Shown here piece after piece: positions 1 to 64,000 of a stretch of 64,000 bases of DNA (position 1 is its first letter; every line of letters starts with the position of its first letter). Position numbers and translations under genes: made by a program. The DNA comes from Novosphingobium sp. HII-3 (GTDB lineage Bacteria > Pseudomonadota > Alphaproteobacteria > Sphingomonadales > Sphingomonadaceae). The stretch covers positions 1-64,000 of the forward strand of contig NZ_PPSM01000014.1 of assembly GCF_002916655.1 (NCBI RefSeq), given 5' to 3'. The notes under the pieces are model-generated. The model was not told where the DNA came from, did no database searches, and worked only from the letters and a program-made list of their open reading frames with translations.

Positions 1-2
1 TG

Positions 3-317
3 GCGACCTGTGTGGCGAAGGGCATCTGCGGCGACGAGAAGCCGTACAAGGCGTTCCCCTGGTTCTGGTCGAACCAGTATGACCTGCGCCTGCAGACCGC
101 CGGCATCAACATGGGCTTCGACCAGACCGTCGTCCGGGGCGACGTGAGCGCGCGCAGCTTCTCGGTGGTCTACCTCAGGGACGGCAAGGTGCTGGCGCTG
201 GACTGCGTGAACATGGTCAAGGATTACGTTCAGGGCCGCAAGCTCGTCGAAGCGGGCGCGCGGCCTGACCTCGAGCGCCTTGCCGACGCGGCCACTCCGC
301 TCAAGGAACTCGTCTGA
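3..317 (+). CDS. NAD(P)H-dependent ferredoxin reductase, C-terminal part (5' truncated by window edge)
   Basis: The window opens inside this gene; only the last 104 residues are visible and the frame is open back to base 3. The visible part resembles the C-terminal Reductase_C domain of putidaredoxin/rhodocoxin-type FAD ferredoxin reductases: a [13 protein letters not shown] motif near its start, then [25 protein letters not shown] and a short helical tail. Such enzymes pass electrons from NAD(P)H to a [2Fe-2S] ferredoxin, often for cytochrome P450s, but no partner is visible here. The family call is good; the substrate is unknown. The stop lies inside the 3' end of the convergent queG. Confidence 0.82.
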
Positions 318-1461
318 CCCTAGCCTCCCCATCGTCCGCTGACGGTGGGGAGGAGCGCAGACGGTCGCAGGCCCAGCGCGCCGCGTCGGCAACCCCCGGA
401 TCCGGGTCAGCCAGCAGGGCCTCGACCTGCTCAAGCAGCGCTGAACGGCCGCTGTTGCCGGCGGCGTAAAGACAATTCCTGACAAACCTGTCGCGCCCGA
501 TCCGCTTGATGGGGCTGCCTGAGAACAAGGCGCGAAAGCCGGTGTCGTCCAGCGTCAGGAGATCGGCGAGGTCAGGTGCGGTCAGCTCGGCGCGTGGAAG
601 GAACGCCTTCATCCGGCGCGCCGTGGCGGCGAACTTGTTCCACGGGCACACCGCCAGACAGTCGTCGCAGCCATAGATGCGGTTTCCCAGCCCTTCGCGC
701 AGGTCCTCGGGCACCGGGCCCTTGTGTTCGATGGTCAGGTAGCTGACGCAGCGGCGGGCATCGAGCCGATAAGGCGCAGGGAAGGCGTCGGTCGGGCAGG
801 CGTCCTGGCAGGCGCGGCACGAGCCGCAACGGTCCCGACCCGGCGTGGAAGGCGGCAGGTCCAGCGTGGTGTAGATCTCGCCCAGGAACAGCCACGAGCC
901 GTGCTCCCGGCTCACCATATTGGTGTGCTTGCCCTGCCACCCCAGCCCGGCAGCGGCAGCAAGCGGCTTCTCCATCACGGGCGCGGTGTCGGTGAAGACC
1001 TTTACGCCGACCGGGCCCAGGCCCTGCCGCTCGCCCTCCGACACGATCCAGCGCGCGAGATGCTTGAGCGCCTTCTTGACGGTATCGTGGTAATCGGCGC
1101 CCTGCGCGTAGGTTGAAATGCGGCCGATGCCATTCTCGTCAGCCAGGCGCAGCGGGTCGCTGGCGGGGGCATAGCTCATGCCGAGAGCGATCACGCTGCG
1201 CGCCTCGGGCCAGAGCCCTTCAGGGCTGCGGCGGTGATGCGCGCGCTCCTCCATCCAGGTCATCGTCCCGTGCATGCCTTCGGCAAGCCACTGGTCAAGG
1301 CGCGCGGTACGAGCCGGGTCAGGCCTTGCGGATGTAATTCCAAAGGCACAAAAACCGAGCGCGCGCGCTTGATCCTCTACAGACTGGCTGAAAGCGGTTA
1401 TCCCGTCCTTAACCCGGTCTGCATCATCGTCGTCATAGGAACTGGAGCCAGAGGGCCTCAT
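301..1461 (-). CDS. queG: Epoxyqueuosine reductase QueG
   Basis: Cobalamin- and 4Fe-4S-dependent enzyme that reduces epoxyqueuosine to queuosine in tRNA, the last step of queuosine synthesis; cytoplasmic. With the start used here the protein has 386 residues. Two ferredoxin clusters are visible, [12 protein letters not shown] from about residue 212 and [10 protein letters not shown] from about residue 265, followed by a HEAT-like helical C-terminus. The ATG at 1461 is the last usable start before the conserved region (no later ATG, GTG or TTG before it). It gives a slightly long acidic N-terminus (YDDDDAD) and leaves the start codon overlapping that of the divergent ABC ATPase. The 3' end overlaps the upstream reductase by 17 bases. 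Confidence 0.93.
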
Positions 1462-2452
1462 GGATGCGCAAGTAGGAGATCCCGGGTTGACCGGCAATGC
1501 GCGAAGCGACGAACGCCCGATCGCCATCGAAGCGCGCGCGCTGGTGAAGCGGTTCGACCGTACCACCGCCGTTGACGGTGTCGATCTTTCGGTGCCCCAG
1601 GGCTCTGTCTACGGCATCCTTGGGCCCAACGGTGCCGGCAAGACCACGACCCTGCGGATGCTGCTGGGCATCATAGAGCCCGATTCGGGCTACCGCCGGA
1701 TTCTCGGCGCCGAACGGCCACACGATGTGGCTCACGCCATCGGCTACTTGCCCGAAGAGAGAGGGCTCTATCCTTCTATGAAGGCCACGGACGCCATCGC
1801 CTTCCTTGGCGCGTTGCGGGGCCTGCCGTTGCAGGAGGGGCGCAGGCGGGCAGGCGAATTGCTGGAACGTCATGGCCTCGGGTACGCTGCGGACCGGCAG
1901 ATCCGGCAATTGTCGAAGGGCATGGCGCAGCAGGTGCAGATACTGGGCACGATCGTGCACCGGCCCCGTCTGGTCATCTTCGATGAGCCGTTTTCCGGAC
2001 TGGACGCTCTGAACCAGGGGAAGTTGGAAGCCATGATGCGCGGGCTCGCGGCGGAAGGGACGACGGTGATCTTCTCCACTCACGTCATCGCCCATGCCGA
2101 GCGCCTGTGCGACGAAGTGGCCATCATCGCCGGAGGGCGAGTGCCCTTCGCAGGTCCTGTTGACGAGGCGAGGGACCGGATCCCTGCGCAGGTCAGGCTC
2201 GAGACGAGGGCGCAGGACGGCGCCTGGCGTTCAGCCCTGCCGCCGGACGCGCGGCGGGACGGCCGGTTCTGGCATTTCACCCTGCCCGAAGGCGGCATCG
2301 AGCCGCTTTTGCGGGCGCTGATCGCGGGAGAGGCCGGCATCCTGTCACTGTCGATCGAGCGCGCGGGATTGCACGACGCCTTCGTCGCGATCGCGGGAGA
2401 GGCTGCGGCACGCGCACTCAAGGACGAAAAGCCCGAGGAACCCCACCGATGA
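1460..2452 (+). CDS. ABC transporter ATP-binding protein (NatA-like)
   Basis: Cytoplasmic ATPase subunit of an ABC-2-type exporter, 330 residues. Walker [10 protein letters not shown] lies at residues 55-63, the signature LSKGMAQQ at about 151-158 and Walker B IFDEP at about 173-177, followed by the H-loop STHV. The last ~100 residues resemble the extra C-terminal domain (DUF4162-type) of NatA-like ATPases. The LSKGM form of the signature is typical of NatA/CcmA-like exporters. It is translationally coupled (ATGA overlap) to the permease that follows, so the two form one exporter. NatAB exports Na+ in Bacillus; the substrate here cannot be told. A TTG about 30 bases downstream is an alternative start. 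Confidence 0.9.
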
Positions 2453-3654
2453 CTTCCGATTCGCCGATTGCTGCGCATCGCGGCCGCCTGTCGATGCTGG
2501 CGGCCGCCTGGGTCGTCGCGCGGCGGGACTTCACCGCAATCCTGTTCTCGCGCACGTTTTTCTTCTTCCTCCTCGGCCCGCTGTTTCCAGTGATCGTGGG
2601 CGTTCTTGCCGGGAGTGTCGGCAACCGAGTTGCGGAGAGCGGCGCGGGGCCGAGCATTGCCGTGGTCATGCAGGAGGGGGATGCCCGTGCGATGGTCCAG
2701 GCGCGAGATGCTTTGGCCGATCGCCTCGGTGAGGGGTTGCCTCGCCTCGTGGTGGCGGCGGACGAGGCCTCGGCAACGCGCGGCGGCGCCGCCGCGGTCC
2801 TGTCCGGCAGCCCGGCGGCGCCCGTGCTCTCGGGCCCTTCCGCCCAGATCGAGGGGTGGAGCGGCGACGTAGCAATGATCGCCGCTCAGGCGCGGGAGGA
2901 TTCGCTCCGTTCCTGGCCCCGTGTCCGGCTTGAGCCGAAGGGGGACGCGCGGCCGACCGATCGGCGGTCCCGCCTGAAGACGGCGCAAGGGGCGCAGACG
3001 CTGCTTTTCCTCCTTACGATGATGCTTGCAGGCATGGTTCTGTCGAACCTGGTCGAGGAGAAGGGGAACAAGATCATAGAGGTGCTGGCGGCGGCCATTC
3101 CCATGGAATCGGTCTTCTTCGGCAAGCTGTTTGCGATGCTGGGTGTTTCGCTGGTCGGCATCGCGGTCTGGGCGGCGGTGGGCGCTCCGGTGCTGATGGC
3201 CGCCAGCGCGACGCTTCCGTTGCCGGAACCTGCCGTGGGCTGGCCCATGCTCGTCGGCCTTGGCGTCGTCTACTTCGCGATGGCCTACCTGCTGCTGGGG
3301 TCCGTGTTCCTGTCGATCGGTTCGCTGGCGAACACGGTTCGCGAGGTTCAGACGCTATCCATGCCGGTGACGATGATGCAGCTCATGCTGTTCTTCTTCG
3401 CCACCTACGCCATGACTCAGCCGGGCAGCCCTGTGGAGATACTGGCCGCGGTACTGCCGTTCAGTTCGCCTTTCGCCATGCTGGCGCGGGCAGCGCAGGA
3501 GCCGGCGCTCCTACCCCACGTTGCCGCCCTGGCCTGGCAGACGCTATGGGTCTTTCTGCTGGTGAAGGGCGGAGCAACGCTGTTCCGCAAGCGGGCGATG
3601 AAATCCGGTCCGCAGGGTGGCGGCCGCCCCTGGTGGCGGCGCGCCCGTGCCTAG
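2449..3654 (+). CDS. ABC-2 type transporter permease (NatB-like)
   Basis: Integral membrane partner of the preceding ATPase, 401 residues. The first transmembrane helix is near residues 25-55 (a run of Phe/Leu after RDFTAILFSRT). A large extracytoplasmic domain of about 130 residues follows, then about five more hydrophobic helices from residue 180 onward, an arrangement typical of ABC2_membrane_3 permeases. The LSNLVEEKGNKIIEVLAAAIP segment after the second helix is the conserved cytoplasmic coupling region of this family. The start overlaps the ATPase stop as ATGA. The C-terminus is basic (KRAMKSG...RRARA). The substrate is unknown. Confidence 0.88.
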   Translation: MTSDSPIAAHRGRLSMLAAAWVVARRDFTAILFSRTFFFFLLGPLFPVIVGVLAGSVGNRVAESGAGPSIAVVMQEGDARAMVQARDALADRLGEGLPRLVVAADEASATRGGAAAVLSGSPAAPVLSGPSAQIEGWSGDVAMIAAQAREDSLRSWPRVRLEPKGDARPTDRRSRLKTAQGAQTLLFLLTMMLAGMVLSNLVEEKGNKIIEVLAAAIPMESVFFGKLFAMLGVSLVGIAVWAAVGAPVLMAASATLPLPEPAVGWPMLVGLGVVYFAMAYLLLGSVFLSIGSLANTVREVQTLSMPVTMMQLMLFFFATYAMTQPGSPVEILAAVLPFSSPFAMLARAAQEPALLPHVAALAWQTLWVFLLVKGGATLFRKRAMKSGPQGGGRPWWRRARA

Positions 3655-4265
3655 ACGAAGGGCACGTCCGGCTGCATCTTGAAGGCGCAGACGGCCAGTT
3701 CCTCAAGGCTCATCAGCTGGCGGAAAACCAGGCCATAGTCCGGGTGCTTTCGCCAGCAGACCGTCGCCTCGAATTCGGGGAGCACGACTCCTTCGATGCG
3801 CAGATGCTGTCCGATTGCCAGGTGACGGTTTGTCTCGATGCAGGCGCCCTGCCGAGAAATATCGCGAACGTGAGCCGCGGACTTTTCGCCATTGACGACG
3901 ATGCAGGCCTCATCCGTGACTTTGATGCGGATGGGGCGCTTGGGGTAAGGGCCAGCTTCGGCGATGAACCGCTGGACGTCGATTGGAGCGTCGAAGCGGA
4001 AGCCGGCTTCACCGGCATTCTCCCACACCTTTTCCACGCCGAGGCGATGGCCGGCCACGCTTTCAAGGTAGAGCCGCCGTTCAGCCGCGAGAGAGTGGAA
4101 GAGCCGCAGCCTTACGCCCGTTTCCGAAACGTCGCGCACGATGGATAGGTATTCACCGTAGTTCCCGATGAGCTTGGCAGCCCGCAGCAGCAGAGCAAAA
4201 CGCGGGCTGGCGCGCTGCTCCTCATAGGTCTGGGGCCTTGGAGACAGGCTTTCGGGTGAAATCAT
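3651..4265 (-). CDS. Tandem PilZ-domain protein
   Basis: 204-residue cytoplasmic protein with two PilZ-like modules. The first has RASPRF near residue 20 followed by RDVSETGVRL near 45. The second has PKRPIRIKV near 108 followed by RDISRQGACIE near 132. An RxxxR-type arginine cluster followed by (D/N)xSxxG is the c-di-GMP-binding pattern of PilZ domains. The first module keeps it well; the second has a looser arginine cluster. PilZ proteins relay c-di-GMP to motility, polysaccharide or cell-cycle targets; no effector partner is adjacent. The gene converges on the ABC permease with a 4-base overlap. Confidence 0.82.
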   Translation of the reverse strand: MISPESLSPRPQTYEEQRASPRFALLLRAAKLIGNYGEYLSIVRDVSETGVRLRLFHSLAAERRLYLESVAGHRLGVEKVWENAGEAGFRFDAPIDVQRFIAEAGPYPKRPIRIKVTDEACIVVNGEKSAAHVRDISRQGACIETNRHLAIGQHLRIEGVVLPEFEATVCWRKHPDYGLVFRQLMSLEELAVCAFKMQPDVPFV

Positions 4266-4417
4266 GTCAGTAGTGCCTCATCCTGGACGCGCCGCCTTCA
4301 CACGAACGTCTTGCGTCAGGACACCATCTATTTCTTTTTCTTGGTGCGCAATTGTAAATGAGATCATTTATGTAATTCAACTGCGCGCCCGGGCGGCAAG
4401 TACTGGCCGCATCGGTC

Positions 4418-4502
4418 TGGTGCGGGCGGCGGGACTCGAACCCGCACTGGGATACCCAAGCGGATTTTAAGTCCGCAGCGTCTACCATTCCGCCACGCCC
4501 GC
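4418..4502 (-). tRNA. tRNA-Leu(TAA)
   Basis: 85-nt tRNA read on the minus strand. The acceptor stem GCGGGCG pairs with CGCCCGC. The anticodon stem GCGGA/TCCGC encloses loop CTTAAAA (anticodon TAA). A long class II variable arm is present, as expected for leucine, with T-loop GTTCGAGTCC. The discriminator A and the CCA end are encoded. It lies downstream of ihfB on the same strand. Confidence 0.97.
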
Positions 4503-4569
4503 ACACGGCGACCGGAAAGCCGCCTCTACCTGCGCCGGGGCGGCGGTGCAATGATCCTTGAAAGGGGCG

Positions 4570-4857
4570 CTACTCGGGGCTGTCGTTCAGGCGAACGCGC
4601 ATCTCCTTGCCGGGCTTGAAGTAAGGTACTCGCTTCTCGGGCACTTCGACACTTTCCCCGGTGCGGGGGTTGCGACCCTTTCGGCCGTCCCGCTGCCGCG
4701 TCGAGAACGCACCGAAGCCGCGCAGTTCCACGCGGCCGCCGTCCGCGAGGCGGCGGCTGATTTCCTCGAAGAACGTGTCGACGGCGCGCTCGACATCCTC
4801 GGCGCGCAGTTCGGGGTTCTCTTTGGCGAGAATCTGTAGCAATTCCGACCTGATCAT
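4570..4857 (-). CDS. ihfB: Integration host factor subunit beta
   Basis: DNA-bending nucleoid protein, 95 residues, which forms a heterodimer with IhfA and acts in recombination, replication and sigma-54 or other promoter architecture. The sequence starts [10 protein letters not shown], carries the HU/IHF beta-arm region [20 protein letters not shown] with its intercalating proline, and ends [11 protein letters not shown]. Length and start match the family. The leader contains a strong hairpin followed by a run of T on this strand, 28 bases upstream of the start codon, suggesting attenuation or an upstream terminator. In many proteobacteria ihfB follows rpsA; here it does not. Confidence 0.95.
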
Positions 4858-5162
4858 CGCTGTTTTCCCGGCAATAGAATCTTGAAAAAATGCGCGAAGG
4901 AAATTTTTTCCTTCCGCGCGCTTAAACAGATATTTCGTGGCCTCTCCCCGACCGCGCTGGAAAATGCCACCGGGCGCCACTTCGCGCAATGCCTTCGCAC
5001 GACCTGCGGGAAAGTCAGTATCTGCTGGGTCAAAACACCGTCTGTGGACATGCTCCTGCCATTTACACCGTCGCATTGCGCGCTAACGTCGATCGCTTTC
5101 ATACGCGGCCGGTTGGCCGCATCTTATAATCAGACAAGACAGGGCGCGAAGGCACCAGCACC
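4858..5162. other. Divergent intergenic region, ihfB / POT transporter
   Basis: 305 bases between divergent genes, expected to hold both promoters. It contains the terminator-like hairpin described separately. The rest is less GC-rich than the genes around it; short reading frames here resemble no protein I know. I can assign no promoter with confidence. The stretch before the symporter start has only a weak ribosome-binding site. Confidence 0.6.
4885..4919 (-). terminator. Terminator-like hairpin in the ihfB leader
   Basis: On the minus strand a 12-bp stem with a one-base bulge (arms 4907-4919 and 4892-4903, loop of three) is followed at once by six T (4890-4885), the form of an intrinsic terminator. 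It lies between the likely ihfB promoter region and its start codon at 4857. No gene upstream on this strand needs it, so it may be a leader attenuator. Confidence 0.6.
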
Positions 5163-6818
5163 ATGAAGGATATTGCACTTTGGAATGAAGGGGACTGGAT
5201 CGCCGCGATCGGCGCCGTGTTCCTCTTCGCCGTGCTCGCCATTGGCGGCGTGATCGCGACGCGCAAGAGCGAGGAGTTCGTGGGGCATCCCCGCGGCCTC
5301 TTCGTCCTCTTCTACGCCGAAATGTGGGAGCGCTTCTCCTACTACGGCATGCGGGCGTTGTTGATCCTCTATCTCACCAAGTTCTGGCTGTTTTCGGACG
5401 GCTCATCGAACCTGATCTATGGAGCCTACACCAGCCTGGTCTACATCACTCCGGTCCTTGGCGGCTATCTCGCCGACCGTTGGCTGGGGCAGCGCAAGGC
5501 CGTCCTGTTCGGCGGACTGGTGCTGGCGCTGGGCCACCTGTTCATGGCGTACGAAGGCCTTCAGGGCGTGACCGATCCGGCCGTGAAGCAGGCGGATCCG
5601 GCGATCGACGTGTTCTGGCTCGCGCTGGCGCTCATCATCGTGGGCTCCGGCTTCCTGAAAGCGAACATCTCGGTGATCGTCGGGCAGCTCTACAAGATGA
5701 CCGATACGCGCCGTGATGCCGCGTACACGATCTTCTACATGGGCGTGAACACGGGCGCGGCGCTGGGCACGATCCTGGTCGGCTACCTGGGCGAGACGAT
5801 CGGCTGGTCGTGGGGCTTCGGCCTGGCGGGCATCGGCATGGTTCTGGGCCTCGTCATATTCGTCGTCGGCAAGCCGGCGCTCAGGGGCAAGGGCGAGCCG
5901 CCCAAGGTTCTGAGCCGGAACCACGAATTCGTTCTTTACGGCGTCGGCGCGGCGTCGGTTGCGGTGATCTGGTTCCTGATCCAGTACGTCGACGTCATCC
6001 AGACCCTGCTGGTGATCTCAGGCATCGCGATGCTGCTCTACACGCTTTACGAAGCGTTCAAGCTGCCCAAGGAACCGCGTGAGCGCATGTTCGCGATCCT
6101 GTTCCTGATCGCCCTCAACCCGCTGTTCTGGGGCTTGTTCGAACAGGCGGGCGGCAGCCTCAGCCTCTACACGGACAAGTTCGTGGATCGCGGCGGCGTG
6201 CCGACCAGCCTGTTCCAGTCGATCAATCCCATCTACATCGTGCTCTTCGGCCCCCTCTTCGCGGGCCTGTGGGCATGGCTGGGCAAGAAGGGCCTGGAGC
6301 CGAGTGCGCCGGCCAAGTTCGCGCTGGCGCTCGCACAGGTGGGACTGGGCTTCCTCGTCTTTTCGTGGGGCGCAGGATCGGGCGATCCCGCCGCGCTGAC
6401 GCCGGTCATCTTCGTGTTCCTTATCTACATGCTGCACACGACAGGCGAACTGTGTCTCTCCCCGGTAGGGCTTTCGGCCATGACGCGGCTGTCGCCGCTG
6501 CATCTCGGCAGCTTTATCATGGGCGCATGGTTCTACATGACCGCAGTGGGCAACTTCGTGGCGGGCAAGATCGGCGAAGCCACAGGTGGTGAGAGCGGGA
6601 TCATGGACAAGGCCGTGACGCTGTCGATCTACAGCAAGATCGGCTGGGTCACCGTTGCCGCTGGCGTCGTGGTGCTGGCGGTGTCGCCTATCGTGCGGCG
6701 CTGGATGCACCTCGACACGCTGGATGACCGCGTGAGCGACGACGATCTGGAAGGACGGTCCACCGTCGGACTCGAAGCCCAGGAGGCGGGCGTTCACCCG
6801 ACGACCAGGACAAAGTGA
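5163..6818 (+). CDS. POT/PTR family proton-dependent oligopeptide transporter
   Basis: Inner-membrane proton symporter for di- and tripeptides, 551 residues with about 12-14 hydrophobic helices. The family signature EMWERFSYYGMRA (ExxERFxYYG, proton coupling and binding) is at about residues 54-66. The second PTR2 motif is seen at LYKMTDTRRDAAYTIFYMGVN, residues 177-197, and a WGLFEQAGGS stretch near 320. The C-terminal tail is hydrophilic. A clear intrinsic terminator follows, so it is probably its own transcription unit. The two secreted amidohydrolases immediately downstream may process or share the imported peptides. Confidence 0.93.
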   Translation: MKDIALWNEGDWIAAIGAVFLFAVLAIGGVIATRKSEEFVGHPRGLFVLFYAEMWERFSYYGMRALLILYLTKFWLFSDGSSNLIYGAYTSLVYITPVLGGYLADRWLGQRKAVLFGGLVLALGHLFMAYEGLQGVTDPAVKQADPAIDVFWLALALIIVGSGFLKANISVIVGQLYKMTDTRRDAAYTIFYMGVNTGAALGTILVGYLGETIGWSWGFGLAGIGMVLGLVIFVVGKPALRGKGEPPKVLSRNHEFVLYGVGAASVAVIWFLIQYVDVIQTLLVISGIAMLLYTLYEAFKLPKEPRERMFAILFLIALNPLFWGLFEQAGGSLSLYTDKFVDRGGVPTSLFQSINPIYIVLFGPLFAGLWAWLGKKGLEPSAPAKFALALAQVGLGFLVFSWGAGSGDPAALTPVIFVFLIYMLHTTGELCLSPVGLSAMTRLSPLHLGSFIMGAWFYMTAVGNFVAGKIGEATGGESGIMDKAVTLSIYSKIGWVTVAAGVVVLAVSPIVRRWMHLDTLDDRVSDDDLEGRSTVGLEAQEAGVHPTTRTK

Positions 6819-6825
6819 TCCAGAG

Positions 6826-6859
6826 CGGCCCGGGAGCGATCCCGGGCCGTTCTTTTTTT
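6826..6859 (+). terminator. Intrinsic terminator of the peptide transporter
   Basis: A perfect 10-bp GC-rich stem (6826-6835 with 6840-6849) is followed by TTC and seven T. It starts 7 bases after the transporter stop and ends 19 bases before the next gene. Confidence 0.9.
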
Positions 6860-6878
6860 AGAACAGGGGAATTCATCG

Positions 6879-8273
6879 ATGAGGGTATCGCCTTGGAAGC
6901 AAGGACTGGGCCGGGGGCTGACGTGCAGCCTCATGCTTGGAGCAACGCTGGCACTCACGGCACAGCCGGCTGACGCCAGGAAGAAGGACCGCAAGGCGGC
7001 GTCTGCCGAAGCGCCGTACGCCTCGACGTACAAGCCCTATCCCGGCCGACCCACCGCCCTGGTGGGTGCCGTGGTCTATGACGGCCGCGGAGGCCGGATT
7101 GACAATGGCGTGGTACTTTTCAGGGACGGCAAGGTCGTGGCTGTCGGCGGGGCGGACCTTGCCGTGCCGGACGGGTACGATCGCGTCGACGCGGCGGGCA
7201 AGTTCGTGACGCCGGGTGTCATCGACATCCATTCGCATCTTGGGGTCTATCCCAGCCCCGCGATCGACGCGCTGTCGGACGGGAACGAGATGACGAAGCC
7301 CGTCACGCCGCATGTATGGGCGGAGCATTCGGTCTGGCCGCAGGACCCGGGCTTCAGCCGGGCGCTGGTGAACGGCGGCGTCACGACCCTGCAGATCCTT
7401 CCGGGGTCGGCCAACCTGATGGGCGGTCGCGCGGTGACCCTGCGCAACGTGCCGAGCCGCACCGTTCAGGGCATGAAGTTCCCCGGCGCGCCTTACTCGC
7501 TCAAGATGGCCTGCGGTGAGAATCCGAAGCGCGTCTACGGCGGCAAGGGGCAGGAACCCTCCACCCGCATGGGCAATTTTGCGGTCAATCGCCAGGCGTG
7601 GATCGACGCGCAGAAGTACATGGACGGTGACCACGCCGAACGTAACCTCGGGAAGGACACGCTCGAGGGTGTCCTGAAGGGCGAGATCCTCGTCCAGAAC
7701 CACTGCTACCGGGCCGACGAGATGGCGCAGGTCCTCGATATGGCCAAGGAGTTCGGCTACAAGGTCACGGCGTTCCACCACGCGGTCGAGGCGTACAAGA
7801 TCGGCGATCTTCTGAAGGCGAACGATGTCTGCTCGGCGATCTGGGCGGACTGGTACGGCTTCAAGATGGAAGCCTACGACGGCATCCCTGAAAACGCGGC
7901 TCTGCTGGCCAACCAGGGCGCCTGCGTGGTGATTCACTCAGACGACGAAAACGGTATCCAGCGGCTCAATCAGGCCGCGTCCCGCGCCCAGGCGGCGGGC
8001 AGGCGCATCGGCATCGACATTCCCGATGCACAGGTCGTCGGCTGGTTCACCTACAACGCGGCGAAGGCGATGGGCATCGGCGAGAAGACCGGTAGCCTTG
8101 AAGACGGAAAGATGGCCGACGTAGTGCTTTGGAACGGGAATCCGCTGTCGGTCTATTCCCGTCCGGACAAGGTCTGGATGGACGGCGCGCTGATGTACGA
8201 TGCGGCCGATCCCAAGCGCAAGCCGGTCAGCGATTTCGAACTTGGACAGCCTGGTGAAGGAGACGTGAAATGA
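6879..8273 (+). CDS. Secreted metal-dependent amidohydrolase (active-site residues present)
   Basis: 464 residues with a signal-peptide-like N-terminus (basic start, hydrophobic stretch from about residue 14, AQPADA near 29-33), so probably periplasmic. It belongs to the amidohydrolase superfamily (imidazolonepropionase/prolidase-like). The HxH metal motif is at residues 118-120 (GVIDIHSHLG). Later ligands are visible as VQNHCYRADE, TAFHHAVE and the terminal Asp in IHSDDEN. The C-terminal GSLEDGKMADVVLWNGNPLS is the typical family ending. The gene overlaps the next amidohydrolase by ATGA, so the two are translationally coupled. Substrate unknown; peptides or N-acyl amino acids are plausible next to a peptide symporter. 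Confidence 0.88.
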   Translation: MRVSPWKQGLGRGLTCSLMLGATLALTAQPADARKKDRKAASAEAPYASTYKPYPGRPTALVGAVVYDGRGGRIDNGVVLFRDGKVVAVGGADLAVPDGYDRVDAAGKFVTPGVIDIHSHLGVYPSPAIDALSDGNEMTKPVTPHVWAEHSVWPQDPGFSRALVNGGVTTLQILPGSANLMGGRAVTLRNVPSRTVQGMKFPGAPYSLKMACGENPKRVYGGKGQEPSTRMGNFAVNRQAWIDAQKYMDGDHAERNLGKDTLEGVLKGEILVQNHCYRADEMAQVLDMAKEFGYKVTAFHHAVEAYKIGDLLKANDVCSAIWADWYGFKMEAYDGIPENAALLANQGACVVIHSDDENGIQRLNQAASRAQAAGRRIGIDIPDAQVVGWFTYNAAKAMGIGEKTGSLEDGKMADVVLWNGNPLSVYSRPDKVWMDGALMYDAADPKRKPVSDFELGQPGEGDVK

Positions 8274-9565
8274 GCCGCCGCCTGCTTCTGGCAGCCCTGC
8301 TTGCCGCCGCTCCCGCGCCGGTCCTCGCGCAGGATTTCGCCATTACCAATGCCACCGTCGCGATTGGCGATGGCGCAGAACCTCTCCACAACGGCACCGT
8401 TCTGGTGCGCGGCGGAAGGGTCGTTGTCGCTGGCGCCGGGATTGCCGTCCCCGCCGGCATCGAGACGGTGGACGGCACCGGCAAGTGGGTGACCCCCGGC
8501 CTGTTCTCCGCCGTGACCGACCTTGGCCTCTGGGACATCGAAGCTCTGGACGAGAGCAACGACACCTCGGCCGACGCGTCGCCATTCAACGCCGCGCTGG
8601 ACGTGGCTCCCGCGCTCAATCCCGCCAGCGAGCATATCGCCGTCAGCCGTGAAGGCGGCGTGACCCGCGCCACCGTTGCTCCCGTGCATGGCAAGTCGAT
8701 CTTCGCCGGACAGGGTGCGGTGATCGACCTTGGCACCGATCCACAGATCCTGACCCGGCCCCGCGCCTTCCAGTACGTGGAACTGGGCGAGGCCGGGGGG
8801 CGCCTTGCCGGCGGCAGCCGCGTGGCGGCCTATACGGCGCTGCGCAACGCCCTGCGCGAAGCAAGCGAAGCCGCACGTCTTGGCGCCACGGCGCAGCGGC
8901 AAAGCGATGTGCTCCTGACACGTGCGGACGCGGCGGCCCTGGCTCCGGTTCTGGACGGCACCCAGCCGCTCTACGTGGGTGTGGAACGCGCCGCGGACAT
9001 CCGCAGTGTCCTCGCACTCAAGACCGAGTTCCCGAAGCTCAACCTCGTTATCGTGGGCGCAACCGAAGGCTGGCTCGTCGCTCCCGAGATCGCCGCCGCC
9101 GGGGTACCGGTCGTGACGATGCCGATGCGCGATCTGCCGGCCAATTTCGAATCGCTGGCAGCCACGATGTCCAACACCGGGCGCATGAAGAAAGCAGGCG
9201 TGAAGGTCGCGATCGGCATGTTCTCCGGGCACAACCAGCCGCGCTATGCTCCGCAACAGGCGGGCAACCTCGTGGCACTGACGAAGATGCCGGGCGCCGT
9301 GGGTCTCAGCTGGGGTGAGGCACTGGCCGCGATAACGTCCGTCCCGGCCGAGATCAGCGGTCTTGGCGGCAAGGCAGGCGTTCTGGCGCCGGGTGCGTTC
9401 GGGGACGTCGTGCTGTGGGACGGCGATCCGCTGGAGCTGGCCTCCGCTCCGGTGGAGGTGTGGATCGATGGTGTCAGGCAGCCCGCCAACAGTCGCCAGA
9501 GCCGCCTGCGCGCCCGATACCGGGATCTGGACGAAGCCTACCTGCCCAAGGCGTACGACTGGTAA
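8270..9565 (+). CDS. Secreted amidohydrolase-like protein lacking the HxH metal site
   Basis: 431 residues with a clear signal peptide (MSRRLLLAALLAAAPAPVLA, cleavage near residue 20). The fold follows the amidohydrolase superfamily: an N-terminal beta sandwich, VTPGL before the first barrel strand, and a C-terminal GVLAPGAFGDVVLWDGDPLE. Where the active partner has HSH at 118-120, this protein has V82-T83-D84, and the later His and Asp ligand positions are not recognisable (VIVGATEGW; MFSGHNQPR). It is therefore probably not a metallohydrolase by itself, and more likely a structural or substrate-binding partner of the coupled upstream enzyme. Activity with another metal arrangement cannot be excluded. 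Confidence 0.85.
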   Translation: MSRRLLLAALLAAAPAPVLAQDFAITNATVAIGDGAEPLHNGTVLVRGGRVVVAGAGIAVPAGIETVDGTGKWVTPGLFSAVTDLGLWDIEALDESNDTSADASPFNAALDVAPALNPASEHIAVSREGGVTRATVAPVHGKSIFAGQGAVIDLGTDPQILTRPRAFQYVELGEAGGRLAGGSRVAAYTALRNALREASEAARLGATAQRQSDVLLTRADAAALAPVLDGTQPLYVGVERAADIRSVLALKTEFPKLNLVIVGATEGWLVAPEIAAAGVPVVTMPMRDLPANFESLAATMSNTGRMKKAGVKVAIGMFSGHNQPRYAPQQAGNLVALTKMPGAVGLSWGEALAAITSVPAEISGLGGKAGVLAPGAFGDVVLWDGDPLELASAPVEVWIDGVRQPANSRQSRLRARYRDLDEAYLPKAYDW

Positions 9566-9573
9566 GGAAGGGA

Positions 9574-9597
9574 TGCAGGGGGCTCAGACCCCCTGCA
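9574..9597. terminator. Hairpin between convergent amidohydrolase and dxs genes
   Basis: A perfect 9-bp inverted repeat (9574-9582 with 9589-9597, loop of six) lies 8 bases after the amidohydrolase stop in the convergent space before the dxs end. The following T-run is poor, so its strength as a terminator is uncertain. Confidence 0.55.
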
Positions 9598-9662
9598 GCT
9601 TTCTGCCGACACGCGTGGGGAGCAGGGGGTGAGAAGCCGCCGCTGCGCGCCTCACGGCGCTG

Positions 9663-11585
9663 TCAGGCGCGCGCTTCGCTCACACCGGCGCTGTTGTGAC
9701 GCAGCGCCTTCAGCACCGTGTCAACGATCTGAGGCGCATTGAGGCCTGCCTCGTCGTACTGCGCTTCGGGCTTGTCCTGATCCTGGAAGATGTCGGGCAG
9801 GCGCATCGTGCGGATCTTGAGGCCCGCATCCGTCAATCCCTCGTCGCTGGCCATGGTGAGCACGTGCGCGCCGAGACCGCCGATCGCCCCTTCCTCGATG
9901 GTGACCACCACTTCGTGGCTCAGCATGAGCTTGCGGATGAGATCCGTATCGAGCGGTTTGGCGAATCGAAGATCCGCCACCGTGGTGGAAAGGCCCTTGG
10001 CTTCGAGATGATCCGCCGCCTTGAGCGCTTCGCCAAGGCGGGTGCCGAGCGAGAGCAGCGCAACCTTCGTGCCTTCGCGCACGATGCGGCCCTTGCCAAT
10101 CTCCAGCAGGTGGGGCGTCTTCGGCATGTCCACGCCCACGCCATTGCCGCGCGGATAGCGGAAGGCGATCGGCCCGGCGTCATACTTGGCTGCCGTGTGG
10201 ACCATATGGACGAGTTCGGCCTCGTCCGCCGCCGCCATGACCACAAGGTTCGGCAGAGTGGCGAGATAAGTGATGTCGAACGAACCCGCGTGCGTCGCTC
10301 CGTCCGCGCCGACAAGGCCGGCGCGGTCGATGGCGAAGCGAACGGGAAGGTTCTGGATCGCCACGTCGTGAACGACCTGGTCGAAGGCGCGCTGGAGGAA
10401 CGTGGAGTAGATCGCGCAGAAAGGGCGCATGCCCTGCGCCGCGAGACCGGCCGCGAAGGTCACCGCGTGCTGTTCGGCGATGCCGACGTCGAAGCTGCGT
10501 TCGGGGAACATCTGGGCGAACTTGTCGAGGCCGGTGCCCGTGGGCATGGCCGCCGTGATCGCGCAGATGGCGGGATCCCGTTCGGCCTCGGCGACAAGTG
10601 CCTTGGCAAAGACGCCGGTGTAGCTCGGCGGTCCTGCCGGTGCCTTGACCTGCTCGCCGGTGATCACGTCGAACTTCTGGACGCCGTGGTACTTGTCGGC
10701 CGCGTTCTCGGCCGGTGCGTAGCCCTTGCCCTTCTGGGTCACGACATGGACGAGGATCGGCCCCTCGCCGGCGTCGCGCACGTTTTCCAGGACGGGGACG
10801 AGCGCCTCCAGATCGTGACCGTCGATCGGGCCGACGTAGTAGAAGCCCAGTTCCTCGAACAACGTGCCCCCCATCGCCATGCCCCGGGCGAACTCATCCG
10901 TCTTCTTGGCGGCCTGGTGAAGCGGGCGCGGGAGGCGGCGGGCGAACTTGCGGGCGAGCTCGCGCAGGCCGAGGAAACGGCCGGAGGAGACGAGACGGGC
11001 GAGATAGGCCGAGAGGCCACCGACGGGCGGGGCGATCGACATGTCGTTGTCGTTGAGGATCACGATCAGGCGGTTGCCTGCCTCGCGAGCATTGTTCATG
11101 GCTTCGTAGGCCATGCCCGCGCTCATCGCGCCATCGCCGATCACGGCGATGCCGCGCCCCGGCTCACGCTTGATCTTGCTGCCGATCGCAAAGCCCAGCG
11201 CGGCGGAGATCGAGGTCGAACTGTGCGCCGTTCCGAACGGGTCGTATTCGCTTTCCGAACGCTTGGTGAAGCCGGACAGCCCACCGCCCTGACGCAACGT
11301 GCGGATCCGGTCGCGCCGTCCCGTAAGGATCTTGTGCGGATAGGCCTGATGCCCCACGTCCCAGATCAACCGGTCGACCGGCGTATCGAAGACGTAATGG
11401 ATCGCCACCGTCAGTTCGACCACACCAAGGCCGGAGCCCAGGTGACCGCCTGTCTGGCCCACAGCCGAGATCATTTCGCTGCGTAGTTCATCCGCCAGCT
11501 GGCGGAGCTGCGAAGGCTTGAGCTTGCGCAGATCGTCGGGGGTCGAAACCGTGTCGAGCAAAGGCGTGGCCGGGTTGGCGTTCAT
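9663..11585 (-). CDS. dxs: 1-deoxy-D-xylulose-5-phosphate synthase
   Basis: Thiamine-diphosphate enzyme joining pyruvate and glyceraldehyde-3-phosphate into DXP, the entry step of the MEP isoprenoid pathway that feeds quinones and carotenoids. 640 residues, the usual length. The TPP-binding [16 protein letters not shown] stretch lies near residue 150, and the transketolase central domain carries [16 protein letters not shown]. The start [13 protein letters not shown] fits the family; reading further upstream gives a non-family N-terminus. A candidate EcfG general-stress promoter lies about 90 bases upstream on the same strand, after the Zur-like gene. Confidence 0.96.
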
Positions 11586-11672
11586 CGTCGGGCCCTTACA
11601 CCCTTGAGCTGTACGTGTCGATTGACGGCTTGGAGAATATCGCCGCCGCCTTGGGGACCTGTGTGCAGCAGG

Positions 11673-11698
11673 AACGGTCGGACTGCAACGATCGTTCC
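11673..11698 (-). promoter_or_regulatory. Candidate EcfG (general stress sigma factor) promoter for dxs
   Basis: On the minus strand GGAAC (11698-11694), exactly 17 bases, then CGTT (11676-11673) match the alphaproteobacterial EcfG consensus GGAAC-N16/17-CGTT. A start site some 10 bases further would give an untranslated leader of about 80 bases to the dxs ATG at 11585. The element is partly palindromic and also matches on the plus strand, but no plus-strand gene follows. Sequence match only. Confidence 0.6.
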
Positions 11699-11769
11699 CC
11701 TTGCGGTGCGATCCTCGGCAGGATCGCTCCGTTGTCAGGGGGCGTTGTTCCCCAGGGAGCGAAGGGGTG

Positions 11770-12231
11770 TCAGCTGCACTGCGCGCAGATGCCCCGCAGC
11801 TCAACCACCGGCCTCACGTCGGCAAACCCGGCGGTCCGGGCTGCGGCGATGAGAGCGCCGGTGAGCTTGTCATCGTCGATATGCACGGCTTGGCCGCAGC
11901 TGTCGCAGATCAGGAAGATGCAGTCGTGCTGGCACCCCGGATGGCTGTTCGCCACATAGGCGTTCGCGCTTTCCACGCGGCGAGCAAGATTGGTGCGCAC
12001 GAAGAGATCAAGGATGCGGTAGACGCTGTTCGGCGCCACGCGCTTGCCCCGAAGGGCCGACACCTTCTCCGCCAGGTCATAGGCGGAGGCGGGGCGGTCC
12101 ATCTCCATCAGGGCGGAAAAGACGTCGGAACGCATGTCCGTCCATTGCTCGCCCGCATCGACGAGCGCACGGCGGGCCGCCTCTACGAGGTTGTCCCCTG
12201 AGTGTTCATGATGTGTATGATGACCCGACAT
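11770..12231 (-). CDS. Fur-family transcriptional regulator, Zur-like
   Basis: 153-residue metal-dependent repressor. The N-terminus is histidine-rich ([10 protein letters not shown]). A winged helix follows with [10 protein letters not shown] and [13 protein letters not shown], the last being the DNA-recognition region of Fur proteins (xSVYRxLxxL). The dimer/metal domain has [18 protein letters not shown] and a C-terminal CAQC, giving two CxxC pairs for structural zinc. The missing HHHDH motif and the ICDSCGQ pattern favour Zur over Fur. Expected targets are zinc uptake genes, none of which is in the window. The metal is inferred, not shown. Confidence 0.85.
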
Positions 12232-12278
12232 GGGGCCGATATGGGCCTTTCGGCGCACCTGCGCAATCGGCGGCGCGA

Positions 12279-12428
12279 TTACTCCGCCTGGGCGGCCTGC
12301 GCCGGCGGAAGCAGATCGTTCGAAAGCGGCGACATGTTGCCCAGACCCAGCGTGCCGAGCACCAGTAGCGCGCCACCGGCAAAGCCGAAAGCGAAGTAGC
12401 GGTAGAAGTCGGCCTTGAAGAGTCCCAT
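12279..12428 (-). CDS. Small membrane protein, 49 residues
   Basis: Starts MGLFKADFYRYFAFGFAGG, followed by one strongly hydrophobic segment (about residues 12-30) and a polar, Ala/Gln-rich tail ending AQAAQAE. This looks like a single-pass inner-membrane protein with a short basic cytoplasmic start. It lies upstream of the Zur-like gene on the same strand, 47 bases away. I recognise no family or function. Support is the protein-like composition and topology; a chance frame cannot be ruled out. Confidence 0.6.
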   Translation of the reverse strand: MGLFKADFYRYFAFGFAGGALLVLGTLGLGNMSPLSNDLLPPAQAAQAE

Positions 12429-12489
12429 GATGCTCGGCTTTCGATGTGTCCTGTGCGAACCGGCACCATGCCGGTGGTTTGCGCGAGAG

Positions 12490-12518
12490 CCCCTTTGGGG
12501 GGGGACGGCTTGCCGTCC
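12490..12518. repeat. Two adjacent small inverted repeats
   Basis: CCCC-TTT-GGGG (12490-12500) sits directly before a perfect 7-2-7 inverted repeat (12503-12518). On the minus strand they fall in the leader of the 49-residue protein, downstream of the 66-residue protein gene. No T-run follows on either strand, so this is structure of unknown role rather than a clear terminator. Confidence 0.5.
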
Positions 12519-12598
12519 AGTGAACGGCGGCCTCCCACCCCTCCATCGTCGACGAAACGCGCCCCTTTTGCGATGAACGGCAGTTCTTTGAGGCAACC

Positions 12599-12799
12599 TT
12601 ACCCGAAGGACGCCGTCGCCAGCACGGAGAAGGCAACGAGGAGCAGGACCGGCAGAGCGGCGCATCCAAAGGGCAGGGCCGCTGCGGAAAGGGCGCTGCC
12701 GGGGCTCCGCAGCTTGCCGAGCCGCAGGAGCACGGCGGCAAGCATGAGGCCCACCATGAAGCCGGCGACAACGAGAGGTCCGATTTCGGTGACACTCAT
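12599..12799 (-). CDS. Small two-helix membrane protein, 66 residues
   Basis: [20 protein letters not shown] begins a protein with two hydrophobic segments (about residues 7-26 and 40-62) joined by a basic turn, [11 protein letters not shown]. This suggests a hairpin in the inner membrane with the loop in the cytoplasm. It lies 34 bases downstream of purH on the same strand and may be cotranscribed with it. No family is recognised. The composition is clearly membrane-like, but function and even expression are unknown. Confidence 0.62.
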
Positions 12800-12833
12800 G
12801 GCCGCGGCAACACGTCTGGCGGACCTGCGACCA

Positions 12834-14426
12834 TCAGTGCTTGAAGTGCCGCATTCCCGTGAAGACCATCGCGAGGCCCGCCTCATCGGCGGCTGCGATG
12901 ACCTCGTCGTCGCGGATTGAGCCGCCTGGCTGGATAACGGCGGTGGCGCCTGCCTCGGCGGCGGCAAGGAGGCCGTCCGCGAACGGGAAGAAGGCGTCGG
13001 AGGCGACGGCGGAGCCCACTGTTCGAGGGGCATCCCAACCGAACTTCTCGGCGGCTTCGGCAGCCTTCATCGCGGCGATGCGCGAGGAATCGCGCCGGTT
13101 CATCTGGCCGGCGCCGATGCCTGCCGTCACGCCATCCTTCGCGTAGACGATCGCGTTCGACTTCACGTGGCGGGCGACGGTCCAGGCGAAGAGGCAGTCG
13201 GCAAGTTCGCGATCCGTCGGCGCGCGCTTGGTCACGACCGTGAGGTCGTCAAAGCCGATGGCGCCATTGTCGCGGCCCTGTACGAGCAGGCCGCCGGTGA
13301 TCGGACGTACGGTGAGGCCACCGCGACGCGGGTCGGGCAGTTCGCCGGTGAGCAGCAGGCGCAGATTCTTCTTGCGGGCGAAGAATTCACGGGCGTCCTC
13401 ATCGGCGTCCGGCGCGACGACCACTTCGGTGAAGATCTTGCAGATCGCCTCGGCGGTCGGGCCGTCGAGCGTCTGGTTGACCGCGACGATGCCGCCGAAG
13501 GCGGAGACGTCGTCGCAGGCCAGCGCGCCGTTCCAGGCGTCGAGGAGCGAATCGGCCTGTGCGACGCCGCAGGGATTGGCATGCTTGACGATCACGACGG
13601 CCGGCTTCTGGCCCTTGAACTCGGCCGCGAGTTCAAAGGCGGCGTCGGCGTCGTTGTAGTTGTTGTAGGACAACTCCTTGCCCTGCACCTGCTCCGCCTG
13701 TGCCAGGCCCTTGGTGAAAGGCCCGACGGGCGTATAGAGCGCGGCCTTCTGGTGCGGGTTCTCGCCGTAGCGCAGTTCCGTGGCGAGGCGGCCGTTGATG
13801 CTGAGCATTTCGGGGAACTCGAGGCCCTGGTCGGAGAAGGCGAACCACTGCGAGATCATCGAATCGTATGCCGCCGTCTGGGCGAAGGCGCGCGCCGCCA
13901 TCAGCTTGCGAAAGCCCGGCGTGGTGCAGCCGTTCGTCGTTTCCAGTTCGGAGAGAAGGCCCGGATAGTCCTTCGGGTCCGTGACGATGGTGACGTAGGC
14001 GTGGTTCTTGGCGGCCGAGCGAACCATGGACGGGCCGCCGATGTCGATGTTCTCGATGATCTCGTCCCGCTCGGCGCCCTTCGCGACGGTCGCTTCGAAG
14101 GGGTAGAGATTGACCACCACGAGATCGATGCCGCCGATCGCGTGCTCTGCCATGGCGGCGGCGTGTTCGGGATTGTCGCGGACAGCGAGCAGGCCGCCGT
14201 GGACCATCGGGTGCAGCGTCTTCACGCGGCCGTCCATCATCTCGGGAAAGCCGGTGATCTCGGAGATATCCTTAACCGTCAGTCCCGCATCGCGCAGGGC
14301 CTTGGCCGTGCCGCCGGTGGATACGAGTTCGACGCCCCGCGCGCTCAGGACCTTGCCGAGTTCGGCGAGCCCCGTCTTGTCTGATACCGAGAGGAGGGCA
14401 CGGCGGATCTGGACGGCGTCGGTCAT
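12834..14426 (-). CDS. purH: Bifunctional AICAR formyltransferase / IMP cyclohydrolase
   Basis: Catalyses the last two steps of purine synthesis: formylation of AICAR with 10-formyl-THF, then ring closure to IMP. 530 residues. The N-terminal MGS-like cyclohydrolase domain shows [11 protein letters not shown] and [12 protein letters not shown]. The C-terminal transformylase domain carries the catalytic KHANPCGVA motif and ends [30 protein letters not shown], as usual. The ATG at 14426 ([13 protein letters not shown]) is preferred over one seven codons upstream because it fits the family start. Confidence 0.96.
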
Positions 14427-14536
14427 GAGCGGGCTTCCTTGGAGCATGTCTCGTTGGGCGGGCCATTAGGACGGGCGGGAGAAGGGGGCAAGGGCCGGGC
14501 GGCGCTTTGTCCGAATGGCGGGACGCCGTGTGCGGC

Positions 14537-16360
14537 TCAGTTCATTTTCTTGATGAGCCAGCCGAAGGTTCCGCCGCCGCGCGAGACCATGCCCTGCATC
14601 ACGATCTGCTGTGTGGCCTGCGGTCGGCCTTGCCCATCGACCCACAGCGAGTCTTCGACAGTGATTTCGCCGTCCTCGCTCGTCGAACGGAACTGCCAGT
14701 GGCTCCCATCGGGGAGCGACAGCCCTGCGCCGCGTCCATCGGCGCTGAGATTCACATCGACCTCCGGACCCAGGTGGAAGCGGATGGCGAAGCCGACCTT
14801 GCCACGCTTCGCCTTTTTCCCGGTGGGCAGCAGGAGATCCTCGCCGCGCAGCTCCGTGCCGTCGTCGCGCAGCAGAAGGATCCGCTGGTGCGTGAGGCCA
14901 TACCGCGAGGCATAGCCGTTATGGCTGGCTTCGAGCCGCGTGGCGTTGGCGCCGGTTTCCTGTCGCAGCGTCTTGCGATCGACGGCGACTTCGGTAACGC
15001 CCGAGCCGATCATGCCGTTGATGAGGACGGCGGTGGAATTCGCATCGTCCAGGATCAGCGTCGAGTGGGCCGCGGTAGCGCGCAGCCCCTGTTCGAGGCG
15101 CACGGGCACCAGGCCTCCGCCGCTCGCTGCACCGCCGCAGTTCACCACCAGCCGGTGCGGGCCGTGCGACAATTCGAACGCGAGCGTCGAAGCGCAGCCG
15201 AAACGCGCCTGCGAAGGCATCGGCGGCGGCGCGGTGTCGAACTGCAGGATCGACTTGTTCGCCGACACCCGCTGATATCCCCACTGCCGCACGTCGCGCA
15301 ACGGGCGAGCGCGTACTCCGCTCGCGTGGATGAGGGCTTCGACGTCCACGCTGTCGACCGCCCAGCCACCCTGCCACGAGCCCAGCCCGCCATCCCCGTG
15401 CGTGAGGGCGAGGAGAGGGGGGACCAGCAGTTCGAGCACGCGCTCCACCGCCGGTGGAGCGTCGCGGCGCGTGGCGTGATAGCAGTTGCGCAGGCGGATC
15501 AGCAGCGCGATCGCTTCCATCTGGGCCAGCGGGCTACGCGAGAGCACGCCGCCATCGTCGCCCATCAGTTCGCCCAGAGCCCGGATCAGCCCGGCTTCTC
15601 CATAGAGGCGCCGCGCCCGTCCATCGGGCAGGAGCAGTCCGGCCGCGACAATGCCCACCCAGCCGGCCACCTCGGCCAGCCCATCCTCCGCGTTCGTCAC
15701 ATGGCGGTCCAGCCAGCGGGCGGTCGCGGAGATGTGTGCCAGCGTCCGCAGGCGCAGCGCCTTCTCGCCGGAAAGGATCAGCGGAGCATGAGCAAGCCAG
15801 TTCGCCAGGCGTGTGCCGGTGTTGCCGACGCTCCACGCCGGGGCTTTTCCGGGTTTTGGGGCAGGTTTTGGATTTGCCTGCAGCCACGCGCCCAGGATGC
15901 GCTCTGCGACAGGAGCGCCCTGTTCCCGTGGAGCGCAGGCCTCGAGATCCGTAAGCCATGAGAAGGAGTGAACCACCTTCTCGAGCGGGGGCGTCATGCG
16001 GGCGATGCCGGCAAAGTCGATCTGCGCGATCGGCGTCTTGGCGCCGTGGACGAGGAAATGCCCGGCGCGAACGGCGGTGCCGGCCAAGCGGTTGCCGGGG
16101 AGGGTGTTATTGACCGTGGCCAGGAGCCGCGTTCGCCCCTTCGCACCCATGGATCCGGACAGCATCGCGCCTGGCACGCCCAGGCGATAGGCCATGCGCA
16201 GCAGGCGATCACCCATGCCGACGTCGGGAGAGGAGAAATCCACCAGCGCCAGGGCCCGGCCCGGTTCCACATGACCGGGTTGGACACGCTCCATCGCGGG
16301 AACGAAGCCCTGTGAAGCAGGAACACGTGCTCCGCGCTCGCCTAGCGCCATCTCTGCCAT
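14537..16360 (-). CDS. Heparinase II/III family protein
   Basis: 607 residues. The C-terminal ~350 residues resemble the Hepar_II_III fold: ALTHGDGGLGSWQGGW, LVVNCGG, AAHSTLILDDANSTAV and the basic/aromatic NGYASRYGLTHQRILLLRDDG stretch. Members are polysaccharide lyases or related enzymes. No signal peptide is obvious here, which is common for the alphaproteobacterial members near purH and rpe. The start is uncertain. The ATG at 16360 has a strong GGAGG-type ribosome-binding site about 10 bases upstream. A GTG at 16456 overlapping the rpe stop (GTGA) would add 32 residues, but those do not look like protein. Confidence 0.82.
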   Translation of the reverse strand: MAEMALGERGARVPASQGFVPAMERVQPGHVEPGRALALVDFSSPDVGMGDRLLRMAYRLGVPGAMLSGSMGAKGRTRLLATVNNTLPGNRLAGTAVRAGHFLVHGAKTPIAQIDFAGIARMTPPLEKVVHSFSWLTDLEACAPREQGAPVAERILGAWLQANPKPAPKPGKAPAWSVGNTGTRLANWLAHAPLILSGEKALRLRTLAHISATARWLDRHVTNAEDGLAEVAGWVGIVAAGLLLPDGRARRLYGEAGLIRALGELMGDDGGVLSRSPLAQMEAIALLIRLRNCYHATRRDAPPAVERVLELLVPPLLALTHGDGGLGSWQGGWAVDSVDVEALIHASGVRARPLRDVRQWGYQRVSANKSILQFDTAPPPMPSQARFGCASTLAFELSHGPHRLVVNCGGAASGGGLVPVRLEQGLRATAAHSTLILDDANSTAVLINGMIGSGVTEVAVDRKTLRQETGANATRLEASHNGYASRYGLTHQRILLLRDDGTELRGEDLLLPTGKKAKRGKVGFAIRFHLGPEVDVNLSADGRGAGLSLPDGSHWQFRSTSEDGEITVEDSLWVDGQGRPQATQQIVMQGMVSRGGGTFGWLIKKMN

Positions 16361-16452
16361 GTCCGTCGCACCCTCCCCTCCAGCCTGTGACGGAGGAATT
16401 GCTCCGGCTGCATCCGGGTTCCATGTCGCAGGCTGCGGGTGGGTGCGGAGCG

Positions 16453-17121
16453 TCACGGCTGGTCGAGGCCCTTCAGGGTGCGAATGTTGGCGGCATAGTG
16501 CGCCGGGCCGCCCTTGAAGGTTGCCGAACCGGCCACCAGCACGTCGGCACCGGCGTCCACGCATAGCGGGGCCGTGCGCGCATCGACGCCGCCATCGACT
16601 TCGAGGCGGATGTCACGACCCGACTTCTCGATCATCTTGCGCACGGCTTCGATCTTGCGCAGCTGGCTGGTGATGAAGCTCTGCCCGCCGAAGCCCGGAT
16701 TGACGCTCATGATGAGGACGAGGTCGATCTCGTCGATCAGGTAGTCGAGCATCTTGGCCGGGGTTGCAGGGTTCAGCGAAATGCCGGCCTTCTTGCCGAG
16801 GTTGCGGATGGTCTGCACCGTGCGGTGCACGTGCGGCCCTGCTTCAGGGTGGACCGTGATGTAGTCCGCGCCGGCATCCGCGAAAGCTTCCAGGTAGGCG
16901 TCCACAGGGGAGATCATGAGGTGGACGTCGAAGGGCTTGGTGCTGTGCGGCCGCAGGGCCTTCACGACAGCCGGTCCGATCGTGATGTTTGGCACGAAAT
17001 GGCCGTCCATGACGTCGATGTGAATCCAGTCGGCTCCGGCCTCGTCGATGGCGCGGACTTCTTCACCGAGCCGGGCGAAGTCGGCGGAGAGGATGGAGGG
17101 GGATATCAGGGGGACTGTCAT
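16453..17121 (-). CDS. rpe: Ribulose-phosphate 3-epimerase
   Basis: TIM-barrel metalloenzyme interconverting ribulose-5-phosphate and xylulose-5-phosphate in the pentose phosphate pathway. 222 residues. Visible motifs are [16 protein letters not shown] at the start, [17 protein letters not shown] (metal His and catalytic Asp), [17 protein letters not shown] and EVDGGV with the second catalytic Asp. The ATG at 17121 gives the usual length. The gene lies directly upstream of the heparinase-like gene on the same strand and is probably cotranscribed with it. Confidence 0.96.
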
Positions 17122-17389
17122 GGCTGTGTGACCAACGCTCCTTTTCCCCGGGATACGCCACCCCGTCTCGGGCCGACAAGCCGTCTGCACGCCTTTTCCA
17201 CACGCGATCCTGCACGATCGCGGACGGAAGGGCAAAAGCGACCATGATGCGCCGAGCCGAGGCTTTCCTTCGACGAAACAGTGGGTTCAGAGCGTGTTCA
17301 CGGCAACTCGGGCACTAGAAGCCAAGACAAAGGTTGCACATGTCGTGACCGTCTGCTGGGCGGCCGGGATCCACGCGAACAGGATAGAG

Positions 17390-17908
17390 ATGACGAAGAC
17401 TGATTTCAGGACTACTCCGCTGCGGCGGCTACCTTCGGCGCTTGCCCTGGTAGCCATAGCCTGCCTCTTGGGTCCGACGCCTGCGCTGGCGCAGTACCGC
17501 AACGAGATTCGCAATGACCTGCAGCGTTGCCATTCCGACCGGGGCTCCGCCCTTTTAGTCACGGTGGACGGGATCAAGGCGTCGACCGGAAAGATTCGCG
17601 TGCAGTCCTATCGCGCAACGGCAGGGGAGTGGCTGGCCAAGGGCAAGTGGCTTGCCCGCGTCGAGGCTCCCGCCCGTGCCGGCACGATGACCTTCTGCGT
17701 GCCTGTGCCCGCTGCCGGCACTTATGGCATTGCCGTCCGCCATGACGTCAACGGCAACGGCAGCACGGATATCCGGACCGATGGCGGTGCCATGTCCAAC
17801 AACCCCTCGATCAGCATCTTCAATCTCGGGAAGCCCAGCTACACCAAGGTGGGCGTTCCGGTCGGAAACGGCGTCAAGTCCATCCGCGTCCAGATGAAGT
17901 ACATGTAA
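17390..17908 (+). CDS. DUF2141 family exported protein
   Basis: 172 residues with a signal peptide (basic RRLPSALALVAIACLLGP, then PALAQ near residue 30). The mature part matches the DUF2141 pattern: LLVTVDGIKASTGKIRVQSYRA, a two-cysteine pair (RCHSDR ... TFCVPV), then a Ca-loop-like DVNGNGSTDIRTDGGAMSNN and a C-terminal beta strand. Family members are small secreted or periplasmic beta-sandwich proteins without a firmly known function. The gene converges on the nucleotidyltransferase gene, 8 bases apart. Start chosen before the signal peptide; an earlier in-frame start at 17294 adds residues that do not look like protein. Confidence 0.8.
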   Translation: MTKTDFRTTPLRRLPSALALVAIACLLGPTPALAQYRNEIRNDLQRCHSDRGSALLVTVDGIKASTGKIRVQSYRATAGEWLAKGKWLARVEAPARAGTMTFCVPVPAAGTYGIAVRHDVNGNGSTDIRTDGGAMSNNPSISIFNLGKPSYTKVGVPVGNGVKSIRVQMKYM

Positions 17909-17916
17909 GCAGCCGT

Positions 17917-18699
17917 TCAGGCCTTCGCGGTTGCCCGCCGTCGTTCGAGGATGGTGCGGGCGTCCGCAAGGTCTGCCGGTTTGTCGACGTCGACGGCGGC
18001 CAGCCCGTCCCGGGCCGCGACAAGGCTTGCAGACACGCCGATCCTGCGGCCCAGGCGTCCGATGGCTCCCGACAGCGGAAGCCGGCCAAGCGCGTAGCCG
18101 AGCAGCATGCCGGGCCCCAGCCGCGCGGCGATGCGCCACGGGCGTTTCCGGTCCGCCTCCACCGTCTTCCACGTGTCGATGGCAAGACCGGCCCGCGCCG
18201 TAGCGAGCAGGAAGAGGTTGCAGCCGGACCAGTGACCATCCGCGAAGCGCAGATAGGTGCGCCGGCTGCCCGGCATGGCGGCCTCGATCGCGGCCCTGTC
18301 GGCAAGAAGGACCGCCACATCCGCTTCCTGCGGCGCATCGGCGATGAAGTCGCGGACCCACTCGGCCTTCAGTAGCGCATGGTCGCTGGTCGTCACCAGG
18401 AGCGGCGCTCCCAGCGCATCGAGGGCGATGGCGACGCTCGCGCTTGGGCCCGAGCCCGTGGCGAGAACCTCGCAACCGAGCCGCAGCGCCAGATCGCGCA
18501 CCTCCCTGTCACTGGCCGAAACGGCCACCCTGTCGATACCGGCACCGCGCAGGGCAGCTACCACGTGGGCGAGCATGGGGCGCCCGGCGATCTCGACAAG
18601 CGCCTTGTGCGAGACGCCTTCGGCCTGTGCGACCGGATCGGGAGCGCCGGGCCGGGAGCCGGCCAGCACCAGAGCGGCTACAGCGGGAGAAAGGTTCAT
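17917..18699 (-). CDS. NTP transferase (MobA-like) family protein
   Basis: 260 residues with the nucleotidyltransferase Rossmann fold. It starts AALVLAGSRPGAPDPVAQ, followed by HKALVEIAGRPML. This is the N-terminal NTP-binding loop and the conserved Lys of MobA/GlmU-type enzymes, but the usual GxGxR loop is altered and lengthened. TTSDHALL near residue 110 stands where the DxD metal motif usually lies. The start overlaps the upstream gene by ATGA, so the pair is coupled. I infer activation of a small molecule with a nucleotide, for headgroup or surface-polymer synthesis together with the neighbouring lipid kinase; the substrate is unknown. Confidence 0.78.
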   Translation of the reverse strand: MNLSPAVAALVLAGSRPGAPDPVAQAEGVSHKALVEIAGRPMLAHVVAALRGAGIDRVAVSASDREVRDLALRLGCEVLATGSGPSASVAIALDALGAPLLVTTSDHALLKAEWVRDFIADAPQEADVAVLLADRAAIEAAMPGSRRTYLRFADGHWSGCNLFLLATARAGLAIDTWKTVEADRKRPWRIAARLGPGMLLGYALGRLPLSGAIGRLGRRIGVSASLVAARDGLAAVDVDKPADLADARTILERRRATAKA

Positions 18700-19601
18700 G
18701 GTGCACCTGCCTTTTTGCGCCGCCAGACGTGCCAGAGCACGCCGGGCGCGGCAAGGACGGGATGCCGTTCCCGCCAGGGAGTGATGGTGACGGGCACGCC
18801 GGTATGCCGCTCGATCTTCCAGGCGGCATAACGGGCGGCGCCTTCGAAGGTGGTGGAAGCCTTGAGGAGCCGCAGCACGTTGTAAGGCTTCCCGAGACGC
18901 CGGCGCCGGGCCCACCATGCAAGAGTGCGGGCGCGCTGGCCGGTTGAAAGCTGCGGATGGAGCGTCGGTCCCGAGATTTTGAAGGGTATTCCCGCGCTCT
19001 CCAGGGCCAGTGGCAGCAGCCCGTCGAAGTGCGCACGGTTTACGGCCAGGATCGAATCCTCCCGCCCGGCTTTCTCGACACGGAACTCGGCGGCGTAAGT
19101 GGCCCGGAACAAGGCGCGCCAGTAATCCTCTGCGGTTCCGGAGGCGGGGCCCAGCGCAACCGCCAGCCGCGCCGCCGTGCGTGCCGCGCCCGCAACCGCT
19201 GCGGCGATCCCTTCTGCCGCGGCTGCGTCGCGCTGCCAGGCAAGGGCGCTTGGCTGCACGAACCGGGCCCAGATGGTCGTGTCGAGACGTTCGCCGGCAG
19301 CAGCCGAGCGGAAGGTCTCCAGCGCCATCGTCGCCACCTTGGCGCGAAGGGGGACGCCGTTGCAGGACCATTCGTGGTAGCTGACCCGCGGCCACACCCG
19401 CTCTACCTGCGCACCGGGAAGCAGCACATAGAAGTCGAGCACGCCCTCGAGGGAGCCCGTACGCAGGTTCGAGCCGTAGAACACCACGCCGAGAGCCCCG
19501 GCATGGTTGCCGAGCCGCTCGGCGAAGGCGCGAACTTCAGGCATGACCTCACGGGTGAGGGCGGCCGCTATCCGATCTTCGAGAAGAGGCGTGTCAGTCA
19601 T
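18696..19601 (-). CDS. Uncharacterised protein with a nucleotidyltransferase-like motif
   Basis: 301 residues, probably soluble, with a basic C-terminus. Near residue 45 it has GVVFYGSNLRTGSLEGVLDFYVLL, which recalls the GS-x(n)-D motif of polymerase-beta-like nucleotidyltransferases, but only one Asp of the pair is kept, so activity is doubtful. I cannot name a family. It is coupled by ATGA overlap to the MobA-like gene downstream and lies 53 bases from the lipid kinase gene, all on one strand, suggesting one operon of three. The start MTDTPLLEDR is chosen over an ATG ten codons upstream. Confidence 0.65.
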   Translation of the reverse strand: MTDTPLLEDRIAAALTREVMPEVRAFAERLGNHAGALGVVFYGSNLRTGSLEGVLDFYVLLPGAQVERVWPRVSYHEWSCNGVPLRAKVATMALETFRSAAAGERLDTTIWARFVQPSALAWQRDAAAAEGIAAAVAGAARTAARLAVALGPASGTAEDYWRALFRATYAAEFRVEKAGREDSILAVNRAHFDGLLPLALESAGIPFKISGPTLHPQLSTGQRARTLAWWARRRRLGKPYNVLRLLKASTTFEGAARYAAWKIERHTGVPVTITPWRERHPVLAAPGVLWHVWRRKKAGAP

Positions 19602-19654
19602 GCGCGCGTAAGTCGAACAGGCCCGGGCCATTTACAAGCCTTCTGGCGAGCGTG

Positions 19655-20698
19655 TCAGGGAACCACGAAGCTAAGCTGCGGGCCTTCCTCGACGATGTAG
19701 CGACCGGCCGGGAACGCCTCGCCATCGAGGATGAAGGGGCCGCCGATGTCCATCTCCACCATTCTTGCGCTGAAGCGCTGCGCGCCCTTGCGGCTCAGGA
19801 CGGGCAGATTGAAGCCGAACATCATGGCAGGCAGCAGCGCCACCAGCCAGCGGATCGGCGAATCAATGACGGCAAGCTTCAGGCCCGGCGCGGGCGAACG
19901 TCCGAACGGCCTTGCGCCCAAGGGAAACCGTTCGAAAGTGGTCGCGATCGTGAGGTAGCGTTCGTCCGCACTGCCGTCCCCGTGGTAGGGCAGGCGGGCG
20001 CCGCTGTGTGGATCGCTGATGCGCGTGGGGACGCATGCACGCCAGGCGTTGCCGGCGCCGCCGAACAGCGTCTGGATCACACCCCACAAGATGGTGAGGC
20101 CGACCGCGAAGCTGTTGAATGCGCCGCGCCTGTGCGCCTCCTGGCCGGCTTCGGTCGCGATGGTGAACGCGCCGGTGCCAAGGATGAATCCCTGCACGCA
20201 CTGGGTTGATCCATCGGCGGGGGAGATACGCAAAGGGCGGCGCCAGATGGTCTTGCCCCCATTGGCCGCGTGAAGGGCTTCGCTCAGGGACCAGTGATTC
20301 GGCAGGCCGAGATCAACGGCCAGCGCGTTCGTCTTCCCCTTGGGGAGGACGATGAAGGTGGGCCAGTCATCGCGGAAGATGTCGGCGCCGGCGGACAGCA
20401 CGTCGCGCACGGTGCCGTCGCCGCCGTCCACCACGAGATAGTCTATGCCACGCCGCGCGAACTCGGCCAGGGTATAGTGCAGTTCCTGCCGCGTGCGGGG
20501 CGTCTGGGTAAGGATGTTGGAGCAGTCCGCCATCTCCGGGGAGACGCCCTTGTTGCGATGACTGCGGGGATTGCGGACGATACCCACCAGCGGAACGGCG
20601 CGACGGGAGGGGCGGGAAGGGCGGGAATTATCCCGGCTACCAAGCTCACCGAAGATCGGCAGCGTTTCGAAGGAGTGAATGTGTCCGTGCACGGTCAC
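19655..20698 (-). CDS. Diacylglycerol kinase family lipid kinase
   Basis: 347 residues of the DAGK/YegS/sphingosine-kinase fold. The catalytic-domain signature GGDGTVRDVL begins at residue 92. An NPRSHRN stretch near residues 43-49 stands for the upstream phosphate-binding loop, then PKGKTNALA follows (compare PxGTxND/F). ATP-dependent phosphorylation of a lipid hydroxyl is expected. Whether the lipid is diacylglycerol, ceramide or another alcohol cannot be told; sphingomonads make sphingolipids, so ceramide is a candidate. It is the first gene of a minus-strand trio and is divergent from the CDP-alcohol phosphotransferase gene. Confidence 0.82.
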   Translation of the reverse strand: MTVHGHIHSFETLPIFGELGSRDNSRPSRPSRRAVPLVGIVRNPRSHRNKGVSPEMADCSNILTQTPRTRQELHYTLAEFARRGIDYLVVDGGDGTVRDVLSAGADIFRDDWPTFIVLPKGKTNALAVDLGLPNHWSLSEALHAANGGKTIWRRPLRISPADGSTQCVQGFILGTGAFTIATEAGQEAHRRGAFNSFAVGLTILWGVIQTLFGGAGNAWRACVPTRISDPHSGARLPYHGDGSADERYLTIATTFERFPLGARPFGRSPAPGLKLAVIDSPIRWLVALLPAMMFGFNLPVLSRKGAQRFSARMVEMDIGGPFILDGEAFPAGRYIVEEGPQLSFVVP

Positions 20699-20778
20699 TC
20701 ATTTAGTGTCGCTCGTCCGGAAAATCACCCTCAAATAGGGCGTGACACATTTAAGTTACACTTATGTTGCGGTCCGGG

Positions 20779-20805
20779 ACGGGTCTTGCACGAGTGCAGA
20801 CCCGT
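20779..20805 (+). promoter_or_regulatory. Strong hairpin in the leader of the CDP-alcohol phosphotransferase gene
   Basis: Arms 20779-20786 and 20798-20805 are perfect 8-base complements. Inside them GCAC/GTGC (20788-20791, 20794-20797) extends the stem, with one bulged T. It ends 50 bases before the start codon at 20856, in the space between the divergent lipid kinase and phosphotransferase genes. No T-run follows. It could be an operator or an RNA leader structure. Confidence 0.55.
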
Positions 20806-20855
20806 ACCGGCGCAGGGCGATTGTCAGCGCGCCTGCTTGCTTCTAATCCCCATTC

Positions 20856-21992
20856 ATGAAGCAAGATATGAACGTGCTGCCGGTCGTCACGATCGGCGCT
20901 AATCCTGTGAAACTCTGGGGCCTTTCGCCCGCGCAGCGGGTCGGCCGGATAGCCCGCGCGGCCGGCATGAGGCCAACAGAAGATGTCCCTTCGGGCGCGG
21001 CGGTGCTGTCGAACGCCAGGTTCGCCTGGGATCCGGCCTGGTTCGCTAACATCGTGGAGCGGCCCGGGACGGTGTTGACCCTGGGCGGCGTGCCTGCTCT
21101 CGCCCATGCGGCGGATGGCGGTCAGACTGCACGCATCGCCGAGGCCATGGCCCGCGATGTGCCGCTGGAGGACCGCGCGGGCATGGAGCTCATCGCCTTC
21201 GAGGACGGGCCGACGATCGAGAACAAGCAGCTCAGGAAGCGCGAGACGCCCTTTCTCATGGCGCTGACGCCCGATACGCTGCGACCGATCGAGCGAGCCA
21301 GCTACTTCGGCGCCTACAAAGGCGTCACTGACCTCCTGACCAAATACCTCTGGCCGGAATGGGCGCTGGTGCTGACGCGCATCTGCGCAAGGCTTGGCGT
21401 GACGCCCAACATGGTGACGACCGTAGGGGCCGTGTTCTGCGTGGTGGCGACCGTGCTGTTCGCTTACGGCCACTACTGGGCCGGCATGGCGACGGGGCTG
21501 GTGTTCATGGTTCTGGACACGGTGGACGGCAAGCTGGCGCGCTGTACCATCACGTCTTCGGCCTGGGGCAACGTGTTCGATCACGGCATGGATCTTGTCC
21601 ACCCTCCGTTCTGGTGGTGGTTCTGGGCCACCGGCCTCGGCGCCTTGGGGCTGGCCTACGACACCGCGACGTTCTGGTGGGTGCAGGGCGCAATCCAGGG
21701 CGGTTATGTCGTGCAGCGCCTGATCGAGGGCATTTTCATGCGTCAGAACGGTGCGATGCACATCCACGTCTGGCGCCGATTCGACAGCCGCTTCCGCCTC
21801 ATCACGGCACGGCGTAACCCGAACATGGTGATCCTGTTCATCGCGATGGTGTTCTCGCGCCCGGACCTGGGGTTGATCGCCGTCGCGTGGTGGACCGTCA
21901 TCTCCTGCCTCATCCATGCAGTACGGCTGGTCCAGGCCTGGATCGTGCGCGCCCGGGGCGGTATGATCCGCTCCTGGCTGGCGGAGGGCTGA
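20856..21992 (+). CDS. CDP-alcohol phosphatidyltransferase family protein with extra N-terminal domain
   Basis: 378 residues. The catalytic motif DGx2ARx8Gx3Dx3D is complete: D224-G225, A228-R229, G238, D242 and D246, with D221 ahead of it. Hydrophobic helices run from about residue 165 to 360. These enzymes displace CMP from a CDP-alcohol with a second alcohol. Residues 1-150 are an extra soluble domain that recalls, in degenerate form, the nucleotidyltransferase half of bifunctional IPCT/DIPPS proteins; GVTPNMVT before the membrane domain also fits that group. A HIT gene follows 4 bases later, and separate nucleotidyltransferases are nearby. Acceptor and donor are unknown. An ATG at 20868 is an alternative start. 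Confidence 0.85.
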   Translation: MKQDMNVLPVVTIGANPVKLWGLSPAQRVGRIARAAGMRPTEDVPSGAAVLSNARFAWDPAWFANIVERPGTVLTLGGVPALAHAADGGQTARIAEAMARDVPLEDRAGMELIAFEDGPTIENKQLRKRETPFLMALTPDTLRPIERASYFGAYKGVTDLLTKYLWPEWALVLTRICARLGVTPNMVTTVGAVFCVVATVLFAYGHYWAGMATGLVFMVLDTVDGKLARCTITSSAWGNVFDHGMDLVHPPFWWWFWATGLGALGLAYDTATFWWVQGAIQGGYVVQRLIEGIFMRQNGAMHIHVWRRFDSRFRLITARRNPNMVILFIAMVFSRPDLGLIAVAWWTVISCLIHAVRLVQAWIVRARGGMIRSWLAEG

Positions 21993-21996
21993 GGCG

Positions 21997-22425
21997 ATGA
22001 ACGCAACCTGGGAAAAGTTCGGCTGGCCGCAAACGGCGGTTGCCGAATTCCCGCATTGGGTGGTTCTGGCCCGCCCGGCGCAGCCGACGCTGGGCTCCCT
22101 CGTGCTCGCGGCGCGCAGCGAGGCGACGGCGTTCGGTGATCTGCCGGCTGAAGCGCACGCCGAGCTGAAGGCTGCCACGACCGCCATCGAGCGCGCTCTC
22201 GGCCTTGCGGTGGGTTACGCCAGGCTCAATTACCTGATGCTGATGATGGTGGACCCGCACGTCCATTTCCACGTCATTCCCCGTTACGAGGGCGCACGGG
22301 AGTGGAAGGGGCGTACCTTCACCGACCATGGCTGGCCGAAAGTCCCGGACCTGGGGCAGGCGGTTACGCCCGACGATGCGGATCTCGAAGCGCTGGTCGC
22401 CTGGCTGAAAGGCCACTTCGCCTGA
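21997..22425 (+). CDS. HIT family protein (nucleotide hydrolase/transferase)
   Basis: 142 residues with the histidine-triad motif HVHFHVIPRY at residues 88-97 (H88, H90, H92). HIT proteins hydrolyse or transfer nucleotide monophosphates at an alpha-phosphate, for example from dinucleoside polyphosphates or nucleotide-activated small molecules. The gene starts 4 bases after the CDP-alcohol phosphotransferase stop, so it is certainly cotranscribed. A role in recycling or proofreading the nucleotide-activated intermediate of that pathway is plausible but inferred. It is followed by a hairpin before the convergent nucleotidyltransferase. Confidence 0.9.
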   Translation: MNATWEKFGWPQTAVAEFPHWVVLARPAQPTLGSLVLAARSEATAFGDLPAEAHAELKAATTAIERALGLAVGYARLNYLMLMMVDPHVHFHVIPRYEGAREWKGRTFTDHGWPKVPDLGQAVTPDDADLEALVAWLKGHFA

Positions 22426-22432
22426 GGAGAAG

Positions 22433-22453
22433 CGCCCCGGCTTTGCCGGGGCG
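22433..22453. terminator. Bidirectional hairpin between convergent genes
   Basis: A perfect 9-bp GC stem (22433-22441 with 22445-22453) with a TTT loop lies in the 33-base space between the HIT stop and the nucleotidyltransferase stop. There is no T-run, so termination efficiency is uncertain. Confidence 0.6.
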
Positions 22454-22458
22454 TCCGA

Positions 22459-23214
22459 TCACCACGTGTCGGTCAGTCTGGTGGCGATTTCGATGTCGTT
22501 GAGAAAGTCGACTTCGGCCCAGTCCAGCCCCTCGATCGAAACCGTGCCCACCTTTTCGGAGGGCGCAATGGAATCGATCACCTTCAGGTACCAGTGCTGT
22601 ACGCCCTCGGGCGTGCGCATCGCCTGGCGGACGGTCTCCCGGAACAGGTCTGCCCCTTCGCCCCGGAAGGCGAGAAAGCCGATTGATTCGGCATTCGACT
22701 GCGCGGCGGTCAGCGTCTTGCCGATATGAACGAGGCGGCCGGCGGACGTGCGTTCCACCTTCATGTCGTCGCTGTCGTAGCCCTCCGCCTTCACGTCCAC
22801 CGTCACGGTGATCGGCCAGGGCTTGCCGTCAGGACCGGTGGCGCCCTGCTGGACGACCTGCACGATGTCTTCGGACACCAGCGTGTCGCCGTTGAGGATC
22901 AGGAAATCCCCGCGCATGGCTTCACGCGCGATCCAGCATGAACCGAGATTGTCCGCGACCTTGAAGAACGGGTTGAACCTGACGGTGATCTCCACGCGCG
23001 GATCGTGAATGGCGTTGAGGTGCTCTTCGAGCATGTCGGTCATGAAGCCGGTGACGACGTCGATCCGCTTCACGCCGCCGCGGGCCAGCATCTCGATCTG
23101 CCATTCGATCAGCGATCGGCCGGAAAAGTCGATCATGCACTTGGGACGCTCGGCCGTCAGGGGCAGAAGGCGCGAGCCCTGCCCGGCGCTGAGAAGTATG
23201 GCGTGTTCGATCAT
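22459..23214 (-). CDS. NTP transferase family protein (phosphocholine/inositol-phosphate cytidylyltransferase-like)
   Basis: 251 residues. The NTP-binding loop LLSAGQGSRLLPLT is at residues 7-20, followed by the conserved ERPKCM (catalytic-site Lys). NPFFKVADNLGSCWIAREAM near residue 82 and LILNGDTL near 105 (metal Asp) follow. The NLGSCW segment and the short length resemble CTP-dependent cytidylyltransferases that activate phosphocholine or inositol phosphate rather than hexose-1-phosphate enzymes. With the nearby CDP-alcohol phosphotransferase it could supply the CDP-headgroup; this is inference. The gene is divergent from the flippase. Confidence 0.82.
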   Translation of the reverse strand: MIEHAILLSAGQGSRLLPLTAERPKCMIDFSGRSLIEWQIEMLARGGVKRIDVVTGFMTDMLEEHLNAIHDPRVEITVRFNPFFKVADNLGSCWIAREAMRGDFLILNGDTLVSEDIVQVVQQGATGPDGKPWPITVTVDVKAEGYDSDDMKVERTSAGRLVHIGKTLTAAQSNAESIGFLAFRGEGADLFRETVRQAMRTPEGVQHWYLKVIDSIAPSEKVGTVSIEGLDWAEVDFLNDIEIATRLTDTW

Positions 23215-23242
23215 GATCCGGCTTCATTGTGGAGAGAAAGGG

Positions 23243-23254
23243 AAGCGCGCGCTT
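23243..23254. repeat. 12-bp perfect palindrome between divergent nucleotidyltransferase and flippase genes
   Basis: AAGCGCGCGCTT is self-complementary and lies 29 bases upstream of the nucleotidyltransferase start. Similar GCGCGC-rich words recur in the next 60 bases. It may be an operator, but alternating GC runs are common in DNA of this composition. Confidence 0.35.
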
Positions 23255-23380
23255 ACCCTCTGCGCGCCAAAAGGGAAAGCGCGCTGCGGGTGAGCGTGCG
23301 CGCGTTAGGCACAAGAGCACAGGCACAAACGGCAAGGGACACACTTGCAACTGAGAGCACCCTCGTTCAAATGCGAGCCA

Positions 23381-24748
23381 ATGTCCGCCAAACGTAACCG
23401 CCAGGAGAACGCATCTCCGTTGAGGCGGATTCTCCAGAACACGGCCTGGCTGCTCGGCGGCAAGGGCTTCGGTGCAATCTGTGGTCTCGCATATCTTGCC
23501 ATCCTGACGCGAACGCTGGGCCTGAAGGATTTCGGCCACTTTTCGCTCATCTTCGGCACCGCGCAGGCGCTGACCGCGCTTGCGAGCTTTCAGACCTGGC
23601 GCGTCGTGGTGCGCTACGGGTCGGAGCACGTTCACAATGGGGAATGGGGCAAGTTCGGCCGGCTGGGCATGCTGTGCGGCATGCTGGACGCGCTGGGCGC
23701 CGTGCTGGGCAGCGTCCTTGCGGCAGTGCTGATCTATGGCTTCGCCCATGTCCTCGATCTCAACCCCGACTTCGTGGACATCGCCTTCTGGTACTGCGTC
23801 GGTTCGCTATGGGCGCTGGTTTCGGCGCCTACCGGGCTGGTGCGGGCGCTCAACCGCTTCGACATGGCCGTCTACGTAGAGGCGATCGTGCCGAGTGGCC
23901 GGCTTCTTGCCGCGCTGGTGATCTGGCTGACCGGACCGAGCGTCGGGCGGTTCCTCGCAGCCTGGGCGCTGATCGATATTCTCGAGGCCATCCTCTACTG
24001 GATCATGGCCCGGCGGCTGGCCCCCGATGCGCTGCGGTTCTCCAACCTCGCGAAATGGCGCCAGGCGATCCACGAGAACCCGGGCGTGACGCGCTTCTTC
24101 CTCATCACCTACGGCGGGTCGACCATCGATGCCGCGATGAAGAACGGGCCGTTGCTGGTTGTCGGCGGCTGGGTGGGGACGCGGGCTGCGGGCCTTTACC
24201 GCCTCGCCTCCCAGATCTCGCAGGCGCTCAGCAAACTTTCCACTCTGCTCACCCGCTCCGTTTATGCTGAAGTCGCCCGCGTGCGCGTTGCTTCCAAGGC
24301 CGAAGAGTTCCGCAAGCTGGCCATGCAGACCAGCATGATCGCAGGGGCTGCGGGGGTCGTGGTGGTGGTGATCGCCATGCTTGCAGGCGAGACGCTGCTC
24401 GCCATGATCGGCGGCGATGACTTCGAAAGCGGTAGCTCGATCCTGATCCCGCTGGCCATCGCCGCAAGCTTCGATCTCGCAAGCGTCGCCTTCGAGCCGG
24501 TGCTGCATTCAACCGGGCGGGCACGCCATTCGCTCGTCGCGCGGCTCATCGCGCTCGCGGCGCTGGGCGTGGGCCTGTGGCAGTTCATCCCCATCGGGCC
24601 GAGCGGCGCGGCCTGGGCCGTGGCCGTGGCCGGGGCCGTGTCCTACCTTGCGATGGGCATCATGGCCTGGCGCACGCTCAAGCAGGTGGAGGCAGGCAGG
24701 ATTTCGGTCGGCCTCGCCGACGAGGGGGATTTGCCTCCGGCCGAGTGA
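23381..24748 (+). CDS. Polysaccharide/lipid flippase-like membrane protein (MATE/Wzx superfamily)
   Basis: 455 residues with about 12-14 hydrophobic helices and small basic loops, typical of lipopolysaccharide/O-antigen flippases (Polysacc_synt): NTAWLLGGKGFGAICGLAYLA at the start, FGTAQALTALASFQTWRVVVRYG in the second helix pair, and ATGETLL/IGGDDF late in the protein. Such proteins move lipid-linked saccharides or lipids across the inner membrane. The ATG at 23381 (MSAKRNRQE) is chosen over one 12 codons earlier because it keeps a normal basic N-terminus. It is divergent from the cytidylyltransferase-like gene. Confidence 0.85.
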   Translation: MSAKRNRQENASPLRRILQNTAWLLGGKGFGAICGLAYLAILTRTLGLKDFGHFSLIFGTAQALTALASFQTWRVVVRYGSEHVHNGEWGKFGRLGMLCGMLDALGAVLGSVLAAVLIYGFAHVLDLNPDFVDIAFWYCVGSLWALVSAPTGLVRALNRFDMAVYVEAIVPSGRLLAALVIWLTGPSVGRFLAAWALIDILEAILYWIMARRLAPDALRFSNLAKWRQAIHENPGVTRFFLITYGGSTIDAAMKNGPLLVVGGWVGTRAAGLYRLASQISQALSKLSTLLTRSVYAEVARVRVASKAEEFRKLAMQTSMIAGAAGVVVVVIAMLAGETLLAMIGGDDFESGSSILIPLAIAASFDLASVAFEPVLHSTGRARHSLVARLIALAALGVGLWQFIPIGPSGAAWAVAVAGAVSYLAMGIMAWRTLKQVEAGRISVGLADEGDLPPAE

Positions 24749-24788
24749 CCCGGCTCGACAGGGGGACGGCCATGGCTATCATGACGGA

Positions 24789-26003
24789 ATGACCGTCTCC
24801 CTTGCAGCTGATGCCGCCGCCCTGTCCGACCGTATCGTCGCGCTCCGGCGGGCGATTCATGCCGAGCCCGAGATCGGGCTGCATACCCCCCGAACGCGGG
24901 ACAAGATCCGGGCCGCACTTGACCATCTTCCCCTCGAATGGGCGGAGGGCCCCTCCACGACAGGCCTTGTCGCCACGCTGAAGGGCGGTCGGGGAAGCGG
25001 TCGTTGCGTCCTCCTGCGCGGCGACATGGATGCGCTGCCGATGCCGGAGGAGACGGGGCTCGATTTCGCATCCAAGGTGCCGGGCCTGATGCACGCCTGC
25101 GGGCACGACACGCACGTTGCCATGCTGGTGGGCGCCGCGGAGCTTCTGGCGGCGCGGGCGCCGGACATCGCCGGCGAGGTCCGCTTCATGTTCCAACCGG
25201 GCGAGGAAGGTTACCACGGCGCCCGGTTCATGCTGGAAGATGGTCTGCTGGGCGGCGAGAGTGCCGCGCGGCCGCTGCCTGACGCCGCTTTCGCGCTGCA
25301 CATCATGCCGAACGCGCCGCATGGCGTGGTCACCGGCCGGGCGGGGCCATTGATGGCCGCTGCGGACCAGATCCGGATCACGGTTACCGGCCGCGGAGGG
25401 CATGCATCGATGCCGCATGACACGCGCGATCCCGTGCCGGTCGCGTGCGAGATCGTGGGCGCCATCCAGACGATGGTGGCCAGACGCTTCAGCGTCTTCG
25501 ATCCCGTTGTCGTCACCATCGCGAAGATCGAGGCGGGCACCGCGCACAACGTGATACCCGACAGCGCGCATCTCACTGGCACCATGCGCACCCTGTCGCC
25601 GCTCAACCGCTCACGTCTCCGGGACGAACTGCAGCTTCTGGCCGCCGGTATCGCAGGTGCTCACGGGCTGACGGCCGAAACGGAGATCATGCAGGGCTTT
25701 CCCGTCACCCTGTGCGATCCCCGGGCGGTGGACTTCGGTGAGCAGGTTGCCGGCGAAGTCCTGGGAGGCGAGGCGTTCCTGCGTCTCGCCGATCCCATCA
25801 TGGGGGCGGAGGATTTCGCCTATGTGCTTGAAAAAGTGCCGGGCGCCATGTTCTTCCTCGGGGCTAGCCAGGAAGGCGCGGACTGGCGTCAGTGCTGCGG
25901 CATCCACTCCACGAAGATGATGATCGACGAGCGCGTCCTGCCGCGCGGCTCCGCATTCCTTGCAGGACTGGCGAGCCGTTTCCTGCAGAGCGGATGGAAC
26001 TGA
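24789..26003 (+). CDS. M20 family amidohydrolase (hippurate/N-acyl-amino-acid hydrolase-like)
   Basis: 404-residue zinc peptidase-family enzyme, probably cytoplasmic. Seen in order are RRAIHAEPEIG, the metal motif GDMDALPM, HACGHDTHVAML with metal His residues, QPGEEGYHGA with the catalytic Glu pair, the dimerisation-domain stretch VTGRGGHASMPHDTRDPV, and PIMGAEDFAYVLEKVPGAMFFLG near the end. This is the HipO/IAA-amino-acid hydrolase subgroup, which splits N-acyl amino acids. The start ATG at 24789 fits the family; earlier in-frame starts lie within the flippase. Substrate not determinable. Confidence 0.92.
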   Translation: MTVSLAADAAALSDRIVALRRAIHAEPEIGLHTPRTRDKIRAALDHLPLEWAEGPSTTGLVATLKGGRGSGRCVLLRGDMDALPMPEETGLDFASKVPGLMHACGHDTHVAMLVGAAELLAARAPDIAGEVRFMFQPGEEGYHGARFMLEDGLLGGESAARPLPDAAFALHIMPNAPHGVVTGRAGPLMAAADQIRITVTGRGGHASMPHDTRDPVPVACEIVGAIQTMVARRFSVFDPVVVTIAKIEAGTAHNVIPDSAHLTGTMRTLSPLNRSRLRDELQLLAAGIAGAHGLTAETEIMQGFPVTLCDPRAVDFGEQVAGEVLGGEAFLRLADPIMGAEDFAYVLEKVPGAMFFLGASQEGADWRQCCGIHSTKMMIDERVLPRGSAFLAGLASRFLQSGWN

Positions 26004-26034
26004 AGAGGCGTTCGGGCGCCCGGTCAGCGCCCTT

Positions 26035-26325
26035 TCAGGCGCGGACGTCGGACCATTCGGGATGACGCCGGAACGCCACCTCCACGTAGCTGCACACGGG
26101 AGCGATCCGGAAGTCGTTCTCCCGCGCATCGGCCACCATCGCCTCGACCAGCCGCATCGCCACGCCCCGGCCCCCGATCGGCGGCGGTACGAGGGTATGC
26201 TCGGCATAGCGCACGCCGTTGCGTTCGGACCAGGTGAGCCGCCCGATATGATCGCTGTCGGCGATGTGCGCGTGGTACTCGCCGGTTGCGCCGGTCTCAT
26301 GCCTGGTGATGGTTACGCCGACCAT
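26035..26325 (-). CDS. Small GNAT-fold N-acetyltransferase-like protein
   Basis: 96 residues. The pattern resembles the short YjdJ/Gtn5-related acetyltransferases: GRLTWSERNGVRYAEHTLVP, an acetyl-CoA loop GGRGVAMRLVEAMVADARENDF (G-x-x-x-G/A followed by a helix), then IAPVCSYVEVAFRRHPEW, in which CSYV and HPEW are highly typical. Cytoplasmic; the substrate of this group is unknown. It lies in convergent position to the M20 gene and divergent from the threonine aldolase gene, 54 bases away. Confidence 0.85.
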   Translation of the reverse strand: MVGVTITRHETGATGEYHAHIADSDHIGRLTWSERNGVRYAEHTLVPPPIGGRGVAMRLVEAMVADARENDFRIAPVCSYVEVAFRRHPEWSDVRA

Positions 26326-26379
26326 GATGCGGTTCTCCTCGTTGATGCTTGACGCGGTTCGCGCGGGCTTTCAGGGCAT

Positions 26380-27381
26380 ATGGACATGCAGTTCACCTCC
26401 GACAATGCCGCCGCCGTTCATCCGGCCGTGTGGAAAGCCATGATGGCCGCTGATGCCGCCGACGCGCCTTACGATGGCGACCGTCTGAGCCGGCATCTGG
26501 ACGAGACCTTCTCCGCCCTGTTCGGGCGGGAATGCGCCGTGCTCTGGGTCGCCACGGGCACCGCAGCCAACTGCCTTGCGCTTTCGGCGCTGGTGGCGCC
26601 GCACGGTGCGGTTGTCTGCCACCGGGAAGCGCATATCGAGATGGATGAGGCGGGGGCTCCGGGGTTCTATCTCCATGGTGCGAAGCTGCTCCTGGCCGAC
26701 GGTGACGACGCCAAGGTCACGCCGCGGACGCTCGCCGCCGTGGTCGATCCGATTCGCGACGATGTTCACCAGGTCCAGCCGCACGCCATCTCGATCACCC
26801 AGGCGAGCGAATATGGCTGCGTCTATCGACCGGAGGAAGTTGCCGCCATCGCCGCCTTCGCCCGGGGCCGAGGTCTCGGTCTTCACATGGACGGTGCGCG
26901 GTTCGCCAACGCCGTGGCCTATCTCGGCTGCTCTGCCTCGGAAGCGGCCGGTGATATCGATGCGCTGAGCTTCGGCTTCGTCAAGAACGGCGGCCTCGGC
27001 GCTGAAGCGATCGTGTTCTTCGATGGCGAGGCGGCGAAGGCCGTCCGCTATCGCCGCAAGCGGGCCGGGCACCTGCAGTCGAAAGGCCGTTTTCTCGCCG
27101 CGCAGATCCTCGCCATGATCGAAGGCGACCTGTGGCTGGAAAACGCGCGCGCCGCCAATGCAGCCGCCGCTGTGCTGGCCGCCGCCGCGCCCGAGCGCCT
27201 GCTGCATCCCGTAGAGGCAAACGAGGTCTTCTTCGCCTGCACGGCCGCCGAACGCGAGGCGCTGCGGGCGCAAGGCTTCGCCTTCTACGACTGGGGAGCC
27301 GATGCGGCACGGCTCGTCACCGCGTGGGACGCGCGGGACGAGCATGTCAGCGCCCTGTCGCGGGCACTTGCCGGACTATGA
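26380..27381 (+). CDS. ltaE: Low-specificity L-threonine aldolase
   Basis: PLP enzyme splitting threonine or allo-threonine into glycine and acetaldehyde; 333 residues. The family start FTSDNAAAVHPAVWKAM, the cofactor region ATGTAANCLALSAL, HIEMDEAG, the conserved HMDGARFANA (PLP-contacting Asp) near residue 168 and SFGFVKNGG with the Schiff-base Lys near residue 206 are visible. The stop overlaps the start of a DMT transporter by ATGA, so the two are coupled and may function together in amino-acid metabolism and export. An ATG two codons downstream is an alternative start. Confidence 0.92.
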   Translation: MDMQFTSDNAAAVHPAVWKAMMAADAADAPYDGDRLSRHLDETFSALFGRECAVLWVATGTAANCLALSALVAPHGAVVCHREAHIEMDEAGAPGFYLHGAKLLLADGDDAKVTPRTLAAVVDPIRDDVHQVQPHAISITQASEYGCVYRPEEVAAIAAFARGRGLGLHMDGARFANAVAYLGCSASEAAGDIDALSFGFVKNGGLGAEAIVFFDGEAAKAVRYRRKRAGHLQSKGRFLAAQILAMIEGDLWLENARAANAAAAVLAAAAPERLLHPVEANEVFFACTAAEREALRAQGFAFYDWGADAARLVTAWDARDEHVSALSRALAGL

Positions 27382-28295
27382 GCACGCACACGGATTCGCC
27401 GTCGATGCTGCGCCCGGCCGTGGCCCTGCCGTTCCTGCTGGTGGCCCTGATCTGGGGTTCGACCTGGTGGGTAATCACCGGGCAGATCGGGGATGTTCCG
27501 GCAAGCTGGTCCGTGACCTGGCGCTTTGCGCTGGCCACGCCCGCGATGTTCGTCGTGGCCATGGCCATGCGCAAGCCGCTCAGCCTTGGCCGCAGCGGGC
27601 ACGGGCTGGCCTTCCTTGTCGGCCTGACGCAGTTCTGCGGCAATTACAACTTCGTCTACCGGGCAGAGCTGCACCTGACATCGGGCATCGTCGCGCTGAT
27701 GATTGCGCTCCTGCTGGTGCCCAATGCCGTGCTGGCGCGGCTGCTGCTCAAGCAGCCCATCCAGCCGCGCTTCGCACTGGGCAGCACAATTGCGATCCTC
27801 GGCATCGGCCTTCTGCTGCTGCACGAATCGCGTGTCGCACCGGCGGGCGGCAAGGTCGTACTGGGCGTGGCCTTTGCCCTGATCGCGATGCTGTGCGCGT
27901 CGGTTTCGAACGTCATACAGGCCAACGAGGTGGGGCGCCGTGTGCCCATGGTGAGCCTTCTCGCCTGGTCGATGCTCTACGGCACGCTGTGCAACGCCGC
28001 CCTTGGCCTCGTCACCTCCGGTCCGCCCGTGTTGCCGACAAGCGCAGCGTACTGGCTGGGCACCGCCTATCTCGCGATCTTCGGTTCGGTCGTAACCTTC
28101 CCGCTCTACTACAACCTCATCCGCCAGCTCGGCGCCGGACGGGCGGCCTACAACGGGGTGGTGGTCGTCGTGGTGGCGATGGTCATCTCCACCCTCGTCG
28201 AGGGTTACCGCTGGTCCCCACTCGCCATCGGCGGCGCGCTGCTGGCGATGGCCGGGCTGGTCGTGGCGTTGAGCGCCCGCAAGCCCTCGACGTAA
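27378..28295 (+). CDS. DMT-superfamily (EamA) transporter
   Basis: 305-residue inner-membrane protein with about ten hydrophobic helices in two EamA repeats: LIWGSTWWVITGQIGDVPASW at the start and LGTAYLAIFGSVVTFPLYYNLIRQLGAGRAAYNGVVVVVVAMV in the second repeat, both hallmark regions. EamA proteins often export amino acids or metabolites. Translational coupling with the threonine aldolase suggests threonine, glycine or a related compound, as inference only. The last 91 bases overlap the 3' end of the convergent epimerase gene. Confidence 0.9.
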   Translation: MSTHTDSPSMLRPAVALPFLLVALIWGSTWWVITGQIGDVPASWSVTWRFALATPAMFVVAMAMRKPLSLGRSGHGLAFLVGLTQFCGNYNFVYRAELHLTSGIVALMIALLLVPNAVLARLLLKQPIQPRFALGSTIAILGIGLLLLHESRVAPAGGKVVLGVAFALIAMLCASVSNVIQANEVGRRVPMVSLLAWSMLYGTLCNAALGLVTSGPPVLPTSAAYWLGTAYLAIFGSVVTFPLYYNLIRQLGAGRAAYNGVVVVVVAMVISTLVEGYRWSPLAIGGALLAMAGLVVALSARKPST

Positions 28296-29050
28296 GTGGG
28301 GAACACGGGGCGCCATCCCAGCACCCGCCGCGCCCTGCCGTTGGCCACGCGTCGGTTCTCGGAGTAGAACGCGCGGGCCATCGGTGAGAGGCCGGCGGCG
28401 TCGACGGATTGCAGCGGTGGCGGAGCGATTCGCAGCAGCCGGCATGCTTCCTCCACCACACGGTTCTGCGAGCAGGGGAGATCGTCGGCAAGATTGTACG
28501 CGCCGCCCGGTGCGCCGATGCCACGCCAGACACCGGCTGCGATGTCATCGACATGGACGCGGCTGAAGACTTGCCCGGGAAGCGCGATCCTGTGCGCGCG
28601 GCCCTCCTTCACCCGGTCCAGTACCGATCGACCGGGCCCGTAGATGCCGGGAAGCCGGTACACCCTTGCTTCGCGCGCGAGCCACATGGCGTCCGCTTCA
28701 GCACGCGCCGCGCGGCGGCCGGTGCCGACAGGCGCGCTCTCGTCGACCCATGCGCCGCCCGTGTCGCCATAGACGCCGGTCGACGAGAGATAGGAAAGCG
28801 GCTTGCCGTCCAGCTGCGCCCCATAAGCCTCGAGCACGGGATCAAGCGGCTCACCGCGCCCCTCGCGGCCCGGTGGAACGGAGGACAGGACGTGGTGCGT
28901 ATCGGCGAGCGCGAGGCGTACGCTGCTTTCATCATCGAACGACAGGGTGCCGTCCTTGCCGGTGGAGATAACTTCCCAGCCCTGGGCTTCGAACAGCCGT
29001 GCGACGAAGCCGGCGGCATAGCCGAGACCGAAGATGAACAGGCGAGGCAT
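28205..29050 (-). CDS. NAD(P)-dependent epimerase/dehydratase family protein (YeeZ-like)
   Basis: 281 residues. The Rossmann start RLFIFGLGYAAGFVARLF gives the GxGxxG-type loop. LSYLSSTGVYGDTGGAWVDE is the active-site Ser/Thr and Tyr region of the extended SDR family, although the usual YxxxK is replaced (RRAARAEADAMW). YRLPGIYGPGRS and VHVDDIAAG follow. Members resemble E. coli YeeZ, with unknown substrate. The ATG at 29050 starts the Rossmann strand; the upstream reading is not protein-like. The 3' end runs 91 bases into the convergent DMT transporter gene. Confidence 0.83.
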   Translation of the reverse strand: MPRLFIFGLGYAAGFVARLFEAQGWEVISTGKDGTLSFDDESSVRLALADTHHVLSSVPPGREGRGEPLDPVLEAYGAQLDGKPLSYLSSTGVYGDTGGAWVDESAPVGTGRRAARAEADAMWLAREARVYRLPGIYGPGRSVLDRVKEGRAHRIALPGQVFSRVHVDDIAAGVWRGIGAPGGAYNLADDLPCSQNRVVEEACRLLRIAPPPLQSVDAAGLSPMARAFYSENRRVANGRARRVLGWRPVFPTYVEGLRALNATTSPAIASSAPPMASGDQR

Positions 29051-29151
29051 GCCTCTGCGGTAGCTCTTCGGCCGATGGACGTCGAGCCGGAACAGGGAAA
29101 ACCTGAGCGGCTCCCGCTGGCAATCGTCCGTCGAGCCTCTAAGTAACGGGG

Positions 29152-31794
29152 ATGGACATCGCCAGCAGACCCGCCGAACCCACCGATGACGCCGCTCTCG
29201 CAGGGATCGCCCCACCACCTGTGATCCGCCGTGAGGATTACGTGCCGCCAGCCTGGCTGATCCCCGAAGTCGCTCTCGACTTCAAGCTGGGCCTTGATGC
29301 GACGCATGTCACCGCGCGTCTTTCGGTCATGCGCAACACCGCCGGGAAGGGCGGGACGACGTTGCGCCTTAACGGCGACCAGATCGCGCCCCTCGCCGTC
29401 CGGGTGGACGGGCACGACGTCAACGACTGGCGGCTGGACGGGCCTGACCTGCTGGTGGAACTGAGCGGGGAACGGCATGTCGTGGAGATCGAAACCGCTC
29501 TCAACCCCGCCGCCAATAGCCAGCTGATGGGCCTTTACGCGTCGAACGGCATGCTCTGCACCCAGTGCGAGGCGGAAGGTTTCCGCCGCATCACCTTCTT
29601 CCCGGACCGGCCCGACGTGCTCTCCACCTACACGGTGCGCATGAGCGGGAACAAAGCGGAGTTCCCGATCCTCCTCGCCAACGGCAACTGCATGGCGAGC
29701 GGACCTGGCGAGAACGGCATGCACTGGGCCGAATGGCACGATCCCTGGCCCAAGCCCGGCTACCTCTTCGCACTGGTGGCGGGAGACCTGGTGGCTAACC
29801 ACGCGACGTTCGAGACCATGAGTGGGCGCAAGGTGGATCTCAACATCTGGGTCCGGCCCGGTGACGAAGCCCGTACCGAACATGCGATGCAATCGCTCAT
29901 CAACTCGATGAAGTGGGACGAGGAGGTCTTCGGCCGCGAGTACGACCTCGACCTGTTCAACATCGTCGCCGTCTCCGACTTCAACATGGGCGCGATGGAG
30001 AACAAGGGCCTCAACGTCTTCAATACCCGCTACGTCCTTGCAGACCCCGAAACCGCCACCGACGCCGATTACGATGCGGTGGAGGGCGTGATCGGGCACG
30101 AGTACTTCCACAACTGGTCGGGCAACCGCGTGACATGCCGGGACTGGTTCCAGCTCAGTCTCAAGGAAGGCTTCACGGTTCTGCGCGACCAGATGTTCAG
30201 CGCGGACATGGGCAGCGCCGCCGTCAAGCGCATCGAGGATGTGCGTGTCCTTCGCGGCGCCCAGTTCTCCGAAGATTCCGGGCCTCTGGCACACCCCATC
30301 AGACCGGACACCTACCAGGAGATCAGCAACTTCTACACCACGACGATCTACAACAAGGGCGCCGAGGTGATCCGCATGATGCGGACCATGGCCGGTGAGG
30401 AGCGTTTCCGGAAGGGTACCGATCTCTACTTCGAACGGCATGACGGCGAGGCGGCCACCTGCGAGGACTTCATCAAGGCGATGGAGGACGGCACCGGGCT
30501 CGATCTCACGCAGTTCCGGCTGTGGTATTCGCAGGCCGGCACGCCGCAGGTCGCGGTGGAGCTGACACAGCAAGGGGAGCAGGCGGTGCTGGCGCTCTCG
30601 CAGACCGTGCCGCCAACCCCGGGCCAGCCCGACAAGCAGCCGATGCCGATCCCGCTGCGCCTTGCCCTGTTCGATCGCCACACCGGCAGGCATGGGGGCG
30701 AGAAGCTCATCGTGTTGGACAAGGAGCGTGACACCTTCACGTTCGACGGCTTCCCGGCAGCGCCCGTGCTGTCGATAAACCGCGGCTTTTCCGCTCCGGT
30801 CGCCATTCAGTACCCGCGCGCGACGGATGACCTCGTGTTTCTGGCCGCACATGACGACGACCCGTTCGCCCGTTACGAGGCGCTTCAGCAGCTTGTGGTG
30901 CAGCACCTCGTTGCGGCCATCAGCGGCACTCTTGACGAACGTGCGCGCGAAGCGGGACGTGCGGCCATAAGCCAGGCGCTCGGTTCGGTTATCGAGGACC
31001 CCGCCCTCGATGACCTCATGCGGGGCGAGCTGATGATCCTGCCGTCCGAGGCCTATCTGGCCGAGCAGTTGCCGGTCTCCGATCCGGGCGTCGTCCACAA
31101 GGAGCGGCAGGCGCTCAAGCGGTGGCTGGGCGCTCACCTCGCGGAACCCCTCAAGGCCCTGCACGATCGCGCCCTGGCGGTGCCCTACTCACGCGATGCC
31201 GCCGCGCGGGGCGCGCGCAAGATCAAGACGCAGGCGCTCGTGCTCATCGCCGCGGGAGATCCGGCCGAAGGCGGGCGGCGCGCCTTTGCCCAGTACAACG
31301 CGGCCGACAACATGACGGACCGCCAGGGCGCCCTGAAGGTGCTCGTCGATCTCGAAGGGCCGGAGCGCGAGCAGGCCTTGGCGGACTTCCGCGCGCGCTA
31401 CGGGCAGAACGCGCTGGTTATAGACAAGTGGTTCTCGCTCCAGGCCGGTGCCCTCGTGCCCAACGTCCTCGATCATATCGCTGTCCTTGCCCAACGGCCC
31501 GACTTCACGATCACCAATCCCAATCGCGTGCGGGCGCTCTACATGACCGCCACGACCAACCCCAACGCCTTCCATCACGAGAGCGGCGCGGGGTATCGGA
31601 TGATCGGCGATCTCATCCGCCGTCTGGACCCGATCAATGCGCAGACGGCGGCACGCTTCGTGCCGGCGCTTGGCCGGTGGCGCCGCGTCGAGCCCGGGCG
31701 GGCCGGGATCATGCGCGAGGAACTGGAACGCATCGCGGCTCTTCCGGGCCTTTCGCGCGATGTGCGTGAACAGGTATCCAAGTCCCTTGGCTGA
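29152..31794 (+). CDS. pepN: Aminopeptidase N (M1 family)
   Basis: Zinc exopeptidase releasing N-terminal amino acids from peptides in the cytoplasm; 880 residues, the gamma/alpha-proteobacterial PepN length. GAMENKGLN lies near residue 282 (exopeptidase motif). The zinc motif HEYFHNW is at 316-322, with the third ligand Glu in LKEGFTVLRDQ 18-20 residues later. The long C-terminal helical domain ends LPGLSRDVREQVSKSLG. It overlaps the start of the pgeF-like gene, so the two are probably coupled. Confidence 0.96.
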   Translation: MDIASRPAEPTDDAALAGIAPPPVIRREDYVPPAWLIPEVALDFKLGLDATHVTARLSVMRNTAGKGGTTLRLNGDQIAPLAVRVDGHDVNDWRLDGPDLLVELSGERHVVEIETALNPAANSQLMGLYASNGMLCTQCEAEGFRRITFFPDRPDVLSTYTVRMSGNKAEFPILLANGNCMASGPGENGMHWAEWHDPWPKPGYLFALVAGDLVANHATFETMSGRKVDLNIWVRPGDEARTEHAMQSLINSMKWDEEVFGREYDLDLFNIVAVSDFNMGAMENKGLNVFNTRYVLADPETATDADYDAVEGVIGHEYFHNWSGNRVTCRDWFQLSLKEGFTVLRDQMFSADMGSAAVKRIEDVRVLRGAQFSEDSGPLAHPIRPDTYQEISNFYTTTIYNKGAEVIRMMRTMAGEERFRKGTDLYFERHDGEAATCEDFIKAMEDGTGLDLTQFRLWYSQAGTPQVAVELTQQGEQAVLALSQTVPPTPGQPDKQPMPIPLRLALFDRHTGRHGGEKLIVLDKERDTFTFDGFPAAPVLSINRGFSAPVAIQYPRATDDLVFLAAHDDDPFARYEALQQLVVQHLVAAISGTLDERAREAGRAAISQALGSVIEDPALDDLMRGELMILPSEAYLAEQLPVSDPGVVHKERQALKRWLGAHLAEPLKALHDRALAVPYSRDAAARGARKIKTQALVLIAAGDPAEGGRRAFAQYNAADNMTDRQGALKVLVDLEGPEREQALADFRARYGQNALVIDKWFSLQAGALVPNVLDHIAVLAQRPDFTITNPNRVRALYMTATTNPNAFHHESGAGYRMIGDLIRRLDPINAQTAARFVPALGRWRRVEPGRAGIMREELERIAALPGLSRDVREQVSKSLG

Positions 31795-32563
31795 GGCAGT
31801 CGAAGTCAACAGCGCGCACCTTCTCGAAGGGCTGCCGCACGGCTTCCTCGGTCGCCGCGGAGGGGTGAGCGAAGGCATGGTGGCCGGGCTGAACGTCGGC
31901 CGCGGCTCGGGGGAGGATCCTGCCGTGGTCGAGCGCAACCGTGCGATCGCGGTCGAGGCCGTTCTCCCCGGTGGGCGCCTCTCGACTGTCTACCAGGTCC
32001 ATTCGGCAGACTGCGTGACCCTGGCGGGCGCGCCCTGGCCGGAGGACGAGAGGCCGAGGGCCGATGCCATCGTCACGAACCAGCCCGGTGCCGTGCTCGG
32101 CATCCTCACGGCCGACTGCGCTCCTGTCCTCCTCGCCGACCGCGAGGCCGGCGTCATCGGCGCCGCCCACGCAGGCTGGCGGGGTGCGGTAGAGGGCGTG
32201 ACCGACGCAACGATCGCCGCAATGGAAGCGCTGGGCGCCACGCGCGAAGGTATCGTCGCGGCGGTAGGGCCTTGTATAGCCCAGTCGTCCTACGAAGTGG
32301 ATGAGGCTTTTCGCCAGCGGTTTCTTGAAGCTGACCTGGGGAATGCAGCCTTTTTCAAGGCGGGACGAACGGAGCATTACCAGTTCGATTTGCAGGGTTA
32401 CGTTCTGGCGCGGCTGCATGCGGCCGGTCTCGGCCACTGCGAAGGGCTGGGGCTTGACACGTACAGCCAGCCGGACCGGTTCTATTCGTTCCGCCGCGCC
32501 ACGCATCGGGGGGAGGAAGCCTATGGCAGGCAGATCTCGCTGATCGGTCTTCCTGACCTTTAG
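31760..32563 (+). CDS. pgeF: Purine nucleoside phosphorylase / multicopper-laccase-domain protein (PgeF/YfiH)
   Basis: 267 residues with the DUF152 signature: HGFLGRRGGVSEG at the start, VHSADCVTL, TADCAPVLLAD, GAAHAGWRG (metal His), VGPCIAQSSYEV and the end YSFRRATHRGEEAYGRQISLIGL. Family members remove mis-incorporated L-Ser from peptidoglycan precursors (PgeF) or act on purine nucleosides. The start is ambiguous: ATG 31760, GTG 31766 or TTG 31781 all lie inside the pepN end. The earliest is given; the shorter ones fit the usual N-terminus equally well. Confidence 0.9.
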   Translation: MCVNRYPSPLAEAVEVNSAHLLEGLPHGFLGRRGGVSEGMVAGLNVGRGSGEDPAVVERNRAIAVEAVLPGGRLSTVYQVHSADCVTLAGAPWPEDERPRADAIVTNQPGAVLGILTADCAPVLLADREAGVIGAAHAGWRGAVEGVTDATIAAMEALGATREGIVAAVGPCIAQSSYEVDEAFRQRFLEADLGNAAFFKAGRTEHYQFDLQGYVLARLHAAGLGHCEGLGLDTYSQPDRFYSFRRATHRGEEAYGRQISLIGLPDL

Positions 32564-32832
32564 GAACGCCGGAACGGGAAGTCGCGGGCAAGTCGGCGTC
32601 GTACTGCGACAGTAGAGTCCAAGTTGATCAGTGCCATTACAGTGGCTTGCCTTCACCAAAAACACGGTTGGCACGGCCGGGTTTCACGTATATCAGGCCC
32701 GCAAAGTCGGGAGAGGAGCGGGCTTTGCCCGGGCTTCGAACCGTCAAGGGGGATACCAGGATACCGTTGGTCTGATGGCCTCCTGTCGGTCCCCCGGCAG
32801 TGTGGGTTGTCGAAAGCAAGGCAAGGGCAAAC
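32564..32832 (+). other. Upstream region of petABC
   Basis: 269 bases before the Rieske gene. It must hold the promoter of the cytochrome bc1 operon, since the pgeF-like gene ends far upstream. A TTGGCA-like element near 32668 and AT-rich sequence near 32689 could be part of a promoter, but the spacing is not convincing. No regulator site was recognised. The sequence just before the start is AAGGCAAGGGCAAAC, a weak ribosome-binding site. Confidence 0.4.
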
Positions 32833-33366
32833 ATGGCAGAAACAGAGGGCGTAAGGCGGCGCGATTTCATCAACATCGCCGCAGTTAGCGCCGCGGGTGT
32901 CGCTGGCGTCGGGATCGTCATCCCGCTCGTAAGCCAGATGTCGGCATCGGCGGACGTTCTGGCGGCTTCCTCCACCGAAGTCGACATTTCCGCGATCCAG
33001 CCCGGCCAGGCCATCAAGGCGATCTTCCGCAAGCAGCCCGTCTTTGTGCGCAACCTGACGCCCAAGGAGATCGAGGAAGCCAACGCGGTCGACGCCTCGT
33101 CCCTTCGTGATCCCCAGACGCTGGCGGAGCGGACCAAGGAGGGCAAGGAGAACTGGCTCATCACCATGGGCGTCTGCACTCACCTCGGCTGCGTGCCGCT
33201 CGGCGCCGGCGAGGGTGAAGTCAAGGGCGAGTTCGGCGGCTACTTCTGCCCCTGCCACGGCTCGTCCTATGATACCGCCGCCCGCATCCGCAAGGGACCC
33301 GCGCCCACGAACCTCGAGGTTCCGGAGTACGCGTTCACTTCCGACACTGTCGTCAAGATCGGCTGA
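32833..33366 (+). CDS. petA: Ubiquinol-cytochrome c reductase, Rieske iron-sulfur subunit
   Basis: 177-residue subunit of the cytochrome bc1 complex, inner membrane with the cluster domain in the periplasm. A Tat-type RRRDFIN signal-anchor near residue 8 precedes one hydrophobic helix and an Ala-rich hinge (SASADVLAA). The [2Fe-2S] ligands are in CTHLGC and CPCHGS (two Cys, two His plus the disulfide Cys pair), positions about 117-122 and 140-145. It is the first gene of petA-petB-petC. The start MAETEGVRRRD is chosen; an earlier in-frame codon lies 11 codons upstream. Confidence 0.97.
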   Translation: MAETEGVRRRDFINIAAVSAAGVAGVGIVIPLVSQMSASADVLAASSTEVDISAIQPGQAIKAIFRKQPVFVRNLTPKEIEEANAVDASSLRDPQTLAERTKEGKENWLITMGVCTHLGCVPLGAGEGEVKGEFGGYFCPCHGSSYDTAARIRKGPAPTNLEVPEYAFTSDTVVKIG

Positions 33367-33389
33367 GCCCTAGAGAGAGGATCACTGAC

Positions 33390-34718
33390 ATGAGCTTTCC
33401 CTGGGCACAGGAATATACCCCCAGCCATCCCTTCATGAAGTGGGTGGACGAAAAGCTGCCTATCCCCCGCCTCGTGTACAACGCGGTGGGCGGCGGCTAC
33501 GAGGTGCCGCGCAACCTCAACTATATGTGGAACTTCGGGTTCCTTGCGGGGCTCTGCCTCATCATCCAGATCGTCACCGGCATTGTCATGGCCATGCACT
33601 ATGCAGCCAACACAGCCGTGGCGTTCGACACGATCGAACAGACCGTACGTGATGTGAACTGGGGCTGGCTGATGCGCTATGCGCACGCAAACGGCGCCTC
33701 GGCCTTCTTCGTCGTCATCTACATCCACATCTTCCGCGGCTTCTTCTACGGTTCGTACAAGGCGCCGCGTGAAATGGTGTGGCTGCTGGGCGTCGTCATC
33801 TTCCTGCTGATGATGGCCACCGCTTTCATGGGCTACGTTCTTCCCTGGGGCCAGATGAGCTTCTGGGGCGCGAAGGTGATCACCGGCCTGTTCGGCGCCA
33901 TCCCCTTCGTGGGCGAGCCGCTGCAGCAGTGGCTGCTGGGTGGCTTCGCACCGGACAACGCGGCACTCAACCGCTTCTTCTCGCTGCACTACCTGCTGCC
34001 TTTCGTGATCCTGGGCGTCGTGATCCTGCACATCTGGGCGCTTCACATCCCGGGGTCTTCCAACCCGACCGGCGTTGAGGTGAAAAGCAGCAGCGACACG
34101 GTGCCGTTCTACCCGTACTTCGTGGCGAAGGACGGCTGGTTCATCGGCGTGTTCGCGATCCTGTTCTCGATCATGGTGTTCTACCTTCCGAACACCCTGG
34201 GTCACCCGGACAACTACATTCCGGCCAACCCCATGAGCACGCCGGCGCACATCGTGCCCGAATGGTACTTCTGGCCGTTCTACGCGATCCTTCGCGCCTT
34301 CACGCAGGACTTCTTCTTCATTCCGGCCAAGCTGATGGGCGTCCTCGCCATGTTCGGCGCCATCCTGGTGTGGTTCTTCCTCCCCTGGCTCGACAAGTCG
34401 CCGGTACGATCGGGCAATTACCGTCCGCTCTACAAGAAGTTCTTCCTGTTCGGTCTCATCCCGGCGATGGCAGTGCTGTTCTACTGCGGCGGCGCTCCTG
34501 CCGAAGAGCCCTACGTGATGCTCAGCCAGCTGGCCTCGCTGTACTACTTCGCCCACTTCCTCATCATCATCCCGATTGTCTCGGCAATCGAGAAGCCGCT
34601 GCCGCTGCCGTATTCCATCACGGAATCCGTGCTGGGCGCGGATGAGGGATCGCAGCTCCGCCCCGCTCACGGCGCGACGGAAGCCGTACATGGCGATGCC
34701 GCCGTGAACGGCGCGTGA
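33390..34718 (+). CDS. petB: Cytochrome b subunit of the bc1 complex
   Basis: 442-residue di-heme membrane protein, the quinol-oxidising core of complex III. The polytopic sequence has GFLAGLCLIIQIVTGI, heme-ligand helices (MRYAHANGASAFF, HYLLPFVILGVVILHIWALHIPG), the Qo-site GYVLPWGQMSFWGA and the PEWYFWPFYAILR motif near residue 290. The C-terminal tail beyond the eighth helix is hydrophilic (ESVLGADEGSQLRPAHGATEAV). It follows petA by 23 bases and precedes petC by 28. Confidence 0.98.
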   Translation: MSFPWAQEYTPSHPFMKWVDEKLPIPRLVYNAVGGGYEVPRNLNYMWNFGFLAGLCLIIQIVTGIVMAMHYAANTAVAFDTIEQTVRDVNWGWLMRYAHANGASAFFVVIYIHIFRGFFYGSYKAPREMVWLLGVVIFLLMMATAFMGYVLPWGQMSFWGAKVITGLFGAIPFVGEPLQQWLLGGFAPDNAALNRFFSLHYLLPFVILGVVILHIWALHIPGSSNPTGVEVKSSSDTVPFYPYFVAKDGWFIGVFAILFSIMVFYLPNTLGHPDNYIPANPMSTPAHIVPEWYFWPFYAILRAFTQDFFFIPAKLMGVLAMFGAILVWFFLPWLDKSPVRSGNYRPLYKKFFLFGLIPAMAVLFYCGGAPAEEPYVMLSQLASLYYFAHFLIIIPIVSAIEKPLPLPYSITESVLGADEGSQLRPAHGATEAVHGDAAVNGA

Positions 34719-34746
34719 TCAACAGCTAGAGCGAAAGACGAAAGAC

Positions 34747-35586
34747 ATGGCACGCATTCTCTCGATCCTCGTCGGGCTGTTCTTCACGGTCGCCCTCGCG
34801 TGGTCCTTCGGAAAGGGCGCCTACACGGCGATCACCGAGCCCGCGGTCCCGACGGCCGAGCACGAGTTCCACGAGCACCCCAAGGCGCTGCACCTTGCCA
34901 GCGACGGGCCCTTCGGCAAGTTCGACAAGCAGCAGCTCCAGCGGGGCTTCCAGATCTACAAGGAAGTCTGTTCGGCCTGCCACTCGCTGAGCCACGTCGC
35001 GTTCCGCGATCTCGGCCAGCTCGGTTACTCCGAAGGTCAGGTGAAGGCCATCGCGGCCGGCTTCCAGGTTCCGGGCACGGACCCGAACACGGGTGAGGCA
35101 AACACCCGCCCCGGCATGCCGACGGACTACTTCCCCAAGCCCTTCGCGAACGATATTGCCGCACGGGCGGCGAACAACAACGCGATCCCGCCGGATCTCT
35201 CGCTCATGACCAAGGCCCGCCACGATGGCAGCGCCTACGTCTACTCGCTGCTGACGGGATATCAGGCGCAGCCGGCGGAGCTCCTGAAGAGATTCCCGGA
35301 TTCCAAGACCCCGAACGGCCTTCATTACAACCCGTACTTCGCCAACCTCAATCTGGCGATGGCCCCGCCGCTGACGGGAGACGGGCAGGTCGAGTACGGT
35401 CCCGGCAACCCCAAGCCAACGGTCGACCAGATGGCCAAGGACGTAGCCGCCTTCCTCGTCTGGACGGCCGAACCAAAGCTCGAGAAGCGCAACCAGACCG
35501 GCCTCGTCGTCGTGCTTTTCCTGCTCTTCGCGACGGTGCTGGGTTATATGTCCTACCGCAATGTCTGGGCCAGCAAGAAGCACTGA
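34747..35586 (+). CDS. petC: Cytochrome c1 subunit of the bc1 complex
   Basis: 279-residue membrane-anchored c-type cytochrome that accepts electrons from the Rieske centre. An N-terminal hydrophobic signal (ILSILVGLFFTVALAWSFG), heme-binding CSACHSL near residue 77, and a candidate axial Met segment (LNLAMAPPLTGDGQVEYG) are visible. One C-terminal transmembrane helix (TGLVVVLFLLFATVLGYMSYRNVW) ends in a short basic tail. It is the last gene of the pet operon and is followed by a strong terminator. Confidence 0.97.
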   Translation: MARILSILVGLFFTVALAWSFGKGAYTAITEPAVPTAEHEFHEHPKALHLASDGPFGKFDKQQLQRGFQIYKEVCSACHSLSHVAFRDLGQLGYSEGQVKAIAAGFQVPGTDPNTGEANTRPGMPTDYFPKPFANDIAARAANNNAIPPDLSLMTKARHDGSAYVYSLLTGYQAQPAELLKRFPDSKTPNGLHYNPYFANLNLAMAPPLTGDGQVEYGPGNPKPTVDQMAKDVAAFLVWTAEPKLEKRNQTGLVVVLFLLFATVLGYMSYRNVWASKKH

Positions 35587-35615
35587 GCGCATTCAGTCAG
35601 CCCTGTGATATCTTT

Positions 35616-35656
35616 GGTGCCCCGCCATCCTGCGATGGCGGGGCACCTTGCGTTTT
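35616..35656 (+). terminator. Terminator of petABC
   Basis: A perfect 13-bp stem (35616-35628 with 35635-35647) with a six-base loop is followed by TTGCGTTTT. It lies 29 bases after petC and only 28 bases before the apt start, so it separates the two transcription units unless read-through occurs. Confidence 0.85.
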
Positions 35657-35674
35657 CTTATCGGAGAAAAGCAC

Positions 35675-36208
35675 GTGACGCTGGATGAACTGCGCCAACT
35701 GGTACGCTCCATTCCCGATTTTCCGAAGCCGGGGATCCTGTTCCGGGATATCACGACGCTGATTGGCCATGGCGCCGGCTTTTCAGCTGCGATCGATCAC
35801 CTGGCGGCCTTTACCAAGGAGGCCGGCGGGCAGGCGATTGCCGGCATCGAAGCGCGGGGGTTCATCTTCGGTGCGGCACTCGCCGCCCGGCTGGAGCTGC
35901 CTTTCATCCCCGTTCGTAAGCCCGGGAAGCTGCCCGTGCCGGTGCTCGCGATCGACTACGCACTGGAATATGGCACCGACACGCTTGAGGTCGACCCCGG
36001 CGCCGTTGAGGACGGCAGCAGGCTCGTGCTGGTTGACGATCTCATAGCGACCGGCGGCACCGCCCTCGCGGCCGTGGAACTGCTGCGTCGTGCCGGCGGC
36101 AACGTGGTGCTGTCGCTGTTCGCCATCGATCTTCCGGCGCTCGGCGGTGCAGACCGACTGCGGCAAATCGGTGTTCCTGCGGCCGCATTGCTGAATTTTG
36201 AGGACTGA
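35675..36208 (+). CDS. apt: Adenine phosphoribosyltransferase
   Basis: Purine-salvage enzyme making AMP from adenine and PRPP; 177 residues. The start region IPDFPKPGILFRDITTLI is highly typical of Apt. GIEARGFIFGAALA follows, and the PRPP-binding loop LVLVDDLIATGGTALAA is near residue 120. The GTG at 35675 is chosen because GGAG lies 8 bases before it and the length then matches the family; an upstream in-frame start nine codons earlier falls within the pet terminator. Confidence 0.95.
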   Translation: MTLDELRQLVRSIPDFPKPGILFRDITTLIGHGAGFSAAIDHLAAFTKEAGGQAIAGIEARGFIFGAALAARLELPFIPVRKPGKLPVPVLAIDYALEYGTDTLEVDPGAVEDGSRLVLVDDLIATGGTALAAVELLRRAGGNVVLSLFAIDLPALGGADRLRQIGVPAAALLNFED

Positions 36209-36226
36209 TGCCCGCTGAAGCGAGGC

Positions 36227-37603
36227 TCATGCAGCCAGAGCGTCCTTGTTCTTGCTCTTCGCCTTCTTTCCATTCGCCTTGCGGTTTCCTCCCTCCGGCT
36301 CGTCCAGCAGGCTCTGGACGCCCTTGGAGGCGGCGACGGTACCCAGTTCCGTCAGGGCGAAGAAGTTGGCCTCGATGTCAGACAGTTCGTAGAGATAGTT
36401 CACCATGACGCCATGGGACTGCTTCTGGCCGTTTGCGGACAGGTCAGCGTTGGCGTGAATGGCTTCCAGCCGCGCCCCGTTCCCGAGGTGAAAACGCGCC
36501 ACCGGGTCGAGAGGCTGGTTACCCTTGCCCTTCGCCTCGCACAGGTAACGCGCCGCCAGCCGGCGAAGGTCTGACGCACCCGGCATCGTGGCGCTGCCAT
36601 CGGCATCCTTCCCTTGCTCCTTGGCCAGCCACTTCGCGAACCCGGGGACGGGTGAGAGCGTGGCGAAGGTCCTGAGGTGAGGCAATTCCTTCTTGAGGAG
36701 TCCTACGACCCGCTTGATGAGGTGGTTGCCGAAGGGAATACCCTTGAGGCCGACCTGACAGTTGCTGATCGAGTAGAAGATGGCGCAGTTCGCCTCGCTC
36801 GGACGGATGCCTTCGCGTTCCTCGGAGATGATGGCGTGGATCGAACCGGGCACTTCTGCCGTCAACGCAACTTCGACGAAGATGAGCGGGTCCTCGGGCA
36901 TCTGCGGATGGAAGAACCCGTAGCAGCGCCGATCCGCCGGCTCCACGCGGCGCCGCAGGTCCTCCCAACCCTGGATCTGGTGAACGGCCTCGTACTGGAT
37001 GATCCGTTCCAGCAGTTCAGCGGAACTGTCCCAGCCGATGCGCCGCAGTTCGAGAAACCCGGCGTTGAACCAGGCAATGAAGGCACATTCCAACTCTCGG
37101 TCCAGGGCGGCGAGACCTTCCGTCGCAGCGCCTTTGGGAACGGCCAGCAGGTCCTCCCGCATGTCGATCAGGCGGCGCGTGCCTTGGGGCGCCAGGTTGA
37201 GTTGGTTGATGAGCCTGCGGCTGACAGACTCACTTGCCTGATTGAGAGCAAGCGCGGATGCGTCGTCCCGCTTTTCCTGCCACTTGGCTATGGCCTTGTC
37301 GATCGCCTTGCCGTCGGCCGGATGACGATCATGGATCTTGGCGAGGAACTCCTGCCGCGCGGCCACATCGCTGGCTTCGTACAGGTCGAAGAAGGCCGAA
37401 GCCAGCGCCGGCCCCGAGGCGCGACCTCGCAAGGAGAGCAGGGCGTCGGCGAGGTCGAGCAGGCTTTCGCCGCTGTCCTGGCGCGGAGCTATGCCGATGC
37501 CCCGCAGCAGCTTGCCGAGGCCGGAGTTCATCAGGATATCCAGGGGGTTGCGCCGCCGTGCTGCGGTTGCTTCGCCAGGAGCCTGTTGCCGTGCCGTGTT
37601 CAT
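36227..37603 (-). CDS. Malonyl-CoA decarboxylase
   Basis: 458-residue enzyme converting malonyl-CoA to acetyl-CoA and CO2. The N-terminal half is helical (the oligomerisation domain). The C-terminal GNAT-like catalytic half shows YGFFHPQMPEDPLIFVEVAL, IFYSISNCQVGLKGIPFGNHLIKRVV, the Ser-containing ATLSPVPGFAKW and the His of QSHGVMVNYLYEL. The C-terminus is lysine-rich. The gene stands alone, without malonate transport or malonyl-CoA synthetase genes beside it. The ATG at 37603 has GAGG five bases upstream; an earlier start at 37732 is less likely. Confidence 0.93.
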   Translation of the reverse strand: MNTARQQAPGEATAARRRNPLDILMNSGLGKLLRGIGIAPRQDSGESLLDLADALLSLRGRASGPALASAFFDLYEASDVAARQEFLAKIHDRHPADGKAIDKAIAKWQEKRDDASALALNQASESVSRRLINQLNLAPQGTRRLIDMREDLLAVPKGAATEGLAALDRELECAFIAWFNAGFLELRRIGWDSSAELLERIIQYEAVHQIQGWEDLRRRVEPADRRCYGFFHPQMPEDPLIFVEVALTAEVPGSIHAIISEEREGIRPSEANCAIFYSISNCQVGLKGIPFGNHLIKRVVGLLKKELPHLRTFATLSPVPGFAKWLAKEQGKDADGSATMPGASDLRRLAARYLCEAKGKGNQPLDPVARFHLGNGARLEAIHANADLSANGQKQSHGVMVNYLYELSDIEANFFALTELGTVAASKGVQSLLDEPEGGNRKANGKKAKSKNKDALAA

Positions 37604-37889
37604 CGTCACCTCGCTTCGTGCGCTGCCTTGGGAGCCCGAGGCTATCATCGCTCCGGCATCCGGAGAATAACCAAGGTCAGTGGAGAGTTGCGGCAAGGTG
37701 GTCATGACTTTAGGATAAATCCGATGAATCAATCAGTTGCTCAGGAGTATTCGCCGCAGCGATCCCTGTCACGGCATATTTCCCACGGCTCGTGCAAGAG
37801 AGGCGTTGACGAAACCGCCCAGACCGTGGCAAGCGCACGTCACGACGCGGCATGACGGTTGCCACCCGCTGCGTCTCCAGGCTCAATGA

Positions 37890-37963
37890 GCGGGTATAGC
37901 TTAGTGGTAAAGCCCTAGCCTTCCAAGCTAGTTATGCGGGTTCGATTCCCGCTACCCGCTCCA
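37890..37963 (+). tRNA. tRNA-Gly(TCC)
   Basis: 74-nt tRNA with encoded CCA. The acceptor stem GCGGGTA pairs with TACCCGC. The anticodon stem CTAGC/GCTAG encloses CTTCCAA (anticodon TCC). The D-loop AGTGGTAAAG and T-loop GTTCGATTCC are standard. It stands alone between malonyl-CoA decarboxylase and the LuxR-type gene. Confidence 0.97.
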
Positions 37964-38050
37964 GCCCTTGCACAGATCTCCGCACGGATTACGGCTTTCG
38001 ACAGAGTCGCTTCGCGGTCCCCGGTTGGGGGCGACCAGACTCCGGGTGAG

Positions 38051-38072
38051 AGTGGCAGCCATATCTGCCACT
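38051..38072. repeat. 8-bp inverted repeat downstream of tRNA-Gly
   Basis: AGTGGCAG (38051-38058) and CTGCCACT (38065-38072) are perfect complements around a six-base loop. They lie in the 268-base gene-free stretch 37964-38231, where I see no protein-like frame. Role unknown. Confidence 0.5.
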
Positions 38073-38207
38073 ATGGCCGGAGGTTCTGCTCGCTGGCAGA
38101 TGCAGCGCCGCCAACGGCGTCTTCGTTCAGCTGCAGGGTAGGTAATCGACCCGAAGGGGAATGGGCTTTGCTCTGTCCCTTTGGTGCGTCGTGCGGGACG
38201 ACGTATG

Positions 38208-38231
38208 TCCTTCGTCAGCGCTGGCGAAGGA
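38208..38231 (-). terminator. Hairpin directly after the LuxR-type gene
   Basis: A 24-nt near-perfect palindrome (TCCTTCG ... CGAAGGA around CAGCGCTG, one G-T pair) begins at the base after the stop codon of the minus-strand LuxR gene. No T-run follows, so it may stabilise or process the message rather than end it. Confidence 0.55.
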
Positions 38232-38465
38232 TCAGTTGCTTCTTTCCGTCAGAAGGCCTTCGCGAATGACGTAGGCGATCATGTGTGCGCGATTGCGTGT
38301 CCGGGTCTTCAGCCGCACGTTCTCCACGTGCCGTTCTACTGTACAGGGCGCGATGTTGAGTTCAATTGCAGTTTCCTTAGCCGATCTGCCCATCGCTACG
38401 TACTGCAAAACGTCCAATTCACGCGAAGTAAGTTGGACGTTTTCACTTCCAGACATTCGTTCCAT
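38232..38465 (-). CDS. Small LuxR/GerE-type DNA-binding protein (HTH only)
   Basis: 77 residues, almost entirely the LuxR-family helix-turn-helix: LTSRELDVLQYVAMGRSAKETAIELNIAPCTVERHVENV, with the recognition helix in TVERHVENVRLKTRTRNRAHMIAYVI. There is no receiver, ligand-binding or kinase domain. It may act as an autonomous regulator like GerE or as a partner of the larger LuxR-type protein upstream on the same strand. The 213-base spacer upstream is AT-richer than its surroundings and holds two perfect palindromes that could be operators. Confidence 0.85.
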   Translation of the reverse strand: MERMSGSENVQLTSRELDVLQYVAMGRSAKETAIELNIAPCTVERHVENVRLKTRTRNRAHMIAYVIREGLLTERSN

Positions 38466-38521
38466 AGAAACCCCCTAGACACAAATGAAGTAAGTTAACC
38501 CCATAAACCGTGTGTCGCATC

Positions 38522-38537
38522 GACTCTCAGGAGAGTC
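38522..38537. promoter_or_regulatory. Perfect 7-2-7 palindrome upstream of the small LuxR gene
   Basis: GACTCTC-AG-GAGAGTC lies 56 bases upstream of the small LuxR start, in an AT-richer spacer. Its size and symmetry suit a dimeric regulator such as a LuxR-type protein. No binding evidence. Confidence 0.45.
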
Positions 38538-38624
38538 ACGCAATATTTCGGAGTTATACTTAGCTCTTCAGCCCGAAGGCCATTGCCATAGTGCTAAAAT
38601 GGGGTTGCAAAAATTAGGCAGAAG

Positions 38625-38638
38625 CATCCAATTGGATG
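38625..38638. promoter_or_regulatory. Perfect 14-bp palindrome upstream of the small LuxR gene
   Basis: CATCCAATTGGATG is fully self-complementary and lies about 160 bases upstream of the small LuxR start and 40 bases after the stop of the larger LuxR-type gene. Candidate operator; its sequence differs from the nearby 7-2-7 palindrome. Confidence 0.45.
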
Positions 38639-38678
38639 AAACAGCGGCAAAAACGAGCAGAGGGACCCGTCGCGCCCC

Positions 38679-39452
38679 TCACATCAAAGCCGACCGAGGT
38701 CCAGCATGGTGCGACGCCTCTCCATCAAGGCCATTGGCGTTTCGGGTGTGGGGGGGCTGCGAATCGGCCCTGGGTGATTCGCTTTCTTCAGAAGAGCCCA
38801 GCCCGGAGGCGGCGGCGAGCTCCCGTGCGATGACAGCAGCCTGCGTTCGATTCGAAACGCCGAGCTTGCGCAGTATGGCTTTCACCCCCGCCTTTACCGC
38901 AGCCTCGCTGATTCTGATCTCCCGTGAAATCGCCTTGTTCGACAATCCGTTGGCAAGGTGAAGGAGGACGAGCCGTTCGCGATCCCTGAGGTTCAGCCGG
39001 GCCAATTGCGATGCGGCCTTCTCGGGGCGCGCGGCAGCGGGCATGCTGACCAGGAAGTCGATCACCTGCGGCGGGGCGACCTTCTGGCCGTTGGCGACCA
39101 TCTGCAGCACCGCGACAAGGGAGAGGTAAGGCACATCCTGCGGGAAGTAGGCGTAGGCGCCGGCCGAGTAGAGCGTGATCATCTCGTCGAAGTCGAACGC
39201 CTGCGTCAGGACGACAATGCGCAGGGAAGGGTGTGCGCGCTGAAGCCGGGTGACAGCGGCGCGGGCTTCTTCGGGCAGGAGGTCGCGTTCGATGACCAGG
39301 GTGTGCTGTCTGCCTTGTCCCAGGTGCCGAGGCTCCAGATCGTCCATCCGGGCGGTGGAGTGAAGCACTTCGAAACCCGCGTCGATGAAGATTCGCCGAA
39401 GACCCTCCCTAAGGATGGAATTGTGGATTGCGAGGGACAGGGAGCCGTGCAT
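38679..39452 (-). CDS. LuxR/NarL-family regulator with degenerate receiver domain
   Basis: 257 residues. The first ~125 follow the receiver fold (LSLAIHNSILREGLRRIFIDAGFEVL, then IVVLTQAFDFDEMITLYSAGAYAYFPQD). The acidic pocket after the first strand is replaced by HNS, the phosphoacceptor region reads VIERDLLP with the spacing shifted, and the conserved Lys after the fifth strand is absent (YFPQD). Phosphorylation is therefore unlikely. A LuxR helix-turn-helix follows at about 170-225 (LNLRDRERLVLLHLANGLSNKAISREI). A hydrophilic 25-residue tail ends the protein. No histidine kinase is adjacent. Confidence 0.86.
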   Translation of the reverse strand: MHGSLSLAIHNSILREGLRRIFIDAGFEVLHSTARMDDLEPRHLGQGRQHTLVIERDLLPEEARAAVTRLQRAHPSLRIVVLTQAFDFDEMITLYSAGAYAYFPQDVPYLSLVAVLQMVANGQKVAPPQVIDFLVSMPAAARPEKAASQLARLNLRDRERLVLLHLANGLSNKAISREIRISEAAVKAGVKAILRKLGVSNRTQAAVIARELAAASGLGSSEESESPRADSQPPHTRNANGLDGEASHHAGPRSALM

Positions 39453-39645
39453 CGCGTCTAGAGCCAGCTATGGAGGCAGGCGGTCGCCAAGACGGCACTA
39501 AGAGGTTGTTCTTGCTCTATCATTCCCGCAATCTGGCAGGATGCTGGGCACCCGCCAATCGCCCTTCAAGACACAGGCCGATCTATTCCGGATAGGAGAC
39601 CCCGCGGTTTCACCCGCGCGGAGGAGCCCTTTTGATGGAGCTTCG

Positions 39646-40509
39646 TCAGTGCGCCGGCGGTGAAACCGGCATGTTGTCGATCAGTCGCGTGGAGCCGATC
39701 CGCGCAGCCACGATCAGGCGCATCGGATTACCGCCAGGAGCGGAAAGCGCGGTCAGATCATCGGCATCGCGCAGTTCCGCATAGTCGATGGACAGGAACC
39801 CGCCCGCCACGATGTCCTCCCTCAGTTGCGCCAGCACTTCGGCCACGACGGCACCCTGTTCGATCGCCGCGACGGCCGTCTTCATGGCGCGCGGCAAGGC
39901 TACGGCGCGCGCGCGGTCCTCGGCTGAAAGGTACGCGTTTCGTGACGACATCGCCAGCCCGTCACTTTCGCGCACCGTGGGCACGCCGAGGATGGCGCTC
40001 GCGCAAGGGCGGCTGAGATCGAGGTCGCGCGCCATGCGTCGGATGACGGCAAGCTGCTGCCAGTCCTTCTCACCGAAGAGGGCAACGTCCGGCAGGACCT
40101 GGTTGAACAGCTTGCATACCACGGTCGCCACGCCGTCGAAGTGACCGGGCCGGGCCGCGCCGCAGAGGCCTTCGCTGACACCCGCCACCGAAACGCTGGT
40201 GGCGAAGCCCGCCGGGTACATGGCGTCGACCGTGGGGGCCCAGAGGATGTCGACGCCTTCGGCTTCAAGCAGGGCTGAATCGCGCGCCAACTGCCGGGGG
40301 TAGGCGTCGAGATCCTCGTTCGCGCCGAACTGCAGCGGGTTCACGAAGATCGATACCACCACGCTTTCGGCCTGCTGACGCGCTTGTCGAACGAGAGTCA
40401 GGTGCCCTTCATGCAAAGCGCCCATGGTCGGGACGAGAGCGACCGTCCCCCTGCCGCGAAGAGCGTTGACAGCATTGCGCAGTGGATCAAGGGCATGGAG
40501 GATTTGCAT
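39646..40509 (-). CDS. panC: Pantothenate synthetase
   Basis: ATP-dependent ligase joining pantoate and beta-alanine to pantothenate, the coenzyme A precursor; 287 residues. The start MQILHALDPLRNAV is followed by LVPTMGALHEGHLTLV with the HIGH-like HEGH nucleotide motif, SIFVNPLQFGANEDLDAYPR, GHFDGVATVVCKLFN, FGEKDWQQLAVIRRM and SSRNAYLS (KMSKS-like region). The ATG at 40509 fits the family; an earlier start at 40554 does not. panB is not nearby. Divergent from mipZ. Confidence 0.96.
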   Translation of the reverse strand: MQILHALDPLRNAVNALRGRGTVALVPTMGALHEGHLTLVRQARQQAESVVVSIFVNPLQFGANEDLDAYPRQLARDSALLEAEGVDILWAPTVDAMYPAGFATSVSVAGVSEGLCGAARPGHFDGVATVVCKLFNQVLPDVALFGEKDWQQLAVIRRMARDLDLSRPCASAILGVPTVRESDGLAMSSRNAYLSAEDRARAVALPRAMKTAVAAIEQGAVVAEVLAQLREDIVAGGFLSIDYAELRDADDLTALSAPGGNPMRLIVAARIGSTRLIDNMPVSPPAH

Positions 40510-40676
40510 TGGGCTTCGCTGCTCCGGTATGATGCGCGCGACCGACAGTCGCACGGGCCCATAGCCCCGGCGCGCCTACGGGGGCAATGGATTTGAACCT
40601 ACCGGTGCGGCTCGGCTGTCCGGTGGACAGGGAACAGTCGGCCGGGTTACCGGTCCGCGAGCAGGAATACGGTCAC

Positions 40677-41489
40677 GTGACAGCGCATCGCATCGTCTTC
40701 GCCAACGAAAAGGGTGGCACCGGCAAGTCCACCACGGCCGTCCACGTCGCCATCGCGCTGGCGTACCAGGGCGCCAATGTGGCGTGCATCGACCTTGACC
40801 ACCGCCAGCGGACCTTGTTCCGCTATCTCGAAAACCGCATCGAGACGGAACGCAGCCGCGACATCGCGCTGCCGGGTGCGCGCTTCGCCGTATACGACGG
40901 CGATGACGTGAATGAACTGGACGAACTGGCCGAGCAGATCGCGGAAGGGTACGATTTTCTTGTATTCGACACGCCGGGCCGCGACGATCCGTTCGCCCGC
41001 CATGTTGCGACCACGGCTGATACGCTCGTGACTCCGCTGAACGACAGCTTCGTTGATTTCGATCTTCTCGGCCAGGTGGAAAGCGAAACCTTCAAGGTGA
41101 AGCGCCTGTCCTTCTATGCGGAGGTCATGTGGGAGGCGCGCAAGAAGCGGGGCCTCAAGACCATCAACGAAGGACGGCGGGAACTGGATTGGGTGGTGGT
41201 GCGCAACCGCGTCCAGCACGTTGAAGCACGCAACATGCGGCGTATCGACGGAGCGCTGAAGGAGTTGTCGAAGCGGGCCGGCTTCCGGGTGGCGGCGGGC
41301 CTTTCCGAACGCGTCATTTTCCGTGAGCTGTTTCCCTCCGGCCTCACCCTCCTCGACAAGGGACACCTGGGGGATCTGGGTACGAGCCACCTGGTTGCGC
41401 GGCAGGAACTGCGCGGGCTGGTGGCCGGCCTGAACCTGCCGATGCCCAGCCGGCCCGGGTCTGAGCCGGCGCTGGCGGATGCAGGCTGA
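40677..41489 (+). CDS. mipZ: MipZ-type division-plane positioning ATPase (ParA/MinD superfamily)
   Basis: 270-residue ATPase that in Caulobacter forms polar gradients around ParB and blocks FtsZ assembly. The sequence RIVFANEKGGTGKSTTAVHVAIALAYQG carries the deviant Walker A near residues 11-19, followed by IDLDHRQRTLFRYLENR, a MipZ hallmark, and the Walker B-like FLVFDTPGRDDPF. The start is GTG at 40677 with AGGAA about 9 bases upstream; reading from the ATG at 40587 adds 30 residues unlike the family. It is followed 9 bases later by a J-domain gene and is divergent from panC. Confidence 0.93.
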   Translation: MTAHRIVFANEKGGTGKSTTAVHVAIALAYQGANVACIDLDHRQRTLFRYLENRIETERSRDIALPGARFAVYDGDDVNELDELAEQIAEGYDFLVFDTPGRDDPFARHVATTADTLVTPLNDSFVDFDLLGQVESETFKVKRLSFYAEVMWEARKKRGLKTINEGRRELDWVVVRNRVQHVEARNMRRIDGALKELSKRAGFRVAAGLSERVIFRELFPSGLTLLDKGHLGDLGTSHLVARQELRGLVAGLNLPMPSRPGSEPALADAG

Positions 41490-41498
41490 CGCGCGGCG

Positions 41499-41783
41499 AT
41501 GATCAAGCTGCTGTGGCTTCTGGCGCTGGGTTGCGTGGTCTGGCGCATGGTCGCGGGACGCTGGCCCTGGCAGATGCGCAAGGCTGCGCCGCCCTCGTTC
41601 GAAGCGGCCCGCGCGCGCGCCCTTCTCGGCATCGACGGCGATGTGGACAGGCGCCGCATTCTGGAAGCGCACCGCCGCCGGGTAGCGCAGGTCCATCCCG
41701 ACAGGGGCGGTTCGTCCGAGCAGGTTCATGAAGCCAACGCGGCGCGGGACCTGCTGCTCTCCCAGCTGCCATCGGATGGCTGA
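41499..41783 (+). CDS. Membrane-anchored J-domain protein
   Basis: 94 residues. One N-terminal hydrophobic helix (KLLWLLALGCVVWRMVAG) is followed by a basic linker and a C-terminal J-domain with helix RRRILEAHRRRVAQVHPDRGG carrying the HPD motif (residues ~68-70) that stimulates DnaK ATPase. The layout resembles the Pam18/TIM14-like J-proteins of alphaproteobacteria. It would recruit DnaK to the inner membrane. It starts 9 bases after mipZ and is probably cotranscribed; a link to cell division is possible but unproven. Confidence 0.88.
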   Translation: MIKLLWLLALGCVVWRMVAGRWPWQMRKAAPPSFEAARARALLGIDGDVDRRRILEAHRRRVAQVHPDRGGSSEQVHEANAARDLLLSQLPSDG

Positions 41784-41866
41784 GCCGCTGCCTGCGCCGG
41801 GGCTGCAGGGGAGGGTGATCGGCGGCAGGCACAAAATGGAGCCTGGCAAACGCGCGGGAGCGCGCG

Positions 41867-43258
41867 ATGCATGAGTTCAGCGCCGAAGTGCTGCGCGCTT
41901 ACGACATCCGTGGTGTGTTCGGCGAAACGCTGGTCGAGGCGGATGCCTTTGCTCTGGGGCGTACCTTCGGCACGCATCTGCGGCGCAGCGGTGGATGCAG
42001 CGTCGTCGTCGGGCGCGACGGTCGGCTGAGTTCCCCCGCCCTGGAAGCCGCCCTGGTCGACGGTCTCGTGCGTACCGGCATCGAGGTGGTGCGCATCGGG
42101 CTCGCCGCCACTCCCATGCTCTATTTCGCGGAGGCGACGATCGGCACGGTGCAGGCCGGCATCCAAGTCACCGGTAGCCACAACCCCCGCGATCACAACG
42201 GCTTCAAGCTCGTCGTGGGCGGCGCTCCTTTCTTTGGCCGAGACATCGCCCGCCTCGGCATCATGGCGGCTGCTGGGGACTGGGACATGCCGGCCGCGCC
42301 GGGGAAGGTGGAAGAACGCGACATCCTGCCGGCCTACGTTTCGCGGCTGATGCAGGAACTGGAAGGAGTGGACGCGGAGCGGCTGTCGTCTCTGCGCATG
42401 GCCTGGGACACGGGCAACGGCGCAGCCGGACCGGTGATTGAGCGTCTGGCGGCGCTGCTGCCTGGCAAGCATCATCTTCTCCATACACGGGTGGATGGCC
42501 GGTTTCCGAACCACCACCCCGATCCGACGATAGAAGCCAACCTGCTGGACCTGCGGCAGCGGGTGAGGAGCAAGGGCCTTGACCTCGGCGTCGCCTTCGA
42601 CGGCGACGCGGACCGGCTGGGCGTGATCGACGCCAGTGGCCGTATCCTCAACGCCGACCGCCTGCTCATAGCCTTCGCTCGTGATGTTCTGAGCCGCAAG
42701 CCGGGCGGGCGCGTCGTCGCTGATGTGAAGGCATCGTCATCGGTGTTCGATACGGTCCACCGGCTCGGCGGGAAGGCGGAGATGGCGCCCTCGGGCCATT
42801 CCCACATCAAGGCGCGGATGAAAGCCACGGGGGCTGTCCTTGGCGGCGAGACAAGCGGCCACTTCTTCTTTGCCGACGACTGGTTCGGGTTCGACGACGG
42901 CATCTATGCAGCGATCCGGCTGATCGCCGGTCTCGTGCGCGATGGGGCCCGGGCGAGCGAAATTCACGATGCCGCGCCGGCCGTGGTGAACACGCCCGAG
43001 CTCCGCTTCCCCGTAGCGGAGGAGCGGAAATTCCCGGTCGTGGAAGAGGTGCGGGCCCGGCTCGCGGCTTCGAACGCGCAGGTGAACGCCATGGACGGCG
43101 TGCGGGTCGACACTCCGGACGGCTGGTGGTTGCTGCGAGCCTCCAACACTCAGGCAGCTTTGACTGCGCGCGCGGAAAGCGCCACCGAAGAGGGGCTAGG
43201 GCGCCTCGTCGCGGCGATCGACGAGCAGTTGCGCATGTCGGGAGTTTCAAGAACGTAG
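41867..43258 (+). CDS. Phosphomannomutase/phosphoglucomutase
   Basis: 463-residue alpha-D-phosphohexomutase interconverting hexose-1- and -6-phosphates for nucleotide-sugar and surface polysaccharide synthesis. All four family motifs are visible: TGSHNPRDHNGFK near residue 103 with the phospho-Ser, the metal loop FDGDADRLGVID near 244, the sugar-binding GGETSGHFFF near 327, and the C-terminal phosphate loop LLRASNTQAALTARAES. The two-activity AlgC/ManB type is most likely. The family start (EVLRAYDIRGVFGE) is a few residues from the ATG. Confidence 0.93.
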   Translation: MHEFSAEVLRAYDIRGVFGETLVEADAFALGRTFGTHLRRSGGCSVVVGRDGRLSSPALEAALVDGLVRTGIEVVRIGLAATPMLYFAEATIGTVQAGIQVTGSHNPRDHNGFKLVVGGAPFFGRDIARLGIMAAAGDWDMPAAPGKVEERDILPAYVSRLMQELEGVDAERLSSLRMAWDTGNGAAGPVIERLAALLPGKHHLLHTRVDGRFPNHHPDPTIEANLLDLRQRVRSKGLDLGVAFDGDADRLGVIDASGRILNADRLLIAFARDVLSRKPGGRVVADVKASSSVFDTVHRLGGKAEMAPSGHSHIKARMKATGAVLGGETSGHFFFADDWFGFDDGIYAAIRLIAGLVRDGARASEIHDAAPAVVNTPELRFPVAEERKFPVVEEVRARLAASNAQVNAMDGVRVDTPDGWWLLRASNTQAALTARAESATEEGLGRLVAAIDEQLRMSGVSRT

Positions 43259-43339
43259 CCGCCGGGCGCGATGCGTGTGAGGCCGGAAACCGTAAGGCTT
43301 TCGGTGCTTTTCCTTATCCGTTCCGATATGCTCATCCCG

Positions 43340-45823
43340 ATGCCTCCGCTGAACACCGCGCCCGGCCTGGTGCCGCCTGAAATAGCCGACTGGTTCGACC
43401 GGAGGGGGTGGCGGATACGGCGCCACCAGCGCGAGATGCTGGAAGCGGCCGACCGAGGCGGACACGCCCTGCTGGTCGCCGACACGGGCGCCGGCAAGAC
43501 GCTGTCCGGCTTCCTGCCCACGCTTGCCGCGTTCTGCCCGTCGAGACTGGCGGGGGGTGCGTTGCCTGAGGGTCTGCACACGCTTTACGTCTCGCCGCTA
43601 AAGGCTCTGGCGACGGACGTGCAGCGCAACCTGCTCGCACCCATCGAGGAGATGAAGCTGCCGATTCGCGTGGAGACACGCAGTGGGGATACGCCGTCCG
43701 ACCGCAAGGCGAGGCAGCGGGCGCGGCCGCCTCACGTACTTCTGACCACGCCCGAGTCGCTGTCGCTGCTCCTCAGCTACCCTGAAGCGCCCGAGCTCTT
43801 CAGAGGGCTGAGACACGTCGTCATAGACGAGGTTCACGCCTTCGCCACGGGCAAGCGCGGAGATTTGCTCGCCCTGTCCTTGTCGCGCTTGCAGGCGATC
43901 AGCCCGACCCTGCAGCGCGCGGCGCTCTCCGCTACGCTTGCCGATCCGGACGAGTACCGAGGATGGCTCGCTCCGTGGGGGGAGATCGACAGCGTCGCAC
44001 TGGTGGAGGGGGAGCCCGGCGCCGACCCGCAGGTGGAGATATTGCTCCCGCGCGAGGAACGCATCCCTTGGAGCGGGCACGCGGCGACATGGGCAATCCC
44101 GCAGCTGATCGAGCAGATCCGGGCGCATCGCACAACGCTGGTCTTCACCAACACCCGCTTCCTCGCCGAGTACATTTTCCAGCAGTTGTGGGACGCGAAC
44201 GAAGGAAACCTTCCGATCGGGATCCATCATGGTTCCCTTTCGCGGGAAGCGCGGCGGAAGGTCGAAGCGGCCATGGCCGACGGCAAACTCCGGGCTCTCG
44301 TCTGCACGGCGAGCCTCGATCTCGGCATCGACTGGGGCGATATCGACCTTGTGGTGCAGATGGGTGCTCCAAAGGGCTCTTCGCGCCTGCTGCAGAGGAT
44401 CGGCCGCGCCAACCACCGGCTGGACCAGCCGAGCAAAGCGATCCTGGTGCCGGGCAACCGCTTCGAATTCCTGGAGGCGTTCGCCGCGCAGCAGGCCGTC
44501 CGCGAGGGGCAGCGGGACGGCGATCCCTTCAGGCCGGGGGGCCTGGACGTGCTGGCGCAGCATGTCATGGGAGCCGCTTGCGCCGGGCCGTTTCGGGAAG
44601 AGGCCTTGCTGGCCGAGGTCCGCTCCTCGCTGTCCTATGCCTGGGTGGACGAGGCGGTCTTCGCGCGCGTGCTCGAGTTCGTGGCGACCGGCGGATATGC
44701 GCTACGCTCCTACGACCGGTTTCGTCGCATCGTGCGTGAACGGGATGGGACTTGGCGGCTGGCGCATCCCGAACATGCGGCCCGCCATCGCCTGAACGCG
44801 GGCATCATCGTCGATGCCGAGATGCTCGACGTGCGGTTCCGCAACGGGCGGTCACTTGGCCGGGTGGAGGAGGGTTTCGGCGCGAGCCTCGGCCCCGGCG
44901 ACACGTTTCGCTTTGCGGGCATGGACCTTGAAGTCGAGGCGCTCAAGGATCTCGACCTCATCGTGCGGGCCGCAAAACGCTCGGCCACGATACCTAGCTA
45001 CATGGGGCAACGCATGCCGATCTCAACGCATCTTGCCGATCGCGTGCGGGCCATGCTCTGCGATCAGGCGGGATGGGCGCGGTTTCCCGACGACGTGCGG
45101 GAGTGGCTGGAGGTTCAGGGCTGGCGTTCACACCTGCCGGCGCCCGGACGGTTGTTGGTGGAAAGCTTTCCGCACCAGGGCCTGTGCTACACGAGCTACT
45201 ACACTTTCGAAGGGTGGAACGCGAATCAGTCGCTGGGCATGCTGATCACCCGCCGGATGGAAGATCGAGGGCTGGGGCCACTCGGATTCGTGGCCACGGA
45301 CTACACTCTCATCGTATGGGGCCTGAAACCGGTGGGGGATCCAGCGTCGCTGCTCTCGCCGGACATCCTCACGCATGAATTCGTCGACTGGATCCAGCAG
45401 TCGTACCTGCTGCGCCGCGCCTTCCGGGAGGTGGCGGTGATATCGGGCCTCGTCGAGCGGCAGCAGCCGGGCAAGCGCAAGTCCGGGCGGCAGGTCACCT
45501 TCTCGACCGACCTCATCTACGACGTCCTGCGCAAATACGAGCCGGATCACCTTCTGATCCAGGCGGCCTGGGCCGACGCCCGCGCCCGCATGACCGACAT
45601 CGGGCGAGTGGGGGACGTGCTCGATCGCGCGGCACGGGAAGTGGATCATGTCTGGCTGGACCGCATCAGCCCGCTAGCCGTTCCCGCGCTTTCGATGGTG
45701 GGCCGCGAGCGCCTGCCATCGGGCGCGGCCGACGATGACCTGCTGCTGGAGGCGGAGAGCCTGGCCTCGGTCGCGATGCGCGTGGATGCGCTGCCGGAAG
45801 ATCGGGAACGCGGGGAAGATTGA
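43340..45823 (+). CDS. Lhr-like, ligase-associated DEXH-box helicase
   Basis: 827-residue superfamily 2 helicase. Motif I ADTGAGKTLSGFLP is near residue 50 and TTPESLSLLLS near 136. The DEVH box (VVIDEVHAF) follows near 157, then SATLADP, LVFTNTRFLAEYIFQ, and motif VI QRIGRANHRLD near 353. The C-terminal part has the Lhr-specific winged-helix and beta regions. This subgroup is usually linked to a DNA-repair set with an ATP-dependent ligase and a metallo-exonuclease, which are not adjacent here. Starts at 43271 or 43328 are possible; none has a strong ribosome-binding site. Confidence 0.9.
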   Translation: MPPLNTAPGLVPPEIADWFDRRGWRIRRHQREMLEAADRGGHALLVADTGAGKTLSGFLPTLAAFCPSRLAGGALPEGLHTLYVSPLKALATDVQRNLLAPIEEMKLPIRVETRSGDTPSDRKARQRARPPHVLLTTPESLSLLLSYPEAPELFRGLRHVVIDEVHAFATGKRGDLLALSLSRLQAISPTLQRAALSATLADPDEYRGWLAPWGEIDSVALVEGEPGADPQVEILLPREERIPWSGHAATWAIPQLIEQIRAHRTTLVFTNTRFLAEYIFQQLWDANEGNLPIGIHHGSLSREARRKVEAAMADGKLRALVCTASLDLGIDWGDIDLVVQMGAPKGSSRLLQRIGRANHRLDQPSKAILVPGNRFEFLEAFAAQQAVREGQRDGDPFRPGGLDVLAQHVMGAACAGPFREEALLAEVRSSLSYAWVDEAVFARVLEFVATGGYALRSYDRFRRIVRERDGTWRLAHPEHAARHRLNAGIIVDAEMLDVRFRNGRSLGRVEEGFGASLGPGDTFRFAGMDLEVEALKDLDLIVRAAKRSATIPSYMGQRMPISTHLADRVRAMLCDQAGWARFPDDVREWLEVQGWRSHLPAPGRLLVESFPHQGLCYTSYYTFEGWNANQSLGMLITRRMEDRGLGPLGFVATDYTLIVWGLKPVGDPASLLSPDILTHEFVDWIQQSYLLRRAFREVAVISGLVERQQPGKRKSGRQVTFSTDLIYDVLRKYEPDHLLIQAAWADARARMTDIGRVGDVLDRAAREVDHVWLDRISPLAVPALSMVGRERLPSGAADDDLLLEAESLASVAMRVDALPEDRERGED

Positions 45824-45833
45824 GGCACGCAAG

Positions 45834-45861
45834 AAAAAGGGGCGGAAAGTTCCGCCCCTTT
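45834..45861. terminator. Bidirectional terminator between helicase and exbD2
   Basis: A 12-bp stem (45836-45847 with 45850-45861) with A-rich and T-rich flanks lies between the two convergent genes. The T-run is best on the minus strand (45838-45834 read as TTTTT), so it serves the TonB operon most clearly; on the plus strand TTTC follows. Confidence 0.85.
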
Positions 45862-45896
45862 CAGGTGTCCTCTCGGACCAGTCTGCCAACTTCGGC

Positions 45897-46331
45897 TTAC
45901 TTGCCGAAGGTCGCGAACTGTTCGTTGCCCACGAAGCCGAACTTCGTAACGGCGGAGCCCTTGATGACCTGGAGCACCTGCGCCGACAGCTCATAGCTGG
46001 CTTCGGGCTCAGGCTGGAACTGCAGTTCCGGCTCGGGGTTCATGCGGGTGGTCGCCTGCAGGGTCTGGATCAGCCTTGCCTGGTCGATCTGAGTGCCGTT
46101 CCACATGATCTTGCTGTCCTGAGTCAGCACGATCTTGTTCTTGACCGGATCGATCGGCGGAGGCGTGTCCGTCGGAGGGGTGGCTACGGGCAGATCGATA
46201 TCGATCGAGTGCGTCGCAACCGGAATGGACATGATGAACATGATGAGGAGGCAGAGCATGACGTCGATCAACGGCGTCGTGTTCATCTCCATCATCGGCG
46301 AACCATCGTCCTTGCCGCCTGACATTGCCAT
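45897..46331 (-). CDS. exbD: ExbD/TolR family biopolymer transport protein (second copy)
   Basis: 144 residues with one N-terminal transmembrane helix (NTTPLIDVMLCLLIMFIMSIPV) carrying the conserved functional Asp, then a periplasmic domain. The helix start MEMNTTPLIDVM is a family signature. It has an unusual proline-rich linker (ATPPTDTPPPIDPVKNK) and a shorter periplasmic domain than the first ExbD. It is the last gene of tonB-exbB-exbD-exbD, 24 bases after the first exbD. It forms the proton channel with ExbB that energises TonB. Confidence 0.92.
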   Translation of the reverse strand: MAMSGGKDDGSPMMEMNTTPLIDVMLCLLIMFIMSIPVATHSIDIDLPVATPPTDTPPPIDPVKNKIVLTQDSKIMWNGTQIDQARLIQTLQATTRMNPEPELQFQPEPEASYELSAQVLQVIKGSAVTKFGFVGNEQFATFGK

Positions 46332-46355
46332 GAGATGTTACTCCTGTTCCGCGCG

Positions 46356-46889
46356 TCAGCCGTTCGGGTCGATCGGGTTGGTGATGAAGCCAACCGTCGG
46401 GTAGCCCGAAATCTGGACGTTGTAGATCGCACCGGCCACGCAGCGCCAGGGCGCTTCGACGTCACCGCGGATGTGGACCTGCGGGATGAGATCCGGGTTC
46501 GTCATCAGAGCCTGCGGACCACCTTCACGCTTCACGATCGCGTCAAGACGCTTGAAGGCCTGGTCGCGCAGTTCCTCGGAAGTCACCGGCGTCACATTGT
46601 TGATGTAGATGCGGCATTCACCGCCGCGGTTCGCACCCTGGAAGCCCGGCTCGCCGGCGCTCTTGCCGGAGGCATCCGTTGTCGAAACGGTGAGGAGCAG
46701 GTTTTCGACCTTGTCCTTCGATTCGACGGCTTCGATGACGGGGATGCGCAGCTTCTCGATCGTCTGGATCGCGACGGGAACCGCGATCAGGAAGATGATG
46801 AGCAGCACCAGCATGACGTCGACGAGCGGCGTCGTGTTGATGTCGGACATCGGTGTCTCTGCACCGCCTCCGCCCGTGGATATCGCCAT
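46356..46889 (-). CDS. exbD: ExbD/TolR family biopolymer transport protein (first copy)
   Basis: 177 residues. A Gly-rich cytoplasmic start (MAISTGGGGAETPM) precedes SDINTTPLVDVMLVLLIIFLIAVPV, the ExbD membrane helix with its functional Asp. The periplasmic domain is larger than that of the second copy and contains two Cys (GGECRIYI and APWRCVAG) that could form a disulfide. It lies downstream of exbB. Two differing ExbD proteins in one TonB operon suggest that both enter the complex or serve different transport tasks. Confidence 0.93.
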   Translation of the reverse strand: MAISTGGGGAETPMSDINTTPLVDVMLVLLIIFLIAVPVAIQTIEKLRIPVIEAVESKDKVENLLLTVSTTDASGKSAGEPGFQGANRGGECRIYINNVTPVTSEELRDQAFKRLDAIVKREGGPQALMTNPDLIPQVHIRGDVEAPWRCVAGAIYNVQISGYPTVGFITNPIDPNG

Positions 46890-47030
46890 AGTCTTATCCT
46901 AATCCTTGCGTTGCCTGGGGGCCGGCGACGGCCATTCGCATGCTTCCTGCCGTCGCCTTTACCTGACCCCGACGGGGGCGGACCGATCCGCTGAAAGAGC
47001 AGTGACCGATCCGCATTGGTCCCCGTGCTC

Positions 47031-47798
47031 TTACGGCTTGGCCGGAGCGGCAGCCGGCTTGGCCGGAGCCGGAGCAGCCTTCGCCGAAGCGAGGGCGGGC
47101 TTCACGGCACCCTTCGAGTTGATGTTCGCGAGAACGTCGTTCGAGAAGCCGGTCAGCAGTTCGGCGATACGCTTGTTGCGAGCCTGCAGGTAGTTGTAGG
47201 CAAGCACGGCCGGAACGGCGACGAGCAGACCCAGCGCGGTCATGATGAGAGCTTCACCGACCGGACCGGCGACCTTGTCGATCGAAGCCGAACCCGCGAG
47301 ACCGATGGCGATCAGAGCGCGGTAGATGCCGACGACGGTACCGAACAGACCGATGAACGGCGAGGTCGCACCGACGGTGGCGAGGAACGGCAGGCCCGAA
47401 GCAAGGCGTGCGTTGATGGTCTGCTCCGAGCGAGCGAGCGACCCGTGCAGCCAGTCGTGGGCCTCGAGCGAGTCCGTCATCTTGGCGTGCTGGTCTTCAG
47501 CGGCGAGGCCGTCTTCGACGAGCTGACGCCATGCGCTGTTCTTCTCGAGCTTGGCAGCGCCTTCGCGCAGGGTAGGGGCGCGCCAGAAGTTGGTGCGGAT
47601 GGCGTTGAACTGGCGCAGGATCTTCGACTGTTCGAACCACTTGGTGAACAGAATGTAGAACGAACCGAACGACATGATGCCCAGGATGATGACGGTCGCG
47701 TAAGCGATGAAACCGCCCTGTTCGAGTGCTTCCTTGAAGCCGAACTTGTTCTGCGGCGCGGCTTCGCCGGCAGCGGCAAGGATGTCAACGATAAGCAT
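47031..47798 (-). CDS. exbB: ExbB/TolQ family proton channel protein
   Basis: 255 residues with three transmembrane helices: AYATVIILGIMSFGSFYILF near residue 32, then GLPFLATVGATSPFIGLFGTVVGIYRAL, the MotA/TolQ/ExbB signature, near 135, and GEALIMTALGLLVAVPAVLAYNYLQ near 180. The C-terminus is an unusual Ala/Pro/Lys-rich tail (SAKAAPAPAKPAAAPAKP). Together with ExbD it uses proton motive force to drive TonB. It follows tonB by 68 bases. Confidence 0.95.
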   Translation of the reverse strand: MLIVDILAAAGEAAPQNKFGFKEALEQGGFIAYATVIILGIMSFGSFYILFTKWFEQSKILRQFNAIRTNFWRAPTLREGAAKLEKNSAWRQLVEDGLAAEDQHAKMTDSLEAHDWLHGSLARSEQTINARLASGLPFLATVGATSPFIGLFGTVVGIYRALIAIGLAGSASIDKVAGPVGEALIMTALGLLVAVPAVLAYNYLQARNKRIAELLTGFSNDVLANINSKGAVKPALASAKAAPAPAKPAAAPAKP

Positions 47799-47866
47799 GC
47801 GAGTTACCTCTCAAGAAGAATGCAGGTTGTGGTCGGGAGCCGCTGTCGGGGCCGACCCCTTGGAGA

Positions 47867-48532
47867 TTAGTTGAGCTTGTAGACGATCGCGGTCGAGTAC
47901 GAGGACGAAACCGGGTTCCCGCCGTCGTCCAGGGCGGGGTCGAAGCGCGCATAGCGCTGCATACCGTCGCACGCTGCCTCGTCCAGATCGGGGCTGCCGC
48001 TCGAGCTTGACACCGAGCACGCGCTGACCCTTCCGTCCGCACCCACGGTGACGCGAACGCCGACGCGGCCTTCACGTTCTTCGCGAGCGGCGCGGGTCGG
48101 GTAGTTCGCCTGGATGCGACCTGCCCAGCTCGCCTGGCCCTTCGGCTTGACGCCACGAGCCTTGGACGGTCCCGGCGGCGGTGCCGGCGGCGGCGGCGGG
48201 GGAGCCGCGGTCTGGATAACCACCGGCGGCGCCGGCGGCGGGGTGATCACGGTTTGCACCGGCGGCGGGGCCGGGGCGATATTGATCGGCGGCGGCGGCG
48301 CCACGATGGGCGGCGGCGGCGTATCGGGCTGTTCCGGCGGAGGCGGCGGTGGCTCTTCCTCCTTCGGTTTCTCTTCCTTGATATCCACGGTGGTCACCTT
48401 GTTGATGACCTTCTTCGCCGCCTCATAGGCCAAGCCGGTGACGAGCGCATAGCCGACGAAGACATGGATCAAGGCGACAATGACAAGAGCGGTAACCTTG
48501 CTACCGCTCATCTGCTGGTCAGCGTAAGCCAT
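47867..48532 (-). CDS. tonB: TonB energy transducer
   Basis: 221 residues. One N-terminal signal-anchor helix (VTALVIVALIHVFVGYALVTGLAYE) precedes an acidic Lys/Glu stretch, then about 90 residues of proline-rich periplasm-spanning sequence (several runs of 5-6 prolines). The C-terminal TonB domain has YPTRAAREEREGRVGVRVTVGADGRVSACSV and ends SYSTAIVYKLN. It contacts TonB boxes of outer-membrane receptors to power uptake of siderophores, vitamin B12 or saccharides. First gene of the operon; an ATG seven codons in is an alternative start. Confidence 0.95.
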   Translation of the reverse strand: MAYADQQMSGSKVTALVIVALIHVFVGYALVTGLAYEAAKKVINKVTTVDIKEEKPKEEEPPPPPPEQPDTPPPPIVAPPPPINIAPAPPPVQTVITPPPAPPVVIQTAAPPPPPPAPPPGPSKARGVKPKGQASWAGRIQANYPTRAAREEREGRVGVRVTVGADGRVSACSVSSSSGSPDLDEAACDGMQRYARFDPALDDGGNPVSSSYSTAIVYKLN

Positions 48533-48898
48533 TCAGACGCATCACTCCATTACCAAGCCCCGGACAGAGGTGCCTGAAACACATGCCCAAGGGCGCCCAT
48601 GGTTTCCCACCCGGAAGGGGGACCCCATGACGAAACTCCAAATTACCCACCCTGACGGCTAACAGTCTACCTGTCCGTGAACAACAAGAAACGGGAGGCG
48701 AACCGAGGGGTTTTTGTTATTTTCACCCCAAATTTGTCGGGGTCTTAACCCTGAAGCCGACCCCGCGCAACGCCTTATCAGCCTGCGCGGAGTTAACGCG
48801 CGATTCATGCCCCCTCGGGAGAATTTGATCCAGTGCCTTTTTGAAATGGCTTCACCAAGCGGTTATACCCGCGCCCTTTACCACGGAGATCACCGGTC
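48533..48898. other. Divergent intergenic region upstream of tonB
   Basis: 366 bases between tonB and the exported protein gene. It includes an AT-richer stretch around 48700-48750 (T-runs next to CCCC/GGGG words), likely promoter DNA. No Fur-box-like 19-mer is recognisable. A TTAA-N7-TTCA element near 48796 is one base off a CtrA box and is not called. No protein-like frame is seen. Confidence 0.5.
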
Positions 48899-49744
48899 AT
48901 GTCATTGAAACTGCGCCCACTTGCCGCAGCCTTCGCAGGTGCCTGCCTGATGCTGGCGCCGCTTGCGGCGAGCGGTCAGGCCACCCCGGGGACGACGAAC
49001 GAACTGGCTTATGCCGATATTGCGGGGCTGGCCGAATCGGCCGGTCTGGTCGTGCGGGCGCAGGTCGCTTCGACGACGCGCATCGAGGACCAGCGGGCGC
49101 CCGGGCTTACGCCGGGCCATGGCCGGTTCTATGTAGAGGCGCAGACCCGGACGCTCCTGATGGGCCGCAGCCCGCTTGGCGAGTCCATCCGCTACCTGGT
49201 CGATCTTCCGCTGGACGCCAAGGGGAAGGCGCCCAAGCTCAAGAAGGAGGATGTGCTGCTTTTCGCGCGTGCCGTGCCGGGGAGGCCGGGAGAGCTGCAG
49301 CTTGTCCGCCCCAGGGCGCAACTCCTGTGGACGCCCGCGCGCGAGGCGCGGCTGCGCTCCGTGCTTGAGGCGCTCGTCGCGCCGGACGCGCCCGCCAGGA
49401 TCACCGGTGTGCGTGAACTCCTCTTCGTGCCGGGAACGCTGGCGGGACAGGGAGAGACGCAGATCTTCCTGAAGACGCACGACAACTCCGCCGCATCCAT
49501 CACCGTCAGCCATGAGCAGGGGCAGCCCCCCGTCTGGGGCGCGTCGTTTTCCGAACTGGTTGCGGCGGTGGGGCGGCCGCCCGCACCCGAAACGCTGGAA
49601 TGGTACCGGCTCGCGTGCTTCCTTCCTCGCAATCCTCCCGCTGACGTGACTCAGTCCGGCACCTTCGCGGAACGGCAGCAGGCGCTCTCCGACTATCGTC
49701 TGGTCGTGGCGCAGCTCGCGCCCTGCATGCGCAATTTGAAATAA
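48899..49744 (+). CDS. Exported protein of unknown function
   Basis: 281 residues with a clear signal peptide (KLRPLAAAFAGACLMLAPLAASGQA, cleavage near residue 26). The mature protein starts with a helix (NELAYADIAGLAESAGLVVRAQV) followed by beta-rich sequence (RFYVEAQTRTLLMG, IRYLVDLPLDAKGK, VLLFARAVPGRPGELQLVRP). Two Cys near the C-terminus (LACFLPRN and LAPCMRN) may pair. I do not recognise a characterised family. It stands alone between divergent tonB and hom. Periplasmic location is inferred from the signal peptide. Confidence 0.8.
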   Translation: MSLKLRPLAAAFAGACLMLAPLAASGQATPGTTNELAYADIAGLAESAGLVVRAQVASTTRIEDQRAPGLTPGHGRFYVEAQTRTLLMGRSPLGESIRYLVDLPLDAKGKAPKLKKEDVLLFARAVPGRPGELQLVRPRAQLLWTPAREARLRSVLEALVAPDAPARITGVRELLFVPGTLAGQGETQIFLKTHDNSAASITVSHEQGQPPVWGASFSELVAAVGRPPAPETLEWYRLACFLPRNPPADVTQSGTFAERQQALSDYRLVVAQLAPCMRNLK

Positions 49745-49833
49745 ACAGCCACGCATCGAAGCCTGGGCAGGCCGGTTCTTGCTGGAAATTACGATCCGCC
49801 TGCCTTAGTGGCCGCTCCGAATAAGGAGCTAGC

Positions 49834-51141
49834 ATGGCCGAACCGCTGAATATTGCGCTTGCCGGACTGGGTACAGTCGGCACTGGCGTCGTCCGTCTCA
49901 TCGAGACCAATGCGGAGCTGATCGCCCGCCGCGCCCGCCGGCCGATCCGCATCGCTGCCGTCAGCGCGCGGGACCGTTCGAAGGATCGCGGGGTCGACTT
50001 TTCCGCCTACGACTGGGTCGATGATACGGCGGCGCTGGCCTCTCGCGGGGATGTGGACGTCGTCGTGGAGATGGTGGGCGGTTCCGATGGCCCGGCGCTG
50101 GCATTGGCGCGCAACACCATCGCCGGCGGCAAGAGCCTGGTGACCGCGAACAAGGCGATGATCGCGCATCACGGGCTGGAGCTTGCCTCCGCAGCCGAGG
50201 CGATGGGTGTGGCCTTGAAGTTCGAAGCCGCGGTGGCGGGCGGTATCCCGGTCATCAAGGGCCTGAGCGAAGGGGCGGCGGCCAATGCCATCGATCGGGT
50301 CTACGGCATCCTCAACGGCACCTGCAATTACATCCTTTCCACCATGGAGGACACAGGAGCTGACTTCGCGGACGTTCTCGCCGAGGCGCAGCGCCTGGGC
50401 TATGCGGAAGCTGATCCCACCTTCGATATCGAAGGCATCGACGCGGCACACAAGCTGTCCATCCTCGCGGCCATAGCGTTCGGATCGGAGCTGCGCTTCG
50501 ATGCGGTCGAGACGATGGGCATCAGCCGGGTCAAGGCGGCCGACATCGAACAGGCACGGTCGCTCGGCTACGTCATCCGTCTGCTCGGCATGGCCGGGGT
50601 GGACATGACCTGCGGATCTCCGCGCCTTTTCCAGCGCGTCCGCCCGCACCTCGTTCCCTTCGACCACCCGCTCGCCCATGTCGACGGCGCGACCAACGCC
50701 GTCGTGGCCGAGGGCAACTTCATGGGACGCCTGCTGTTCCAGGGTGCGGGCGCAGGCGACGGGCCGACCGCGAGCGCGGTCGTGGCGGACATCATCGACA
50801 TCGCGCGCGGGGAAAAGAGCGCGGCGTTCTCGATGCCGGCGCGTGAACTGGAAGTCATGGAGCCGGCGGAGACCGGCCACCGTGTCGGCAGCTCGTACAT
50901 CCGCTTCACCGTGCCTGACCGCCCGGGCGTGCTGGCCGATATCACCGCTGCCATGCGCGATGCGGGCGTATCGATCGAAAGCCTGATCCAGAAGGGCGAT
51001 CCCGACCAGGATGGCGAAGTGATCCTTGCCGTTGTCACGCACCCCGGGCCGGAAAGCGCGGTGACTGAGGCCATGCGGATCCTCGACGGCTCCGAAAGCC
51101 TGGCCGCGCAGCCGCTGGTCATGCAAATAATCGGCGCCTGA
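49834..51141 (+). CDS. hom: Homoserine dehydrogenase
   Basis: NAD(P)H enzyme reducing aspartate semialdehyde to homoserine on the way to threonine, methionine and isoleucine; 435 residues. The Rossmann loop ALAGLGTVGTGVV is at residues 9-21. TANKAMIAHHG and GGIPVIKGL follow, then the catalytic-domain GILNGTCNYILSTMED and LGYAEADPTFDIEGIDAAHKL. A C-terminal ACT domain (YIRFTVPDRPGVLADITAAMRDAGVSIESLIQ) suggests feedback control by threonine. AAGGAG stands 8 bases before the start. Confidence 0.97.
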   Translation: MAEPLNIALAGLGTVGTGVVRLIETNAELIARRARRPIRIAAVSARDRSKDRGVDFSAYDWVDDTAALASRGDVDVVVEMVGGSDGPALALARNTIAGGKSLVTANKAMIAHHGLELASAAEAMGVALKFEAAVAGGIPVIKGLSEGAAANAIDRVYGILNGTCNYILSTMEDTGADFADVLAEAQRLGYAEADPTFDIEGIDAAHKLSILAAIAFGSELRFDAVETMGISRVKAADIEQARSLGYVIRLLGMAGVDMTCGSPRLFQRVRPHLVPFDHPLAHVDGATNAVVAEGNFMGRLLFQGAGAGDGPTASAVVADIIDIARGEKSAAFSMPARELEVMEPAETGHRVGSSYIRFTVPDRPGVLADITAAMRDAGVSIESLIQKGDPDQDGEVILAVVTHPGPESAVTEAMRILDGSESLAAQPLVMQIIGA

Positions 51142-51175
51142 GGCAGGCTCCTCCGGACGGCGGCCCGCCGCACGA

Positions 51176-51634
51176 TCAGCGGGCGCGAAGCTCTCCTTTC
51201 GCGATCCGGTCCGCGTCGGAGCCGGCAGGTGCCTCAGGTATCGTCGACAGGTCGATGATGTAAGGCTGCTCTGGCGGACATGGCGGGATCACGCAAAGGC
51301 CGGCCATTGTCGGCTTGCCCTTGAAGATGCCGTTGCCGGAAACGTCCGGTGTGCGCAGGCGCCCGTCGTCGGCCCCGGCACCGGTGGGATCGTCGTCGCT
51401 TGTGGAGGGGACCCTGTACGTGTCCGTTTCAGGCGCGCAGACCACGATCTCACCCTGCCGGACAGTGCGCAGGCAGGCGTTGCGCGAAGTATCGCGCGTA
51501 ATTCGTCCGCCGGTCCCCAGCATCTTTTCAGCGATTGCCCGGTCGCTTTCCGAAGCGGGCGGGGCTTGTTGAGCAATCGCCGGGACGGGGGCCGCTATTG
51601 CGAGTGCGAAAAGGTATATCCAGCTTCTCGACAA
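51176..51634 (-). CDS. Small exported protein of unknown function
   Basis: 152 residues with a signal peptide (WIYLFALAIAAPVPAIAQQ). Two pairs of Cys are visible (ACLRTVRQGEIVVCAP and LCVIPPCPPEQ). The mature protein is otherwise low-complexity and acidic (STSDDDPTGAGADDGRL). The only start that keeps the signal peptide is TTG at 51634. No known domain is recognised. It is divergent from glpX and convergent with hom. Probably periplasmic; function unknown. Confidence 0.72.
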   Translation of the reverse strand: MSRSWIYLFALAIAAPVPAIAQQAPPASESDRAIAEKMLGTGGRITRDTSRNACLRTVRQGEIVVCAPETDTYRVPSTSDDDPTGAGADDGRLRTPDVSGNGIFKGKPTMAGLCVIPPCPPEQPYIIDLSTIPEAPAGSDADRIAKGELRAR

Positions 51635-51694
51635 TTCAAAATCCTCTGTCTAAGCGGTTAAAACCCTTCCTCCCTGGATTAATCCGGAGTGAAC

Positions 51695-52675
51695 ATGCCC
51701 GAAAACAATACCCCTGCAAGTCACGTACTCGATCGCGTCCTGGTTCTTGAGATGGTGCGCGTCACCGAAGCCGCCGCCATCGCCGCGTCCAATCTCATCG
51801 GCCGCGGCGACGAGAAGGCAGCCGATCATGCCGCAGTCGAAGCGATGCGCAAGGCCTTTGATGGCCTCTACATCGACGGCACCGTCGTGATCGGCGAGGG
51901 TGAGCGGGACGAAGCGCCGATGCTCTTCATCGGTGAGAAGGTCGGCGGTGCTCCTGGAAAGGGCCCGAAGATCGACATCGCTCTCGATCCGCTGGAAGGC
52001 ACGACGATCACGGCGAAAGCCGGACCCAACTCGCTGGCGGTGCTCGCCGCCGCCGAGGAAGGCGGGCTCCTGAATGCGCCCGACGTCTACATGGACAAGA
52101 TCGCGGTGGGCCCGGGTTATCCGGACGGCATCATCGACCTCAACAAGACGCCTACGCAGAACGTCGAGGCGGTAGCGGCCGCCAAGGGCGTGAAGCCCTC
52201 GGACATCAACGTCTGTGTGCTGGACCGTCCGCGCCATGAGGCACTCATCGCTGAACTGCGTTCGCTGGGTTGCGGCGTGGTACTGATCGGTGACGGCGAC
52301 GTCGCGGGTGTCATCGCCGTCACGGACGAGGACACGACGATCGATCTCTACATGGGATCGGGCGGCGCCCCCGAAGGCGTGCTTGCCGCCGCTGCGCTGC
52401 GCTGCGTGGGTGGACAGTTCAACGGCCGCCTGCTCTTCCGCAACGACGACGAACGCGCCCGTGCGCACAAGTGGGGCATCACCGACCTCGACAAGGTCTA
52501 CAAGCTCGAAGATCTCGCCAAGGGCGACTGCATCTTCGCGGCGACCGGCGTCACGAGCGGTTCGCTGCTGGACGGCGTGAAGCGCCGCAAGGGCGGCGTC
52601 ATGACCACGGAAAGCGTCGTCATGCGCGCAAGCTCGGGCACCGTCCGCTGGATCAAGGGCGAACACCGCATCTGA
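51695..52675 (+). CDS. glpX: Class II fructose-1,6-bisphosphatase
   Basis: Gluconeogenic phosphatase of the GlpX type, metal-dependent, 326 residues. The family landmarks are [66 protein letters not shown] (substrate/metal loop) and [13 protein letters not shown] near the end. The ATG at 51695 has GGAG six bases before it; a GTG two codons earlier is also open. A terminator follows 23 bases after the stop. It probably works in gluconeogenesis; no class I enzyme is present in the window. Confidence 0.96.
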
Positions 52676-52698
52676 TCGGCGGCTCCCCGAAGGATCCG

Positions 52699-52735
52699 AA
52701 AAGGCCGGTTTCGACAATGTCGAGGCCGGCCTTTT
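52699..52735 (+). terminator. Intrinsic terminator of glpX
   Basis: Arms 52699-52708 (AAAAGGCCGG) and 52726-52735 (CCGGCCTTTT) form a 10-bp stem ending in its own T-run, with extra pairing CGACA/TGTCG in the loop. Located 23 bases after the glpX stop. Confidence 0.85.
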
Positions 52736-52857
52736 CGTTGGGGGCGTGGGTCTCGACCAGCGAAAAGAGGGCCCGCTCTCTTGCATTCCCGGCTCTCCAG
52801 GCTACAGGGCCGGTCCCAACGACAGACCGCCAGGAAACGTCACGGGGATTCGCCAAA

Positions 52858-53793
52858 ATGAAGATCATGTCCGGCAACAGCAACCTGCCGCTCGCGCGTG
52901 CGATCGCAGCGTATCTCGAACTGCCGCTGACCGACGCCAGCGTCCGCCGCTTCGCTGACGAGGAGATCTTCGTCGAAATTCACGAGAACGTGCGTGGCGA
53001 GGACGTCTTCGTCGTTCAGCCGACGAGCTATCCCGCGAACGACAACCTGATGGAACTGCTGATCTGCATCGACGCGCTGCGTCGCGCCTCGGCCAAGCGC
53101 ATCACGGCGGTGGTTCCCTACTTCGGCTATGCCCGGCAGGACCGCAAGCCCGGCCCGCGCACGCCGATCTCGGCCAAGCTGGTCTCCAACCTGATCACAG
53201 AGGCAGGTGCCGACCGCGTTCTTTCGGTCGACCTGCACGCGGGACAGATCCAGGGCTTCTTCGATATCCCGACCGACAACCTGTTTGCCGCGCCGGTCAT
53301 GGCGGCGGACATCCAGGCGCGATATGGCGACCAGTCGCTGATGGTGGTATCGCCCGACGTCGGCGGCGTGGTGCGCGCCCGCGCTCTTGCGAAGCGCCTC
53401 GACAACGCGCCGCTGTCGATCGTCGACAAGCGTCGCGACCGTCCGGGCCAGTCCGAGGTGATGAACATCATCGGCGACGTGAAGGGCCGCGCCTGCATCC
53501 TGATCGACGATATCATCGATTCGGGCGGCACCCTGTGCAACGCGGCGCAGGCCCTGATGGATGCCGGCGCCGTCAGCGTGACGGCCTACATCACGCACGG
53601 CGTCCTCTCGGGTGCTGCGGTGAGCCGCGTGACGAGTTCGGCTCTCAAGGAACTGGTCATCACCGATTCGATCCAGGCAACCGAGGCCGCCAAGGCTTCC
53701 GACAAGATCCGCATCCTCACCATTGCCCCGCTGGTCGGCGAAGCGATCCGCCGCATCGCCGACGAAAGCTCGGTGTCGAGCCTGTTTGACTGA
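52858..53793 (+). CDS. prs: Ribose-phosphate pyrophosphokinase
   Basis: Makes PRPP from ribose-5-phosphate and ATP for nucleotide, histidine and tryptophan synthesis; 311 residues. [17 protein letters not shown] is the normal start. [21 protein letters not shown], the catalytic flexible-loop region [39 protein letters not shown] and the PRPP-binding loop [17 protein letters not shown] are all present. The start at 52858 is preferred; the frame is open upstream but runs through the glpX end and the terminator. Confidence 0.97.
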
Positions 53794-53805
53794 GGCAGTG
53801 ACCGG

Positions 53806-54750
53806 CTATTCCCAAGGGCGGATTCCGCCCGGGGTCAGCCGGTTCAGCATTTCCAGACGCCGCGCCTGCCGCGCTTCGAGCGACAGCGTGAGGATAGGCT
53901 GGGGCCGTGCTATGAACTGTCGCGGCGATATACCGAACAAGTTCGTGAATTCGTGTATCAGGTGGCTCTCGTCGTAATAGCGAAGAGCCATCTCCTCGCC
54001 TTCGGCCGCGTCGGCGACGCCGCGCAGATAGCTGGCCATGTCAAGCGCCCGCGCCCGGCGCAGCACCTGTTTGGGCGGCATCCCGAAGTCGCGGCTGATC
54101 ACGCGTTCGAGCTTGCGGCGATCCACCCCGCAGCCCGCCGCCGCCTCCTTGATCGACAGACCCGGGTTGCTGAAGCTGATCGCTTCGAAGGCGGCGGTGA
54201 CGGGATCGGGCCGGCCGCCACCCCGCTCCTTCACCTGGCGGCGGGTGACTTCCTCTATTCCCTGAAGCCATTGCTCCGGCGGGGCGCCGGGATCAATCGC
54301 CGCAACGAAGTCGGCGGAGGGCGCATTCAGGACATCCGTGGGGACCACCCGGTCGACGTAGTCGCCGACGTGCGGGAGCTTCAGCGCCGTGCCGGTGCCC
54401 GGCCGGAGCGCGAACCCTACGCTGACGAAGCTGCCGCTGACCGTCACCGGCATGTGACGGGAGTTCGGTCCGAAGTAGAAGGCGCCGTTCCTGAGAAGGG
54501 CCGGGCCATCGGCGGTGTGTACTGTCCACTCTCCGCTCAGGAAAATGCGCACCGTGGCCGCTTCGTTGAGCAGACCGCACGAAAGCACATGGCCCTCCGG
54601 CATGGACATGCTCGACACGTGGAAGCGCGCCAGCCACGGAACCAGGTCGGCGGCCGGGCTGCGGTTGTAGGACATGGGCTGCCCATCCCGTGTCTTGCCC
54701 TCGCGCGATTTGACCATCGGATCGACCGCAGGGCGAAATTTACGCTGCAT
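53806..54750 (-). CDS. AraC-family transcriptional regulator
   Basis: 314 residues as given. The N-terminal ~150 form a cupin-like sensing region (VRIFLSGEWTVHTADGPALLRNGAFYFGPNSRHM). The C-terminal AraC helix-turn-helix pair is at about 200-280: LSIKEAAAGCGVDRRKLERVISRDFGMPPKQVLRRARALDMASYL, then YYDESHLIHEFTNLFGISPRQFIAR, the conserved second-helix motif. A perfect CtrA-type box sits immediately upstream of the ATG at 54750; starting instead at the in-frame ATG 54675 would put that box about 80 bases upstream. Target genes unknown. The stop is 12 bases from the convergent prs stop. Confidence 0.88.
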   Translation of the reverse strand: MQRKFRPAVDPMVKSREGKTRDGQPMSYNRSPAADLVPWLARFHVSSMSMPEGHVLSCGLLNEAATVRIFLSGEWTVHTADGPALLRNGAFYFGPNSRHMPVTVSGSFVSVGFALRPGTGTALKLPHVGDYVDRVVPTDVLNAPSADFVAAIDPGAPPEQWLQGIEEVTRRQVKERGGGRPDPVTAAFEAISFSNPGLSIKEAAAGCGVDRRKLERVISRDFGMPPKQVLRRARALDMASYLRGVADAAEGEEMALRYYDESHLIHEFTNLFGISPRQFIARPQPILTLSLEARQARRLEMLNRLTPGGIRPWE

Positions 54751-54751
54751 A

Positions 54752-54766
54752 TTAACCCTGAATTAA
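54752..54766. promoter_or_regulatory. Candidate CtrA-binding site (TTAA-N7-TTAA)
   Basis: TTAA (54752-54755), seven bases, TTAA (54763-54766): an exact match to the full-site consensus of the alphaproteobacterial cell-cycle regulator CtrA. It lies between the divergent araC-type gene and the histidinol-phosphatase-like gene, in GC-rich DNA where two TTAA words at this spacing are rare by chance. No binding evidence. Confidence 0.6.
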
Positions 54767-54909
54767 TGCCCCTTATTGCCGATACGCCGGGCTCAGAGGG
54801 TCGGCAATGGACGAAAATCCGGATGTGTTAACAAATGTCAGGATGATCGGGGTTGCAGGCGGCTGTCGCAAGGAACTTGACCGCTTCGCGCGCCACAGGG
54901 CAGAGCGAG

Positions 54910-55701
54910 ATGATGAAGATCGAACAGGATATCGCCCTCGCCCTGCGCCTTGCCGACGTGGCGGGTGACGCGATTCGCCCGCATTTTCGTTCCGGCATTT
55001 CCGCCGATAGGAAGATGGATGCCTCTCCGGTGACCGTTGCGGATCGTGCGGCCGAGGAAGCCATGCGCCGCATCCTCAAAGCCGAGGCCGGTCGCGATAC
55101 GATCATCGGTGAGGAGTTCGGCACCGAAGAGGGGTCGTCCAACCGCACCTGGGTTCTTGATCCCATCGATGGCACGGTATCCTTCATCGCCGGGCGACCG
55201 ATCTTCGGCACCCTGATCGCACTGCTCGTGGACGGCTGGCCGGTTCTGGGAATCATAGACCAGCCCATTCTGAAGGAGCGGTGGGTCGGAGCGAGCGGGC
55301 GTGCGACGACCTTCAACGGAGGGGAGGTGCGTACCCGCCCCTGCCGCACCTTGTCCGATGCCATGCTCGCGACCACCGGCCCGCAGTATTTCGACGACCA
55401 TCAGGGCGACCATTTCATGACGCTTGCGGCCAAAACGGACCACAAGCGCATGATGATGGGGGGGGACTGCTACAATTACGGCCTTCTCGCCAGCGGTCAC
55501 CTTGACCTCATCTGCGAGGCCGGGCTCAAGCTCCACGACTGGGCGGCGCTGGTGCCGATCGTCGAAGGGGCGGGCGGCACCATGTGCGACTGGAACGGGG
55601 AGCCGCTTAACGCCGGTTCGACCGGAGAGGTCCTGGCTATGGGAGATCCGGCTCGTCTCGAAGATGTGATCGAGGCTATGGCCTGCCATCACCACGACTG
55701 A
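54910..55701 (+). CDS. hisN: Inositol monophosphatase family protein, probable histidinol-phosphatase
   Basis: 263-residue Mg2+-dependent phosphatase. Metal-site motifs are DASPVTVADRAAEEAM, IIGEEFGTEEG (Glu pair) and WVLDPIDGTVSFIAGRPIFGTLIAL (DPIDGT); the late motif is LKLHDWAALVPIVEGAGG (WD/HDWA). The order and the GEEFGTEEG form resemble the HisN-type histidinol-phosphatases common in alphaproteobacteria rather than SuhB. An inositol phosphatase role cannot be excluded, of interest given the CDP-alcohol pathway candidates elsewhere in the window. ATGs at 54910 and 54913 are both possible; a longer start at 54853 is not family-like. Confidence 0.86.
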   Translation: MMKIEQDIALALRLADVAGDAIRPHFRSGISADRKMDASPVTVADRAAEEAMRRILKAEAGRDTIIGEEFGTEEGSSNRTWVLDPIDGTVSFIAGRPIFGTLIALLVDGWPVLGIIDQPILKERWVGASGRATTFNGGEVRTRPCRTLSDAMLATTGPQYFDDHQGDHFMTLAAKTDHKRMMMGGDCYNYGLLASGHLDLICEAGLKLHDWAALVPIVEGAGGTMCDWNGEPLNAGSTGEVLAMGDPARLEDVIEAMACHHHD

Positions 55702-55702
55702 C

Positions 55703-56125
55703 TTGCGCCTCTTTCTCTACGGCACGCTTCAGCCCGATGCAGCCACGCCGATGGCGGCATGGATGGGGGCGCGGCTGGCTCTTGCGGAACCCGCGTATGC
55801 GGCGGGGCGCCTCCATGGTATCGCGCACGACGGCGGCTGGTTTCCTGCCCTCGTGCGGGGGCAGGGCCGGGTCTCCGGGCGGCTGTGCGACCTCGCTTTG
55901 AGTGCCGGAGACCAGGCGCGGCTCGACCGCTACGAGGGTCGGGAGTACCGGCGGGAAACCGTGCGGGTACGAACGGCGGCCGGACGGCTGGTTGCCGCGC
56001 AGGCTTATCTATGGCGAGGCGCACCGCCGAGGGGAGCCTTGCGTATCCCATGCGGGGACTTTCTCGACTGGTTGAGGCGGCACCGCCTGCCGGTCTTTTC
56101 GCAGACTGCTTGCCTTCGGGCGTAA
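55703..56125 (+). CDS. Gamma-glutamylcyclotransferase-like (AIG2/GGCT) protein
   Basis: 140 residues. The start LRLFLYGTLQPD gives the family YGTL motif that binds the glutamyl group. PALVRGQGRVSGRLCDL and LDRYEGREYRRETVRVRTAAG with the catalytic-region Glu follow, and AQAYLWRG ends the domain. A TTG start at 55703 directly after the preceding stop is the only one before the YGTL motif. The C-terminus (LDWLRRHRLPVFSQTACLRA) is slightly long. It is probably cotranscribed with the histidinol-phosphatase-like gene. Substrate unknown. Confidence 0.83.
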   Translation: MRLFLYGTLQPDAATPMAAWMGARLALAEPAYAAGRLHGIAHDGGWFPALVRGQGRVSGRLCDLALSAGDQARLDRYEGREYRRETVRVRTAAGRLVAAQAYLWRGAPPRGALRIPCGDFLDWLRRHRLPVFSQTACLRA

Positions 56126-56248
56126 CTGCCCCTAAGGGCGCGTCCTTCAATCGACACGGTCGAGTCTGCCTTTCGGGAGATTCGCGGGTCGGCCTGGCGA
56201 AAAGGGCTGCCATGGCCGGCGGGACGTGTCCCGACCAAGGAGACGAAA

Positions 56249-56452
56249 ATGCCCAAGCTGAAGACCAAGAGCGGCGTGAAGAAGCGCTTCAAGCTCACCG
56301 CGACCGGCAAGGTGAAGCACGGCGTTGCCGGCAAGCGCCACCGCCTCATGAGCCACAACGGCAAGTACATCCGCCAGAACCGCGGCACGGAAGTCATTTC
56401 TGACGCCGATGCCAAGGTGATCAAGAAGTGGGCGCCCTACGGGCTCAACTGA
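56249..56452 (+). CDS. rpmI: 50S ribosomal protein L35
   Basis: 67-residue, very basic ribosomal protein of the large subunit. [17 protein letters not shown], then [19 protein letters not shown] is a standard L35. AAGGAG stands 7 bases before the start. It is directly followed by rplT, as in most bacteria, but infC, commonly upstream, is absent; the neighbour is the GGCT-like gene. A 6-bp palindrome (GGGACGTGTCCC) just before the ribosome-binding site may be part of leader control. Confidence 0.97.
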
Positions 56453-56465
56453 GGAGTACTGACCG

Positions 56466-56828
56466 ATGAGCCGTATTAAGAGGGGTGTCACCACCCGCGC
56501 CAAGCACAAGCGTATTCTGGAACAGGCCAAGGGTTTCCGTGGCCGTCGCAAGAACACGATCCGCGTTGCCCGTCAGGCCGTCGAAAAGGCCGGCCAGTAC
56601 GCGTACCGTGACCGCAAGATCAAGAAGCGGACCTTCCGCGCGCTGTGGATCCAGCGCATCAACGCGGCAGTCCGCGCTGAAGGCCTGACCTACTCGCAGT
56701 TCATCCACGGCGTGAAGCTCGCCGGGATCGAACTGGACCGCAAGGCGATGGCGGACCTCGCCATGAACGAAGGCGGCGTGTTCAGCGCTGTCATCGCTCA
56801 GGCCAAGGCGGCGCTGCCGGCGGAGTAA
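56466..56828 (+). CDS. rplT: 50S ribosomal protein L20
   Basis: 120-residue basic protein that nucleates large-subunit assembly. [42 protein letters not shown] is the usual long N-terminal extension binding 23S r[42 protein letters not shown] is the globular domain. It starts 13 bases after rpmI and is followed by a terminator. In several bacteria L20 represses its own operon by binding leader RNA; no such site is recognisable here. Confidence 0.98.
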
Positions 56829-56868
56829 TCCGCGGCTGCGAAGCAGACGCTTCACAAGCGATTTCGAG

Positions 56869-56902
56869 AGGGGCGTGGAGCGGTTGCTTCCACGCCCCTT
56901 TT
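56869..56902 (+). terminator. Intrinsic terminator of rpmI-rplT
   Basis: An 11-bp GC-rich stem (56869-56879 with 56889-56899) around a nine-base loop is followed by TTTT. It lies 40 bases after rplT and before the pheST leader. Confidence 0.85.
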
Positions 56903-56977
56903 GCGTTCGGAGCAGAAAGCTCCACGTGGAACGCCTGCCTCCGGCAGAGGCCTCATAGATTGCGGTCGACGGCCCTT

Positions 56978-57021
56978 CTGCCTAAGGAGCGCCAGCACGA
57001 CCAACTCAAACCATTAGGCAG
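56978..57021 (+). promoter_or_regulatory. Long-range inverted repeat in the pheS leader
   Basis: CTGCCTAA (56978-56985) and TTAGGCAG (57014-57021) are perfect complements 28 bases apart, ending 11 bases before the GTG start of pheS. The right arm overlaps the weak ribosome-binding region. No leader peptide with Phe codons and no terminator hairpin is seen, so classical attenuation is not supported. Confidence 0.4.
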
Positions 57022-57032
57022 GCAGACGACCA

Positions 57033-58130
57033 GTGGACTACGCAGCAACCGGCCAGGAGGCGCTATCCCGCATCGCGGGCGCCGATGATCTCGATACGCT
57101 GGAAGCCCTGCGCGTCGAATTTCTCGGCAAGCAAGGCTCGATTTCGGGTCTTCTCAAGACGCTGGGCAAGCTCGATCCGGAAGAGCGCAAGGTGGAAGGA
57201 CCCAAGATCCACGCCCTGCGCGAAAGTGTGACCGAGGCATTGGCCAGCCGCAAGGACGTGCTGGAAACGGCCGCGCTGGACGCGCGCCTTGCCTCCGAAA
57301 CGATCGACCTTTCGCTCCCGGCTCCTGCCGCTCCTCGCGGGGTGGTGCACCCGATCTCGCAAGTGATGGACGAATTGGCGGAAGTCTTCGCCGACCTCGG
57401 CTTTGCCGTGGCGACCGGGCCGGAAATCGAGGACGACTGGCACAACTTCACCGCGCTCAACATGCCGGAAAGCCATCCGGCGCGCGCGATGCACGACACC
57501 TTCTACTTCCCTGACAGGAACGACGCCGGCCGAGAGATGCTGCTGCGCACGCACACCTCGCCGGTTCAGGTCCGCACGATGCTGAGCCAGGGCGCACCGC
57601 TGCGCATCGTTGCGCCGGGCCGCGTCTACCGCTCGGATAGCGACGCGACGCACACGCCGATGTTCCATCAGATCGAAGGGCTGGTCATCGACAAGGGCAT
57701 TCACCTAGGTCACCTGAAGTGGACGCTCGAGGCCTTCCTCAAGGCGTTCTTCGAGCGGGACGACATCGTTCTGCGCCTGCGTCCGAGCTACTTCCCCTTC
57801 ACCGAGCCTTCGGTCGAGGTCGATGTCGGCTACGCCAATCAGGGCGGCCGCCGCGTGGTCGGCGGATCGGGCGACGCACCGGGCCACGCCTGGATGGAAG
57901 TCCTGGGTTGCGGCATGGTCAATCGCCACGTCATCGCGGCGGGCGGCATCGACCCGGACGAATGGCAGGGTTTCGCCTTCGGCATCGGCGTCGATCGCCT
58001 CGCCATGCTGAAGTACGGCATGGACGATCTGCGCGCCTTCTTCGACGGCGACGTGCGCTGGCTCTCCCACTACGGTTTCTCCGCCCTCGACGTGCCGACC
58101 CTTTCGGGCGGCGTCGGCACGCCGGCTTGA
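57033..58130 (+). CDS. pheS: Phenylalanyl-tRNA synthetase alpha subunit
   Basis: Class II aminoacyl-tRNA synthetase catalytic subunit, 365 residues. The N-terminal coiled coil [26 protein letters not shown] is followed by motif 1-like [19 protein letters not shown], motif 2 [25 protein letters not shown] and motif 3 [22 protein letters not shown]. The start is GTG at 57033. The phenylalanine-pocket region [14 protein letters not shown] is intact. It is 19 bases upstream of pheT and forms the usual pheST operon. Confidence 0.97.
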
Positions 58131-58149
58131 GCGGGAAGGATATTACACG

Positions 58150-60558
58150 ATGAAATTCTCGCTTTCCTGGCTGAAGCAGTACCTGGACACGGACGCGACG
58201 ATCGAGGAGATCGCAGCCAAGCTCAACGCCATCGGGCTTGAAGTCGAAGGCATCGAGGATCCGGCCGAGAAGCTCGCCGGTTTCCGGGTGGCCAAGGTGC
58301 TGACGGCCGCCCGACATCCGGACGCGGACAAGCTGCAGGTCCTCACTGTGGATACGGGCGAAGGAGCCCCGCTGCAGGTTGTCTGCGGCGCCCCCAACGC
58401 GCGGGCGGGCCTTGTCGGTGTGCTGGGCCTTCCGGGCGCGACCGTGCCCGCCAATGGCCTCGTCCTCAAGAAGTCGGCCATTCGCGGCGTCGAATCCAAC
58501 GGCATGATGTGCTCCACCCGCGAACTGGAACTGGGTGAAGATCACGATGGCATCATCGAACTTCCCGAAGACGCGCCTATCGGCACGTCCTTTGCGGAGT
58601 ACCACGGCGCCGATCCGGTCATCGACGTCGCGATCACGCCGAACCGTCCCGACTGCATGGGCGTCTACGGCATCGCACGCGATCTGGCGGCGGCCGGCGT
58701 CGGGACGCTGAAGCCGATCGAGGCATTGGATATCCCCGGTAGCTTCCCGTGCCCGGTCGAGATCCGCATCGAGGACACCGAAGGGTGCCCCGCCTTCTAT
58801 GGCCGCGTCATCAAGGGCGTGCAGAACGGGCCGTCTCCGCAGTGGCTCCAGGATCGACTGAAGGCAGCAGGCCAGCGTCCGATCTCGGCGCTGGTGGATG
58901 CCACCAATTACATCATGCTCGCCTACGGGCGCCCGGCTCACGCCTACGATCTTGCCAAGCTGAACGGCGCGGTCGTCGCACGCCGCGCGGCTGAGGGCGA
59001 GACGGTCGTGGCGCTGAACGAGAAGACCTACACGCTCGATGCCGAGATGACCGTGATTGCGGATCAGTCCGGCGTACACGACATCGCGGGCATCATGGGC
59101 GGGGAGCACTCGGGCTGCGGAGACGCGACGACCGACATTCTCCTTGAGATCGCGTACTTTGACCCCGAGCGTATCGCGAAGACGGGTCGCAAGCTGAACC
59201 TGACGTCCGATGCGCGGGGCCGGTTCGAACGGGGCATCGACCCCAACTTCCTCGAAGCCGGGCTCGCTCACCTCACGAAGCTCATCCAGCACCTCTGCGG
59301 CGGCGAGGCGTCCGAGATCGTTCGCGCCGGTGCCGCGCCGGGCACGCCGAAGATCGTCAACTTCACGCCTTCGCTGGTGGAGAAGCTCGGCGGTGTGAAG
59401 GTCGCACCGGCCGAACAGAAGCGCATCCTTGAGAGCCTCGGCTTCGCGGTCGTGGGCGAGGAGGCGGAGTGGGATCAGAGCTGGGCCGTCACGGTTCCGG
59501 GCTGGCGTCCCGACATCGACGGCGGCCCGGATATCGTGGAGGAGGTGGTACGCATCCACGGTCTCGACAAGGTGGCCAGCGTGCCGCTGCCGCGCGCCGA
59601 TGGTGTCGCCAAGCCGACCGCCACGCCTGCCCAGACGCTGGAGCGGCGCGTGCGCCGGGCAGCGGCGGCCCGCGGGATGCAGGAAGCGGTCACCTGGTCG
59701 TTCCTGCCGGAACCCGCAGCGCAGGCCTTTGCCGAGGGGCCGCTCTGGGTTCTTGCCAATCCCATCAGCGAGGACATGAAGGCCATGCGCCCCTCGCTGC
59801 TGCCGGGCCTGCTGATGGCGGCGAAGCGCAACCTCGATCGCGGTGCGGCATCGCTGCGCCTCTTCGAGCTCGGTCGCCGCTACCTTCGCGGTGCCGCCGG
59901 CATCAGCGACGAACGCCTCACGGTAAGCCTTGTGCTCGCGGGCGAGAAGGCCCCGCGCGGCTGGGCGACCGGAAAGGCGACGGCGTTCGACGCCTACGAC
60001 GCAAAGGCTGAAGTCCTCGCCCTGCTGGCGGAAGCCGGCGCGCCGGTGGAGAAGCTTCAGGTGATGGGTGAGGCGGGTCCGCAGTTCCACCCGGGCCAGT
60101 CGGCTACGCTGCGTCTCGGCCCCAAGACAGTGCTCGCCCGCTTCGGCATGCTGCACCCCACGGTTGCGAAGCAGTTCGACGTGGACGGTCCGGTTGCGCT
60201 GGCGGAAGTGTTCCTCGACGCCATTCCGGCGCGCAAGGGCGCAGCCAGCTTCGCGCGCGTCTCCTATGCGCCTCCGCCGTTGCAGGCGGTGACGCGGGAC
60301 TATGCCTTCCTCGTGCCCGCGCACTTCCCCTCCGGCGATCTGGTCCGCGTGGTCCAGGGCGCGGACAAGGCGAACATCGTCGCGGTTCGCCTGTTTGATG
60401 ATTTCCGCGGGCAGGGCGTTCCTGAGGGCCAGAAGTCCCTCGCGCTGGAGGTCACCCTTCAGCCGCTCGAGAAGAGCTACAAGGACGATGACCTGAAGGC
60501 GATCAGCGAGAAGGTAACGACCGCTGCCGCAAAGCTGGGTGCGGTCCTGCGCGGGTAA
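58150..60558 (+). CDS. pheT: Phenylalanyl-tRNA synthetase beta subunit
   Basis: 802-residue editing and tRNA-binding subunit of PheRS. MKFSLSWLKQYLDTDATIEEIA is the standard start. A tRNA-binding EMAP-like domain (residues ~40-150, FRVAKVLTAARHPDADKLQVLTVDTG), the B3/B4 editing domain (DATNYIMLAYGRPAHAYDLAKL), the B5 domain and the C-terminal FDX-ACB domain (AVTRDYAFLVP...FSRSYKDDD-like end) follow in order. GGAAGGA precedes the ATG. It is separated by 19 bases from the aldose-epimerase gene, which may share the transcript. Confidence 0.98.
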   Translation: MKFSLSWLKQYLDTDATIEEIAAKLNAIGLEVEGIEDPAEKLAGFRVAKVLTAARHPDADKLQVLTVDTGEGAPLQVVCGAPNARAGLVGVLGLPGATVPANGLVLKKSAIRGVESNGMMCSTRELELGEDHDGIIELPEDAPIGTSFAEYHGADPVIDVAITPNRPDCMGVYGIARDLAAAGVGTLKPIEALDIPGSFPCPVEIRIEDTEGCPAFYGRVIKGVQNGPSPQWLQDRLKAAGQRPISALVDATNYIMLAYGRPAHAYDLAKLNGAVVARRAAEGETVVALNEKTYTLDAEMTVIADQSGVHDIAGIMGGEHSGCGDATTDILLEIAYFDPERIAKTGRKLNLTSDARGRFERGIDPNFLEAGLAHLTKLIQHLCGGEASEIVRAGAAPGTPKIVNFTPSLVEKLGGVKVAPAEQKRILESLGFAVVGEEAEWDQSWAVTVPGWRPDIDGGPDIVEEVVRIHGLDKVASVPLPRADGVAKPTATPAQTLERRVRRAAAARGMQEAVTWSFLPEPAAQAFAEGPLWVLANPISEDMKAMRPSLLPGLLMAAKRNLDRGAASLRLFELGRRYLRGAAGISDERLTVSLVLAGEKAPRGWATGKATAFDAYDAKAEVLALLAEAGAPVEKLQVMGEAGPQFHPGQSATLRLGPKTVLARFGMLHPTVAKQFDVDGPVALAEVFLDAIPARKGAASFARVSYAPPPLQAVTRDYAFLVPAHFPSGDLVRVVQGADKANIVAVRLFDDFRGQGVPEGQKSLALEVTLQPLEKSYKDDDLKAISEKVTTAAAKLGAVLRG

Positions 60559-60577
60559 CGGACAAGGGAGATCGCCG

Positions 60578-61468
60578 GTGACTGACGGGAATTTCGTAAC
60601 CATCACCTCCGGCGATCTCACCGCCCGGATCAATCCGATCGGGGCGGAGCTGTGGTCGCTCACGGACAGGCTCGGCCGTGAGTACATGACGGATGCGGAC
60701 CCGGCGTTCTGGACCGGGCACGCGCCCTTGCTGTTCCCGATCGTTGGCGCAGTGAACAACAATCGCTACCGTCTGGACGGGCGAGAGTACGCGCTGCCCA
60801 AGCATGGCTTCGCACGGCATTCGTCCTTTGCGGTCGTGGAGGCCGACCGAGGCCACGCCATGTTCCGGCTGACGGATACGGAGGAGACGCGTGCGGTTTA
60901 CCCGTTTGCCTTTGCGCTGGAGATGCTCTTGCGGATCGAAGGCTCCAGCCTGTGCATGGAAGCCCGCATCACGAACACGGGGCTTGAGGCGATGCCCTTC
61001 AGCTTCGGTTTTCACCCGGCCTTCGCCTGGCCGCTTCCCGGAAGCGCCGCGAAGGGTGACCATGCCATCGCGTTCGACTGTCCCGAGCCTCAACCGATCC
61101 GCCGTCTGGACCGGGCAACAGGTCTGGTTCTCCCGGAACCTCTCGCCACTCCGGTCGAAGGCCACCTGCTGCAACCGGACGAAGCGCACTTCAAGGACGA
61201 CGCCCTCATCTGGGATCGCCTTTCCAGCCGCAGCCTGACATTCGGCGCTCCCGGATCAAGCCAGCTCGCGATCGCCTTCCCCGATACGCCGATGCTGGGC
61301 ATCTGGCAGAAGCCGGGCGCGGCCTACCTGTGCATAGAGCCGTGGCAGGGCATGGCGGACCCTCTTGGCTTCGCCGAGGATTTCCGCGAAAAGCCCGGCA
61401 TCGTCATCCTGCCGCCGTCCGAGGTGCGCAGCTTTCGCATGGACGTTAAAGTCCTGCCCGCCGACTGA
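60578..61468 (+). CDS. Aldose 1-epimerase family protein
   Basis: 296-residue mutarotase-like enzyme acting on sugar anomers. The early region LTARINPIGAELWSLTDRLGREYMTDADPAFW is typical of the GalM/YeaD fold. KHGFARHSSFAVVE carries the first catalytic His, and FSFGFHPAFAWPL the second. The start is GTG at 60578 with GGGAG 8 bases upstream. It follows pheT by 19 bases and the SDR gene begins 11 bases later, so a pheS-pheT-epimerase-SDR operon is possible. Substrate unknown. Confidence 0.9.
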   Translation: MTDGNFVTITSGDLTARINPIGAELWSLTDRLGREYMTDADPAFWTGHAPLLFPIVGAVNNNRYRLDGREYALPKHGFARHSSFAVVEADRGHAMFRLTDTEETRAVYPFAFALEMLLRIEGSSLCMEARITNTGLEAMPFSFGFHPAFAWPLPGSAAKGDHAIAFDCPEPQPIRRLDRATGLVLPEPLATPVEGHLLQPDEAHFKDDALIWDRLSSRSLTFGAPGSSQLAIAFPDTPMLGIWQKPGAAYLCIEPWQGMADPLGFAEDFREKPGIVILPPSEVRSFRMDVKVLPAD

Positions 61469-61479
61469 AGGAGCCCGCC

Positions 61480-62229
61480 ATGAAAACCGTTCTCGTAACC
61501 GGCGCCACGTCCGGCATCGGCGAAGCCTGCGCTCGTGCTTTCGTGAAGGCGGGCTGGCGCGTCGTCGGCACCGGCCGCCGGGCTGACAGGCTTGCCGCCC
61601 TTGGTGCGGAGTTGGGAGGCGACCGCTTCCATGCCGCCGTCTTCGATGTTCGCGACGAGGCGGCGCGTGACGCGGCGCTTGATGCGCTGCCGGCGGAATT
61701 CTCGGCGATCGACTGTTTGGTCAACAACGCCGGACTGGCGCGCGGTGCGGCCCCCGCGCAGCAGTCCGAACTGGCGGACTGGAAGACGATGATCGACACC
61801 AACGTCACCGCGCTGGCTTCGATCACGCACCGGCTTCTGCCTGGCCTGATCGAGCGCAAAGGAGCGATCGTGATGCTGTCGTCCGTGGCGGCGACGTATC
61901 CTTACACGGGCGGCAACGTGTACGGCGGCACCAAGGCTTTCGTGCGCCAGCTGGCCCTTGGCCTGCGATCCGACCTGTCCGGCACCGGCGTGCGGGTCAC
62001 CTCGATCGAGCCCGGCATGGTGGAAACGGAATTCACCGTCGTGCGCAACGGCGGCGACCAGGACGCATCGGACCGGCTTTACGCGGGCGTAAACCCGATG
62101 ACCGGCGATGACATCGCTGAAACCGTGCTCTGGGTTGCTTCGCTGCCACCTCACATCAACATCAACACGCTGGAACTGATGCCGGTCAATCAGTCCTTCG
62201 CCGGCTTCCAGGTCGCGCGCGAAGGCTGA
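61480..62229 (+). CDS. Short-chain dehydrogenase/reductase (YdfG-like)
   Basis: 249-residue NADP-dependent oxidoreductase. The cofactor loop VLVTGATSGIGEACARAF is at residues 4-21 with GTGRRADRL favouring NADP. LVNNAGLARG follows, the catalytic Ser is in IVMLSSVAATYPYTGG, and YGGTKAF supplies Tyr and Lys (YxxxK). The late region VRVTSIEPGMVETEFTVVR is the YdfG-type substrate lid seen in 3-hydroxy acid (serine/allo-threonine) dehydrogenases. It is probably cotranscribed with the preceding epimerase; a terminator-like hairpin is not obvious after it. Confidence 0.93.
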   Translation: MKTVLVTGATSGIGEACARAFVKAGWRVVGTGRRADRLAALGAELGGDRFHAAVFDVRDEAARDAALDALPAEFSAIDCLVNNAGLARGAAPAQQSELADWKTMIDTNVTALASITHRLLPGLIERKGAIVMLSSVAATYPYTGGNVYGGTKAFVRQLALGLRSDLSGTGVRVTSIEPGMVETEFTVVRNGGDQDASDRLYAGVNPMTGDDIAETVLWVASLPPHININTLELMPVNQSFAGFQVAREG

Positions 62230-62295
62230 CCCGGCTTGCCGAAAGGGGCAGACGACGGACTTTCCTTCTGCCCGCCGGCAAACTAAAGCGCGCGG

Positions 62296-63831
62296 ATGAC
62301 AACCTCTGCCCACCCGTCCCGGCGCACTTTCGCGATCATTTCCCACCCTGACGCCGGTAAGACCACGCTGACGGAGAAGCTGCTGCTTCAGGGCGGTGCG
62401 ATTCATCTTGCCGGCCAGGTAAAGGCACGCGGGGCGGCGCGGCGCGCGCGTTCGGACTGGATGAAGATCGAGCAGCAGCGCGGCATCTCGGTGACCAGCT
62501 CGGTCATGACGTTCGAGCGCGACGGTATCACCTTCAACCTGCTCGACACGCCGGGCCACGAGGATTTCTCGGAGGACACCTACCGGACCCTGACGGCCGT
62601 CGATTCGGCGATCATGGTGATCGACGCGGCGAAGGGCATCGAGCCCCAGACCCGCAAGCTGTTCGAAGTGTGCCGTCTCCGCTCGGTGCCGATCATCACC
62701 TTCATCAACAAGGTCGACCGCGAAGGCCGCGCCTGCTTCGACCTCCTGGACGAAGTGGCCGACATGCTGGCGCTCGACGTGTGCCCGATGTCCTGGCCGG
62801 TCGGTATGGGTGGCCAGTTCGAGGGTATCCTCGACATCGCCTCCGGCCGCATCAGCCGGCCGGAAGGCCCCTCGAAGGAGTTCCTCGGCAAGGTGGAGGA
62901 GGGCGCCACCCTGCCCGAAGCGGTGGCGGAAGAATTGGAGCTGGCCCAGGCAGGCTATCCCGAATTCGACGTCGAGGCGTATCGCGGCGGGGACCTGACG
63001 CCGGTCTACTTCGGCTCGGCACTCAAGAATTTCGGCATAGCTGAGCTGATCGACGCCATCGCGCGTTATGCGCCCCCGCCCCGCCCGCAGCCGTCCGATC
63101 AGGGCCCGATTGAGCCTTCGAACAAGGAAGTCACCGGCTTCATCTTCAAGGTGCAGGCGAACATGGATCCCATGCACCGGGACCGCATCGCCTTCATGCG
63201 GCTGGTGTCCGGCACGTTCAAGCGCGGCATGAAGCTTACGCCCTCCGGGCTGGGCAAGCCGATCGCCGTTCATTCGCCGATCCTCTTCTTCGCGCAGGAC
63301 CGCGAGATCGCGGATAACGCGGAGCCGGGCGATATCATCGGTATTCCCAATCATGGCACGTTGCGCGTGGGTGACACGCTGTCGGAACGCAACGACGTGC
63401 GCTTCGTTGGCCTGCCGAACTTCGCGCCGGAAATCCTGCGCCGCGTGGCGCTGAAGGACCCGACCAAGACCAAGCAGCTCAGGAAGGCGCTGGACGACCT
63501 GTCAGAAGAAGGCGTGATCCAGGTGTTCTATCCGGAGATCGGATCGCAGTGGATCGTCGGCGTGGTGGGTCAGCTTCAGCTCGACGTGCTCATCAGCCGC
63601 CTCGAAGCCGAGTACAAGGTGGAAGCCGTGCTCGAGGGATCGCCGTTCGACACCGCCCGCTGGCTCAAGGGCGATGATAAGGCACTGCGTGACTTTGCGG
63701 AGTTCAACAAGATGAACCTGGCAAGGGACCGGGACGGAGATCCGGTGTTCATGGCACGTTCGGCATGGGACGTCAGCTATCAGCAGGAGCGCAACCCGGA
63801 CCTGACCTTCAGCGCCACAAAGGAGCGCTGA
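62296..63831 (+). CDS. prfC: Peptide chain release factor 3
   Basis: 511-residue translational GTPase that recycles RF1 and RF2 after stop-codon reading. G1 ISHPDAGKTTLTEKL is at residues 15-29. The switch region KARGAARRARSDWMKIEQQRGISVTSSVM is typical of RF3. G3 LLDTPGHEDFSEDTYR and G4 NKVDREGR follow. Domains II and III extend through GDIIGIPNHGTLRVGDTL to the C-terminus ERNPDLTFSATKER. The ATG is at 62296. Length and order are normal. Confidence 0.96.
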   Translation: MTTSAHPSRRTFAIISHPDAGKTTLTEKLLLQGGAIHLAGQVKARGAARRARSDWMKIEQQRGISVTSSVMTFERDGITFNLLDTPGHEDFSEDTYRTLTAVDSAIMVIDAAKGIEPQTRKLFEVCRLRSVPIITFINKVDREGRACFDLLDEVADMLALDVCPMSWPVGMGGQFEGILDIASGRISRPEGPSKEFLGKVEEGATLPEAVAEELELAQAGYPEFDVEAYRGGDLTPVYFGSALKNFGIAELIDAIARYAPPPRPQPSDQGPIEPSNKEVTGFIFKVQANMDPMHRDRIAFMRLVSGTFKRGMKLTPSGLGKPIAVHSPILFFAQDREIADNAEPGDIIGIPNHGTLRVGDTLSERNDVRFVGLPNFAPEILRRVALKDPTKTKQLRKALDDLSEEGVIQVFYPEIGSQWIVGVVGQLQLDVLISRLEAEYKVEAVLEGSPFDTARWLKGDDKALRDFAEFNKMNLARDRDGDPVFMARSAWDVSYQQERNPDLTFSATKER

Positions 63832-63910
63832 GGGATCGCCAGACGCTCTCACGGAACCTGACGGCTCCCCAGGTGCTTGTCACTCAAGGCCAAATCAGCG
63901 GAACCGTGCA

Positions 63911-64000
63911 TTGCTCCTCAAGTTCGCCAGTTACAACATCCACAAGGCCGTCGGGCTGGACCGGCGTCGGGATCCCGAACGTATCCTTACGGTGCTGAAA
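63911..64000 (+). CDS. Endonuclease/exonuclease/phosphatase family protein, N-terminal fragment
   Basis: The last 90 bases open a frame reading KFASYNIHKAVGLDRRRDPERI, the typical start of EEP-superfamily proteins (the Asn in SYNIH is a metal-site residue). The frame runs off the window edge. The start is uncertain; TTG at 63911 is the only start-like codon close before the motif. These enzymes are Mg2+-dependent phosphodiesterases or phosphatases; the substrate cannot be told from 30 residues. Confidence 0.65.
   Translation, partial: MLLKFASYNIHKAVGLDRRRDPERILTVLK

Follow-up and report, generated by a model that had tools for sequence, protein, structure and literature searches.

Mutants in the CC_1152-CC_1168 region of Caulobacter, which has the same gene content as the locus analyzed here, lose the lipid CPG and/or CPG2, and two enzymes of this region, the ceramide kinase CpgB and the CDP-glycerate synthase CpgD, have been assayed by others; orthologs in Sphingomonas wittichii have also been reported (PMC11324152, PMC10331486, PMC12275187). 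CPG2 is described as helping Caulobacter survive without lipopolysaccharide (PMC12275187), and the polymyxin sensitivity of this organism needs genes of the CPG2 pathway (PMC11324152).

In this study, we examined seven neighboring genes in a stretch of 64,000 nucleotides from Novosphingobium sp. HII-3 (hereafter the window). A single C. vibrioides locus (L141) has counterparts of all seven, at 43-54% identity for six of them and at 27%, a weak match, for the flippase. Based on this orthology, the seven genes very probably represent the sphingomonad form of a pathway, described recently, by which ceramide lipids receive acidic phosphoglycerate headgroups, the product in this organism being predicted. 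The new elements are the predicted Tam41 fold of CpgC, the co-occurrence of the HIT gene with CpgA, and the alternative cassettes found in one chromosomal slot.

Gene content of the locus

The earlier note had listed seven neighboring genes of named families between 17917 and 24748, and each of them has an open frame on the strand given in Table 1. Its proposal that they form one lipid-headgroup pathway agrees with the Caulobacter CPG2 cluster, whose counterparts of all seven also mean that the pathway is not, as had been thought, an undescribed one with no known operon of such content.

Table 1. Cassette genes and conserved flanking genes in the window
Feature	Position	Strand	Evidence
Slot flank: heparinase II/III-like protein	14537..16564	-	Pfam 1.2e-61; slot anchor across genus
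Slot flank: RPE (presumed)	16453..17235	-	open frame; conserved flank
Slot flank: DUF2141 protein	17294..17908	+	PF09912 6.5e-21; at slot in most genus genomes
NTP_transf_3, CofC/MobA-like NTP-transferase; CC_1153 ortholog	17917..18720	-	Pfam 2.2e-18; 53-54% identity to C. vibrioides (L141)
CpgC (CC_1161) ortholog, 311 aa	18696..19631	-	51-54% identity to C. vibrioides (L141)
CpgB (CC_1160) ortholog, predicted ceramide kinase, DAGK_cat	19655..20698	-	Pfam 7.4e-11; 43-45% identity to CpgB
CpgA (CC_1159) ortholog, CDP-alcohol phosphotransferase	20856..21992	+	CDP-OH_P_transf 4.7e-9; 45% to L141
HIT-domain protein	21997..22425	+	HIT 2e-4; 54% to L141
CpgD (CC_1152) ortholog, predicted CTP:phosphoglycerate cytidylyltransferase	22459..23214	-	NTP_transferase 1.7e-14; 51-52% to L141
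Polysacc_synt (Wzx-like) flippase, CC_1166 counterpart	23345..24748	+	Polysacc_synt 1.1e-12; identity 27% L141, 30% L104
Far flank: M20 peptidase/amidohydrolase	24648..26003	+	PF01546 6.3e-39
Far flank: beta-eliminating lyase/aldolase	26380..27381	+	PF01212 6e-55

When the own genome was searched with C. vibrioides CpgB, CpgC, CpgD, HIT and CC_1153, the window genes were the best or only matches: the kinase was the only match to CpgB at E ≤ 1e-10, the CofC-like protein was the only match to CC_1153 at E ≤ 1e-8, and the best match to CpgD (E 7.9e-70) was far ahead of the next (5.9e-11). The kinase carries the motif GGDGT (DAGK_cat), and its true start is probably near 20590, downstream of the listed GTG, because homology to CpgB begins near 20587. 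A general YegS-type kinase was considered and rejected, as CpgB does not match the other DAGK gene (L006) at E ≤ 1e-10. The complete set of catalytic residues previously ascribed to the CDP-alcohol phosphotransferase was confirmed for the CpgA ortholog (D..DG..AR........G...D...D), which also has an N-terminal extramembrane domain; its AF2 model (pLDDT 94.4) has AF2299 as the top Foldseek match (E 4.6e-10). The CpgD ortholog matched 28 nucleotidyltransferase sequences in PDB at E ≤ 0.001, none of them named CpgD.

The start of the CofC-like gene overlaps the end of the cpgC ortholog by 25 bases, and the HIT gene starts 4 bases past cpgA. All seven genes are found together in seven of the ten CPG2 genomes of the genus, the own genome included; the set is divided between two contigs in G022, and G005 and G007 keep five of the seven genes at the locus and carry CpgD at another place on that contig. 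This grouping exceeds chance. No match to the CC_1158 metallophosphoesterase was detected within the window; this protein has been described as absent in S. wittichii and partly dispensable in Caulobacter (PMC11324152). LptC2/F2/G2 and ceramide synthase are also absent from the window.

An anionic phosphosphingolipid, the product guessed in the earlier note, is likely by orthology to the CPG2 cluster. The same enzymes might instead attach another headgroup, with CpgD and CpgA using a different phospho-acid or polyol and yielding a related new anionic ceramide lipid. The modest identity to Caulobacter (just 43-54%), the differing substrates of related COG1213 cytidylyltransferases (PMC12275187) and the matches of CpgA to inositol-phosphate transferase models, far below their cut-offs, would fit such a product, but the set is conserved one-to-one with the Caulobacter cluster, and we consider this alternative unlikely.

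Predicted fold of CpgC and its genomic association with ceramide synthesis

The CpgC ortholog had no Pfam match at E ≤ 10 and no NCBIfam match, and no PDB sequence was significantly matched in a CpgC profile search (best E 0.46); its fold was therefore modelled. The AF2 model (pLDDT 92.5) has Tam41 (6ig4) as the top Foldseek match (E 3.1e-8; 6ig4_A TM 0.50/0.55). Its Z scores to three Tam41 entries are 17.3, 15.9 and 15.6, the first of which refers to bacterial Tam41 7ecd (VIA; model residues 26-262, 216 aligned), and that of the best non-Tam41 entry is 9.2. Residues D66 and Y68 are invariant in all 61 alignment rows, which agrees with the published description of Tam41 (PMC11646218) and may reflect a site that keeps just one of the three canonical acidic residues. 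Because CpgC has no sequence match to the Tam41 family, it is regarded as Tam41-like in fold and not as a family member. We propose that the CpgC ortholog is a CDP-ceramide synthase, a predicted Tam41-type cytidylyltransferase, and the modelled fold supports such a step. The motif had been read as a remnant of a nucleotidyltransferase; on the predicted fold it looks like a Tam41-type site instead of a decayed one. The predicted fold points to a specific assay for an enzyme of hitherto unknown mechanism.

The CpgA query gave at least 569 confirmed places, of which the best 80, ordered by similarity to the L067 protein, are the named loci; as a result of this ranking, they are not a random sample. 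Of the named loci, 47 exceed 20 kb in length. Within these (E ≤ 1e-6; among the best 80 of at least 569), CpgC was found in 47, CC_1153 in 46, CpgB in 42, HIT in 40, Spt in 38 and CpgD in 37, and most contain the CpgA-CpgB-CpgC block with ceramide genes nearby; at this threshold, matches to LptF2, LptG2, CerR and AasR may include paralogs. The own spt gene (C14:92046-93173; 52% identity, E 4.8e-133) lies approximately 67 kb from the cassette. Matches to Spt occur in 61/61 genomes at E ≤ 1e-30 and are convincing in 60, since the sole match in G048 (34%, 2.7e-54) looks like a paralog. Twenty genomes of other families have CpgC, and in 18 of these its distance from spt is within 2 kb (coordinates counted by hand).

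These associations bear on whether the kinase and transferase might act on diacylglycerol and make a glycerophospholipid rather than a sphingolipid. DAGK_cat is the curated family match of the kinase, YegS-type models match it below cut-off, and phosphatidic acid is the substrate of Tam41 itself (PMC7018664); however, the kinase is orthologous to one with demonstrated ceramide activity, and both Spt counts given above (38/47 and 18/20) argue against this reading, which appears very improbable.

Co-occurrence of the HIT gene with CpgA

The HIT gene has been called probably unrelated in Caulobacter. In our survey of 61 related genomes, it occurred in all 17 that have strong CpgA and in no others, within a nested pattern of occurrence (strong CpgA 17, HIT 17, strong CpgD 18, CpgC 35 and CpgB 36; strong means E below 1e-60 for CpgA and below 1e-40 for CpgD, our own cut-offs set at clear gaps). 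The window protein carries H.H.H and, judging from gene order, should be the counterpart of CC_1157. This matching occurrence suggests that the HIT protein should be added to the CPG2 branch. Among the 47 long CpgA loci (from the best 80 of at least 569 places), seven stretches lack a HIT gene, and thus HIT is not always beside CpgA outside this bacterial order.

A CC_1153 relative is present in exactly the 35 CpgC genomes. Eighteen of them lack CpgA, and the relative found there is mostly distant (28-36% identity; 51% in G002). A second CC_1153-like copy, at about 32% identity, occurs elsewhere in several CPG2 genomes; the distant matches may be another paralog. The close type (51-56%) is found within the genus in the ten CPG2 genomes and G002. 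Placement of CC_1153 in the first (CPG) branch was dropped, given these mostly distant relatives in genomes without CpgA.

It is hardly credible that these are unrelated envelope genes of polysaccharide or nucleotide metabolism, adjacent by accident: flippase and NTP-transferase families are generally common in polysaccharide loci, but synteny is kept in the genus and in the named alpha-, beta- and gammaproteobacterial loci (among the best 80 of at least 569), and the occurrences of CpgA and HIT match. Conserved co-occurrence in related genomes, which the earlier note had suggested as a check, is seen in the 61 genomes, the named loci and the genus slot.

Alternative cassettes in one chromosomal slot

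The slot extends from the heparinase and a frame that we take from its sequence to be ribulose-phosphate 3-epimerase (RPE) to the M20 and lyase genes. Across the genus, it holds a CPG2-type set in 10 genomes, a CPG-only set in 5 and an inositol-phosphate-synthase set in 20 (one rearranged); no CPG-type and inositol sets were found together among the fetched slot stretches. The set sits between the flanks in 21/21 stretches showing both flanks, a count that is favored by taking stretches from the heparinase towards the expected side, where cassette and far flank are captured together. Ten of the 20 inositol genomes show both flanks and nine the heparinase side only; the rearranged one (G009) has its set on the opposite side of the heparinase. 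Other exceptions are G001 (inositol set on another contig, slot cut by a contig end), G022 and G026 (split over contigs), G020 (heparinase split) and G017 (slot unsettled).

The alternative set comprises inositol-phosphate synthase, a cytidylyltransferase and one or two CDP-alcohol transferases, and would yield a product with an inositol headgroup. Inositol-1-phosphate synthase is not in the window cassette, and its sole own-genome match is distant (C14:684771-685844). Thus, the phosphoinositol-type lipid previously suggested does not suit the window cassette, but a predicted inositol cassette does fill the same slot in related genomes.

A weak Spt tree, with 18 of its 36 inner forks unresolved, requires 5 changes among the three cassette types (13.6 on average after shuffling) and 2 between phosphoglycerate and inositol. 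Such small numbers imply that the types are distributed mostly by clade, switches being few, and do not support free cassette shuffling.

Proposed pathway and significance

In the proposed pathway, CpgB would phosphorylate ceramide, as shown in Caulobacter by others, and CpgC would activate ceramide-1-phosphate with CTP, probably to CDP-ceramide, after which a further transferase may join glycerate or phosphoglycerate to give CPG. CpgD would convert CTP and phosphoglycerate to CDP-glycerate (in vitro evidence, Caulobacter), from which CpgA would move phosphoglycerate onto CPG to form CPG2 (genetic evidence, Caulobacter). The CofC-like protein, required for CPG2 in Caulobacter, would be a second nucleotidyltransferase. 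HIT, by its co-occurrence, may serve the CPG2 branch, where it might remove or remodel nucleotide intermediates, and the flippase presumably carries the lipid across the inner membrane. The cassette fills the slot that other species of the genus give to the CPG-only or the predicted inositol-headgroup cassette.

Some sphingomonads have no lipopolysaccharide and depend on sphingolipids, and a compact, apparently exchangeable CPG2 cassette therefore makes the role of the lipid testable there. We give an even chance to the broader proposal that the slot is a headgroup-switch locus, in which swapping alternative cassettes (CPG2, CPG-only or inositol) changes the acidic envelope lipid, CpgC makes CDP-ceramide, HIT works in the CPG2 branch, and the inositol cassette provides candidates for the genes behind inositol-like ceramide lipids, which have been reported, with no cluster known, from Sphingomonas paucimobilis and Novosphingobium acidiphilum. 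If so, exchange of the cassette would exchange the acidic envelope lipid, and the genes of the alternative cassette would be candidates for a lipid pathway described as open in 2022 (PMC9246714).

Comparison with known systems

The Bacteroidetes inositol-lipid clusters described by Heaver et al. 2022 (PMC9246714) resemble the slot's alternative cassette in having inositol-phosphate synthase, NTP-transferase and CDP-alcohol transferase, whereas the window cassette is without the synthase. CpgC shares its predicted fold with the Tam41 CDP-diacylglycerol synthase (6ig4, 6ig2, 7ecd), to whose site the one invariant acid in its motif may correspond, but differs in sequence (12-14% identity, no Pfam match) and in the proposed lipid, ceramide-1-phosphate. 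S. wittichii (Olea-Ozuna et al. 2024, PMC11324152) is a sphingomonad in which these gene families also occur, its ceramide and transport genes being scattered; alternative cassettes are not discussed in section 9 of that account. Compared with the Caulobacter CPG2 cluster, the window contains headgroup and flippase genes only, with ceramide genes not alongside, CpgB and CpgC oppose CpgA in direction, and HIT follows immediately after cpgA, whereas CpgA, CpgB and CpgC are neighbors in both.

Correspondence with the Caulobacter CPG2 cluster

All seven neighbouring genes claimed in the earlier note are present as described (see the table), and the motifs of the kinase, the CDP-alcohol phosphotransferase (including its complete catalytic residues, as had been stated) and the HIT protein are complete. 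An alignment of the window CDP-alcohol phosphotransferase, used to scan named genomes, led to a locus of Caulobacter vibrioides DSM 9893 (L141). Its gene order agrees with the published CC_1152-CC_1168 map, and the window genes were therefore given CC_ names, which rest on order and family, not on locus tags. When C. vibrioides CpgD, CpgC, CpgB, HIT and CC_1153 were used as queries against the own genome, the window gene was the best or sole match. Mutants in CC_1152-CC_1168 genes were reported to lose ceramide-phosphoglycerate (CPG) and/or ceramide-diphosphoglycerate (CPG2), and orthologues of CPG/CPG2 genes were reported in Sphingomonas wittichii (Olea-Ozuna et al. 2024, PMC11324152). CpgB is the ceramide kinase (PMC10331486), CDP-glycerate is the product of CpgD (PMC12275187), and crystal structures exist for CpgD (PMC13228409). 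In view of the published genetics and the work on CpgB and CpgD, the window cassette is a member of an already known pathway. Thus, the joint lipid-headgroup pathway proposed earlier was largely right, but it is not undescribed, having been published for Caulobacter.

Genes of the window cassette, in order from the left, and other features
Feature	Location	Strand	Identity	Equated with or remark
CofC-like NTP-transferase		minus	53% to L141	CC_1153
Orphan protein, 311 residues	window 18696-19631	minus	51% to L141	CC_1161 (CpgC)
DAGK-fold kinase		minus	43% to L141	CC_1160 (CpgB)
CDP-alcohol phosphotransferase		plus	45% to L141	CC_1159 (CpgA)
HIT protein		plus	54% to L141	CC_1157; 4 bases from phosphotransferase gene
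NTP-transferase		minus	51% to L141	CC_1152 (CpgD)
Flippase		plus	27% to L141	CC_1166
DUF2141 protein	window 17294-17908			adjoins slot
CDP-alcohol transferase paralogues	L067:13127-14338, L066:11696-12991		about 33-35% to CpgA	near cluster, some alphaproteobacteria
Fatty-acid hydroxylase gene (PF04116)	L067:14450-15235			within ceramide cluster of an alphaproteobacterium
Predicted inositol-headgroup cassette	L173:5975-10089, L174:5558-9738, slot stretches L180-L214			same slot as window cassette
Inositol-1-phosphate synthase, own genome	G000:C14:684771-685844		63% to cassette type	far from cassette
Second CC_1153-like gene (example)	G005:C1:2708668-2709381		30-34%	outside slot

Predicted structures of CpgC and CpgA

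The orphan protein has no match in Pfam or NCBIfam, and the Tam41 (CDP-diacylglycerol synthase) family was not detected in it by Pfam. An AlphaFold2 model built from 61 sequences (mean pLDDT 92.5) gave Tam41 as the top Foldseek match (6ig4, E 3.1e-8). With VIA, the model aligned to bacterial Tam41 7ecd with Z 17.3 over 216 residues and to two other Tam41 entries with Z 15.9 and 15.6, the best other nucleotidyltransferase reaching Z 9.2. Of the three canonical acidic residues of the fold, Tam41 has retained a single one (PMC11646218); in the CpgC alignment, D66 is invariant and Y68 follows two positions later (61/61 rows). Given this fold match and residue pattern, the nucleotidyltransferase motif earlier called a remnant is better read as a probable Tam41-type site. 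An InterPro hint of CDP-DAG synthase for CC_1161 agrees with this fold (PMC11324152). A common fold does not prove function; CpgC would convert ceramide-1-phosphate and CTP to CDP-ceramide.

The CpgA model aligned best with AF2299 and also with IPCT-DIPPS, each of which carries an extramembrane domain. The CDP-alcohol transferase paralogues in L067 and L066 could carry out the missing first transfer.

Conservation and nested occurrence

In the class search, the CDP-alcohol phosphotransferase was found at E<=1e-10 in 24 of 385 genomes, the own one counted. Named loci were the best 80 of 569, not a random sample, and 47 of these 80 exceed 20 kb. Within these 47 (E<=1e-6), CpgC and the phosphoesterase occur in 47/47, CC_1153, LptF2 and LptG2 in 46, CerS in 45, CpgB and CerR in 42, HIT in 40, AasR in 39, Spt (serine palmitoyltransferase) in 38, CpgD and AcpR in 37, and the flippase in 22; HIT is thus missing from the stretch in 7/47 CpgA loci of these wider taxa.

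Among 61 related genomes, Spt is convincing in 60, CpgB occurs in 36 and CpgC in 35, strong CpgD matches are present in 18 and strong CpgA matches in 17, and HIT occurs in 17. The genomes with CpgA and those with HIT are the same set, which lies inside the CpgC set; 18 genomes have CpgC without CpgA. Since the 61 genomes are kin, the Fisher value of the CpgA/HIT match is not a fair probability. In two genomes of one genus (G045 and G051), the two genes lie far from each other, so linkage alone cannot account for the match. The absence of CC_1159 and CC_1157 from Z. mobilis is consistent with it (PMC11324152), and the same source considers CC_1157 probably unrelated to the pathway in Caulobacter. 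The HIT protein likely serves the CPG2 branch.

A slot with alternative predicted headgroup cassettes

The window cassette occupies a slot between a heparinase/RPE flank and an M20/lyase flank. Its contents were taken from stretches starting at the heparinase gene, which marks the slot, in 37 genus genomes including the own one. Ten genomes hold a CPG2-type set: in 7 of them the seven genes lie together, in G022 they are spread over separate contigs, and G005 and G007 have five of the seven. A CPG-only set of kinase, CpgC, flippase and CofC-like gene is present in 5 genomes. The flippase and CofC-like gene of CPG-only sets are distant except in G002, whose set looks like the CPG2 cassette minus CpgA, HIT and CpgD. 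Twenty genomes carry an inositol-type set, comprising inositol-1-phosphate synthase (PF01658, 2.5e-35), an NTP-transferase, and one or two CDP-alcohol transferases. Both flanks are visible in 21 stretches (7 CPG2, 4 CPG-only, 10 inositol), and the set lies between them in all 21; 9 inositol stretches show the heparinase side alone, and G009 is rearranged. No slot stretch holds CPG-type and inositol-type sets together. The cassette-type synthase (at least 83% identity) is present in 21/37 genomes, with 0/10 CPG2 and 0/5 CPG-only genomes among them; the own genome, G005 and G025, all of the CPG2 type, carry a more distant synthase away from the slot. Cassette types require 5 changes on the Spt tree and 4 on the heparinase tree (shuffled means 13.6 and 13.3, respectively), and therefore switches were few and mostly followed clades.

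The DUF2141 protein is 59-80% identical to the window's in CPG2 genomes vs 27-34%, or undetected, in inositol genomes, and so its gene may be part of the exchanged unit. Several CPG2 genomes have a second, distant CC_1153-like gene, whose distance resembles that of the sole copy in CPG-only genomes.

Among the open-licence papers found on sphingomonad inositol or CPG lipids, no title or abstract opening describes the slot. This slot with its alternative cassettes is the finding worth following. Heaver et al. 2022 (PMC9246714) reported two ceramide lipids with no known cluster, one of inositol type in N. acidiphilum and one phosphohexose-like in S. paucimobilis. For these lipids, the inositol cassette provides a candidate gene set.
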